Assembly (NCBI GenBank): GCA_030696085.1
Contig: JAUYNL010000063.1
Coordinates: 1-47,918, forward strand
Source: Luteolibacter sp.
GTDB taxonomy: Bacteria; Verrucomicrobiota; Verrucomicrobiia; Verrucomicrobiales; Akkermansiaceae
Reading direction: 5' to 3'
Length of the DNA stretch: 47,918 bases
In this document: one piece after another, positions 1-47,918 of the stretch
How positions within the stretch are numbered: the first letter of the stretch is position 1
Layout of the letters: each line of letters starts with the position of its first letter
Position numbers and translations under genes: made by a program
The notes under the pieces: generated by a model
What the model was told of the DNA's origin: nothing
Databases searched by the model: none
Seen by the model: the letters and a program-made list of their open reading frames with translations, nothing else

Positions 1-138
1 GCCGGTGCCTGTGTCCCTGTCTGATCGTTCATGGTGTTGGTTGGTTTGAATTCAATTCCAAACAGGCGATGTCGGAACATCGCCCGATCAACCAGCACCA
101 ATCGATTTTAACGTTTTAACGGAAAAAAATCCGCTTCC
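1..138. other. Non-coding leader with nested hairpins
   Basis: No gene is seen here. Positions 65-72 and 77-84 form an 8-bp perfect stem (GGCGATGT / ACATCGCC, 4-nt loop). Outside it, the sequence around 31-47 can pair imperfectly with the sequence around 86-103, giving a larger nested fold. It may be a terminator or leader structure for the gene that follows. No tRNA 3' end is present, so this is not the left end of the island. Confidence 0.4.
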
Positions 139-786
139 TTGGCCAGGACCGAAGTGCGTCTGGCCAAGCGGCTACAGGCACTCGACCAGGAGATCGCGGC
201 TTATCTCAACTCCCGGCCTCATCCCAAACGCAAAAGTCTGATCAAGTCCTCCCGACGAGTTGCCGACGAGAAGGCTGAAAAGCGCCACCGGAGACGCGGC
301 ATTCCGATGCCGTGTCCTGTGCCCGAGCAAATTGCCAAGCTTGCCGGCGAAGAGGAAATCACCCTTGAAAATATTCAGCGTTGGCTTGGGGATCTGGGAA
401 TTCTGCACGAACCCACCAAGAACGGAACAGGATTGAAGCTCACCTATCCAAAATTGCGCAAGACGGGTAAAAAATACAGGAATGCAAGAGGGCGTTACCC
501 CCTTCGCGAACTCGTGCTTCGCATCAAGGAAGCCCGATTCGATCTCGATCTGGTAAAAAACCCTGAGAAATACCAGGATCATCCCAGCGCCCATGCCGTG
601 GCCACCACCGAGCCCGTCACCCCCGAGCCCGTCACCCCCGAGCCTGTCACCCCCGAGCTTGTCGCCGATGATTCAAGGGGCACCTCCAAAAAATTGGACC
701 CCTCCACCAAGAAGCAGGAGAAGACTGAGGCTCAGAAGCAAAAACCAAAGCCCAAGGACAAGAATGATGAAATGGAAATCAACTGA
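139..786 (+). CDS. Hypothetical basic protein, 215 aa, Pro-rich tail
   Basis: I do not recognise the family. The start is a TTG at 139, chosen because an in-frame stop lies at 109-111 and a purine-rich GGAAAAAAA stretch sits about 10 nt upstream; no ATG occurs early in the frame. The protein is strongly basic in residues 20-60 and from 90 to 120. A low-complexity tail begins near residue 155 with repeated EPVTP units and ends in a Lys/Gln-rich segment. It has no signal peptide or membrane segment. The basic character suggests nucleic-acid binding, but that is inference. It is isolated from the next gene by about 800 non-coding bases. Confidence 0.55.
   Translation: MARTEVRLAKRLQALDQEIAAYLNSRPHPKRKSLIKSSRRVADEKAEKRHRRRGIPMPCPVPEQIAKLAGEEEITLENIQRWLGDLGILHEPTKNGTGLKLTYPKLRKTGKKYRNARGRYPLRELVLRIKEARFDLDLVKNPEKYQDHPSAHAVATTEPVTPEPVTPEPVTPELVADDSRGTSKKLDPSTKKQEKTEAQKQKPKPKDKNDEMEIN
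613..657 (+). repeat. Tandem 15-bp repeat in coding sequence
   Basis: Three copies of a 15-bp unit (CCCGTCACCCCCGAG, the third with one C-to-T change) lie in frame inside the preceding gene and encode repeated PVTPE. Copy number is likely to vary between strains by slippage without breaking the frame. Confidence 0.8.
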
Positions 787-1017
787 CGAGATTCCTCATG
801 CCGGCACCCCAATCGGTGCCGCTTGCGGCCTCACCAAACTCGGCCATCTCACAGCCTCATCGGCTCTTTGCGGGAACCGCTCCAACCGCGTTTCACTCTG
901 CGACTGCCAGAACGGCAGTCCTCGCCTAAACGGCGTGACGGATTCGCGAACGCGAACCATCTTTGCCCTAAGCGGGCCAATGCGCCGGAACAACACCGGC
1001 GGGAGCCGCTCACCGCG

Positions 1018-1056
1018 CGTGCTACCGACGGGCTTCAACAGCCCGTCGGTAGCACG
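1018..1056. repeat. Perfect 17-bp inverted repeat, 5-nt loop
   Basis: Arms 1018-1034 and 1040-1056 are exact reverse complements around the loop TCAAC. There is no T-run after it, so it is not a standard intrinsic terminator on the plus strand. Confidence 0.85.
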
Positions 1057-1077
1057 TTTCGTGGCGTCTCCATCTAC

Positions 1078-1145
1078 GCAAGATGCCGATACCCCTGCTA
1101 CCGAGATGCTACCGCACATCGTCATCAGGGGTATCGGCATCTTGC
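1078..1145. repeat. Perfect 20-bp inverted repeat, 28-nt loop
   Basis: Arms 1078-1097 and 1126-1145 are exact reverse complements. The loop (1098-1125) contains GCTACCGAGATGCTACCG, which itself repeats GCTACCG. This is the longest perfect repeat in the region and lies in the middle of the hairpin series. Confidence 0.85.
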
Positions 1146-1440
1146 CAAGAAGGTGTGAGCGCACCCCCTCTTGGATCTCCCCCGGCGAGCCGCCGTTCAG
1201 GAACCTGTTCCTGAAACCGCTTCGCCTTTGCCCATCCCATGGGGTTGCCGAACGGCAACCCTGCGTTCCGATGGGCATGAACCGCGACCACAACTCCGAT
1301 GTGCCACCTTGCGCTGGGCTCTTCCCGGGCTTGTTCCCGCAACGCGCCCCACTGGCAGTCTGGCGGAACTCGGCAGGTGCCACCCTGCCCGTCGTCTGCA
1401 GGCGCATGATCACCCGCAGTCAAACTTGCCGAGGTGAGGT

Positions 1441-1582
1441 CATTTAGCTGGTATTATAGCCAAGTAAATACCAAGATTAAGTCGACAAGTAATTGTTCTT
1501 CAGAAATACCAACTTTCGACAACTCATGGGAAACCTAGGTATTTTTCTGCATTTATTACCAGGATCGTGATAGCGTTCCCCC
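1441..1582 (+). promoter_or_regulatory. AT-rich upstream region with repeated AAATACCAA
   Basis: The base composition turns AT-rich just before the 196-aa gene. AAATACCAA occurs at 1466-1474 and 1504-1512, 38 bp apart, and the related inverse GGTATT appears near 1450 and 1536. Such repeated sites in front of a gene with a helical N-terminal domain suggest regulator binding. No clear -10/-35 pair can be assigned with confidence. Confidence 0.35.
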
Positions 1583-2173
1583 ATGTCGAAATCGAATCTA
1601 GATCCTCATGCTGATCTGATCCTGGATCTGCTGGCAAAGGAAGCCACCAACGGGGAGATCCTCGACATCTTGCTGGCAAAGCCGGCCGAAACCTCGCTGG
1701 AGGCCGTACGGGCATGGATCAAAAAGAATGCCGACCCGAAGCTGTTGAAGGGGCGCGGCAAAGGCAGAAGGCGAAAACCAGAGCATGCCAGGTTTTCCAT
1801 CATCCCAGACCACCGCGACCCCATGACCATACCGCCTGTTCTGGAGGCTACCCTGAATCTTTTCTCCGAGCCGCGCACTTCCCGGATCGGTGGCAGGGTA
1901 GGGACCGCTGAGGCGTTTCTCCACTCCGCCGGCATCGAAGTGGATCCATCCACACCGCCGTGGCGGTGGATTCTTCCGGCGAGATCCCTCACCAGCCTCG
2001 CTGATGTCGAACTCCTCCTGCTTGCCTACCTGCTCTCGGATCGGCCCGAGCTACCAGCCCGCGGCACTACCGCTGCCCATCGGAGTTGGCTTTTGGACCT
2101 GACGCGGGATGCCTCCAAGCTGCGAGCCAAGATCAACGAGGGAATCAATTTCACCTTTTCGGAAATACCCTGA
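1583..2173 (+). CDS. Hypothetical 196-aa protein, possible DNA-binding N-terminus
   Basis: No family is recognised. Residues 8-48 look like a helical bundle of the kind used for DNA binding (short helices with a turn near ATNGEIL), followed by a very basic linker at residues 57-68 rich in Lys, Arg and Gly. The C-terminal half contains a leucine-rich helix (residues about 137-152). The start ATG at 1583 is the first in frame and follows an AT-rich region with repeated sites, so self-regulation is possible but unproven. No signal peptide is visible. Confidence 0.55.
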   Translation: MSKSNLDPHADLILDLLAKEATNGEILDILLAKPAETSLEAVRAWIKKNADPKLLKGRGKGRRRKPEHARFSIIPDHRDPMTIPPVLEATLNLFSEPRTSRIGGRVGTAEAFLHSAGIEVDPSTPPWRWILPARSLTSLADVELLLLAYLLSDRPELPARGTTAAHRSWLLDLTRDASKLRAKINEGINFTFSEIP

Positions 2174-2474
2174 GTTTCTCCGTCTGAAGACTCCTCTGCT
2201 TTCCTAATTCAAAGCGACTTTCGAGTCGTCCCTGTGCGAGCTCCGCATCTTTTAGATGCCGATCTAGACCGCCACCGCCATGCGAGATCTCGATCCCACG
2301 CAAATCCGTCTATGCCCGACAGGCCTGTCCCAGGCCCAAATTCATTGACTCGTTTCCCCCCGTCCTTTCGGCCGGTTCGCCCGAGGTAACATCGCTACAC
2401 GAATAATCCGATTAACACTCAAAAACCTTGGGGTCGGATTCCAAACCAAAAAGCAAACCAACACACACCGTACC
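2174..2474. other. Intergenic region with small hairpins
   Basis: No gene is seen in these 300 bases. Two short stem-loops follow the preceding gene: CGACT/AGTCG near 2215-2228 and GCATCT/AGATGC near 2246-2261. A purine-poor, A-rich stretch (2440-2474) leads into the next gene. A promoter is likely here, but no convincing elements can be named. Confidence 0.3.
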
Positions 2475-3260
2475 ATGAAACACCCCATCGAATTCCAAGT
2501 CCACACACCGGGCAAACTGGAACTCATACCGCCACTGCAACCGTCCAACCACATTCCGTTTCAGGACCTGCTCCTCACACCGGAATATTCTAGAATGAAA
2601 TACACCCTGCCAAAGGGCACCTCAACATTCAGATTACTACCTGCCATCAAAGGCTCCGATTTCTGGATGGCAACGATCGATGCTATCGACCAAGGCAACG
2701 GAAGACACGTCCACCCCAAGACCTTCCAGCCTTCGGAGGACAAGGACAGCGTCTTCGATACTGCCAAGGCATGGCTGAAAAAGCACCAGCCCAGCATGCT
2801 CTACAGCAAGGCCGAGCCCACCGGACACAAATTCTGGATCCAAAAGGTTGCGGCCTTTTGGATTCTGATTGACGGCCCCGAGCCCCCCGAGCTGCGCATC
2901 CTCCTCGCTTCCGAGTTCCCGGGCTCCCGCCAGGTGGCAAAGCCAGGCTTGGGTCACAAGCTCAAGGAACTCGTCCAAAACAAACCCGAGCTTTTGGATC
3001 CAGATGCCGGATACCAGCTCAAGGTGACGCGTGCCTACAGTGCAGGCAGCAAATACCCGGAAACCCAGATCACAGTCCACCAGACATCCACCTCGTTGAA
3101 CGAGGCTCTTGGGGAACTCTCGGCTGAAGACCTGGCACGCGTGCGCCCGATCATGGACACCATCAGGCAGACCGACACCGAACAGGAGTGGGCACTGCTG
3201 GCCAAGGTCATCGGTGACGAGCTGGCGAACACCATCCGCACGGAATCCGCTGACATCTGA
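2475..3260 (+). CDS. Possible gp32-like single-stranded DNA-binding protein
   Basis: The 261-aa protein has a layout like phage T4 gp32 core proteins: an N-terminal segment leading into a beta-rich stretch that begins with KYTLPKGTSTFRLLP, an aromatic motif FWMATID, a second strand set HKFWIQKVAAFWILID, and an acidic C-terminal helical region ending around residue 258. gp32 proteins bind single-stranded DNA during replication and recombination. The match is by overall pattern only: the zinc ligands of T4 gp32 are not evident, and no direct homologue is recalled. It ends just before a strong terminator. On a genomic island, an SSB-like protein would fit transfer or replication functions. Confidence 0.35.
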   Translation: MKHPIEFQVHTPGKLELIPPLQPSNHIPFQDLLLTPEYSRMKYTLPKGTSTFRLLPAIKGSDFWMATIDAIDQGNGRHVHPKTFQPSEDKDSVFDTAKAWLKKHQPSMLYSKAEPTGHKFWIQKVAAFWILIDGPEPPELRILLASEFPGSRQVAKPGLGHKLKELVQNKPELLDPDAGYQLKVTRAYSAGSKYPETQITVHQTSTSLNEALGELSAEDLARVRPIMDTIRQTDTEQEWALLAKVIGDELANTIRTESADI

Positions 3261-3310
3261 GATTTCTCCAGAGGGAGGTAAACACCGGACTCCGTGTCCG
3301 GAACACTGCA

Positions 3311-3345
3311 GGGGTCGGGCCGCGAGGCCCGGCCCCTCTTTTTTC
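3311..3345 (+). terminator. Intrinsic terminator
   Basis: An 11-bp stem (3311-3321 with 3326-3336, one G-T wobble) with a 4-nt loop is followed by TCTTTTTTC. It lies 50 nt after the stop of the 261-aa gene and separates it from the large defence operon. The 220 bases after it are GC-rich and hold no gene I can support. Confidence 0.9.
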
Positions 3346-3567
3346 ATTGAGCTTCCCCCCTAAATCCCCGCCGGGGACTTCGCCCCTCCCGTCCCCCCGG
3401 GGAGCGAGGGAGGTTGGAGTTTGCCTCAGATCGCCTACTTCTCTTCTCCTTCTCAACCAATCAGTTAAAATCGCGGAGAATCCTGCCCATTTCCAAAGTC
3501 GCGTATTGCCCACCCATCTGACGATCCATAGGATTCATTCCATCCGCATTGATCGACTTACCACCGC

Positions 3568-6500
3568 ATGAACGCATTTTCCTTCCGGGACCAGATCATC
3601 CGAAATTACGAAACGTTCTCCCGGAGCTTCGTCCGCATCTCTGCCAAGGACATTGAGGGTGCCGTTAATGCCGAATACGCCAAGAACCGCTATTGGCCGG
3701 AGCCGCTGATCCAGATCAATCCGAATTACAAACCGGCCTCGACCACGCAAGAACTCGCCGAATCCTCAGTTCTTCACCCAACCACCGCGAACATCTTCCG
3801 CGTCCCCGATAAACACACCGGAGTGTTGATTCCGCTCCGCCTCCACAAGCACCAGCAGGACGCTCTAGCGCTCGCCCGCGACGGCCGCAGCTACGTCGTC
3901 ACCACCGGCACCGGTTCGGGGAAATCGCTCGCTTTCTTCATCCCCATTGTTGACCGGATCATCAAGGCCCGAGAAAAGGACCCGACGCCCCGCACCCGCG
4001 CCATCATCATTTACCCGATGAATGCTTTGGCCAACAGTCAGGCCGAAGAGATTGGAAAGTTCCTTGAAAACCTTGGGCCTAATGATGGTGGCCCGACCTT
4101 TGCCCGCTACACCGGACAGGAAAGCTCCGCCGAGCGGCAGACATTGGCCGCGAATCCGCCTGACATCCTGCTCACCAACTTCATGATGCTGGAGTTGATC
4201 CTCACCCGCTACGAGGAGGTGGACCGGAAAGTGGTGGATCACTGCCAAGGACTGGAATTCCTGGTGATGGACGAGCTCCACACCTACCGCGGTCGTCAGG
4301 GAGCGGATGTCGCCATGTTGGTTCGCCGGCTTCGCCAGCGTCTCAAAGCCGACAATCTGTTGTGCATCGGCACCTCGGCTACGATGTCCAGCACGGGCAC
4401 CGCCGAAGACCAGAAGCGGACTGTTTCCACGGTGGCATCCAAACTCTTCGGCACCACTATCGAGGAAACCGACGTCATTGACGAAACACTCGAACGTGCC
4501 ACCGACCCATCCATGGGACTGGAGACGGTGAAACCGCTTCTCGCAGATCGTTTGGCCGAACAAACCGAATCTTGGAGCGATCCGGAGTCATTCCGGAGCG
4601 ATCCTCTCGCCGTGTGGACGGAATTGACGCTCGGTCTGGACATGAAAAACCAGTCCAGCCCGCGTCGCGCCAGGCCTCTCAGCCTTTCGGAGGCATCCAA
4701 ATCGCTGGCGAGGGATGCAGGGGTTGATGTGCCTCAAGCCCAAAAGGCGCTGGAGATTTTCCTCACCGCCGCCCAGAAAGTCACCACCCCCGATGGTCGC
4801 GCCCTGTTTGCGTTCAAGCTCCATCAGTTCATCAGCGGCCCCGGCAAAGTGCTCTGCACCTTGGAGCCCGATGAGGATCGCCAGATCACCCTCGACGCGC
4901 AACGGTTCGCGCCCGGCCGCCAAAAGGACGCCGTGCTTTTGTTCGGAACCCACTTCTGCCGCGAGTGCGGTCAGGAATACCACCCCGTATGGCACTCCAA
5001 GGAATCGCCGCCAAACTACACCCCACGCGAGATCGACGACGTCGGCAGCGACGAAAAGGAGCGGCGATTTGGTTTCCTCGCTCCGGTCCGCGAGGGACAA
5101 ACCTTTGAAGGAAACGCCGAGGATCTTCCGGATTCATGGACCGAGGAGGGCAAAACCGAAACCAAGGTCAAACAGAACTACAAGGAAGCGGTGCCCTTCC
5201 GGGAGATGATCGACGAACGCGGGCATCGCGGCAGCGGCAGAGCCTATTGGTTCATTCCAGGAAAATTCCGCTTCTGCCTGAACTGCGGGCACGAACACCA
5301 GGCACACGGCCGCGACATCAACCGGCTTTCCAGCCTCTCCGGTGAAGGCCGTTCCTCCGCCACCACCGTCCTGACCCTCGCCATCCTCCGCCAACACTTC
5401 GACACCCCGCTTGAACCCGGCAGCACCTTCGACCCGCGCAAGCTGCTCGGCTTCACCGACAACCGCCAGGACGCGGCCCTCCAAGCCGGCCATTTCAACG
5501 ATTTCCTCTACCTGCTCATGATCCGGTCCGGCCTGCTCGCCGCGCTCAGGAAACACGGTGGAGGCCTGTTAGCCGGAGACCTTGGCGTTGAGGTGTTCCG
5601 CTCTTTGGGTTTCGAAACGAATGACGAGGAAATCTTGTCAGAGTTTCTTGTAGAGCCGGACCTCTTCGGCCTCGCAAAGCAGGAAGCGGAGCGCGCCGCT
5701 CGCTTCGTGCTCGGCTATCGCCTGCTGCGGGATTTGCGGAAAGGCTGGCGCTTCAACAATCCCAACCTCCGCCAGCTAGATCTGTTGCACATCGACTATC
5801 CGGGCCTGCAAGACATGGCAGCCAATGAATCCGCCCTCACCAAGTCCCAGGCGGATTACACCGAATCCAAGAAGGACAAGGAACTAACGCCCGCCGAGGG
5901 CGCGGGTTGGTCACTTCTTCGCAGTCTCTCACCATCCGCACGCGCCTCCCTCGGCCGCATCATCTTTGAGGGAATGTTGCGCGACCTTTGCGTCGAGTCC
6001 GACTATCTCGATGCCGCTAGACAGGACAACATGCGTCTCTCCGTCGCCAGTTATCTGAACGAACGCTGGGCCTTCGGCTCGGACGAAAAGCTGGCGACCT
6101 CGAAATACCTGATTCTCGACAAGCGCCCCGAAAGCAAAGGGCAGCGGAAACGCGACGACCTAATCGGTGGTGGTGCCCGATCCCGCCTCATCCGCGAAAT
6201 TCGATACGCCAAGGAATGGGAACATCATCCGGAGGCGGAGGATATTCGCAAGACGCATGGTGAGATCCTCGTGGAATTGGTTCGTGCCTTTCTTCAACTC
6301 GCAAAGAAGGGTGGCTACGTCACGGATCAGCAGGTGGATAAATCCAAAGCCGATAACAGACCCGCACTCACGGGCTGGGCGGTCAAGGATACCGCCTTGC
6401 GTTGGGCAATGAACAAGAACCCTGAGGAAACCGGCAGCAAGTCCAACGCTTTCTTCCGGGACTTGTATTCGTCCGTTTCAGAGCTGCTAGAGAAGCCGGG

Positions 6501-8958
6501 CCACAGCTTCTTCGACTTCGAGGCCCACGAGCACACCGCACAGGTCGAATCCGACAAACGTAAAGTGCTGGAAGCCCGTTTCCGCATGTCACCACGCGAT
6601 CACGAATGGTGGAAGACCGAGTCCGGTCAAAAGGGCAAACTCATTCGACTACCCGTCCTCTATTGCTCGCCGACGATGGAGCTCGGCGTGGACATTTCCG
6701 CGCTGAATACCGTTTACCTCCGCAACGTCCCGCCCACGCCGGCGAATTACGCCCAGCGCAGCGGACGTGCCGGACGCTCGGGTCAGGCTGCGCTCGTCAT
6801 CACCTACTCAGCCGCGATGAGCCCCCACGACCAGTGGTTCTTCCATCATTCCGACCAGATGGTGCATGGCGTCGTCAAGGCCCCCACGCTCGATCTCTGC
6901 AATCGCGATCTCGTCGAGAGCCACCTTCACGCGGTTTGGCTCGCCGCAGTGCAGCGTTCGATTGAAACCAGCATCGCCCCTCTGCTAGATCTTGAGACCC
7001 GCGAGAAACCACTGGAGTCCTCACTCCAGGAAGCGATAACGGACCCTGCGGTGAGTCGCCGTGCCTTGGCGGCTGCCAAGGAGGTGATCGCGCAAGTCGA
7101 AACCGAGTTGCGCCAGACCACATGGTTCTCACCCGATTATGTCGAAACCGTGATCCGTAACAGCGCGGTCGCCTTCACCGACGCCTTTGATCGTTGGCGA
7201 AAACTCTACGAAGCCACCCACAAGCAGATGGCCTCCGCCGACGCCATCAACAAAAGCCCGGCGACATCGGCACCCGATCGTGAGAATGCCAAACGCCGTT
7301 ACCTCGATGCGGTGAATCAATTGAAACTCCTCCTCAAAACCGGAGGTGGACAAAACAACGACTTCTACACCTTCCGCTACCTCGCCAGCCAAGGCTTCCT
7401 CCCCGGTTACAACTTCCCGCGCTTGCCGCTGATGGCATGGATTCCCGCCACCGGTCGCAAGAAGAAAGATGGCAAGGACGACGCCGGCAGCATGGTCAGC
7501 CGCCCACGCTTCCTCGCCCTATCGGAATTCGGTCCGCGCAGTCTCATCTACCACGAAGGCCGCATGTTCCGCGTGGACCGCGCCAAACTCAACGTCACCG
7601 CAGCCGACCACATTTCGTCTGACTCACGGCTCGCCACCATCAATGCCTTTGTCTGCACGCACTGCGGTTATGGGCATCTGGGGAAAACCGAGGACCCCGA
7701 GCCCAAGGATCACGTCTGCGATGCCTGCGGCGAGCCGTTCACTCCGGAAAGCCGTGTCAACGAACTCTATCGGATTGAAACCGTGGAAACACACCCGGTG
7801 GAGCGCATCTCAGTGAATGACGAGGACCGCCAGCGCCAAGGCTTCGACATCATCACCACCTATCGCTTCCTACCAGGCCCGGGCGGCGCACCGGATCGCA
7901 TGGAGGCGGACGTCACCGCCAACGGTGAACCTGTCGCACGTCTCACCTATTCCCCATCTGCGGCACTCTGGCGCATCAATCGCGGATGGAAACGCCGCAA
8001 GTATAAGGAACAACTCGGTTTCTACATCAACCCTCTCAGCGGGCGCTGGAGCAAAAAGGAAGAAGCCGATGGAGATGACGACTCAGCAGAATCCCTGGAA
8101 GACGTTCAGGACAAGAAAGCCGCGTCCCAGCGCATCGTGCCATTTGTGGAGGACCATCGGAACATTCTCATTATCACACCGCCACCATCGGCTTTCATGC
8201 CGGAAGCCGCCATGGCCACCATCCAGGCAGCCCTGAAACGCGGCATCGAGCAGACTTTCCAAATCGAATCCGCAGAACTCGTCGTCGAGGCGCTACCCGC
8301 CAATCACGATCGCAGGGCGCTGCTGCTCTATGAAGCAGCCGAAGGTGGAGCGGGTGTCCTGAGTCGCCTCGCCTCCGATCCTACCCACCTCGCGCAAGTG
8401 GCCCGCACCGCTCTTGAGCTAATGCATTACGAGGTCCCCGAAAACGAAGTGCAGCCCGGCCAACTCATCGACCTCGCCGGTGAAAACGCCGGCCCCCGCG
8501 ACACCCATTGTGAAGCCGGCTGTTACCAGTGCCTGCTTTCCTATTACAACCAGCCGGACCACGAAATCATCGACCGCCGGAACTCCGCCGCCGTCGCTTT
8601 CCTCACCGCGCTTGCCAACTCGACTGTCCAACCGTTGCGCCCCGTCGCGGACTCTAACCGGAATGGAGACGGTGAATCACCCACACCGATTGAAAACTGG
8701 CTCTCCGCCGTTTCCCAATACGGCCTGCGCCAACCCGACCAACTCGACCTGCCCATCAACGGAGGAGAAACCACGGCGGATGCAGCCTATCAAACTTCCC
8801 GTGCGCTTGTGTTCCTGGCCCCTCCATCAAACAATGTCACCGCATACGCCCAAGACCGCGGATTCACGGTCATCGTCTTCTCGGCGGATTCATCTGAGTG
8901 GCTGCCGGTGTTCACATCCCACTCTTCCATCTTCGGCCCCATTTCCTCTCCCTCATGA
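3568..8958 (+). CDS. Large DEAD/DEAH helicase with DUF1998-like C-terminus (DrmA/DrmB- or DruE-like)
   Basis: This 1796-aa protein is a superfamily 2 helicase. The Walker A motif TTGTGSGKS is at 112-120, the DELH box at 235-238, the late motif PTMELGVDIS around 1035-1044 and the arginine-finger motif QRSGRAGR at 1063-1070. Paired cysteines at 464/467 and 570/573 lie between the two RecA lobes and likely hold zinc; further pairs are at 1363/1366 and 1384/1387. A C-x3-C-x2-C cluster at 1648-1655 is typical of the DUF1998/MZB zinc region of MrfA, DrmB and DruE. In DISARM the helicase (DrmA) and DUF1998 protein (DrmB) are separate; their summed length is close to this protein. DruE of Druantia is a single large helicase of similar size. 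It is the first gene of the defence operon and overlaps the next by ATGA. Confidence 0.85.
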   Translation: MNAFSFRDQIIRNYETFSRSFVRISAKDIEGAVNAEYAKNRYWPEPLIQINPNYKPASTTQELAESSVLHPTTANIFRVPDKHTGVLIPLRLHKHQQDALALARDGRSYVVTTGTGSGKSLAFFIPIVDRIIKAREKDPTPRTRAIIIYPMNALANSQAEEIGKFLENLGPNDGGPTFARYTGQESSAERQTLAANPPDILLTNFMMLELILTRYEEVDRKVVDHCQGLEFLVMDELHTYRGRQGADVAMLVRRLRQRLKADNLLCIGTSATMSSTGTAEDQKRTVSTVASKLFGTTIEETDVIDETLERATDPSMGLETVKPLLADRLAEQTESWSDPESFRSDPLAVWTELTLGLDMKNQSSPRRARPLSLSEASKSLARDAGVDVPQAQKALEIFLTAAQKVTTPDGRALFAFKLHQFISGPGKVLCTLEPDEDRQITLDAQRFAPGRQKDAVLLFGTHFCRECGQEYHPVWHSKESPPNYTPREIDDVGSDEKERRFGFLAPVREGQTFEGNAEDLPDSWTEEGKTETKVKQNYKEAVPFREMIDERGHRGSGRAYWFIPGKFRFCLNCGHEHQAHGRDINRLSSLSGEGRSSATTVLTLAILRQHFDTPLEPGSTFDPRKLLGFTDNRQDAALQAGHFNDFLYLLMIRSGLLAALRKHGGGLLAGDLGVEVFRSLGFETNDEEILSEFLVEPDLFGLAKQEAERAARFVLGYRLLRDLRKGWRFNNPNLRQLDLLHIDYPGLQDMAANESALTKSQADYTESKKDKELTPAEGAGWSLLRSLSPSARASLGRIIFEGMLRDLCVESDYLDAARQDNMRLSVASYLNERWAFGSDEKLATSKYLILDKRPESKGQRKRDDLIGGGARSRLIREIRYAKEWEHHPEAEDIRKTHGEILVELVRAFLQLAKKGGYVTDQQVDKSKADNRPALTGWAVKDTALRWAMNKNPEETGSKSNAFFRDLYSSVSELLEKPGHSFFDFEAHEHTAQVESDKRKVLEARFRMSPRDHEWWKTESGQKGKLIRLPVLYCSPTMELGVDISALNTVYLRNVPPTPANYAQRSGRAGRSGQAALVITYSAAMSPHDQWFFHHSDQMVHGVVKAPTLDLCNRDLVESHLHAVWLAAVQRSIETSIAPLLDLETREKPLESSLQEAITDPAVSRRALAAAKEVIAQVETELRQTTWFSPDYVETVIRNSAVAFTDAFDRWRKLYEATHKQMASADAINKSPATSAPDRENAKRRYLDAVNQLKLLLKTGGGQNNDFYTFRYLASQGFLPGYNFPRLPLMAWIPATGRKKKDGKDDAGSMVSRPRFLALSEFGPRSLIYHEGRMFRVDRAKLNVTAADHISSDSRLATINAFVCTHCGYGHLGKTEDPEPKDHVCDACGEPFTPESRVNELYRIETVETHPVERISVNDEDRQRQGFDIITTYRFLPGPGGAPDRMEADVTANGEPVARLTYSPSAALWRINRGWKRRKYKEQLGFYINPLSGRWSKKEEADGDDDSAESLEDVQDKKAASQRIVPFVEDHRNILIITPPPSAFMPEAAMATIQAALKRGIEQTFQIESAELVVEALPANHDRRALLLYEAAEGGAGVLSRLASDPTHLAQVARTALELMHYEVPENEVQPGQLIDLAGENAGPRDTHCEAGCYQCLLSYYNQPDHEIIDRRNSAAVAFLTALANSTVQPLRPVADSNRNGDGESPTPIENWLSAVSQYGLRQPDQLDLPINGGETTADAAYQTSRALVFLAPPSNNVTAYAQDRGFTVIVFSADSSEWLPVFTSHSSIFGPISSPS

Positions 8959-11777
8959 CCCCCATATTCGCAGAATTTTCACCCGGGGCACTCGTCCGTG
9001 CCCGTGGCCGCGAGTGGGTCGTCCAACCTGGATCCACTGCCGATGCACTCTCGCTACGCCCTCTCGGTGGCTCCGAAGAAGACATCGCTCTCATCCTGCC
9101 GGATTTAGAATTCTCTCCACCGGAGCCCGCCATCTTCCCTCTACCCGATCCCTCGCGCCACGGCAGCCACCAAGCCGCCACACTCCTACGCGATGCCATT
9201 CACCTGAAACTCCGCAATGGCGCGGGCCCATTCCGCTCCTTCGGCAACATCGCGGTGGAACCTCGGGCCTATCAGCTCGTTCCACTCCTGATGGCCCTTC
9301 GACTCCCTGTCGTCCGACTACTCATCGCCGACGACGTAGGCATCGGTAAAACCATCGAAGCTGGACTCATTGTTAGGGAATTGCTCGACCGCGGCGAAAT
9401 CACCCGCTGCGCCATCCTTTGCCCGCCCCACCTCGTGGATCAATGGCAGGCTGAATTGGAAAACCGTTTCCACTTGCGAGCCGTCGCACTCACCTCCGCG
9501 AGTGCCAACCGCGTGGAACGCTCACTTCCACCCGGCGTCGGACTCTTCGATCAACATCCTTTCGTCGTGGTCAGTCTCGACTACATCAAAAGCGAACGCC
9601 ATCGGGAGCACTTCCTCTCCATAGCACCGGATTGCATCGTCGTGGACGAAGCCCACACTTGCGCCGCAGCGGGGCAAGGGAAACAACTCCGCTTCGAGCT
9701 GCTCCAAAAACTCGCCGCCAACGAGGACCGCCATCTCGTCCTTCTAACCGCCACTCCGCACTCTGGCGATAACGACGCCTTCTACAACCTCCTCTCGCTC
9801 CTGCGTCCGGAATTCTCCCGTCTTCGCGAAGACAAGGCTGAAGCCCAGCGCGGTGGCCTGCGCGACGAACTGGCCCGTCACTTCGTCCAACGCCGCCGCA
9901 AGGACATCGAGGAATGGCAGGACGCCAGCATCTTCGCTCGCCGTTTCACCACGGAAATCACCTACGCCCTAACTGGTGCCTGGGGTGATTTCTTTGATGA
10001 TGTGCGCGACTACTGCGTCGGCCTCGCCACACGCGCCGAGGAATCCCAAGGCCAGCATGCCCGGATGATTTGGTATGCCACGCTCGCCCTGCTGCGCTGC
10101 GTGTCTTCATCTCCTGCCGCCGCCGCCAAGGCTCTGGGAACCCGTCTTTCCGGAACACTCTCTAACGAACCAGGCACCGATCTGGAAACGGATGACGATG
10201 AAGAACGCATCTACGATGGCTCCGGTGACGAACTCACCCAAAGCGACATCGAGCCGGCCGCCGCCATGGACGAGGAAGCCTCCCGCCTGAAAGTTCTCAT
10301 CGCCACTGCGGAAAAACTCTCCGGCACCAAAGGCGACCCCAAGCTCGCCGCGCTCATTGTCCACCTTCGCCAACTCCTCAAGGACGGTTTCCGCCCCGTC
10401 GTTTTCTGCCGCTACATCGCCACCGCCCGCTACGTCGCCCAGCATGTTGCCGCAGAATTCAAAAACGCCACCGTCGATGCCGTCACCGGCGAGTATTCCT
10501 CCGACGAACGCGAACTGCGGGTCGAAACCCTCGGTGAAGCGGAACAACCCATCCTCGTCGCTACGGACTGTCTTTCGGAAGGCATCAACCTTCAGCATCT
10601 CTTTACCGCCGTCGTTCACTACGACCTCGCATGGAATCCTTCCCGCCACGAACAGCGCGAAGGTCGCGTGGACCGTTTCGGCCAGCAGGCACCCGAAGTC
10701 CGTGCCACCATGCTTTACGGACAGGACAACCCCGTCGATGGCTTCATCCTCAACGTCATCCTCCGCAAGGCCGAAGCCATCCGCAAGGAACTCGGCGTCC
10801 TCGTCCCACTTCCCGCCGACGAGCAACGCATCAATCAGGCCCTCATCAAAGCCGCGCTGATGAAAGAGAGCCGCAAGCAGAACTATCAGACCCAGTTTGA
10901 CTTCAGCGGAATCAGCCCCGATCTCGCCACGCTCGACACCCATTGGCACGACGCCATGGAAAATGCCAAGGCCAACCGCACCGTCTTCGCCCAACGCCGC
11001 CTCCGCCCAGAGGAAGTCCTGCCCGAGTGGGAGAAACAACGCGCATTACTCGGTGGCTCGGACGACATACTCCGCTTCGTCCGCAATACCTGTGCCCGCC
11101 TGAACTCACCGCTGGAGCCCTACAAGAAAGTCGCTTGGCGCCTGCTCCCTCAACACCTGCCACAAACCCTTCGCGAACGTCTCGCACTTGAGGAAATCAC
11201 CAAACCCCTCGCCATCTTCTTCGACCCCAAGGCCACCGTCCCCGGTGCCCGCCACGTCCAGCGCACGCATCCGATTGTTTCCCTGTTAGCCGACACCTTG
11301 TTGGAAGACTCGCTCTCCGGTGCGGAACATCCGCTCGCCGCCCGCTGCGCCGCCACCGTCACCCATGCGGTGAACGTCGTCACCAGCATCTTCGTTCTGC
11401 GCCTGCGCCACCAACTCACCAGCCGCCGCCGCGATGTCACCCGCACTCTCATGGCGGAGGAATGCGTCACCCTCGCCGTCGCCGGCCGCGCCAATCCCCA
11501 GTGGCTCACCGACGCCGACCTCGCCCCGCTGCTCGCCGCCGAACCCGCCGCCAACCTTACCGAAGCCGCCGCCACCGACCACATCCAGACCAACCTCGAT
11601 TTCCTCAAATCTCAAACGCCCTACCTGGAAAACCTAGCCGCTGAACGTGCCAACGCCCTTCTCACCGACCATCGCCGCGTTCGCGAAGCCGCCCGCGACG
11701 TCGGCAGCTACGAAGTCACCCCCTGCCTACCCGTCGATGTGCTCGGCGTTTATGTCCTTCTGCCCGCTTCGCTCTGA
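8955..11777 (+). CDS. SNF2-family helicase, DrmD-like
   Basis: A 940-aa SNF2-type ATPase. I chose the ATG at 8955 because it overlaps the stop of the upstream helicase as ATGA, giving translational coupling; the longer frame would start inside that gene. Motif I is DDVGIGKT (126-133), the DEAH box is at 231-234, and the second lobe carries DCLSEGINLQ (from 538) and an REGRVDRFGQ motif. The long C-terminal third (about 600-940) is helical and not recognised. SNF2 proteins of this size are the signature DrmD of class 1 DISARM, where they work with a methyltransferase and the DrmA/DrmB helicase. The neighbours here fit that reading, but the order differs from known DISARM loci. Confidence 0.8.
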   Translation: MTPIFAEFSPGALVRARGREWVVQPGSTADALSLRPLGGSEEDIALILPDLEFSPPEPAIFPLPDPSRHGSHQAATLLRDAIHLKLRNGAGPFRSFGNIAVEPRAYQLVPLLMALRLPVVRLLIADDVGIGKTIEAGLIVRELLDRGEITRCAILCPPHLVDQWQAELENRFHLRAVALTSASANRVERSLPPGVGLFDQHPFVVVSLDYIKSERHREHFLSIAPDCIVVDEAHTCAAAGQGKQLRFELLQKLAANEDRHLVLLTATPHSGDNDAFYNLLSLLRPEFSRLREDKAEAQRGGLRDELARHFVQRRRKDIEEWQDASIFARRFTTEITYALTGAWGDFFDDVRDYCVGLATRAEESQGQHARMIWYATLALLRCVSSSPAAAAKALGTRLSGTLSNEPGTDLETDDDEERIYDGSGDELTQSDIEPAAAMDEEASRLKVLIATAEKLSGTKGDPKLAALIVHLRQLLKDGFRPVVFCRYIATARYVAQHVAAEFKNATVDAVTGEYSSDERELRVETLGEAEQPILVATDCLSEGINLQHLFTAVVHYDLAWNPSRHEQREGRVDRFGQQAPEVRATMLYGQDNPVDGFILNVILRKAEAIRKELGVLVPLPADEQRINQALIKAALMKESRKQNYQTQFDFSGISPDLATLDTHWHDAMENAKANRTVFAQRRLRPEEVLPEWEKQRALLGGSDDILRFVRNTCARLNSPLEPYKKVAWRLLPQHLPQTLRERLALEEITKPLAIFFDPKATVPGARHVQRTHPIVSLLADTLLEDSLSGAEHPLAARCAATVTHAVNVVTSIFVLRLRHQLTSRRRDVTRTLMAEECVTLAVAGRANPQWLTDADLAPLLAAEPAANLTEAAATDHIQTNLDFLKSQTPYLENLAAERANALLTDHRRVREAARDVGSYEVTPCLPVDVLGVYVLLPASL

Positions 11778-11816
11778 TTGCCAATGACCGCCGCGGCAAC
11801 GATACACCCGAATAAA

Positions 11817-11841
11817 ACTCTACACTTGCAAAGTGTAGAGT
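11817..11841. promoter_or_regulatory. Operator: perfect 11-bp inverted repeat
   Basis: ACTCTACACTT and AAGTGTAGAGT flank the spacer GCA, 21 nt before the start of the winged-helix regulator. The symmetry, short spacer and place are those of a repressor site, and TACACTT/AAGTGTA palindromes are what I recall in front of AbiEii-type nucleotidyltransferase gene pairs. It marks an internal promoter within the defence operon and supports the ATG at 11862 rather than the earlier TTG, since the palindrome would otherwise be coding. Confidence 0.75.
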
Positions 11842-11861
11842 CGCTTGTCAGTGTATCTTCC

Positions 11862-12851
11862 ATGAAGCGGCTCCTCGCAAATCTTGCGGAGTATCTGGAA
11901 AAACTGACGGGGCGCGAAGTCCTGCTTGAACCCGTCCACTCCGGCAAACTTCCGCTCTTCCTGCGGGAGCGCTACACCCTGCGCAGGGCGGAAATCTTCG
12001 GCAGGGATTTCATGCTCGCTCTCGATTCCGTGGCAGAGGAGGCCCCGTCCGCGGCGACCTACGCCAACTTCGCCGAGTTGCTGACCAGCCACCTTGGAGA
12101 GCCTGCGGTGCTCGTCCTGCCTGCTCTGGCCACCCACATCCGTCAGGGTCTGATCCGGCTGGGCAGACCCTTCATCGTTCCGGGAAGCCAGACCTTCCTG
12201 CCGACAGCCCTGATTGATTTGAGGGAACGCCAACCGGCTCCCCGACTCCCGGTCCCCAAATCCCTCAGCCCGGCTGCCCAAAGCGTTCTGCTCTATCATC
12301 TGGAGCGTGAAACCGTTCACCACCAGCCTCTTCAGAAGATCGCGGAAACCGTCGGCTATTCTCCCAACATGCTGGCCAAGGTGAAACACGAACTCGAAGC
12401 CGCCGAACTTTGCGAAACTATCCGCGACGGTCGCGTCGTGTTGTTGCGGTTCCGCTTCGAGCGCCGCGAACTCTGGGAAAAGGCCCTGCCTTGGCTCACT
12501 TCGCCTGTCCGCGCCACCCATTGGGTGCGCTGGGAAAATCCTCCCCAAGGGATCCTTCTTGCCGGCATCACCGCTCTCAGCCGCATGACAATGATCGCTG
12601 ATGATCGCGTGCCCGTGCATGCCTTGGGCCACCGCGAACACCGCGCCGCCCTTGAAAACGGGGAATACCGGATCTGTGCGGATCGTGATGAAGCCACGGC
12701 CCGTCTGGAAATTTGGAACTACAACCCCAAGCTTCTCACCATCCGCCCGGATACGGTGGACCCGCTGTCCCTTTACCTGACTCTCAAAGACGATCCCAAC
12801 GAACGGATTCAGGACCAACTCGAAACCCTCATTGAACGATTCACATGGTAA
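11862..12851 (+). CDS. Winged-helix regulator, AbiEi/MarR-like antitoxin candidate
   Basis: A 329-aa protein starting at the ATG after the palindromic operator. The N-terminal 130 residues carry a domain with the motif PFIVPGSQTFLP followed by LIDLRERQP, which I associate with regulators encoded next to AbiEii-like nucleotidyltransferases. The middle segment (about 140-205) is a MarR-type winged helix: a helix pair including IAETVGYSPNMLAKV and a wing ending in RDGRVVLLRF. The C-terminal 120 residues are of unknown fold. The gene overlaps the nucleotidyltransferase by 7 nt, the normal layout for type IV toxin-antitoxin pairs. It probably represses its own promoter through the upstream palindrome; the antitoxin role is inferred from context. 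Confidence 0.7.
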   Translation: MKRLLANLAEYLEKLTGREVLLEPVHSGKLPLFLRERYTLRRAEIFGRDFMLALDSVAEEAPSAATYANFAELLTSHLGEPAVLVLPALATHIRQGLIRLGRPFIVPGSQTFLPTALIDLRERQPAPRLPVPKSLSPAAQSVLLYHLERETVHHQPLQKIAETVGYSPNMLAKVKHELEAAELCETIRDGRVVLLRFRFERRELWEKALPWLTSPVRATHWVRWENPPQGILLAGITALSRMTMIADDRVPVHALGHREHRAALENGEYRICADRDEATARLEIWNYNPKLLTIRPDTVDPLSLYLTLKDDPNERIQDQLETLIERFTW

Positions 12852-13624
12852 GAGGACTCGATCTTTTCCGCGAACGCCTCAGGCCGCACGAAGGTTCCAT
12901 CGTGCTGATCGGCGGCGCGGCGTGCGACGATTGGTTCGCCCGCCAGTCGCTCCAGTTCCGGGCCACCCAGGATCTCGACATCGTCCTGATCATCGAACTC
13001 ATCGACGCGGCGGCGCTCACCGCTCTGCGGGATTTCATCCGCGAAGGCGGCTACCGATCTCGCTTTCGTAGCAGCGGCAGCCCTGAGCTCTTCCGCTTCG
13101 CCGACCCCGCTGACGAGCGCTTCCCCAAGGAACTCGAATTCTTCAGCCGCACCCCCTCGGACTATGATCTCGCTCCCGGCGAGGTGATCCCCGTCAGCAT
13201 GGAGCCGGATCATCACAGCCTTTCCGCGATCCTCCTGAACGATGCCTACTACGATCTCATCCGCACTCATCAAGACACCCGTGATGGTCTGGGTATTTCC
13301 AACGCCACCGCTCTCATCCCTCTCAAGGCTTATGCCTGGCTGGATCTCAGCCGCCTCAAGGCGGAGGGGCAAAAGATCGACTCGAAAAAAATCGTCAAAC
13401 ACCGCTCGGACGTGTTCCGGCTCGCGGCCACGCTTCCCGCCGAGTTCGGCCCCGCGCTTCCGGAGGAAATTCTTCAGGACCTCCGCCACTTCATGCAGGC
13501 CTTCCCCGCGGATTCTCCCGACTGGCAAAGCATCCTCGCCTCCGTGAAGGACACCGTGGGCGCGAACCTGACCCCAACGGCTCTCCGCGAGGCCATTTAC
13601 TCCTACTTCCGCCTCACCGACTGA
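12845..13624 (+). CDS. AbiEii/DUF6036-like nucleotidyltransferase
   Basis: A 259-aa protein with the minimal nucleotidyltransferase signature: a GG pair at 23-24 (LIGGAA) followed by DLD at 43-45 (TQDLDIVL). These residues bind metal and nucleotide in the polymerase-beta superfamily. AbiEii-type enzymes act as toxins that modify cellular RNAs when freed from AbiEi. The start at 12845 overlaps the regulator by 7 nt, so the two are likely co-translated. The pair sits inside the helicase-methyltransferase operon, which suggests either a guard/addiction role or a working part of the defence system. The exact substrate cannot be read from sequence. Confidence 0.75.
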   Translation: MVRGLDLFRERLRPHEGSIVLIGGAACDDWFARQSLQFRATQDLDIVLIIELIDAAALTALRDFIREGGYRSRFRSSGSPELFRFADPADERFPKELEFFSRTPSDYDLAPGEVIPVSMEPDHHSLSAILLNDAYYDLIRTHQDTRDGLGISNATALIPLKAYAWLDLSRLKAEGQKIDSKKIVKHRSDVFRLAATLPAEFGPALPEEILQDLRHFMQAFPADSPDWQSILASVKDTVGANLTPTALREAIYSYFRLTD

Positions 13625-13668
13625 AGCTTCACTTTCAGTATCTCAGCTCCAGCCTGTGATATACCGCC

Positions 13669-13788
13669 ATGCCTACCCACTTCGACCTCATCATTACAGT
13701 GGACTATCCGAGCCGCACCGCCGAATTCATCCTCCGCGATTCGGTAGGCGTTCAGCTCGCTTACCCGCTAGTCGTTGAATCCGAATAG
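13669..13788 (+). pseudogene. 39-aa open frame, probable 5' stub of a lost gene
   Basis: The frame begins MPTHFDLIITVDYPS and stops after 39 codons. The text reads like the beginning of a normal cytosolic protein that ends abruptly, and the following gene has a different base composition. I take it as the remaining 5' end of a gene replaced by the 328-aa cargo gene. A genuine small protein is the alternative. Confidence 0.35.
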
Positions 13789-13793
13789 TCATT

Positions 13794-14780
13794 ATGGGGA
13801 CCGACCAGACAAACTCATTTCATCAGTCAAAGTCTCTGAAATCAGAGATCAAGGAAGATGGTTCGGTTATCTGGAAGGGAGAACCATTGACGAGAATTTC
13901 ACAGGTCGAAGAGATAGTCAGCCACTGTCAGTCCTTTATCAAACGGCACCCCGCGCAATCTAACATTGGCGAAGAACTGGGTGCGTTCGAGTTACTATCG
14001 ATGGCGAAATCGGCGAAACAGAAACTTCCGACGGAAGAAGAGTTGGTTTTGCTTCGGCCAGACATTCCGCCACCACCAGCCGCCCCGACAATCGAGTTGC
14101 CCATATTAGGAAAGGTGTTTCACGGTCAACGGATTCCTAATTATCCTCGAAATAGGGCTTTTCAGGCTGCCATCGCAAAATGGGAGCAGGTTCAGCAGGA
14201 TTATAGGGATCGCCTGGAGGAATATCGGGCCATGATGCCAGAGTTCCAGCGTCGGGTGAAGCGTTGGAACGAACTACATGGTAGTGAGGGGTTGCGAAAG
14301 CTTAGGTCCTTGCATAAGCGATTGCAAAATCGAATCCACGACCTCTCGGCTTTGCTGTCTGACAAGACGGAGTTCGCTTTCGCAGATCTGGAGGAAATAC
14401 TTCCTCCGGGAAGTTCCGAAAGAAGCAATGTGCTTACGGCGATTGAACATTCGGGTCAACCTTTGAATCGGGAGGTTCGCGAACGGATTCAATTCTTGGA
14501 GAAGCTGAAACCAACCAAGGTGTTCCGCGGGATGGTCAGAAGGCAGTATCGGGACTATCTCCTTTTTCTGTTTGGATCGGAGATGCCTGCCATCGTGGAG
14601 AGTCCCTACTACGGCAACGCGACCTACATACTCTACACCAGCCCTTTGGAACTTTGTCGCCTCACAAAGCAGGAACTACAGCAGCATCCCGGTGCTTCAC
14701 GACTGATTCATTCCGACCTTGGCAAATGGCGACAGGAAGTCTGCCGCATTCTCGGGGTACCTTTTCCGAGCGGTCACTGA
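13794..14780 (+). CDS. Hypothetical 328-aa protein, coiled-coil centre
   Basis: Family not recognised. Residues about 130-195 are rich in Arg, Glu, Gln and Leu and likely form a coiled coil; a proline-rich segment (PDIPPPPAAP) lies near residue 90. The C-terminal part is richer in aromatic residues (YRDYLLFLFG, SPYYGNATYILY) and may be a compact domain. Codon use is visibly more A/T-ending than in the genes on either side, so it is likely a later insertion into the operon between the nucleotidyltransferase and the methyltransferase. It lies 5 nt after the 39-aa stub. Confidence 0.6.
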   Translation: MGTDQTNSFHQSKSLKSEIKEDGSVIWKGEPLTRISQVEEIVSHCQSFIKRHPAQSNIGEELGAFELLSMAKSAKQKLPTEEELVLLRPDIPPPPAAPTIELPILGKVFHGQRIPNYPRNRAFQAAIAKWEQVQQDYRDRLEEYRAMMPEFQRRVKRWNELHGSEGLRKLRSLHKRLQNRIHDLSALLSDKTEFAFADLEEILPPGSSERSNVLTAIEHSGQPLNREVRERIQFLEKLKPTKVFRGMVRRQYRDYLLFLFGSEMPAIVESPYYGNATYILYTSPLELCRLTKQELQQHPGASRLIHSDLGKWRQEVCRILGVPFPSGH

Positions 14781-14872
14781 TCACCCCCTTACACCTTCTC
14801 ACTGATCACCGCTCACCCGTCCCTTCCCATTTCAGCTTTTCAGAATCCCAGCTTCTCAGCTTTTACCTCCAG
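14781..14872 (+). other. Pyrimidine-rich spacer with short repeats
   Basis: The 92 bases before the methyltransferase contain TGATCACC twice and a CAGCTTTTCAG / CAGCTTCTCAGC series. A similar pyrimidine-rich tract (CACTTCTCACTTCTCAC) occurs inside the methyltransferase gene near 17337-17355. No ribosome-binding site is obvious. Confidence 0.4.
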
Positions 14873-19702
<4,830 letters not shown>

Positions 19703-19705
19703 ACC

Positions 19706-21715
19706 ATGACCGCATCTCCCTCCTCCGCCGATGACACATCGCCACGCTGGAAGCCCGGCAAGGGGCAAACGCAGCCGGTGATTTTCCTCCGCAAGCTCGT
19801 ATTGCTGGAAGAACTCCGCACGGGTGCGGTGAAACCCATCCGCGAGGTTCCGTTCCGCGCCGGCCTGAACATCGTGTGGGCGGATCCCAAGTCCGCCGAA
19901 GCCGCGTCCGGCGGCGTGCGCGTGGCAGGACACTCCGCAGGCAAGACCACCCTTTGTAGAATTCTCCGCTGGCTCCTCGGCGAGGCCCATTTCGCACCAA
20001 CAAAACTGGAATCCCGCATCGCCAGCGACCTCAAGGACGGCTGGGCGGTCCTCACTTTGGAAATCGACGGTCAGCCTTGGCTTGTAGGGCGTCGTTTCTT
20101 CGACAAAGCCGACCACTGCGCCGTGCCCGGAATGACGCTGGAGGAACTCTACGCAAATGGATGGCCCGAAGGTGCCAACTCCCGCGAGTTCCTGGCCGCA
20201 CTCAAAAAGGCAACCGTAGGGAAACTCGTCCGCAAACGCCTCCCGGCACGAGAAGAGGAGATTCCATGGACGCACATCCTCGGTTGGTTGGCACGCGATC
20301 AAGAAACATCTCTGGTCGATGTGATCGCATGGCGCTCTTCATCCAAGACACCGGGCACGCAAGGCCCCACCGATGCCGAGCGCCATCTGATCATGCGGAT
20401 GATCCTGAACATGCTCAGCGAACCCGAAGGCCGGGAACTGGAATCATACGCCAAAGACAAGGACAAGCGGGCCGACGAGAAGTCCGCCAAAGTCGCCCTT
20501 CAGGATCGCTTCGAGCAAAGCTGCCGACGGCTTTCCACCATTGTCCCCGGCGAAGGAACCCCGGTGGCCGGTGAACTGCTTCTACCGCCCGCGAGAAAGA
20601 TCGTTCAGGACAAACTGGAACAACTCACACGGCTCAACGAAGCACTGGAGAAAAACACCCTCACAGTCGCCGAACAAAGCCACCGCCAGGCACTATCAGC
20701 CCTCTTCACCGCCCGCCGCGGCGTCACTGCTGCGGAGAAGGACCTCAAGAAAGCGGAACACCATTACAACGCATGCGAGAAAATCCGCGTATCGGCAGAA
20801 AAGGAAATCACCCAAGCCGCCCTGAAGTGTCCACCTGGCCGTTGCGGTGCCACAAAAGAAGAAGCGGACGCGGCCGGAGGATGCAAAGCCTTCAAAGAAA
20901 CCCCACCGAGTTTTGAGCTTGAGTCACTGCTTCAAAAGTTCACCCAGATGCGAGATGAGGCACTGGAACGCTATCAGCAGGCCAAGGCCGAATTAGACGA
21001 AGCACGTCTTCCCTTACCCGACCTTGAACGGAATGAACGAGCACTGTCGGAGCACCTCGAAACCCAGAAAACCGAGCGCGAGAAGCTCGTCGCCGAAGCC
21101 GCCGGTCTGAAGAGCCTGAGCACATCCGAAAAAGCGATCCTCGATGATGCCGAGACCGCCCTCAACACCTTGGAAGCCTGCGACACACGAATCAAAGACC
21201 TCCGGCAAAACATGTCGGGCTCCCGCGCCCGCCAGCGCGAGATGCTCAAATCCCATTTGCCCGTCCGCCTGCGGTTCTCCACATGCTTCGAGCAAGTCCT
21301 ATGCTTCCTCCTCGGACCGGAAACCTCCGGCCACATCGAATTCGACGATGACGGAGCCATCGTTCCCATCGCCGAAAGCCGCGAACCCATGTCCAGCGGA
21401 GCCATCGACGCCCTGACCGTCGTCGCCCTCGATCTCGCCGCCATGCTATGGAGCGTCACCGGCCACGGCCACCACCCCCGCCTCGTCATCCACGACAGCC
21501 CCAAAGTCGCCGATATGGCCCCCGCGCTCTACGCCCCCATCTTCGACCTTGCCGTCCAAGCCGAGGACGATGCCAACGGATCACCAACGTTCCAATACAT
21601 CCTCACCACCACCGAACCGCCCCCGACGGATTACCTCGATACCGAACGTGTCGTCCTGAAGCTCGATGCTTCCCAGAGACTGGGCCGGCTCTTCAAACGG
21701 GATTTCAAAGCCTGA
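19706..21715 (+). CDS. Rad50/SMC-like ATPase with cysteine cluster in the coiled coil
   Basis: A 669-aa ABC-type ATPase. The Walker A motif GHSAGKTT is at 75-82 and a Walker B-like LVIHDSP is at 593-599, with the SSGAIDALTVVALDLAAML segment before it standing for the signature region. Between them lie two helical, Glu/Lys/Ala-rich arms. Near the middle is a cysteine cluster (C375, C380, C393), where Rad50 carries its zinc hook, though the spacing is not the classical CxxC. Such proteins link ATP hydrolysis to DNA-end or DNA-loop sensing. It starts 3 nt after the methyltransferase and closes the operon, so it probably works with the helicases as sensor or effector. I cannot assign it to a named defence family. 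Confidence 0.75.
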   Translation: MTASPSSADDTSPRWKPGKGQTQPVIFLRKLVLLEELRTGAVKPIREVPFRAGLNIVWADPKSAEAASGGVRVAGHSAGKTTLCRILRWLLGEAHFAPTKLESRIASDLKDGWAVLTLEIDGQPWLVGRRFFDKADHCAVPGMTLEELYANGWPEGANSREFLAALKKATVGKLVRKRLPAREEEIPWTHILGWLARDQETSLVDVIAWRSSSKTPGTQGPTDAERHLIMRMILNMLSEPEGRELESYAKDKDKRADEKSAKVALQDRFEQSCRRLSTIVPGEGTPVAGELLLPPARKIVQDKLEQLTRLNEALEKNTLTVAEQSHRQALSALFTARRGVTAAEKDLKKAEHHYNACEKIRVSAEKEITQAALKCPPGRCGATKEEADAAGGCKAFKETPPSFELESLLQKFTQMRDEALERYQQAKAELDEARLPLPDLERNERALSEHLETQKTEREKLVAEAAGLKSLSTSEKAILDDAETALNTLEACDTRIKDLRQNMSGSRARQREMLKSHLPVRLRFSTCFEQVLCFLLGPETSGHIEFDDDGAIVPIAESREPMSSGAIDALTVVALDLAAMLWSVTGHGHHPRLVIHDSPKVADMAPALYAPIFDLAVQAEDDANGSPTFQYILTTTEPPPTDYLDTERVVLKLDASQRLGRLFKRDFKA

Positions 21716-21777
21716 TCCGTTATGATCATCAATTGCTAATTTCCAAACCAACAAGTGGCGTCTACACAGCAGAAAAA

Positions 21778-22707
21778 ATGATCACAATAGTCGAACAGGC
21801 TTCTAAAATTTTCAATGAGGTGATGCGCAATCACTCCATCGGCCTACTGACATCGCCCCACGACTTCCATACTGGGGGCCAAACCATCATACCGGCATCG
21901 CGTGAGGGCGAGGTTTCATTAGCCGAAAAGCTCTTTGATCTCTTCTTCCCGCGGGCTGAGTCTGGAGTTTACTACCACTACATGCCTTTCGATTCATTCG
22001 AGAAGGTCATGTCCTTCAGGAGCATTCGCCTGTTCTCCACCAAGAAGAAGGATTCGATCGGCGAATTCATCACTTTTTGCCGAGACCTCGGATTAGACGG
22101 CTACTGGAGGGAAGTTACAGACGGCAACCCTGAGGGAATTCACGCCGAGCTCATGGACGATCTTTTTTACAAGTCGTTTGTTTCCTGCCCCAACACTAAC
22201 GCCGAAGAGCTATGGGAGACTTTCGCCGATCAAGGACATGGAGTTAGACTCGCTGTGCAAATTGACACGGCACCTGGCTACCCCGACTTTCGGCATGTTT
22301 CCTACCAAGGAAACTTTTTCATTACTATCTTAGCCGAACTCCAAGAGAAATTTGCGACCGCAGGATTCCAATTTAACCCTCAGGGCATCTCGCGAATGCC
22401 TGCTTATTATCAAGAAGGAAGATTCTCCCACCATAATGAAGTTCGGCTCCTCGTAAAGCGCCCCTCGTATGACGATGGGTTCTTCTCCAACTTCTTCTCA
22501 AAGACAGAATTGGCCGCATTCTTTCCGTTTGCGGTCAATCGCGATGGGGATCAGCAGTGCAACTACATCGACGGCTCTCTCCAAGCCCAAACATGTTCCT
22601 GGTTTCAACTGAGACTTGTGGGTGTTGTCCCTGGTCCGTCATGTGACTCCGCCAAGCACAACAGGGTTCTGAACGAATTCACGTGGGCCAACCTGCACCG
22701 TCCCTGA
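21778..22707 (+). CDS. DUF2971-like protein
   Basis: A 309-aa protein. I chose the ATG at 21778; the longer frame overlaps the ATPase gene in a different register. The motifs YHYMPFDSFEKVMSFRSIRLFS (cut: residues about 64-85) and SFVSCPNTNAEELWETFAD, then GHGVRLAVQID, follow the DUF2971 pattern of a region that describes a threshold residue change, a CFS-like strand and a W-x-x-Y/F-A-D motif. DUF2971 proteins are common in defence islands and of unknown activity. The DNA is lower in GC than the operon before it, which suggests separate acquisition. A weak upstream spacing with no Shine-Dalgarno leaves the start slightly uncertain. Confidence 0.65.
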   Translation: MITIVEQASKIFNEVMRNHSIGLLTSPHDFHTGGQTIIPASREGEVSLAEKLFDLFFPRAESGVYYHYMPFDSFEKVMSFRSIRLFSTKKKDSIGEFITFCRDLGLDGYWREVTDGNPEGIHAELMDDLFYKSFVSCPNTNAEELWETFADQGHGVRLAVQIDTAPGYPDFRHVSYQGNFFITILAELQEKFATAGFQFNPQGISRMPAYYQEGRFSHHNEVRLLVKRPSYDDGFFSNFFSKTELAAFFPFAVNRDGDQQCNYIDGSLQAQTCSWFQLRLVGVVPGPSCDSAKHNRVLNEFTWANLHRP

Positions 22708-22732
22708 TTCAACGGCTCACCTCTCCCAAATC

Positions 22733-22823
22733 ATGGTAATCCAAATCGAAGAACTTTACGCTGCCTACCGCTAACAAAGCAAACATCCTCCAATTCTACA
22801 ACGCCCTCGCCCGCTCCATCGCT
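22733..22823 (+). pseudogene. Recombination scar: gene start fused to a methyltransferase fragment
   Basis: An ATG at 22733 opens a 13-codon frame (MVIQIEELYAAYR) that looks like the beginning of a longer protein. From about 22765 to 22823 the DNA matches 19126-19182 inside the methyltransferase gene at most positions: ATCCTCCAA, TCTAC-ACGCCCTCGCC and CTCCATCG are shared. Both copies share CCTACCGC at the junction. I read this as two gene remnants joined by short-homology recombination. The copy is out of frame, with one extra base, and codes for nothing. Confidence 0.6.
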
Positions 22824-22869
22824 TTCCGCCTTGGTGGCACTAGCCAAAAAGTTTCGAACACCCAAAAGT

Positions 22870-24663
22870 ATGGACCAGCTTCCCGTCAATCTTCAGAAGT
22901 GGCTTGAACTCGCCGATGTCGAGAATCGTAAAATGTCCAAACGAACGTGGGTGCCCCTCATGGTTTCGGATTCCGAAAGCACGGGCAGACATCAAGAGCC
23001 AGGCTTTCGCAAGCAGGTCACCTCAATAGAGTCGCTCATCGTCCCGCTTGCAGAGCGAGATCGGTTTGCTGAAGCCAATTGGCATTCCATCCAGAGAAAC
23101 AATCCTCGGGCATGGGCCGATGAGGGGCGCTTTATCGCCCCCCATGAATACACAGAGGATGATGAGACGCCAATCGCAACCTATCCAGTTCTTAGACAGA
23201 GCTTCGACACTGGCGAACAAGACATCTGGCACCTGCTTCAAGAAATTGAGCTTTCATTGGACCTAATGCGAAAGGGTGATGTCTGGGCGCGACCAGTAGA
23301 GGACTACATCGAGGTGGTTCGCCTTCGTCGTGACTCTGAGGGCCGTCCAGTAGCAATGGAAATTCGGGCTGAGCACTTTCGTGACTACCTTGCAGCGAGA
23401 GGAGCAGCTTTACTTCTGGGTGCCTTCGTGTTGAGGGAGGCGAATGAGGCGAAACTTGAAGGTATTTCGTGGGATGAGAAGCGAGTGACGCGTGAATTCG
23501 AAAACGGTCTTTGGGAGGGCAGTATGTATGAAACGAATACCGGGGGCCCTCAAGGCATCACGCTACGGATGTGGCGTGAAAGCGTTGACCCGGATGACGA
23601 TGTTCCTGTGATGCCTCACCCATCACAGGAGCCGTCTCCCCGTTCAGAAAAGACCGAATTTGGGGGCGGAGGTGAAGTCCTTGAGTTTGCTGAAGGCCGG
23701 ATCTATTGGACCGAGTGGATTGAACCAGCAGAGCTAAGCCCACGCATTCGACGCGACGAGGTAGAAGCCCAGGTTCATTTCATCGTAGGAAACCAAGGAG
23801 AACCCAAGCTTTCCGGAAGCAAACTGCACGATTACCGTGGATGGCTATGGTTTCGAAATTCGGTCATTCGAGAACTCCTGAACCGTGAGCGCTCTTTCTT
23901 CAAGTGGTGGACCCATGACACGGGCTCGATCGGGCCATCCTGCATTACACATCTTCATTTCGGGCTCAACGAGCTTGGCCACGTCAATGTGGCAGCCTAC
24001 AAAATGGCCGAGCTGCCTGAATGGGCTCAGAAGATTTGGGTTGCTCACAATATCCCCCCGGAAGGCGGCTTGTCCTACGAACTTCACCAATCCCAAAACC
24101 TCGCAGCCCCCGCCAGAACCGGCCCACCCGAAATGCTGATTGTTCGTGCAATCAAATTGGTTCAGGTTGCAGCCGTCAGGGCTTTTGGTCAGGAGCTGTT
24201 TCACAACCTCCCTGATCCCGATGTCATGCTCCGCAGAATCCATCGCTTTCAGGGTGCCTCGTTCGAGGATACTTGCCACCTCGCAAAAGAGATCAGTCGT
24301 CACGTAGTCGAGAAACTCGACCAGTCGACAATCGACAAGCTGCTCTCGCCGGAAAACCTAAAGGCGGCCAATGGGAATAGACTCCGCAGCCTCAAACGCT
24401 TGGCGCTTCTGCTCGACCAACTAGGACATGACGGGCGCGCTCTGACGAAACCGCTCGCAGGCATCAATGATCTTCGCCAAGGCGACGCTCACACTGGTTC
24501 GTCGTCATTGGCACAATCACTGGAGCTTGTAGGGGTATCACCAGATTCTCAGGATCACATCAGTAACAACGTTTGCATGATCCGATCGGTGGGTTTCGGA
24601 TTGCGTGACATCGCTTTCGCCATTGATCCCGAACGGAATCAAATGAAAGCGTCGGGATCATGA
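22870..24663 (+). CDS. Hypothetical 597-aa protein, possible C-terminal HEPN motif
   Basis: Family not recognised. The ATG at 22870 is preferred; in-frame TTG (22831) and GTG (22834) codons lie upstream but fall at the edge of the scar. The protein is soluble, mixed alpha/beta, without a signal peptide. A basic, charged stretch VEDYIEVVRLRRD leads into a helix ending FRDYLAARGAALLLGAF. Near the C-terminus, INDLRQGDAHTG has the R-x4-H spacing of HEPN ribonucleases, set in a helical region, but this alone is weak evidence. The gene lies between a DUF2971 gene and another unknown, so it is probably defence cargo. Confidence 0.6.
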   Translation: MDQLPVNLQKWLELADVENRKMSKRTWVPLMVSDSESTGRHQEPGFRKQVTSIESLIVPLAERDRFAEANWHSIQRNNPRAWADEGRFIAPHEYTEDDETPIATYPVLRQSFDTGEQDIWHLLQEIELSLDLMRKGDVWARPVEDYIEVVRLRRDSEGRPVAMEIRAEHFRDYLAARGAALLLGAFVLREANEAKLEGISWDEKRVTREFENGLWEGSMYETNTGGPQGITLRMWRESVDPDDDVPVMPHPSQEPSPRSEKTEFGGGGEVLEFAEGRIYWTEWIEPAELSPRIRRDEVEAQVHFIVGNQGEPKLSGSKLHDYRGWLWFRNSVIRELLNRERSFFKWWTHDTGSIGPSCITHLHFGLNELGHVNVAAYKMAELPEWAQKIWVAHNIPPEGGLSYELHQSQNLAAPARTGPPEMLIVRAIKLVQVAAVRAFGQELFHNLPDPDVMLRRIHRFQGASFEDTCHLAKEISRHVVEKLDQSTIDKLLSPENLKAANGNRLRSLKRLALLLDQLGHDGRALTKPLAGINDLRQGDAHTGSSSLAQSLELVGVSPDSQDHISNNVCMIRSVGFGLRDIAFAIDPERNQMKASGS

Positions 24664-24701
24664 AGTGTATCGCGGCGTGATCAATCTCGATCTATCCAGG
24701 A

Positions 24702-24721
24702 CGTGAGCCCGCCATCTCACG
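24702..24721 (+). terminator. Small stem-loop between two cargo genes
   Basis: CGTGAG at 24702-24707 pairs with CTCACG at 24716-24721 across 8 nt, 40 nt after the preceding stop. No T-run follows, so termination is uncertain. Confidence 0.3.
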
Positions 24722-24739
24722 ACACCTCTCAACCTAAAG

Positions 24740-25861
24740 ATGAAACGCAAGAAGCGATCCGACACCGGTAGCATTCCAGAGAGCTTGATGCGGGCCGAGA
24801 ATCACAAGGCCCTGGTTCTGGAGGCGTGGCGCCTGAAGCGTGCTTGGCTTTTCGGTGCTGCCGTCCTCGGCCATGGCGACCAGATGGGTCCAGAGGAGTT
24901 TCTTGTGCCCGACCTGATACACATGACCGACGCGAGGCTCAGGCGCTACATCGCGGACCTCAAGGATGACTTCGGAGAACTTGCGAAGCACATTCTCTTG
25001 GAGTGGAGGGTCACCGATCTCGGGCGCGTATCCGCTTGGTGCGCGGATCAATATGATGCTTGGGCGAAGACGAAGTGTGCCGTCTTCGAGGTTGGACGCG
25101 TTCACGAGGTGGAGAAGTCAATCGGACGGTTGGGCTTCCGGAAGGTCATGGAATGCCCGCCATACGCCCTATTCGTGATGCAGGGCTACTTCGGAGCGGC
25201 GATCCGGCATCCAGAATACCACCTGGCAAGCGATGTGGCGCTATTTTACAACCTCCTGTTCGACTCCGAGGCGATATGGCGCGATGCCGTCGATGGAAGT
25301 TTTGCGCACAGCTCGCAGCACAGCCAATCGTTGGCTCGCGGAGTAATCCTCACCTGCTACAACCTGCTGGAATCATTCGTTAGCGGACTCGCGGCAGAGT
25401 TTCTCCTTGAAAATTCCGAGGCACCAGAAGCCGTCGTAAAGAAACTGTCCGACAACAACTCTTCGCTTCGGAAGCGCTTTTTGACCTTTCCCAGCCTCAT
25501 CACCGGAAGCCCTGACCTGCTTGACGAGTCGAAGCCTCCCTTCAAGGAGTTGTTTGGAGACCTCAAGCAGCGCCGTGACTCGTTTGTTCACTGCGAACCA
25601 GGACCAGAACCGACGAAGTTTGGCGGATACATCAAGGAACAACATTTTCATGATGTCGAACCCGATCTTGTCCGGAAGACCGTGGAGTCGACTTTCGAGG
25701 CAATTGGCCTGGCCTGGAAAGCGGTCCACGGAATGGAGGGTCCCCGATGGTTGCCGCGTCGAGGCGATGACGGACGATTCAAGAACGTAGGAGTTGCACT
25801 GAAGCTCGCTGAAACCAGTGTAGCCCCATCGAAATCTTCCCCGAAGACAAGCCACCCGTAA
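24740..25861 (+). CDS. Hypothetical 373-aa protein, HEPN-like motif
   Basis: Family not recognised. The protein is largely helical. The segment LKQRRDSFVHCEPG (around residue 275-288) has the R-x4-H arrangement and surrounding pattern of HEPN proteins, many of which are RNases in toxin or defence systems. Helices before it (GVILTCYNLLESFVSGLAAEF) match the long helix that precedes the motif in such folds. The C-terminal 50 residues are basic and likely disordered. It starts at the first ATG after a small stem-loop and follows the 597-aa unknown by 76 nt; the two may form a unit. Activity is inferred only. Confidence 0.55.
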   Translation: MKRKKRSDTGSIPESLMRAENHKALVLEAWRLKRAWLFGAAVLGHGDQMGPEEFLVPDLIHMTDARLRRYIADLKDDFGELAKHILLEWRVTDLGRVSAWCADQYDAWAKTKCAVFEVGRVHEVEKSIGRLGFRKVMECPPYALFVMQGYFGAAIRHPEYHLASDVALFYNLLFDSEAIWRDAVDGSFAHSSQHSQSLARGVILTCYNLLESFVSGLAAEFLLENSEAPEAVVKKLSDNNSSLRKRFLTFPSLITGSPDLLDESKPPFKELFGDLKQRRDSFVHCEPGPEPTKFGGYIKEQHFHDVEPDLVRKTVESTFEAIGLAWKAVHGMEGPRWLPRRGDDGRFKNVGVALKLAETSVAPSKSSPKTSHP

Positions 25862-25887
25862 CGACCTGATTCAACTGATCTCTAACC

Positions 25888-26046
25888 ATGGCCAAAACCG
25901 AAGCAACCGTCGAACTTCGTCGCAGCATTGACTACGGAAACCACAACAGTGTTAGCCCCCCGTTCAATCCGCTCATCCTCTTCGTCTCCTCCAGCACGTC
26001 CGGCTTTTCCCAGGTGACCTGTGGAAACCAATCGGCATCGTCGTAG
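25888..26046 (+). pseudogene. 52-codon frame, truncated gene start
   Basis: The frame starts MAKTEATVELRRSIDYGNH, like a normal protein, then continues as antisense of the metallopeptidase gene, whose stop lies at 25932. Only the first 15 or so codons look real. I take it as the 5' end of a plus-strand gene cut off where the regulator/CBASS block was inserted. Confidence 0.45.
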
Positions 26047-26714
26047 TGCTCCATGCGGTTACTAACCTCGGCAAGCTCCAGTGTAGCTGAACTATAGGCC
26101 GGCAGCGGTTTTCCGGGGACCACAAAGAGGAGCTTTTTGCGCGGGTCCGAGTAGCTCCAACGGATCAGCCCGTTCTGGTGGTAAATCACGACGACCTTCC
26201 TCTTACTCACGTCGGCGAACCTGATGGCGGTCGACGTCAAGGTGGTTTGAAAATCACTGGCCAGCGACTCGATCAGAGCCATGGATGGTTCGAGCGTCCC
26301 ACAGGCGGATCGAAAGTGGGAATTCGGCATCAGCAATTCGGCCGCGAAGCAGTTCGCCTCCACTTCTAGCGGTGAGCGCCCATAGTCCCGCATGTCCTCG
26401 GCGCTGCAAAGAAGCTGCGAGTATTCCTCGTGCAATTCCCAATGACCCAACTCATGTGCGATCGTGAATCTGCGTCGGCCCTCCGGAACAATCCCTCGGC
26501 GGACGTGGATCACACCGTTTTTTCCTTTGCGCAACAACCTTCCCTCAGCCCCCTTGATCTCTCCCTCCCTAACCAAAACGTTTCGGTACATGGCGAGGTC
26601 TTTCAGGTCCAATTCACGTGGATGGGGCGAGCCAAGTTCCTCGCCGATCCTGAAAGCGGCACCACCGGCTTTGATGCGTTTAGCGTCACACTTGATTCCC
26701 GTCGTCACTTTCAT
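25932..26714 (-). CDS. ImmA/IrrE-family metallopeptidase (CapP-like candidate)
   Basis: A 260-aa zinc peptidase. HELGH at 87-91 is the catalytic motif, and EVEANCFAAELLMP downstream supplies the third ligand region, as in ImmA/IrrE. The C-terminal part is unassigned. I chose the ATG at 26714 because the open frame before it overlaps the 148-aa gene and reads as its antisense-like shadow. ImmA-type peptidases relieve repression by cutting a partner regulator. In CBASS loci, CapP is such a peptidase, paired with the HTH repressor CapH and encoded divergently from the defence operon. The same layout occurs here, but the partner is not an HTH protein. Confidence 0.8.
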   Translation of the reverse strand: MKVTTGIKCDAKRIKAGGAAFRIGEELGSPHPRELDLKDLAMYRNVLVREGEIKGAEGRLLRKGKNGVIHVRRGIVPEGRRRFTIAHELGHWELHEEYSQLLCSAEDMRDYGRSPLEVEANCFAAELLMPNSHFRSACGTLEPSMALIESLASDFQTTLTSTAIRFADVSKRKVVVIYHQNGLIRWSYSDPRKKLLFVVPGKPLPAYSSATLELAEVSNRMEHYDDADWFPQVTWEKPDVLEETKRMSGLNGGLTLLWFP

Positions 26715-27132
26715 CCTCCATTTGATCCAGAATCGCGAGCTCGGCATCAAGGGCCGCCAGATCCTCATCCGGCACCTCCTCGAATTTCCGGCAATAAACC
26801 TGCGCTGCCTCCGGATCCGACTCCCCAAGGACACGAATTCTTGACAGCACGCTCTCGCGCAACGCGGAAGCCGAACCGGCAATGGATTGTGTCAAAGCAT
26901 CAAGCCTAGATTCCAATGACAGGCGTCTCTCTCTCGCCATCGCCATCTTCTGTCGGGCCAAGACCCCTTTGAGCTTCTCCGAAGCCCACGACTTCAGCTC
27001 GGCGGTCTCAATTCCTCGCTCGGCCAGAATCTCCTTGGCCTTGGCCGATGAGGGAAACTCGTCGGTATCGAACACGAGTGCCGAAAGATCTTCGACCATG
27101 TCCGTCCCGGTTCTCTTGCTTGGTTCGTTCAT
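26686..27132 (-). CDS. Hypothetical 148-aa acidic helical protein, possible anti-sigma or sensor
   Basis: No family is recognised. The protein is helical and acidic toward its C-terminus (LAALDAELAILDQMEDESDD). It lies between the sigma-like gene (17 nt away) and the metallopeptidase gene, which overlaps its end by 29 nt, so the three are almost certainly co-expressed. By position it is a candidate for the peptidase substrate or for an anti-sigma factor that holds the sigma-like protein inactive. No transmembrane segment or HTH is visible, so it is not a CapH-like repressor. Confidence 0.65.
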   Translation of the reverse strand: MNEPSKRTGTDMVEDLSALVFDTDEFPSSAKAKEILAERGIETAELKSWASEKLKGVLARQKMAMARERRLSLESRLDALTQSIAGSASALRESVLSRIRVLGESDPEAAQVYCRKFEEVPDEDLAALDAELAILDQMEDESDDGNQV

Positions 27133-27149
27133 TGGGTTCCTGTATCTCC

Positions 27150-27770
27150 TTAGTGATGAACTGACCTCAGTTCTTGCCGATAATTTTCAAGAAATCGCCG
27201 GAGCCTCTTTTTGGCCGCCTCGAATTCCTTGTCGTTGAGCCCTGCTTCGGCAATCACCTCGGCACGTTTTGATGCCCTGTTGAAGATGGCCTCGACGATG
27301 CGCCGATCAGGCGAACCCGGATCCATGGAGTCAATAATGCCCAGAATCAACTCATCGTCCTCCTCCCGGACCAACCTGCTTTCAGGTGGGGCGTCATCGT
27401 TCTCGAACTGCTCAACCGCGGAAACCCAGTCACTTTCACCTTCCTCGGGCAACCCGTCATCCGCATTGGAGAAGACCCGATTCTCCCAGGATTTGACCAG
27501 ATTTCCCACGGTGCCCTGAATAAAGCCCCTCATGACGAGCCACAGCGGCTTGTCCTCGTCCCATTTGCCTCCCTCAAGGATGTTCTGGAAAGCGGCCTGA
27601 ACCAGATCGCTCGCGGAACGTCCTTCCGGCAGAACGCCCCGTTCCGCATTCCTCCAATTCCTGCTGGAGATCAATTGGGTCGCATAAGCGACGGACCTGT
27701 CCATCAGATCGTGGATCTCGGCTTCCGTCATAGCCGCAAGACGCCGTTCGTTGGCTGCTTTCGAGTCCAC
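27150..27770 (-). CDS. ECF-like RNA polymerase sigma factor
   Basis: A 206-aa protein with the two-domain plan of small sigma factors. Region 2 includes SASDLVQAAFQNILEG followed by WLVMRGFIQGTVGNLVKSWENR, which matches the D-L-V-Q-x-x-F core and the later R/N-rich helix. Region 4 is toward the C-terminus (AEVIAEAGLNDKEFEAAKKRLRRFL), a helix-turn-helix that would contact the -35 element. The acidic linker between them is longer than usual. It is the first gene of a three-gene minus-strand operon, divergent from the CBASS operon, and could activate either direction from the 102-bp gap between them. Confidence 0.65.
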   Translation of the reverse strand: MDSKAANERRLAAMTEAEIHDLMDRSVAYATQLISSRNWRNAERGVLPEGRSASDLVQAAFQNILEGGKWDEDKPLWLVMRGFIQGTVGNLVKSWENRVFSNADDGLPEEGESDWVSAVEQFENDDAPPESRLVREEDDELILGIIDSMDPGSPDRRIVEAIFNRASKRAEVIAEAGLNDKEFEAAKKRLRRFLENYRQELRSVHH

Positions 27771-27872
27771 GGCGCGATGATAGCGAAAGTTTTTTCACAT
27801 GCGACGGCAAATTCCGTCCACAGCTCATCACTAGGGGGCAGAGGGTACCTCAACCACCCTCGCTCAAACCAA
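27771..27872. promoter_or_regulatory. Divergent promoter region between sigma operon and CBASS operon
   Basis: The 102-bp gap must contain both promoters. It holds an AGTTTTTTCAC stretch and a G-rich AGGGGGCAGAGGG block. No confident -10/-35 pair is visible, which would fit use of an alternative sigma factor. Confidence 0.45.
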
Positions 27873-28649
27873 ATGATTGCAGCAATCGAACCTACACAAA
27901 ATACTGATGATGAAGGAGTCATCTTCCTTCAGCAGGCCTTTTCCAGCGAACAGACCTGTCTGGAGGCGAACCTCCGTTCCTCGAACCGCATTCGCCACCA
28001 AGGCGACAAAGGCGAAGTCAACGAAGAGTTTTTCATCGAATTCCTCAGACGCTACCTCCCCAACCGCTACACTGTCGCCAAGGCGATGGTCATTGACTCC
28101 CGTGGAAACACGAGCGACTCGATCGACGTGGTCGTCTTTGACCGCCAATACACTCCCACCCTGCTCGACAGCGAGAAGCATCGCTACGTGCCCGCCGAGA
28201 GCGTGTATGCGGTCTTCGAGTGCAAGCCCACCATCAACAAGACCTACCTGACTTACGCGGGAGACAAGGCCGCGTCGGTCAGGCGCCTTCACCGCACCTC
28301 AATCCCCATCGCGCATGCGGGAGGGTTCTATCCAGCCAAGAAGCCGCATGACATTATCGCCGGCATCCTCGCAATCGACGTTGAGTGGGCGGATGGCCTC
28401 GGTGCGTCGTTTCGGGAGAATCATTCCTCTCTGACTGGAGAGTTCGCACTCGATTGCGGTTTCGCCGCGAGCGGCGCTTGTTTCGACGCCTTCAACGAAG
28501 ACGGGAGTCTCACGTTCGGACCCGCGGAAAACTCGCTGGCCTATTTCGCCTTCCGCCTGCTCAGCCGCCTACAGGCCTGCGCGACCGTTCCAGCCGTTGA
28601 CTGGGCTGCCTACGCCATCCAACTCAGCAAAACCATCACCACCGCCTAA
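27873..28649 (+). CDS. DUF6602-like predicted nuclease, likely CBASS effector
   Basis: A 258-aa protein of the DUF6602 type. The pattern GDKGEVNEEFFIEFLRRYLPNRY, then SDSIDVVVFDR, then VPAESVYAVFECK follows the family (given here in parts) and fits a restriction-endonuclease-like fold: E48, D85 and E116-x-K118 are candidates for the catalytic PD-(D/E)xK set. The ATG at 27873 is chosen because the earlier frame crosses the sigma gene in antisense. It is first in the operon, 6 nt before the CD-NTase, the place where CBASS effectors normally lie. No SAVED or other nucleotide-sensor domain is recognised, so how it would sense a cyclic nucleotide is open. Confidence 0.7.
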   Translation: MIAAIEPTQNTDDEGVIFLQQAFSSEQTCLEANLRSSNRIRHQGDKGEVNEEFFIEFLRRYLPNRYTVAKAMVIDSRGNTSDSIDVVVFDRQYTPTLLDSEKHRYVPAESVYAVFECKPTINKTYLTYAGDKAASVRRLHRTSIPIAHAGGFYPAKKPHDIIAGILAIDVEWADGLGASFRENHSSLTGEFALDCGFAASGACFDAFNEDGSLTFGPAENSLAYFAFRLLSRLQACATVPAVDWAAYAIQLSKTITTA

Positions 28650-28655
28650 CCCGCC

Positions 28656-29771
28656 ATGTTTGACTACTCAGAACAAATCGCTGCTTTCCGAAACGACAAG
28701 GTACGCCTCCCCAAGGGATTCAAGGAGAAGCTCTTTCAACACAGGGATGCAAATCGCAACAGGCTGATCACCCGCCTTCCCTTGCGCATCCCGGGACTCT
28801 CCATTTCTCAAAGTTCCTTCAAGCCGCAGGGCTCGTCGGCCGTCCAGACCATCATTCAGACGAAGTTCATTTACGAAGAATACGACATCGACGACGGTCT
28901 CGTCCTGTGGCGCGACCAACTGGTTGATGCCGATGGCCGCGAACTGACGGCCGACGAGGTGAAACGTCATGTCCTCGAAGCATTGAAGGACGAACGATTC
29001 GCCAAACAGCCGAACATGGCGGCGAATGCCGTTAGGGTTTACTACAAGGAGGAAGATGAGGAGAGGCACCACATTGATTTTCCGGTCTATCGAAAATTCC
29101 AGGACGACGACGGAAACATGGTCCGTGAACTTGCCGGTGAATTCGGCTGGACCGTATCCGATCCGACACAAGTCAACAATTGGTTCCTCAATGAGGTTCA
29201 AGTCCGTAACTCTAAATGCACAGGCTGGGGCACCCAAATGCGCCACCTCATCCAGCTGCTCAAGCGTTTCTGCAGGAGCCGCTACGCGTGGGACTTGCCG
29301 AACGGCATGAAACTCACCATGTTGGTGGTTGAGTGCCAACCCGCCCATCATGATCGCATTGATCTGGCCTTTCGTCGGCTCCTCGAAAACCTCGAAGAAC
29401 GACTCGAAACGGTTAAGGTGATTCTGAATCTCGCCCATCCCGAAAAGCCCGCCATCACCCGTGGCGAAGCCGATGACAACGTGATCGAACTCCTAGCGAA
29501 GATCGACGAGGCTCTCGAACGGCTTGTCCCCCTCGATGACACTGACAATCAGACGACAAAATGTGCACGCGACGCATGGGACTGGGTTTTCCAAAGCGAC
29601 GGCTACTTTCTGGACTACGACCGCAAGAAGGAAGAGCGCGAGAAGGCCGCCCGCCTTGAAACCCTCGCGGCAAAGATCAATTCGGGAACCGCCAGAACGT
29701 CCTGTGCCGGCGTCATTGGTTCTATCGGCGTTCCGAACCTTCCACATAGTTTCTATGGCGACTCGTTTTAA
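28656..29771 (+). CDS. CD-NTase (CBASS cyclic oligonucleotide synthase)
   Basis: A 371-aa cGAS/DncV-like nucleotidyltransferase that should make a cyclic nucleotide signal on phage infection. The signature GSSAVQT at 59-65 is followed by EYDIDDG with D77 and D79; the third acidic residue is likely D141 in HHIDFPVY. The helical C-terminal half ends in a Lys/Glu-rich helix and a loose tail ending YGDSF. In type II CBASS the last residue is usually glycine, used for conjugation by the E2 or Cap2 protein; here glycine 368 is followed by three more residues. The gene follows DUF6602 by 6 nt and overlaps the E2 gene by 17 nt. The nucleotide made cannot be read from sequence. Confidence 0.88.
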   Translation: MFDYSEQIAAFRNDKVRLPKGFKEKLFQHRDANRNRLITRLPLRIPGLSISQSSFKPQGSSAVQTIIQTKFIYEEYDIDDGLVLWRDQLVDADGRELTADEVKRHVLEALKDERFAKQPNMAANAVRVYYKEEDEERHHIDFPVYRKFQDDDGNMVRELAGEFGWTVSDPTQVNNWFLNEVQVRNSKCTGWGTQMRHLIQLLKRFCRSRYAWDLPNGMKLTMLVVECQPAHHDRIDLAFRRLLENLEERLETVKVILNLAHPEKPAITRGEADDNVIELLAKIDEALERLVPLDDTDNQTTKCARDAWDWVFQSDGYFLDYDRKKEEREKAARLETLAAKINSGTARTSCAGVIGSIGVPNLPHSFYGDSF

Positions 29772-30183
29772 GTCTTGGGGAAAGGGTGTGGAATCCTACC
29801 GCCGATTCGTCATGCAGAAGACTCTCATGGGCCGTTTCTTTCCGGGATTTCAATGCATTTGTAATAAGCGGCGCTTGACCTGCATCGGAAAAATCACTCC
29901 GTCGGAAGGCTGCAATACCTACACGATTAAAATCGTGTACGTCGAAGGAAGCATTCCCAAGGTCTGGATTCTGCATCCAAAGATCGTCATGAATTCGGAA
30001 ACGCATGTGTTCAAGGACGGCTCTCTTTGCCTCTACCATCCCCCGGAAACTCCGTGGAAGCACACCGACAACCTCCATGAGAAAATCCTACCATGGACCG
30101 CAGAATGGCTCGTCTTCTACGAGCTCTATCTGATCAAAGGGGAATGGCTTGGCAAATCGGCACCCCATCCTGTTCCTCGTTAG
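29755..30183 (+). CDS. E2-like conjugating protein of type II-short CBASS
   Basis: A 142-aa E2-fold protein. The segment HVFKDGSLCLYHP places a candidate catalytic cysteine at C92, and the end reads WTAEWLVFYELYLIKGEWLG, a tail typical of the bacterial E2-like proteins found with CD-NTases. In type II-short CBASS this protein primes the synthase by conjugating to its C-terminus, with no E1 or Cap3 peptidase in the operon; neither is present here. The start ATG at 29755 overlaps the CD-NTase end, so translation is coupled. The open frame further upstream is a shadow of the CD-NTase. Confidence 0.78.
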   Translation: MATRFKSWGKGVESYRRFVMQKTLMGRFFPGFQCICNKRRLTCIGKITPSEGCNTYTIKIVYVEGSIPKVWILHPKIVMNSETHVFKDGSLCLYHPPETPWKHTDNLHEKILPWTAEWLVFYELYLIKGEWLGKSAPHPVPR

Positions 30184-30187
30184 CGGT

Positions 30188-30230
30188 GCGGAGGCGGAAT
30201 CGAGACATCGAATCTCGGTTCCGCCTCCGC
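30188..30230 (+). terminator. 18-bp stem-loop closing the CBASS operon
   Basis: Arms 30188-30205 and 30213-30230 pair fully except for one G-T wobble, across a 7-nt loop, starting 5 nt after the E2 stop codon. No T-tract follows. It could be a factor-dependent terminator or an RNA-stabilising 3' end. It separates the CBASS operon from the HNH gene. Confidence 0.7.
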
Positions 30231-30348
30231 TCCGGTCGAAACGCAACAACGCCTCTAGCACGCCACTGGTCTGGTTTTTCGGTTCCTGCTGGACTGAACT
30301 TGGCGATCGAGTCGTTTCCTGCTTGGCTGGCCCCGGCCAGAAGCATCC

Positions 30349-31116
30349 ATGAATCCCCTCGAACGCTCGCTCATTGAAAAAGCCGGTTACGCCAACGGCT
30401 GGGAAAATGTGCGCGAAAGCACGGCAGAGCGGGTGATCATGTTCTCCGCCCGCCACAAGGCGCAGGCTTTCGTTTCCACGGCTGGCAACGACGGCGGGGC
30501 ATGGCGCGTGGAATTTCCCCAGGGGCCGCCCGTGGGGGAACTGGCGAGGGCGTTTGCGGTGGTGCCGGGGGAGGCCGGGCCATTCCAAGCCACCGGCGAG
30601 GCTGCTCTGGGGAGGCTGCTCCGCCGTGCCGCCGAACTGGCAATGTCGCTGCCGAACCACGCGGCAGATCTTTACGCCGAAGAAGTCGCCAAGATCGTGG
30701 CCGAGCCACCCAGCACCACCGAGGCCCTGCGACTTACCAAACAGCGCGTCGGCCAGAACCTCTTCCGCAAGGCCCTCATGGATTATTGGGGCGGGGCATG
30801 TGCCGTCATGGGCATTCACCTGCCCGAACTCCTCCGCGCCAGCCACGCCAAGCCGTGGGCCGAATGCGCGAGCGACGCCGAGCGCTTGGACGTCTTCAAC
30901 GGCTTCCTCCTCTCCGCGCAGCTCGATGCCCTCTTCGACTCCGGCCTGATCACTTTCGACGACAACGGTGAACTGGTCGCCTCACCCCGCCTCGATCCCT
31001 TCCACCAAACGCTTCTCGGTGTTGCCGGACATCCACCGCTCCACCTCCGCTGGATCAGCTCCCAGCACCTCCCATACATCGCCTGGCACCGCGAGCATGT
31101 CTTCCGTCAATCGTGA
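30349..31116 (+). CDS. HNH endonuclease
   Basis: A 255-aa protein whose C-terminal half is an HNH nuclease of the HNH_2 type: YWGGACAVMGIHLPELL, ASHAKPWAECASDAERLDVFNGFLLS, LDALFDSGLITFDDNG. The usual core residues (the His of ASHAKPW, the Asn of FNGFLL and the late His/Asp position) are in place, though the late histidine is replaced by Asp in LDALFD. The N-terminal 110 residues form a domain commonly joined to this nuclease type in other bacteria. It follows the CBASS hairpin by about 120 nt, so it likely has its own promoter. Whether it serves CBASS or is separate cargo is unclear; there is no SAVED domain as in Cap5. Confidence 0.8.
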   Translation: MNPLERSLIEKAGYANGWENVRESTAERVIMFSARHKAQAFVSTAGNDGGAWRVEFPQGPPVGELARAFAVVPGEAGPFQATGEAALGRLLRRAAELAMSLPNHAADLYAEEVAKIVAEPPSTTEALRLTKQRVGQNLFRKALMDYWGGACAVMGIHLPELLRASHAKPWAECASDAERLDVFNGFLLSAQLDALFDSGLITFDDNGELVASPRLDPFHQTLLGVAGHPPLHLRWISSQHLPYIAWHREHVFRQS

Positions 31117-31168
31117 TGGTTTCCAAAGGGTTTCCGAAATCCAAATGCCCACGCGTATAACCAAGAAT

Positions 31169-31342
31169 TCACCAAGCCCTCCGCATCCATTCCTCTTCGG
31201 GAACGGTGTAAACATGGACCTCGTGGTAGATGAAAAGGTCACGGGGTAGATACTCCGCCCAGCAATACCGGTTGTAGAAATCGTCACACCGACGGAATGG
31301 ATTGGGGAGAAAGATGCCCCATGTGTCGAAAACAACCATGCG
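31169..31342 (-). pseudogene. 57-aa open frame, possible gene remnant
   Basis: The frame from 31342 reads MVVFDTWGIFLPNPF and continues with many Tyr, Trp, Asp and Glu residues to the stop (YNRYCWAEYLPRDLF, HEVHVYTVPEEEW). The amino-acid make-up is like real protein, unlike the shadows around it. No family is recognised and no start signal is seen. It may be the C-terminal end of a lost minus-strand gene. Confidence 0.3.
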
Positions 31343-31511
31343 GCAAAAAGCGATGTTTGTCCGTGTTTGTCCGTGACCGACCACCCAAAAGACGGTTTCG
31401 GATTCAGCTTGAATGGCCAATGGTCGTGAGGGCTCGGTTTGGCAACAATGCCCCCTTCCTTGGAAATGGTAAACAACGCTCATGCCTACATGACACGATT
31501 TCCGCCATACC

Positions 31512-31556
31512 CGTACAGGCGGGAAAAATAAAAAATCTGCGGTGGCCGCCTGTACG
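31512..31556. promoter_or_regulatory. 11-bp inverted repeat before the metallophosphoesterase
   Basis: CGTACAGGCGG (31512-31522) and CCGCCTGTACG (31546-31556) are perfect reverse complements separated by 23 nt with an A-rich stretch (GAAAAATAAAAAATC). The distance between arm centres is about 34 bp. It is 50 nt before the start codon, suitable for a regulator-binding site around a promoter. Confidence 0.5.
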
Positions 31557-31605
31557 CCACCTCCACTTTCTGTGTTTATAGGGTGAACAATCACACCCGA
31601 AACCC

Positions 31606-32439
31606 ATGACACAGGCCTTCCGATACCAATCAAAACGACAAAAACGCATCTGCTGGATGACCGATCTTCATCTCGACCAAGCAGACAGCAACTCCACCTC
31701 TCAATTACTCAAAAAGCTGGAGGGAGAGGAATACGATATGGCCCTGATCACTGGAGATGTCGCCTCTTCCCAACATCTCTCGGAGCATCTTACGATGCTT
31801 GCTAAAGCCTGCGGCAGCCGACCTATCTACATCACGCTTGGGAATCATGACTTCTATGGAAGCTCCATCACGGGCACACGGCAATTGATCGAAAAGGTCT
31901 GCCGCCAAGTTCCCAATCTCCACCACCTCTCCAATGGTGGGGCAGTTGACCTTGGAAACCGCACCATCCTTGTGGGCGGAGATGGCTGGGCGGATGGTCA
32001 ATGGCGCGGGCGAAGAACAAAAGACATCAACAGTCCCGACCATTACAGCATTCGTGACTTTAGAGGACTTAACAAGTGGGAGCGTCTCCGTAAAATGCGC
32101 GCATTGGGTCAGGCCTCTGCTGTCTCGATCATCAATCGCCTGAGACCAGCGTTGCGATTCAATCGCCACATCTACGTTGCAAGTCATATCCCAGCATTCA
32201 GAACTTCCGCGCTCTTTGATGGGAAGCCATGCGATGCCAACCATCAACCTCATTTTGTACATGCACAATTAGGAGCCATACTCATCTGGTCGGCGAAAAG
32301 CAACCCTTCAACAAGATTTACTTCTCTAGCAGGTCATACTCACAGCGAGTGCAAGGATGTCGTTTTACATAACCTAACATCCATCGTCGGAGGACATCGC
32401 AAGCATCGGCCAGACATCCAAGGAATCTTGGCGGCATAG
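31606..32439 (+). CDS. Calcineurin-like metallophosphoesterase
   Basis: A 277-aa two-metal phosphoesterase. The motifs occur in order: D20-x-H22 (TDLHLD), GDVAS with D51, GNHDFYG with N80, H81 and D82, a later SHIP, and GHTHSE near the C-terminus. All metal ligands appear present. Members act on phosphomonoesters, phosphodiesters, nucleotides or DNA/RNA ends; the substrate cannot be deduced. There is no signal peptide, so it is cytoplasmic. It is the first gene of a four-gene AT-richer cassette and is followed after 83 nt, with two hairpins, by a sigma-like gene. Confidence 0.85.
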   Translation: MTQAFRYQSKRQKRICWMTDLHLDQADSNSTSQLLKKLEGEEYDMALITGDVASSQHLSEHLTMLAKACGSRPIYITLGNHDFYGSSITGTRQLIEKVCRQVPNLHHLSNGGAVDLGNRTILVGGDGWADGQWRGRRTKDINSPDHYSIRDFRGLNKWERLRKMRALGQASAVSIINRLRPALRFNRHIYVASHIPAFRTSALFDGKPCDANHQPHFVHAQLGAILIWSAKSNPSTRFTSLAGHTHSECKDVVLHNLTSIVGGHRKHRPDIQGILAA

Positions 32440-32474
32440 CCGATCTTACCATTGGTAACAATCACCTCCTGTCT

Positions 32475-32521
32475 CCGCAGTTTTTTCAAACTGCGGGACC
32501 CAAAGCCCGGATCCCCCGGGC
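32475..32521 (+). promoter_or_regulatory. Two consecutive hairpins just before a start codon
   Basis: CCGCAGTTT (32475-32483) pairs with AAACTGCGG (32488-32496), and GCCCGG (32505-32510) pairs with CCGGGC (32516-32521). The second ends 1 nt before the ATG at 32523. The first, read with its internal T-run, could stop transcription from the phosphoesterase; the second could block ribosome access. Confidence 0.5.
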
Positions 32522-32522
32522 A

Positions 32523-33167
32523 ATGAAAAGCAAAACCAACACCAAAACAAACAATCGGAAATCGAACGGAACCAGTTCCTCACTCAGGAATACATCGAAC
32601 GAAATCAATCTCATGGCAAATGAACTCTCGTCTTTGGCAGTGCTGAAGCTGCGATCAGGCGTCATGAAAGACCACTTGGCTGGCGCGGAGGACGACATTC
32701 GGCAAGATGCTGTATTACTCGCCCTATGCTGGTATAGCAGACACAAAAAGGATGAAGCCAACGGAAATACAAAGGAATCATGGAATGCGCCACAGAAATT
32801 GGCTATAGCCTTGAACTTCGTTAAACTGAGGTATGGCACAAGGCTGAAGAAATCTCCCAAAACAGTGAGCGAGAACGATCTGCCGGAGTCAATATTGCAT
32901 CAACAGATCGATACATCCCGCTTTGACTGGACGACTGATCGCATGCGCACGGCTGTAGCAAAGGCTCTTAACATCGCTCGCAGTTCTGGAACCATCTCCC
33001 ACCTAAACGCCACAGTTGCATGCATGGTCCTGATCCGCGGCCTGAAAGTCACAGAGGCTGCCGAATCTCTCGGTATAACTCGTGGCGCTGTTTATCAACA
33101 TCTCGACAGAGTAAAACGCGCACTTCGGCCGATCATAGATCAAATTGAAGTCTCATACACCATTTAG
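32523..33167 (+). CDS. Small sigma-70-like protein
   Basis: A 214-aa protein with an N-terminal Lys/Asn-rich lead. The stretch EDDIRQDAVLLALCWYSR resembles the D-L-V-Q core helix of sigma region 2, and the C-terminal TEAAESLGITRGAVYQHLDRVKRAL (in two parts around residues 178-202) is a good region-4 helix-turn-helix. It may direct transcription of its own cassette or act as a simple DNA-binding regulator. Two hairpins lie immediately before its start. It is AT-rich in codon use, as are the genes on either side. It is distinct from the sigma-like protein of the CBASS block. Confidence 0.55.
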   Translation: MKSKTNTKTNNRKSNGTSSSLRNTSNEINLMANELSSLAVLKLRSGVMKDHLAGAEDDIRQDAVLLALCWYSRHKKDEANGNTKESWNAPQKLAIALNFVKLRYGTRLKKSPKTVSENDLPESILHQQIDTSRFDWTTDRMRTAVAKALNIARSSGTISHLNATVACMVLIRGLKVTEAAESLGITRGAVYQHLDRVKRALRPIIDQIEVSYTI

Positions 33168-33204
33168 TAATCCCTGATTACCAATATCTTAATATATACC
33201 ACGC

Positions 33205-34335
33205 GTGAACAAAGAAACTAAACTTACTAAGAATGAATCACAACTCCTGCTGCGCACGCCACAGGAAATCGTAGCCCATCTTGACCAATACATTGTTGGG
33301 CAGGATGAAGCCAAGAAGACCTTGGCGTGCGCTTGCTATTGTCACCTCCACTCCTGCGCTACCATCGAGTCCATTGTGGAACCTGTTTGGCCGGACAACC
33401 ATACACTTATCGCCGGCCCCAGTGGAACTGGCAAATCAGAAATGATTCGGGTTCTTTGCTCATTACTAAAAATTCCTAACTACCAAATTGACTGCACGAG
33501 TTTGACTCCAAATGGTTATAAGGGAACCAATATTTCATACATCCTCAATGATTTGGAAGAGAAATTCGTCCTTGATGATGACATTACACCGCCATGCATC
33601 GTGATATGGGATGAGGTCGATAAACTTTGGGATGATGGATCGGAAGCAGGAAAGTATCGTAGAATGACCCAGTCGGACACCCTCAAAGTTTTTGAGGGTG
33701 CCAAAGTATCAGAACGGTTGGATCTGTCTCGTATTCTCCATGTCGCGTGCGGATCATTTGTTGGCATGGACGAAATTCTTCACCCAAAGAGGCCCCCAAC
33801 AATCGGATTCGAATCAGCGTTATTTCAAGACAATCATTCTGGGCCAGTATCGAGCACACATATTGAAGCAAAGCACTTCATCGAGTTCGGTCTAATCCCA
33901 GAACTCGTCGGTCGCTTCAGCAGGTTTGCTGCAACAGAGCGACATGATTTAGCCGACATGAAAGACATCATGTTGAAATCCAAAATCAGTTTTCTTTGGA
34001 GGAAGATAGATCAGTATAAACGTCACGGCACAAAACTTGTATTTTTGGATGATGCTGTCGAGGAACTGGCAAAAATCGCGCTGAACCACCCCTCGGGGGC
34101 TCGCGGCCTAAGGCAATTGATCTCCCATGCGCTTGCCCCGTGGGATTTCCAACTGTCCGAATTGCTCACCAGTGGGATTCTTGAAATCCGCTATGATCGC
34201 CTATCCATTCAGGACGGAACGAAAGCACAGGTGGTCATGGTTCCTCCATCGGCAGCCGCGCGGAAGCCGATGCCGAAGGACGGAACCATACAAAGAGAGG
34301 GTAGCGTCGATGACGGTGACATTTTCATTTTCTGA
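33205..34335 (+). CDS. ClpX-like AAA+ ATPase lacking the zinc domain
   Basis: A 376-aa unfoldase-type ATPase, GTG start. The order follows ClpX: IVGQDEAKKTLA, Walker A GPSGTGKS at 71-78, Walker B IVIWDE with D136/E137, a pore loop reading GYKG (104-107) where ClpX has GYVG, and sensor 1 near ACGSFVG. An IGF tripeptide at 200-202 sits in the loop ClpX uses to dock ClpP, then FGLIPELVGR with arginine finger R237, and GARGLRQ for sensor 2. The N-terminal zinc-binding domain of ClpX, which recruits adaptors, is absent, so substrates must be chosen another way. It follows the sigma-like gene by 37 nt and precedes the repeat protein. Confidence 0.85.
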   Translation: MNKETKLTKNESQLLLRTPQEIVAHLDQYIVGQDEAKKTLACACYCHLHSCATIESIVEPVWPDNHTLIAGPSGTGKSEMIRVLCSLLKIPNYQIDCTSLTPNGYKGTNISYILNDLEEKFVLDDDITPPCIVIWDEVDKLWDDGSEAGKYRRMTQSDTLKVFEGAKVSERLDLSRILHVACGSFVGMDEILHPKRPPTIGFESALFQDNHSGPVSSTHIEAKHFIEFGLIPELVGRFSRFAATERHDLADMKDIMLKSKISFLWRKIDQYKRHGTKLVFLDDAVEELAKIALNHPSGARGLRQLISHALAPWDFQLSELLTSGILEIRYDRLSIQDGTKAQVVMVPPSAAARKPMPKDGTIQREGSVDDGDIFIF

Positions 34336-34374
34336 GACACAGAAGCCAAATAACAACCATCCAGAACTTTACCA

Positions 34375-35280
34375 ATGAACCATATCGAACTAATCCATCA
34401 CATAAACCACTACGCGAGGACCGGCATCATCGATGACGCGCTCATCCCCAGCTATGATCAGACCGGCCGATGGCAGGGTGACAGCATACCCTTGATCAAG
34501 TCCGCGCAGCGTGCCGCTCTCAGCAGCATCCGCAAGTCGCTGCTACCCGTATCCCGGCGCACAACGAGGAGCAGATCCGGAACCATTCTGCGCACTTCCT
34601 TTGTATGGCGTCGCGAGAACCCAGTCACGATTACCTACTGCGAAATCAGGGGAGACGTCACTATTTTTGAAAATGCTTCGGTGCATGCCACCGGTCTCAG
34701 GCACGTCGGTGGACGGTTCATAGCAAATAACTGCACCCGACTCTATCTGCCCCATCTCACGTCCGTATCCGGGAGCTTTGAGGCGATGCATGGATACTCG
34801 CTCAAGGTGCCCCGTCTGCTCTATGTTGGGGGAGACTTGATCGTGGTGGGTCATGTGCCGCCCCGCATTGAGACAGTCGGTGGGCGATTCGGCGTCTACT
34901 GGCTCTTTGATGTCGAAGCGCCAAGGCTCCGGAGTGTAGGCGGAGCCTTCGTTGCGCCCAAGGCTGAGATGGTGGCAATGCCCGTCTTAGAGAAGATTGG
35001 GGGAGGTTTTCTCCTCAGCAATATGGCACGCAGGGTTCAGGCCCCTCGACTCACATTCGTAGGTGGAGATTTCCTGGCAGATGCTGTGAGGAACCTGCGT
35101 GCCCCAAGGTTACGCGTAGTCGGTGGCAATTTGGACACAAGATCCGCAATCGATTACTACCATCCGGACGTTAGGGTCGCCGGGGAGTGGACACCACACC
35201 CAGATGCATGTGTGAATTGGCAGCGGCGGGAATCAGCGCGGCAAGCACTGAAAGGGCATACTGGACCGATCTTTCTTTGA
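34375..35280 (+). CDS. Repeat protein with about 20-residue VGG units
   Basis: A 301-aa protein. After an N-terminal helical part (residues 1-75), the sequence runs through about eight repeats of 17-21 residues of the form L-x-x-V-G-G-x-F or V-S-G-S-F with a following A-P-R or V-P-R: LRHVGGRF, LTSVSGSF, LLYVGGDL, IETVGGRF, LRSVGGAF, LEKIGGGF, LTFVGGDF, LRVVGGNL. This regular spacing suggests a beta-solenoid or L-domain-like stack. It lacks a signal peptide, so it is cytosolic. It may be a recognition or adaptor protein for the ClpX-like ATPase 40 nt upstream, but that is inference. Confidence 0.6.
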   Translation: MNHIELIHHINHYARTGIIDDALIPSYDQTGRWQGDSIPLIKSAQRAALSSIRKSLLPVSRRTTRSRSGTILRTSFVWRRENPVTITYCEIRGDVTIFENASVHATGLRHVGGRFIANNCTRLYLPHLTSVSGSFEAMHGYSLKVPRLLYVGGDLIVVGHVPPRIETVGGRFGVYWLFDVEAPRLRSVGGAFVAPKAEMVAMPVLEKIGGGFLLSNMARRVQAPRLTFVGGDFLADAVRNLRAPRLRVVGGNLDTRSAIDYYHPDVRVAGEWTPHPDACVNWQRRESARQALKGHTGPIFL

Positions 35281-35609
35281 TCAATGGCGGGGGGGGGACT
35301 GTCATCCATGGAGCACATTCTTCCCTCCCCGCCATGCCGCGTTGTGTGTCGCTCACGACTTGTGTTAACGGGTGGGCGCTGTCGGCAGCACCCCACTGGA
35401 AGAGACTGCGCCCTACCACGTCCTGCGGGATCGCTTGTGCATTGGGTCCCGATCCCCCTAACACCCCCCGCCTTACCCGGGCAGAAACGAGTGTTTCTGC
35501 CTGCCGGGAGTCGTGAGGCTACAAGGGAGATCCCCAGTGCAAAGCGCTTTCCTCGTACGCTGGTATCCACAACAGGGCTACTCATCTGGAAGACTATGAA
35601 TCTGCCATA
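35281..35609. other. Intergenic region before the integrase end, with hairpin
   Basis: No gene is supported. GGCAGAAAC (35480-35488) pairs perfectly with GTTTCTGCC (35493-35501) around GAGT, embedded in a GC-rich block CCCGG...CCGGG. The hairpin is of the same kind as those in 787-1440 (short stem, AAC at the loop edge). A nine-base G run lies at about 35288-35297. Confidence 0.45.
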
Positions 35610-36851
35610 TCAAGCCGGCTTTTTCGTTTTCTTGGGTGTGGCTTTACGCCCCTTCGACATCACCACCTCCGGAGTCAAAGCCCAGAATTCGAGAGCCTGC
35701 GGTGCCAATGTCTTCCAGTTCCAATAGTGCCGCAGGAGAATGGCTGGCGAGTTTCCCATTTCTTTCGAGACTTCCCCTGCGTTCTTCACCACCGCCATGC
35801 GGTAGCTCCCATAGCTATGTCTCAGTTGGTCCGCATGCCATTCATGTTTCCAATTTTTTATTAGGAATGCCTCCCAATGCTTCCGCCACCCGCCACCTCT
35901 TTTCCCGACCGCAAGGACGGGCCCTGATAACATTCCTTTCTTATTCCGGATGAAGTCAATCCACAGTGGTAGGGGATCAAGGATAGTAATCACTCGCGCC
36001 GCCGTCTTTGCGAGTTCCGAGTGTATTTCAATCCCATCGGGAGTAACGCTACGCCAGTCCAAGTACATGGCAGGAGCTCCCTTGTATTTCTTTTTGAATT
36101 CCATAGGCCTAATTCCAGCAAATAGACTGAAAGCGATGAATGACAGGCTTGCCCAGTCTTCGGCATCGACCGCAGCGCGCAAAAGTGCCGATGCCTCCGT
36201 GGGGGAAAAGATCACGGCTTCCGGAGTTTTCTTTCTCTTTGTTCCCATTCGCTGCCTCTTGCGTGCGCATGGATTTGTTGGCAAGTAGCCTTGATCCACA
36301 GCCCAGCCAAACCAAGCAGACACGGTCCGTCGTAGTGTAGCACCTGCATTCTCCGCAAAGAATGCATTCATGACCTCTGGCGTCGCTTCCTTGATGGGCC
36401 TGTCGGCTCCAAACCACTTCACGAAGCGGTTGCAGCGGTTGCGAGAGTCATCGGCGTAAATGGAAGGTCCCAGGTGCTTCAACAAGTAATTCGAAAGACA
36501 CTCATTCGCGGTGGAGATCTTCGTAATCGCAAGGGTGTCCCGCAATACGCGTTCACCCACCGCTTTCAAACTACCCGCTCCGGCTTTCAACAGTTTCTCC
36601 TCCAAAGCAAGCCACGCGGCCACTTTCACGCCATCGGCATTGGCGGTGATCTGACCATGGGCTTTCCGTCTCGCCTCCTCATCCCTACAGAACTGCAGGG
36701 CGTCAGCTGAATTGTCGAACAAGCGCCGTGGATTCTTCCGTTTGCCGTTTTCCCAAGTGACTCCGAGAGACACCTGCCACTTGCCATTGGGCAACTCTCT
36801 GGGCTGTAATACCGCCCATTCGCGTTTCTTAGGTTTAGGTTTCCTCGCCAC
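35610..36851 (-). CDS. Tyrosine recombinase (island integrase)
   Basis: A 413-aa phage-type integrase, GTG start. The N-terminal 110 residues include an arm-binding-type region (ELPNGKWQVSLGV), followed by a SAM-like core-binding domain (about 110-200). In the catalytic domain are R248 (FAGIRPMEF), a likely Lys at K282 (ELAKTAARV), R344 in DQLRHSYGSY and the nucleophile candidate Y376 in LLRHYWNW. The two usual histidines appear as Asp (D341) and Asn (N367), which occurs in divergent families, so activity is likely but unproven. Its start is 75 bp from the tRNA fragment, the normal layout for an island integrase next to its attachment site. Confidence 0.85.
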   Translation of the reverse strand: MARKPKPKKREWAVLQPRELPNGKWQVSLGVTWENGKRKNPRRLFDNSADALQFCRDEEARRKAHGQITANADGVKVAAWLALEEKLLKAGAGSLKAVGERVLRDTLAITKISTANECLSNYLLKHLGPSIYADDSRNRCNRFVKWFGADRPIKEATPEVMNAFFAENAGATLRRTVSAWFGWAVDQGYLPTNPCARKRQRMGTKRKKTPEAVIFSPTEASALLRAAVDAEDWASLSFIAFSLFAGIRPMEFKKKYKGAPAMYLDWRSVTPDGIEIHSELAKTAARVITILDPLPLWIDFIRNKKGMLSGPVLAVGKRGGGWRKHWEAFLIKNWKHEWHADQLRHSYGSYRMAVVKNAGEVSKEMGNSPAILLRHYWNWKTLAPQALEFWALTPEVVMSKGRKATPKKTKKPA

Positions 36852-36925
36852 AAACCCAAAGTTGCAAAAAAGTCACAATCTGTCAAATCGGCATTGTAAA
36901 ATAAGGGTTAAATCAACACTAACAC

Positions 36926-36974
36926 GGGACTCATAATCCCTTGGTCCAGGGTTCAAATCCCTGCGGGCCCACCA
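36926..36974 (+). tRNA. 3' fragment of a CAU-anticodon tRNA: attachment site at island right end
   Basis: The 49 bases contain an anticodon loop CTCATAA with anticodon CAT at 36932-36934, a full T-arm (stem 36947-36951 with 36959-36963, loop TTCAAAT), the 3' acceptor strand CGGGCCC, discriminator A and encoded CCA. The 5' half, which should begin GGGCCCG, is absent; upstream sequence is AT-rich island DNA. The anticodon stem matches from GGGA onward. It is not a working tRNA but the direct repeat left by integration into a tRNA-Met-like or Ile2-like gene, most likely recombined in the anticodon region. The intact copy should be left of this window. Confidence 0.85.
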
Positions 36975-36981
36975 AACAAAC

Positions 36982-37038
36982 GCTCATTATGAGCACTTTA
37001 CGAAAATCCGGGATGCACGGATAGGAACAGATAGGAAC
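36982..37038. repeat. Palindrome and tandem GATAGGAAC repeats beside the attachment site
   Basis: GCTCATTATGAGC (36982-36994) is a perfect palindrome 8 nt after the tRNA fragment. GATAGGAAC occurs at 37020-37028 and 37030-37038. They lie on the chromosome side of the fragment and could be integrase arm sites of another element or a uvrA 3' structure. Confidence 0.45.
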
Positions 37039-37098
37039 GGATATGCACCGAAATGCAGGGTTATGCAGAAAAAAACTTGTACCAATCTTGCACCCCAA

Positions 37099-40062
37099 TC
37101 ACAAGTGGCCTCCGGCCTCCGGCCTCAGCCGCGGACGCGCCAGGGCCCGCCCGGTGGGTGAATCCGCAAGCTGCATGATGACTTCCGGCGTGCCTGCGGC
37201 GACCAGCTTTCCACCATGGATTCCGCCACCGGGGCCCAGTTCGATCACCCAGTCGGCGGCGGCGATCACATCGAGGTGGTGCTCCACCACCAGCACGCTG
37301 TGACCTGCATCGCGCAGCCTGAAGAAGGCATCCAGCAAACGCCGGACATCGCCGAAGTGCAGGCCCGTGGTCGGCTCGTCAAACAGATAGAGCGTGTGGG
37401 GAGCCTGGGGACGCGCGAGCTCGAGCGCGAGCTTGAGGCGCTGGGCCTCGCCGCCGGAGAGCGTGTTGGCGGCCTGGCCTAGTTTCAAATAACCGAGTCC
37501 GAGATCCCCTAAAATGGAGAGGATGTGGCGCAGCTTCGGAATCGGTTTGAAAAACGCGAGCGCCTCGCTGACCTGCAGGTTGAGCACATCGGCGATGGAT
37601 TTCCCCTTGTAGGTCACCTCCAGGGTCTCGCGGTTGAAGCGCCGTCCCGCGCAGGCCGGACATGCGACCCAGGCGTCCGGCAGGAAATGCATCTCGATCT
37701 TGAGCCGGCCGTTGCCCTGGCAGCGTTCGCAACGCCCGCCCGCTGCGTTGAAACTGAAGCGTCCGGGACCATAGCCGCGTTGTTTGGATAGAGGCAGCTT
37801 GGTGAACAGATCCCGGATCAGATCGAACGCGCCTGTGAAGGTGGCCGGATTCGAGCGCGGACTGCGGCCGATCGGCGATTGATCGGCAACGACGTATTTT
37901 TCGATCAGCTCCAGGCCTTCGATCACGTCATGTTTGCCGGGCACCTCGCCCGTAGCATGGAAATGCCGCGCGAGCGCACGCCGCAGGATGTCATCCGAGA
38001 GCGTGGACTTGCCGCTGCCGCTGGGCCCTGCCAGACACACCAGCCTGCCTAAGGGAATCTCAACATCGAGATTCCTCAGGTTATGCTCCCGCGCGCCGCG
38101 GATGACGAGGCATGGCAGGAACTGATCCCCGAGCAGTCCGTCTCTAAGCACCGCTGACCGCCCGGAGAGCGGTCCCTGGCCTCGCTTCAACCACTCGCCC
38201 GTCGGCGAATCGAGCTCACCAGGCGCGCCGGCTGCCAGCACCAATCCGCCCGCCGATCCCGCGCCGGGGCCCATGTCGATCACATGATCGGCCGCGCGGA
38301 TGATGTCCTCGTCGTGCTCCACGACCACCACGGTGTTCCCCAGATCCCTCAATCGGATCAGCGCGCGGATCAGCCGCGCGGTGTCCGCCGCGTGCAGGCC
38401 GATGCTCGGCTCATCCAGCACGTAGATCACGCCTGATAGACCGGCTCCGAGCTGCGTGGCGAGGCGGATGCGCTGGGCCTCGCCGCCGGAAAGCGTGCCG
38501 CTGCCGCGGTCGAGTGTTAGATAATCCAGTCCCACCTCCTCGAGGAATGCGAGCCGCTTGCGAACGTCCTGGACGAGGCGCGAGCAAACCTCCGCGCGGG
38601 CGGGCTCCATTTGAAAACCTGAGAGCCAGAGGTTCGCCTCGGAAACACCGAGCGCGCAGAAATCCTGGATGCCCAGCCACAAGCCGCCCGCCCCCTCGAT
38701 GCGCACCGCCAGCCACTCCGGCTTGAGCCTGCGGCCACCGCAGACATGGCACGGTCGGTGCGCCATCACCCGCGAGAGCCGCCTGCGGGTAAGCTCGGTT
38801 TTGGCTTCCTGATATCTCCGCAGGGCTTCGTGCGAAAGCCCTTCGAGCATCTTGGTTTGCGGCGCTTTTTCGCGGCCCGCCTTCCAGCCGGTTTCCAGAG
38901 CACCGCCATCGAACAACAAGCCGTGCGCGGCTGCGGGCAAATCCGCGGCCGACGTTTCCTCAGGCAGATCAAACATCCGCAACAAGGCGCGGGTTTCGCT
39001 TTGAAACTGCCCGGCGCGCGAGGATTTCTCCGGCCACCAACCGCGCAGGCCGCCTTTGAGCAAGGGGGCCGCAGGATCTTCGATCAACAACGCGGGATCG
39101 CAGAACATCTCGCTGCCGAGCCCCTCGCAGGCCGCGCAGGCCCCGAGATGGGAGTTGAATGAAAAGTGTTTCGGCGATAGCTCGCCCACCACAAATCCGC
39201 TGCGCGGATTGCGCCATGATGTCTGGAACGCGAGCTCCCGCCATGCATCCGAATCCGGGTCCTGGATCGCAGCACGGGCTTCCACCCCGCAGAGCCGCAG
39301 AGCCGTTTCCACCGAGTCCGCCATGCGCGATTCCACCCCCGGACGGATGACGAATCGATCCACCACGATCTCGACTACCGGCGGCGCATCCGGCCACGCT
39401 TTGGCGGCATCCTCGATTTCGTAAATCACGCCATCCACCCGCACCCGGATGTACCCCTGACGCCGCAGGTCCCCTAACAGCCGCGCAGGATCCCGCAGCT
39501 CCTCATCCGGCACCGGCGCGAGCAGCATCACCTTCGTACCCTCCGGCAGCGCGGCCAGCGCATGGACGATATCGGTCGCGCCCATGCGCTGGAGCCGCTC
39601 GCCGGTTTCCGGGTCGTGCGGCACGCCCGCCGCCGCCCACAGCACGCGCAGGTAGTCGTGGATTTCAGTCGCCGTGGCCACCGTCGAGCGGGGATTGAGG
39701 CCGCCGCTCCGTTGTTCGATGGCGATGGCCGGGCTGAGGCCCTCGATCGAATCAACATCCGGTTTTTCCAATTGATCGAGAAACTGCCGGGCATAGACCG
39801 ACAGCGATTCCACATAGCGCCGCTGGCCTTCGGCGTAGAGCGTATGGAATGCGAGCGAGGATTTTCCGGAGCCGCTGGGCCCGGTGATCACGACAAGCCG
39901 GCCCCGAGGAATATCGACATCAATGTTCCTCAGATTGTGCTGCCGCGCGCCGCGGATCCGGATGCTGTCCACCTGCCCAGAAAAGCCCGTGGCGGGCCAG
40001 GTTCCAAGTCCCAAAGCATCCTTTGAAAGCAGGACCGCCGCGGCAGCGTATTCGTGCGGCAT
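37099..40062 (-). CDS. uvrA: Excinuclease ABC subunit A
   Basis: A 987-aa UvrA, the damage-sensing ATPase of nucleotide excision repair, working as a dimer with UvrB. Two ABC modules are clear: the first Walker [10 protein letters not shown] and the second GPSGSGKST, each with its signature ([22 protein letters not shown]) and Walker B ([20 protein letters not shown]). Zinc-type cysteines are present as CHVCGG and CERCQGNG...CPACAG. The segment [18 protein letters not shown] is typical. I chose the ATG at 40062; an upstream frame of 48 codons lacks conservation. The usual size is about 940 aa. It is a core chromosomal gene and the first one right of the island. Confidence 0.95.
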
Positions 40063-40146
40063 GCGAACCGGGATTTTGTGCTTGGAGCACTTCGCCCAAT
40101 CCGCATCATCACCTGCACCGTCATATTCCCATCCCATTTGAAACCG

Positions 40147-41550
40147 ATGAAAATGAACCCTCTGGCCCTTCTCGGCCTCGCAATTCTGGCCGCAGCCCCA
40201 TCGCATGCCGCGCCCTCCGCCGCAAACCTCTTCAATGGCAAGGACTTCACCGGCTGGACACAGCGGGGAGGCAAGGCTACCTACTCCATCGAGGGGGATG
40301 AAATCATCGGCACCTCGGTCATGAACACGCCGAATTCATTTCTCTGCACCGATAAGACCTACGGCGACTTCATCCTCGAGTATGATTTCAAGGTGGACCC
40401 GCGGCTGAATTCCGGAGTGCAGATCCGTAGCAATCTGTTTGACGTCGAAACGAAAACCGAGTGGGAGGGTGAAATCCTCACCATTCCCGCCAATCAGGTC
40501 CATGGCTATCAGATCGAGATCGATCCCGACCCGTCGCGCAAGCGCATGTGGTCGGCGGGCATTTATGATGAATCCCGCCGCGGCTGGTTGTATCCGGCCG
40601 CCGGCAACAAGGCGCGGGAACAGGCCTTCAGCGAACAAGGAATGAAGATTTTCAAACATGAGGATTGGAATCATGTGCGGATCGAGGCCATCGGCGATTC
40701 GATCAAAACCTGGCTCAATGGCGAGCCGCGCGCCGAGCTCAAGGATTCGATGACAGCGAGAGGTTTCATCGGCCTGCAGGTCCATAACATCGATTCCGCG
40801 GATAAAAACGGCACCCAGGTGCGCTGGCGGAATTTGAAGATCACCGAAATCGAAGCGCCGCTCAACACGCTGACTGCGGCCGAGAAAACCGCCGGATGGC
40901 GTCTGCTTTGGGATGGCAGGACCACCGACGGCTGGCGCAGCGCGAAAAGCGAAACCTTTCCGGCCAAGGGCTGGGAAATCAAGGACGGCGTGCTCAGCGT
41001 GCTCGCCAGCGGCGGTGCCGAATCGGCGGCCGGAGGCGACATCATCACCCGCGAGCGGTTTTCCGAATTCGAACTGGTTCTCGATTTCAAAATCACCCCC
41101 GGCGCCAACAGCGGCATCAAGTATTACTGCCAGCCGAATCTCGATCCGATCACCGGCAGCGGCGCGAAAACCACCACCGGCTCCGCCATCGGACTGGAAT
41201 TCCAAATCCTTGATGACGCGCGGCACCCTGATGCCAAGCTCGGCTGCGATGGCAACCGCACCATCGCCTCGCTCTATGACCTGATGCCAGCTTCCGCATC
41301 CAAGCAGCCCAATCCCATCGGCGAATGGAACACCGCCCGCGTTCTGGTGCGCGGCAGCCATGTAGAGCATTGGCTCAACGGTGCGAAGGTGCTGGAATAC
41401 GAGCGCGGCGGCGAGGAGTTCCGGAAATGCGTCAAGACCAGCAAATACAAAACCATCCCGGGATTCGGCGAGTGGGCCGACGGCCACATTCTGTTACAGG
41501 ACCACGGCAACGATGTTTCCTTCCGCAATGTGAAGATCCGCGTGCCCTGA
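40147..41550 (+). CDS. Secreted protein with two DUF1080 domains
   Basis: A 467-aa protein starting with a signal peptide (MKMNPLALLGLAILAAAPSHA, cleavage likely after SHA). Two copies of the DUF1080 (3-keto-disaccharide hydrolase) fold follow: the first with LFNGKDFTGW, DFILEYDFKV and NSGVQIRSN, the second with LLWDGRTTDGWR, EFELVLDFKI and NSGIKYYCQ. The repeated motif NSG[VI] and the GFIGLQVH-type ending mark both. Such proteins bind or cleave glycosides outside the cell and are very numerous in Verrucomicrobiota and Planctomycetota. It is divergent from uvrA, with only 84 bp between them. The chosen start gives the cleanest signal peptide. Confidence 0.9.
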   Translation: MKMNPLALLGLAILAAAPSHAAPSAANLFNGKDFTGWTQRGGKATYSIEGDEIIGTSVMNTPNSFLCTDKTYGDFILEYDFKVDPRLNSGVQIRSNLFDVETKTEWEGEILTIPANQVHGYQIEIDPDPSRKRMWSAGIYDESRRGWLYPAAGNKAREQAFSEQGMKIFKHEDWNHVRIEAIGDSIKTWLNGEPRAELKDSMTARGFIGLQVHNIDSADKNGTQVRWRNLKITEIEAPLNTLTAAEKTAGWRLLWDGRTTDGWRSAKSETFPAKGWEIKDGVLSVLASGGAESAAGGDIITRERFSEFELVLDFKITPGANSGIKYYCQPNLDPITGSGAKTTTGSAIGLEFQILDDARHPDAKLGCDGNRTIASLYDLMPASASKQPNPIGEWNTARVLVRGSHVEHWLNGAKVLEYERGGEEFRKCVKTSKYKTIPGFGEWADGHILLQDHGNDVSFRNVKIRVP

Positions 41551-41872
41551 ACGGGCCGTGGTTGTCGTAGGTGCGGGTGATGGGGGTCTGCTCCATTTTC
41601 GTCGAGGGAAAGCAGGTTTCCGTTGTTGTCGTGAGAGGTGGAACTTACCGAGCTACCGCGAGTGCCGGAATAGGTTGGCGTGTGGGTTCATTCGCACAGC
41701 CGGCGGACGACCAAGAGGGTATCCTGTGTGGCGGCCCATCATTTTTTCGCTTTATTTCCATTGCTTTGACCTGGCGCCACGCTGTATGAGGCCGCGCCCA
41801 GGATGATACGGCCTCCGAAACGAAACTGACGGAGCTGTCACGAGATTCAGCAAACATAAAGGAATTTACCCA
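41551..41872. other. Intergenic region, nothing identified
   Basis: The 320 bases contain short open frames on both strands, none of which looks like protein. The last 60 bases turn AT-rich before the 77-aa gene and probably hold its promoter. No clear hairpin with a T-run is visible. Confidence 0.4.
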
Positions 41873-42106
41873 ATGGCCGTCACACCAAGCAAGGATTACA
41901 AGCGCCGGGAGCGCGAGCAGAGAAAATTGGATAAGCGCATGGCTCGCGAAGCCGCGAAAATCCAGGAACTCGAAGACCAGCAGGTCGCCGCACAAGCGGC
42001 TGCCGAGGCGGCCGTCAAGCAGGACGCCGCAGACCTTCAGGCCAAACTGGAAGCGGACTTCGAGGCGGAACTGGAGGCCGAGCGCAAGTCCCAGAAAGTG
42101 GCGTGA
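41873..42106 (+). CDS. Small coiled-coil protein, 77 aa
   Basis: The protein is almost wholly Ala, Glu, Lys, Arg and Gln and should form one long helix (residues 10-72), with alternating basic (YKRREREQRKLDKR) and acidic (ADFEAELEAERK) halves. No family is recognised. It stands alone, with an AT-rich upstream region and an A-rich lead (CATAAAGGAATTT) before the ATG that includes AAGGA at a suitable distance. It could be a structural or nucleic-acid-associated protein. Confidence 0.6.
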   Translation: MAVTPSKDYKRREREQRKLDKRMAREAAKIQELEDQQVAAQAAAEAAVKQDAADLQAKLEADFEAELEAERKSQKVA

Positions 42107-42312
42107 TTTTCTTTTTCCCTGTGCGGGAAACCTTGAGGGATTTCTTATGCTTTCGCAGCCACCAGGTGCTGGCAGAGCGCTACGGCCTGAAGGAAACGAA
42201 GGCCACGGAACCCAGGCAATGGAGCAACGAAGCCTGAGTTTCCAAGAACCGCAAATAGGGCGCGTTTCAAATTCGACAAAACCGCGCGTCACGTCTAGGT
42301 TCCTCCGTTTGC

Positions 42313-43728
42313 ATGATCAGCAACGGTCAATCACCGGGCGGACTCGCATCCCCGGTCCTGAGGGAGGTGTGCCGGGACCCGATAGTCCGGCAGCGCATCG
42401 TCGAATATCTCGGTGGCCGCCGCCTGCGGGATGCCACCTGCGCGTTTCTCGGTCGCCTGGATGCCGGAAACCCCTCCTTGTTCGATCGCCATCCGCCCGA
42501 AGCGCTTGAACGGATGCTCGACGACTGCGGCGAACTCGCCCGCTCGCTGGAAGATCGCGTGTCGCTGCTGATCCATCTGGATATCGAATATGTCAATTTC
42601 GACGACCCGGCGGCGGCCTATCTCGATGCGCCACGGATTTTCCGTTTGCAGGAGCCGCTGGTGGAGGTGATCGAGGCGCGCCTGCTGGCCTTCGGCATTC
42701 GTTATCTCCACCTGATCACCGGACAGGGGCATCATTTCGTGTGGCGGATTCCGCGGGAGTCCGCGGTGGCGCGCTCCATCGCGGAGCTGGGAATATGCAC
42801 GCCGCCGGATGTCGCCACGCCGGCGGAGGAGTCCTTGTTTCCGCATCTGGCGCTGATGATGGAGCACTTCGCCCACCTCGTGAAACAGGATGCCGCGCCA
42901 AACTGCGAGGTGCCCGTGGAAATCACCGCCCGTCATGTGGGGCCGGGTATCGCCGGCATGCGCGAAATGCTCTCCATCGATCTATCGGAATACGGCGACC
43001 CTCTGCACAGCCGGATGATCCGCATCCCCTACACGGTCTATCGTAAGCCCTGGCTGTCCGGTTTGATCGGCCGCATGGGCATCGGGGATCGCGTGAATGA
43101 ATTCTTCACCCTGCCCCTGCACGAGATGGATCTTATGCAATTGCTGGGCGTGCGACACAGGCCGGAAAAAATCATCGCCCTCGCCCGCCGCGCGGGAGTG
43201 AACATCCCCCTGCAGGAGCGGGGCACCGCGCGGCTGATGCATGATTACCTGCACTCGCCGCTGTGTGCTTTTCACCGGAGTTTTTACGCGCTCCCGCAGG
43301 ACCATCCCTCGTTGTGGCCGGAAGGTTATGACAAGCTGCCTCTGGAAACGCTCACACCCTGCGCCATTCATGTTCTAACCGATGCGAACGACTGGCTGCT
43401 CAAGCCCTCCGGCATTCAATTGGTCACACGCTGCCTGCTGGCACTCGGTTGGCACCCGCGCCACATCGCCGGGCTGGTGCGCTCGAAATTCGCCAACCCG
43501 GACTTCGGCTGGGGCGATAAATGGAGCGAATACGATCCCGCGATGCGAGCGGAGTTTTATGTGCGCCTCTTCGCCGGGGAAATCGCCACCGGGCTGGATT
43601 CCGGCATCGATTTCAACTGCGTCTCCCAGCAGGAAACTCAATTCTGCTGGAACCCCTGCGGATGCTCCCTGGACCCCTTCCTTACCGCACTTCACAAGCG
43701 GTTCAAACCCAACCCACAAAACTCATGA
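42313..43728 (+). CDS. Archaeo-eukaryotic-primase-like protein
   Basis: A 471-aa protein with the three-motif plan of the primase small subunit family: a strand ending in LLIHLDIEYVNFD with D90/E92, a GQGHHFVWR motif (137-144) like the S-G-x-G-x-H of primases, and LSIDLSEYGDPLHSRMIR followed by IPYTVYRK, the usual D...R-x-P...K run. The C-terminal part carries cysteines (CVSQ..., FCWNPCGC) that may bind zinc. Family members synthesise primers or act as repair polymerases. The identification is by motif pattern only. The gene overlaps the next by ATGA, so the two products are likely made together. It is not part of the island. Confidence 0.45.
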   Translation: MISNGQSPGGLASPVLREVCRDPIVRQRIVEYLGGRRLRDATCAFLGRLDAGNPSLFDRHPPEALERMLDDCGELARSLEDRVSLLIHLDIEYVNFDDPAAAYLDAPRIFRLQEPLVEVIEARLLAFGIRYLHLITGQGHHFVWRIPRESAVARSIAELGICTPPDVATPAEESLFPHLALMMEHFAHLVKQDAAPNCEVPVEITARHVGPGIAGMREMLSIDLSEYGDPLHSRMIRIPYTVYRKPWLSGLIGRMGIGDRVNEFFTLPLHEMDLMQLLGVRHRPEKIIALARRAGVNIPLQERGTARLMHDYLHSPLCAFHRSFYALPQDHPSLWPEGYDKLPLETLTPCAIHVLTDANDWLLKPSGIQLVTRCLLALGWHPRHIAGLVRSKFANPDFGWGDKWSEYDPAMRAEFYVRLFAGEIATGLDSGIDFNCVSQQETQFCWNPCGCSLDPFLTALHKRFKPNPQNS

Positions 43729-44570
43729 GCGACTGGCGATGCGGCATCTCCACCGGATGCTTTTACAAAACCCCCATCCTCGACGCGCTCCCCGTCGTGC
43801 GCGACGGCGGCTTCGTCACCATCGAGGTCTGCTCGTTTCCCGCTCACCTCGACTATCATGACCAGCGCGCGGTGGAGAAAGCCGCCGCCATGATGAAGTC
43901 CCTCGGCATGGACGCCAATTCGTTCCACGCTCCCTTCGCCGACACGATCGATATCTCCTCGCCCGATCCCGGCCACCGCGCGGACTCGGTGCGCGAGCTG
44001 AACACGGCATGCGATGCGGCCGCAGCCCTGCGCGCCAGCTACGTGGTGCTGCACCCAGGCCCGGAACAGGCGCACAAACCGCCGCCGGAGGAACGCTATC
44101 AACGGATGAGACACGCCGCGGAATCGCTCAACGCCGTGGCCTCCCACTGCCGCCTGACCGGACTCACCCTGCTGCTGGAAAACATGCTGCCGCACCTGTT
44201 GTTCGGTCATGTGAGCGACCTCATGTTCCTGCTCGGCGCGATCCGCGAGACCAACGTCGGCACCTGCCTGGATACCGGCCACGCGTTTCTATCCAAAGAC
44301 CTGCGCACCGTCGTCCACAAGCTCTCCGGCCACCTGCGCATGCTCCATGTGAATGACAACATGGGTGATCGCGACGCCCACCTCTCGCCCGGCGAAGGAG
44401 CCATCGACTGGACATCGCTCTTCCGGCAATTGCGGCAATGGAATTTCCACGGCCCGCTGATCCTCGAACTCGCCGACAGCGGTGAAGCCCCGGAAAAAAT
44501 CATGGAGCGCGCCCGCAACGCCCGCTCCTATCTGCGCGAGATCATCGACCGCCCGGCCGGGGCCGAATAG
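43725..44570 (+). CDS. TIM-barrel protein of endonuclease IV / xylose isomerase superfamily
   Basis: A 281-aa protein of the AP_endonuc_2 fold. Metal-ligand positions seen are H in NSFHAPF, H in VVLHPGPE, E in LLLENM, D and H in CLDTGHAF, H and D in LHVNDN and E in LILELAD; this is a full set as in endonuclease IV or sugar isomerases. Either DNA repair or sugar-phosphate isomerisation/epimerisation is possible. The ATG at 43725 overlaps the stop of the primase-like gene (ATGA), which couples the two and favours a nucleic-acid role, though the C-terminal end typical of endonuclease IV is not obvious. Confidence 0.8.
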   Translation: MSDWRCGISTGCFYKTPILDALPVVRDGGFVTIEVCSFPAHLDYHDQRAVEKAAAMMKSLGMDANSFHAPFADTIDISSPDPGHRADSVRELNTACDAAAALRASYVVLHPGPEQAHKPPPEERYQRMRHAAESLNAVASHCRLTGLTLLLENMLPHLLFGHVSDLMFLLGAIRETNVGTCLDTGHAFLSKDLRTVVHKLSGHLRMLHVNDNMGDRDAHLSPGEGAIDWTSLFRQLRQWNFHGPLILELADSGEAPEKIMERARNARSYLREIIDRPAGAE

Positions 44571-44580
44571 TCATCCGCCA

Positions 44581-46653
44581 TCAGGGCATGGCCACCCGCA
44601 CGCGGAGAAACACCTGCGTTTCGCCAGCGGGAAAGTCCAGCCGCACATGCTCACCGTTGCGCGTGGTCATCAGCCCGGCCGGTGCGGGATGGGTCCATGT
44701 GACCAGATCCTCGGACCATTCCGGGAAAGTGAGCACGCCCGCATCTTCGGCGTCCGCCCCGAGGCGGTATTCCAGCGCGATGTGTCCCTCCTCCGTGGTC
44801 ACGCAGGCCGGCAGGCGGCCGCTGCCGGCATCCTGCCCGGTGGTGGACAGGCCGAAGGCATAGCGTGTGAGATTGGGCACTCCATCGGCGAAGGGAATGT
44901 CCGCCATCCCTTGCTGGCCATCCGGCAGGTCGTCCGCCCATGTGGCGAAGCGCCCGGCGGTGATGCCCGAGGTGCCGAGGTGGCGGGCGGTGTCCCAGGC
45001 GATAATCTGGAACTTGGCCGCCAGAGTGGGATCGATGGCGATGAGGTTATCGAAAGCCTCGGCCGCATTGATCCCCTGGGCGGGCAGGCCGACCGGGCTT
45101 TGGCGGCGCAGCGTGGCATAGTGGACCAGCGAACTCAGGTAGAAACCGAGCGTGCTCGGGTGGATCTCGTCCTGATAGAGGCTGGCACGGGTGATTCCGG
45201 TGATGCTGCCGGCGGTGATGGCATCCGAGACAGCCTTGAAGGCCGCGCCCACCGGAATGATGTGGGCGGGGGCGTTGCCACTGCTGATGGCCGCGCGCAC
45301 CTGCTCGAATGCGGCGTCGATATTCGTTTGCAGGGTGGCCGGCTCGCTGAGATAGGGCCAGAAGGCGTAGAGGTAAACGGGCGTGCCATGGGCGGAGGCG
45401 AGGTTTTGGAAATTCTGCGCGTTGGCGGTGAAGGCAGCCAGCGAAGCGGGCAGCCATTCCCGGCTCTGGGCTTGCAGCACGAGGGCGTCCCAGGTGCCCG
45501 TGACGAGCTCTGGGGCGGACGGCACGCCATGCTGCACGGGGCTGTATGCGAAACGGTTCGCCCACTGATAGGCCAGATTCTGACCGTCGGTGAGCTGCGC
45601 GAGGGCGGCATGTGCGCCGCCCGCCGCCGCCGCATGGTTGACCAGTTGCTGCGGCACGTTTCCCCAACGGGTGAAGCTGTTGCCGACATGGAACGTGCCG
45701 ATGGCGGCGGCCGCCGCCATCGGTCCGCGCCAGGCCGAGGATGCGGGAAACCCGGGAGTCGCGCCTGTCGCCGCGCCGGGTGTGACGACGTAGCGGAGGT
45801 ATTTTCCCGCATCCGCCTCTTGGGACAGATAGCTGGTGGCGGTGGCTCTGGAAATGGCTTGCGCCCCGCTGCCTGCGGCGTCGTTGGCACGCTCCCAGTG
45901 GGTCGTGGTGCCAGTCTCGGCGTCCCCATCGGCATCACCAAAAAGATAGCTGCCCGTCACCGTGCCACCGACGCGCGGCGCACCGACCCAGGCGACATCA
46001 CTCGCGACGGGAACGCTGTTTTCGGCTGGGAGGGGCGTCAGCCTAAGGGCGTTGATGTGCGCGTATTTGCTACCGGTGATCGCCTCGAAATAACAGTCGA
46101 GCGTGGCGCCGGAGGTCGCCACGCTGGTGAGTTCGAGCACATTCGAGTTGTTGTTCGTGCCCTCGATCATGCCCGCTTCTGTGGTCGCCCCCTGAAGAGT
46201 GACGCCGAGCAGGCGCGGGCCCACGAGGTCGTCGCGCGAGGAATAGACGCTCAGCCTGTATGACTGGCCCGCGACGAGGCCGGAAAAGCGGACTGCCGCC
46301 TCATGAGTGCTCTCACCACCAAAGGGCTCGTTGTTTAGCAGAAAATAATCCTGGGACATCGCGGCCGTGAACCCTGCGGTCGCCGCCGCCCCGGCGAGGG
46401 TGCTGCGGCCGTTGTTCAGGTTGGTGATGCTGTGGAAAGCATCCGTGATCCGCAGCGAAATCCCCGTCGTGGCTCCGGCATTGTCCTTGAGGCCGGCGAT
46501 GCTGCTGTTCATCGCGCTGTCGGTCAGGTTGTTGACCGGGCCGCTGCTGGGCGAGGCACTGCCCAAATCCACCAAAACCGGGGCGGCATGCAGGTTCACC
46601 AAGACGAACAGCGGCGCGGTGGCGCAACAGCAAACCCATGTGAAAAACGGCAT
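44581..46653 (-). CDS. Secreted SGNH-hydrolase-like protein
   Basis: About 690 aa, starting at an ATG that gives a signal peptide (MPFFTWVCCCATAPLFVLV, then NLHAA). The N-terminal third is beta-rich (GLVAGQSYRLSVYSSRDD), as in carbohydrate-binding or discoidin-like modules. A middle Ig-like part follows (VGGTVTGSYLFGDADGD). The SGNH hydrolase-like domain begins IGTFHVGNSFTRWGN, with the serine in GNSF, and has the late D-x-x-H in DEIHPSTLGF. The C-terminal 100 residues are another beta domain. Such proteins remove acyl groups from polysaccharides. It points toward the TIM-barrel gene (convergent, 10 nt apart). The ATG at 46674 is an alternative start. Confidence 0.8.
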   Translation of the reverse strand: MPFFTWVCCCATAPLFVLVNLHAAPVLVDLGSASPSSGPVNNLTDSAMNSSIAGLKDNAGATTGISLRITDAFHSITNLNNGRSTLAGAAATAGFTAAMSQDYFLLNNEPFGGESTHEAAVRFSGLVAGQSYRLSVYSSRDDLVGPRLLGVTLQGATTEAGMIEGTNNNSNVLELTSVATSGATLDCYFEAITGSKYAHINALRLTPLPAENSVPVASDVAWVGAPRVGGTVTGSYLFGDADGDAETGTTTHWERANDAAGSGAQAISRATATSYLSQEADAGKYLRYVVTPGAATGATPGFPASSAWRGPMAAAAAIGTFHVGNSFTRWGNVPQQLVNHAAAAGGAHAALAQLTDGQNLAYQWANRFAYSPVQHGVPSAPELVTGTWDALVLQAQSREWLPASLAAFTANAQNFQNLASAHGTPVYLYAFWPYLSEPATLQTNIDAAFEQVRAAISSGNAPAHIIPVGAAFKAVSDAITAGSITGITRASLYQDEIHPSTLGFYLSSLVHYATLRRQSPVGLPAQGINAAEAFDNLIAIDPTLAAKFQIIAWDTARHLGTSGITAGRFATWADDLPDGQQGMADIPFADGVPNLTRYAFGLSTTGQDAGSGRLPACVTTEEGHIALEYRLGADAEDAGVLTFPEWSEDLVTWTHPAPAGLMTTRNGEHVRLDFPAGETQVFLRVRVAMP

Positions 46654-46667
46654 TCCGGGGGGGCGAC

Positions 46668-46817
46668 ATGGCAAAACCGCAGCATCGCGTCCGGGAGCAC
46701 TATCATTTCCTGGAGGAAAAAATCAAGCGTGGTGTGCTTCAAGGGCCATCCTCCTCCAAATCCGTTACGCGGCATTACGGCAACGATTTGTTTGTCGGCG
46801 AATGGAGTCGGCAGTGA
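46668..46817 (+). CDS. 49-aa open frame, possible truncated regulator
   Basis: The frame begins MAKPQHRVREHYHFLEEKIKRG and ends at 46817. The first half resembles the start of a GntR-type helix-turn-helix (a Y/F-x-x-L-x-x-x-I-x-x-G run), but the domain is not completed. It overlaps the 5' end of the SGNH gene on the other strand and leads directly into the nested palindromes. It may be a fragment cut by the events that brought the insertion sequence. Confidence 0.3.
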   Translation: MAKPQHRVREHYHFLEEKIKRGVLQGPSSSKSVTRHYGNDLFVGEWSRQ

Positions 46818-46876
46818 ATGGCCATCAGAGTACACGAATTCACATTAATGTGAATTGGAGAGCTCTGATGGCCATT
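46817..46876. repeat. Nested perfect palindromes
   Basis: AATGGCCATCAGAG (46817-46830) and CTCTGATGGCCATT (46863-46876) are exact reverse complements. Between them is a 20-bp self-complementary palindrome at 46837-46856 centred on ATT/AAT. Together they can form a 60-nt cruciform or RNA fold with two stacked stems. It lies between the 49-codon frame and the insertion sequence. Confidence 0.85.
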
Positions 46877-46924
46877 AAGGTCTCCTGAGTGCTTGAGGCC
46901 GCGAGCCCCCTTACAGCAAGCTCC

Positions 46925-46952
46925 ATTGATGGATGTTCACGCATCCATCAAT
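46925..46952. repeat. 11-bp stem-loop
   Basis: ATTGATGGATG (46925-46935) pairs perfectly with CATCCATCAAT (46942-46952) around TTCACG. No T-run follows. It is about 85 nt from the IS hairpin and could lie at or outside the IS left end. Confidence 0.75.
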
Positions 46953-47035
46953 ATCAACACCCAACTGCAAGGAGACTAACAATGAATTAATGTCACGGCC
47001 GTCCCACAGGAAGGCTTAGCTGAGAGTGAAAAAGC

Positions 47036-47100
47036 GGGCTGGTGTTGAGTTGAAATCCCTGCCACTCGGTAGGGTGTTATGAACAACACAACACCAGCCC
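47036..47100 (+). promoter_or_regulatory. Hairpin over the transposase start codon
   Basis: GGGCTGGTGTTG (47036-47047) pairs with CAACACCAGCCC (47089-47100), enclosing the ATG at 47079. A transcript entering from outside the IS would fold here and hide the start, as known for IS10 and related elements; a transcript starting inside the loop would not. Confidence 0.65.
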
Positions 47101-47918
47101 GGGCCAATGTGGTCGTCCTCAAACAAATGCTCAACCTCATTCCTCGCGGATTGATCAACCGCCACGCGCTTGAAACCGGCGTGGAGGCCAAAGCCCGCAG
47201 CTTCAGCGTCGTGAGCCATCTTTCGTCGATGCTCTTCGCCCAACTCTCCCATGCCATGGGACTCAACGATGTCTGCGACTGGCTGCGGCTCAAAACCCCC
47301 GTCCTCTCGCGTTTCGGCGTCACCCCGCCATCCAAGAACGGCCTCTCCAATGCCAACAAGGAGCGCAACGCGGAGTTTGCCGAGAAACTCTTCTGGTCCG
47401 TGCTTGGCCACCTCCAGCAAGCCAGTCCGGATTTCGCAGCGGGCCGCAAGGGCAAGGGCTTGCTGCGGCGTTTCAAGCTCAGGATCCACGCGGTGGATTC
47501 CACGGTCATCCAGTTGGTGGCCAACTGCATGGACTGGGCGAAGCACCGCAGGCGAAAGGCCGCTGCCAAGATGCACCTGCGGCTCGACCTCCACAGCTTC
47601 CTGCCAAGCTTCGCCATCGTGGACACCGCGGGCGAGCACGACAACAAGCGCGCCCGCGAGGTCTGTGCGACGATCCAAGCGGGCGAAATCGTCGTGTTCG
47701 ACAAGGCTTACGTGGATTTCGACCACCTCACCGATCTTGACGAGCGCGGTGTCTGGTGGGTCACCCGCGCCAAGGATAACATGAAATACCGGGCTGTGAA
47801 AAACCATCCGACGAAGTCCGAGAACATCCTCAAGGACCAGACCATCGCGTTGCAAGGCAAGCACAAGGGGATGAAACTGCGGCGTGTCGAGGCATGGGTG
47901 GAGGTGGACGGCAAGTGG
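47079..47918 (+). CDS. IS4-family transposase, 3' truncated by window end
   Basis: 280 codons are open from the ATG to the last base. The N-terminal region (about residues 1-95) reads like the DUF4372 DNA-binding domain: KQMLNLIPRGLINRHALE, then HLSSMLFAQLSHAMGLNDVCDWL. The DDE catalytic domain follows with the first Asp in IHAVDSTVIQL and the second in VVFDKAYVDFDHL; the terminal Glu lies beyond the window. It cuts and joins DNA for its own IS. There is no stop or frameshift in the visible part, so it looks intact. Its start codon lies inside the loop of a long-range hairpin. Confidence 0.9.
   Translation, partial: MNNTTPARANVVVLKQMLNLIPRGLINRHALETGVEAKARSFSVVSHLSSMLFAQLSHAMGLNDVCDWLRLKTPVLSRFGVTPPSKNGLSNANKERNAEFAEKLFWSVLGHLQQASPDFAAGRKGKGLLRRFKLRIHAVDSTVIQLVANCMDWAKHRRRKAAAKMHLRLDLHSFLPSFAIVDTAGEHDNKRAREVCATIQAGEIVVFDKAYVDFDHLTDLDERGVWWVTRAKDNMKYRAVKNHPTKSENILKDQTIALQGKHKGMKLRRVEAWVEVDGKW

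Follow-up and report, generated by a model that had tools for sequence, protein, structure and literature searches.

A recurrent P105–phosphoesterase–sigma-like gene module, often with a ClpX-like unfoldase gene, in putative integrative elements of Verrucomicrobiota

Introduction

Integrative mobilizable elements and tRNA-borne defence islands combine an integrase and a tRNA 3′ fragment with variable defence cargo, and elements and phages can be controlled through Clp proteolysis, of which the phage Mu repressor and ClpXP are an example. Here we analyze a locus of Luteolibacter sp. within the 47,918-nt stretch of contig JAUYNL010000063.1 that we call the window; all coordinates are positions in the window, forward strand. 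The locus shares the integrase, the tRNA fragment and the variable defence cargo, and a relaxase lies near the module of a relative; it differs in that its backbone appears to consist of genes for P105, a metallophosphoesterase (MPE), an ECF-sigma-like protein (SIG), a ClpX-like AAA+ protein and P261, with no relaxase or conjugation gene among the subset of window open reading frames (ORFs) scanned. As with Mu, induction may run through ClpXP, except that here the element would supply its own unfoldase.

As judged by sequence, the P105, MPE, SIG, ClpX-like and repeat-protein (REP) genes are parts of a recurrent module of mobile DNA elements, and this module looks more like an on-switch and protein-unfolding machine of the element than a new defence system. 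Among the titles and abstract openings listed, none presents this gene set, and a full-text search found no paper joining a ClpX-like protein, a sigma factor, a metallophosphoesterase and an integrase.

Results

The original prediction placed four plus-strand genes here, and all four ORFs exist at the positions it gave: MPE (31606..32439, +), SIG (32523..33167, +), the ClpX-like gene (33205..34335, +, GTG start) and REP (34375..35280, +). Their homologues stay open frames in relatives, so the ORFs are more than chance. The proposed identities are supported as well, including the sigma-like and unfoldase readings; the set itself was incomplete, as it overlooked a fifth gene, P105 (31169..31483, −; 104 aa), which diverges from MPE. 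The AT-richer composition ascribed to the group applies to MPE, SIG and the ClpX-like gene (GC 0.511, 0.481 and 0.477) but not to REP (0.567), the window and its cargo each standing at 0.584. Regulatory structures, said to precede each gene, are seen in the region before MPE and as a hairpin in the MPE–SIG gap (32440..32522, +; z −4.9, none of 200 shuffles equally stable), which at the DNA level occurs only in loci of the window's own genome; the SIG/ClpX-like and ClpX-like/REP gaps, by contrast, measure 37 and 39 nt, and a generic scan finds no excess of promoters or terminators in the module. That no named system has this set agrees with a PADLOC 2.0.0 scan of the four reported genes, which gives no match for MPE, SIG or REP and, for the ClpX-like protein, weak, generic ATPase matches only.

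The conserved core of the module is P105–MPE–SIG. We compared 13 loci from Verrucomicrobiota. In 12 of them, P105 is the direct neighbour of MPE or is separated from it by a single gene; SIG lies within 1 kb of MPE in 11, and a ClpX-type AAA+ gene occurs in 8; an integrase is present in 7, P261 in 5 and REP in 4. Among 73 genomes of the genus, SIG occurs in seven and MPE in eight, and every SIG genome has MPE (hypergeometric 5e-9, with related genomes counted as independent), the two genes being adjacent in all seven. The co-occurrence on which the original prediction depended is positive for MPE–SIG and less regular for the ClpX-type and repeat genes. The three core genes remain linked in different genera and families, with identities of roughly 20–55%. 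No ClpX-type gene was detected in the stretches around the G215, L090 and L091 modules, the ClpX-like gene of G215 being on another contig. Two further loci (L252 and L253) have P105 without MPE in the stretch taken, and the best plasmid and phage relatives of MPE (Gemmatirosa, Legionella adelaidensis and one uncultured phage) are accompanied by neither SIG nor P105.

We infer that SIG is an ECF-type sigma factor acting at divergent P105 and MPE promoters. Its AF2 model (mean pLDDT 74) has a predicted sigma2–linker–sigma4 layout, for which ECF sigma factors rank best in Foldseek (6.9e-5) and VIA gives Z of 8–9; the N-terminal half is predicted to be sigma2-like, aligning with 8b3z over 76 residues (2.8 Å, Z 8.0) and with 9isn_F over 91 residues (3.1 Å, Z 8.1). 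Like ECF sigma factors, SIG is some 200 aa long, is predicted to have sigma2 and sigma4 joined by a flexible linker, and has a promoter-like motif upstream of its own operon; unlike them, it gives no sigma2 match by sequence, and its HTH and sigma region 4 matches all fall below curated cut-offs. No anti-sigma family was recognised in the neighbours scanned.

By sequence, the C-terminal HTH of SIG resembles the plasmid repressor KorA/TrfB. The SIG profile matches KorA/TrfB chains at 0.0015–0.005, none of its matches up to 0.1 carries a sigma-factor name, and Pfam KORA matches SIG at 8e-4, below its cut-off (20 bits against 26.7). These matches favour an alternative that we nevertheless consider unlikely, a repressor-type immunity switch in which SIG would be a KorA/TrfB-like repressor with a helical domain, palindromic boxes would be operators between ordinary promoters, and the ClpX-like protein would remove the repressor. 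What weighs against it, besides the additional N-terminal half predicted as sigma2-like, is the organization of the DNA between P105 and MPE.

This 122-bp divergent promoter-like region (31484..31605) carries CCTGTAC-N16-GTGT on both strands, inside a perfect 11-bp inverted repeat (31512-31522/31546-31556) whose length is reached in none of 200 shuffles; the CCTGTAC boxes run from 31519 to 31513 on the minus strand and from 31549 to 31555 on the plus strand. Boxes make inverted repeats in several loci, as operators would. The conserved motif of the gap is nonetheless two-part, CCTKYAC-N16-SYGT, and its geometry looks like that of a promoter: the first box sits 29–30 nt upstream of the P105 ATG in nine of ten loci (shuffle P 1.5e-18), and 13 of 19 promoters have GT at one and the same distance, where no other spacing from 8 to 25 is seen in more than 4. 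In L089, moreover, a box with its second part precedes MPE one gene away from the P105 box. The strict motif, which was largely derived from the same loci that were later scored, is found upstream of MPE in 5/10 loci with P105, 0/68 without P105 and 0/80 viral stretches, and 200 shuffled boxes reach at most 1/10 loci. Two loci with P105 and MPE on the same strand (L090 and L091) were excluded from the inverted-repeat, promoter-scan, box-distance and spacing analyses, and in the motif table the MPE box of G450 was poorly picked by the script, a better CCTGTAA sitting nearer the gene. A SIG tree, made from rows trimmed to the last 235–240 residues and excluding the remnant row L035, splits in two (100/99). 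One of the groups contains all three TTC loci together with L089, which has both box types, and a label test of SIG clade against box type was not significant.

MPE is a calcineurin-like metallophosphoesterase (PF00149, 36.2 bits, cut-off 21.5) in which the D, GD, GNH, H and GHxH positions, which we take to be the metal-binding motifs, are invariant across seven aligned sequences. P105 is predicted to be all-beta (mean pLDDT 90); it has no family in Pfam or PHROGs, and Foldseek gives nothing below 0.001. An SspB-like (Sm-fold) Clp adaptor was considered for P105 and not adopted: the Lsm match is weak (Z 6.0, 76 residues, 3.7 Å), sequence support is absent, and SspB is not among the structure matches listed, so that the idea stays a lead.

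The ClpX-like protein scores above the cut-offs of PF00004, PF07724 and PF10431, and its best PDB sequence matches are ClpX. The NCBIfam ClpX match (1.7e-46) is far below the equivalog cut-offs (158.9 bits against 359, and 145.5 against 370.75). In common with the ClpX of ClpXP, the protein has a C-terminal small domain and, by alignment, keeps Walker A (GPSGTGKS), Walker B (DEVDK) and the GAR of sensor 2 (GARGLR), along with an arginine finger (GRF), all presumably in their usual AAA+ roles. The loop that we take to be the ClpP-docking IGF loop reads IGF in the window protein and in three of four close relatives, and MGF in the fourth. The protein differs from ClpX in having GYKG for GYVG and in lacking both the N-terminal zinc-binding domain, since it begins about 15 residues ahead of the AAA+ core and the NCBIfam match starts at model position 51, and what we presume to be the RKH loop, which is a gap in the window protein and in all four close relatives. 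It is 25–28% identical to the probable own ClpX of the genome. When used alone as a query, it found no relative in genome or viral contigs in the first scans, and a pore-loop DNA pattern picked out 17 viral stretches, none with a tblastn match to the query proteins. Among the plasmid and phage records listed (30 of 85 and 30 of 244), matches reach at most about 32% identity and are mostly named ClpX or unannotated; three such records (L011–L013) have no SIG or P105 by profile, and one of these (L011) has a weak MPE profile match (1.6e-4).

The original prediction put the genes at the integrase end of an island, and a tyrosine-type integrase does follow (35610..36851, −), recognised by phrog_1 (3.5e-17) but not by Pfam. 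A profile of such integrases, built without the tested loci, detects 3/10 genomic loci with P105, 0/70 without P105 and 0/80 viral stretches; it would miss other integrase types. Beyond the integrase lies a tRNA 3′ fragment (36926..36974, +), extending from the CAT anticodon side to CCA and overlapped by a partial Rfam tRNA match (36906-36963, 30.4 bits, gathering 29), where ARAGORN reports no complete tRNA. This fragment is the probable attachment site at the right end. It has no full-length twin within its own assembly, attachment repeats were not found around the tRNA or tRNA fragment in five loci (the window and four relatives), and the contig stops short of the element's left border.

A compact relative, L163, matches the window at both ends, with 77% DNA identity at 734-2166 (104-1551 in L163) and 69% at the integrase end, 35399-36886 (8642-10132 in L163). 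The integrases are 72–74% identical, and a 196-aa left-end gene (1583..2173, +), which has no family in Pfam or PHROGs, is 72% identical. Between these ends, P261, P105, MPE, SIG and REP occur in identical order, and P261 adjoins P105 in L163, whereas in the window the two are separated by 28 kb that holds defence genes. P261 (2475..3260, +; 261 aa) is a backbone gene common to G416, G421, G450 and L163 and belongs to no Pfam or PHROGs family; a single-strand-binding protein, which we considered for it, finds no support in either database. Because the gene order is the same in L163, where the 28 kb is missing, and because a tRNA fragment lies at the right end, the genes are best read as the backbone of an integrative element. 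The flanks of the two elements (69–77% DNA identity) are far more alike than the module proteins (30–45% amino acid identity), and the module may therefore be swapped as a whole, like cargo. Its position relative to the integrase varies. A relaxase (PF03432) lies near the G421 module, and a homologue of that relaxase near the ClpX-like gene in G215.

Discussion

With moderate confidence, we read the module as the right-hand backbone and control module of a tRNA-integrating Verrucomicrobiota element that has the defence island as its cargo, and that would combine a SIG self-switch with a ClpP-using unfoldase. The features pointing this way are the divergent P105 and MPE–SIG core, the frequent ClpX-type neighbour, the integrase, the tRNA fragment and the motif before both P105 and MPE. 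In the proposed mechanism, SIG would guide RNA polymerase to both divergent promoters and so turn the module on, and transcription would also yield the ClpX-like unfoldase. This could dock on host ClpP via its kept IGF loop and feed in a chosen protein, the candidates being a repressor of the element, an anti-sigma factor and some factor of the host. Lacking both the zinc domain and the RKH loop, it would select its substrates in a different way from host ClpX. P105, as adaptor or anti-sigma, and MPE, as a signal or nucleic-acid phosphoesterase, may gate the switch, and the likely result would be that the element is excised, replicated or maintained.

In the original prediction the genes form a cassette whose repeat protein may recognise a target; the data do not support a self-contained defence cassette built in this way, although the genes may still have a part in defence. 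A stand-alone anti-phage cassette, in which REP or P105 senses phage, SIG induces, the ClpX-like protein and ClpP destroy a target and MPE cleaves nucleotides or nucleic acid, seems to us rather improbable. The module does adjoin, to its left, a NucC-containing CBASS as well as a Druantia/Dpd/DISARM-like block, and it diverges more than the flanks between two elements; however, it recurs with integrases and with very different adjoining cargo, the L163 module has no cargo between P261 and P105, REP is optional, and the PADLOC results above offer nothing for it.

A module for addiction or superinfection exclusion, in which the unfoldase and MPE would harm the cell or a competitor, P105 or SIG would restrain them and the element would be stabilised, is distinctly improbable: the genes are divergently arranged and the modules are diverse between otherwise similar elements, as such a reading would have it, but profile scans that included Pfam, NCBIfam and PHROGs recognise no toxin family among the module genes, and an addiction pair would not usually involve three or more enzymes acting together. 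That unrelated genes without common function gathered at an integration hot spot is scarcely credible for P105–MPE–SIG, which stay together over wide divergence with a common motif, even if P105 has two places without MPE and REP, which may fit this explanation, has other homes.

If the switch of the preferred reading works as proposed, a defence-carrying element would time its own mobilisation through regulated proteolysis and a sigma factor reserved to itself. More tentatively, there may be elements with their own proteolysis-gated sigma switch, in which an ECF sigma factor, the all-beta P105 and the phosphoesterase control an element ClpX that commandeers host ClpP under new substrate rules. 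Both the promoter motif and the ClpP-hijacking unfoldase are predictions open to experiment, and P105–MPE–SIG can serve as a marker set for finding this family of Verrucomicrobiota integrative elements, some of which carry defence genes. In Chthoniobacterales/Spartobacteria relatives, P105 instead seems to share an operon with genes for a ClpP-family protease and a TrwB/TraD-like ATPase; under the more tentative reading, it would be a partner common to Clp machines carried by elements.

REP consists of a conserved N-terminal stretch and short repeats and has no Pfam family. Its homologues accompany MPE and SIG in G421, G434 and L163 and occur elsewhere on another contig of the same genome (C94) and in G435 and G437. 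Between REP and the integrase lies a non-coding repeat (35395..35570, +) that is predicted to be structured and is common to related elements.

Distribution and composition of the module

The window spans the whole of contig C51 in a draft genome of 3.77 Mb, and the four plus-strand open reading frames of the original prediction are all present: a metallophosphoesterase (MPE, PF00149; 31606–32439), an ECF-sigma-like protein (SIG, 32523–33167), a ClpX-like AAA+ protein (33205–34335), and a repeat protein (REP, 34375–35280). A comparison of open reading frames across related loci turned up a fifth gene, P105 (31169–31483, minus strand). The AT-richer composition ascribed to the whole cassette holds for MPE, SIG, and the ClpX-like gene (GC 0.48–0.51) and not for REP (GC 0.567).

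Among 73 genomes of the genus, MPE was found in eight and SIG in seven, and every genome with SIG also has MPE adjacent to it. Co-occurrence of the cassette genes elsewhere is thus borne out for this pair, and is less regular for ClpX-type genes (8 of 13 loci) and REP (4 of 13). In the same scan, close ClpX-like genes (E ≤ 1e-33) occur in six genomes including that of the window; the one in G215 sits on a different contig from its MPE–SIG pair, and the weakest, in G421, is about 14 kb off the module. REP occurs in seven genomes, three of them strong matches including the window. A search of 387 genomes drawn from the phylum returned three SIG matches, of which the one in G317 is weak and the others lie in its own genome and in G215, and 384 genomes of the class returned five for P105, indicating that the module is rare. 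The MPE alignment found 201 relatives in 254 stretches of GTDB genomes and 95 of 183 in viral contigs. When the best 80 genomic and best 80 viral loci were carried forward, a P105 profile matched 10 of the genomic loci, five of them the genus-scan loci again, and none of the 80 viral loci kept.

Counting each place once gives 13 module loci (window, G215, G401, G416, G421, G434, G450, G451, L089, L163, L094, L090, and L091), with L089 and L163 being two places within one genome; because several contigs are short, the locus counts are lower bounds. P105 accompanies MPE in 12 of the 13, with an AAA+ gene between them in L089, and the G451 contig stops inside MPE. Against this pattern, two places (L252 and L253) have P105 without MPE in the stretch taken. 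SIG lies no more than 1 kb from MPE in 11 of the 13; the G416 contig ends before any SIG, L090 has none near, and in L091 the gene is divergent, with P105 in between. The ClpX-type proteins are ClpX-like in the window, G401, G416, and G450, and are shorter and more divergent in G421, L089, L094, and L163; three members of this shorter family score best, weakly, with ClpX or FtsH in NCBIfam. REP is present in the window, G421, G434, and L163, and the backbone gene P261 (2475–3260, plus strand, in the window) in five loci (window, G416, G421, G450, and L163). An integrase is found in seven: window, G215, G401, L163, L089, G421 (at a distance of about 34 kb), and G450 (about 15 kb from the module, at the opposite end of its element). 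tRNA genes lie within the G215, G401, G450, G451, and L091 stretches. A fragment at 13521–14171 of L089, beside the element's own integrase, has the look of an integron integrase.

Element architecture and cargo

Locus L163 is a compact relative of the window's element, with 77% DNA identity in the left region and 69% at the integrase end, and between those ends the two agree in the order of P261, P105, MPE, SIG, and REP. The stretch from P261 to P105 is 28 kb long in the window, and PADLOC places defence cargo there (3568–30183): Druantia/Dpd/DISARM-like helicases with a methylase (DruE-like helicase, 8e-98; DpdE, 6e-193; DrmMI/type IIG-like methylase, 5e-66), an LmuB-like ATPase, and CBASS with NucC (1e-94), cyclase (2e-85), and E2 (4e-41). 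An HNH protein (30349–31116; PADLOC HNH, 2.6e-25) adjoins P105. The first cargo helicase also has a 32% relative in L163, located past the integrase.

The window's right end carries the integrase (35610–36851, minus strand) and then a tRNA 3' fragment, and the element's left end falls outside the contig. Elsewhere in this genome, a SIG remnant without MPE (G000:C22:28284–28966; L035 8285–8967) lies directly beside a tRNA-Met 3' copy, the complete gene being at C94:21728–21802; together they probably mark another, decayed element.

Two large adjoining hairpins occupy an apparently non-coding stretch at 1018–1153 (151 nt fold at −96 kcal/mol, z −11.7), with about 95% identity to L163 over 173 columns. 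Among the 73 genus genomes they occur in the window's own only, and an Rfam search gave no match; they are possibly the element's origin, a transfer site, or an RNA. A repeat predicted to be structured lies beside the integrase (window 35395–35570; L070 14060–14222 and 15654–15822; L163 8640–8830), occurring three times in the G421 element and matched once in G408; four sequences show two-sided changes at 8 of 50 predicted pairs, with a slightly unfavourable covariation term. Relatives of REP also lie away from the module, in G000:C94 (L009 9919–10920), L073, and L074; genes near those in L009 and L073 look like part of what we take to be a nucleotidyltransferase toxin system.

The P105/MPE control region

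The P105/MPE gaps of 10 loci were compared (the P105/AAA+ gap for L089, whose MPE box was located by scanning), excluding L090 and L091, where P105 is not divergently oriented. Boxes such as CCTTCAC or CCTGTAC are common to these gaps, and in 9 of 10 loci the P105-side box (≤1 mismatch) lies 29–30 nt upstream of the ATG, a placing with a chance of about 1.5e-18 as judged from shuffled regions. This geometry would set the P105 start codon near +1, suggesting a leaderless transcript. SYGT follows 16 bases past the box; 13 of 19 promoters have GT at this distance, against at most four at any other spacing tested. The strict motif, CCTKYAC-N16-SYGT, occurs twice in the entire window, both times in the P105/MPE gap, and as a rough base-frequency estimate expects about two by chance per 48 kb, its placing is informative and its number is not. 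It lies upstream of MPE in 5 of 10 loci with P105, in none of the 68 genomic loci that lack P105, and in none of the 80 viral loci, counts that describe the motif rather than test it, as it was derived from most of the loci scored. When the box was shuffled 200 times, no version was found upstream of MPE in more than 1 of the 10 P105 loci.

Module proteins and a proposed switch

In MPE, the D, GD, GNH, H, and GHxH positions are invariant across seven aligned sequences. A SIG model built from seven sequences (mean pLDDT 74) has ECF sigma factors spanning both halves as its top Foldseek matches (6.9e-5 and weaker), with low TM-scores (0.23–0.29) and high rmsd because the two domains are placed differently; VIA gives Z of 8 to 9 for single domains, middling by its own notes. 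The C-terminal HTH resembles KorA/TrfB in sequence, which leaves the sigma reading likely rather than proven. The ClpX-like protein has neither a zinc domain nor an RKH loop but retains the Walker A/B motifs, sensor 2, and the IGF loop; it shares 25–28% identity with what is probably this genome's own ClpX. P105 is confidently predicted to be all-beta (pLDDT 90), with no convincing known fold among its structure matches.

Five of eight AAA+ C-termini compared (window, L041, L043, L089, and L094) finish with an acidic run and then IF or DF, a tail that we take to resemble that of bacterial SSB. One of the eight (L008) comes from outside a module: this further ClpX-like gene (G215:C9; L008 10014–11938) is directly 5' of a gene read as SSB-like, on a contig that also bears a homologue of the G421 relaxase.

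We propose that SIG may drive its own module, which would then be autoregulated, and that the ClpX-like protein would act as a private unfoldase working with host ClpP. The steps that can be read from sequence are shown; we infer that SIG has sigma activity and that the unfoldase binds ClpP, and likewise its substrate and what P105 and MPE do. The strongest counter-evidence is that the module diverges beyond its flanks, its proteins sharing 30–45% amino acid identity versus 69–77% DNA identity in the element flanks, and that SIG is possibly a repressor. Such divergence would also fit an immunity or defence module that can be exchanged.

P105 beside Clp-type genes

Two loci, L090 (6910–10798) and L253 (8253–10871), carry an apparent operon of a ClpP-family protease (PF00574; 4.5e-35 and 4.4e-38, respectively), a small protein, a TrwB/TraD-like ATPase, and P105. 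L090 is from Chthoniobacterales, and L253 (G567), judging by its place on the contig, is from the same Spartobacteria genome as L091. As P105 thus stands beside Clp-type genes in two unlike settings, we retain the bolder reading of a sigma switch gated by proteolysis, in which P105 may be a general partner of element-borne Clp machines. MPE comes next after P105 in L090 and not in L253, and in L252 a partial TrwB/TraD-like ATPase can be read ahead of P105.
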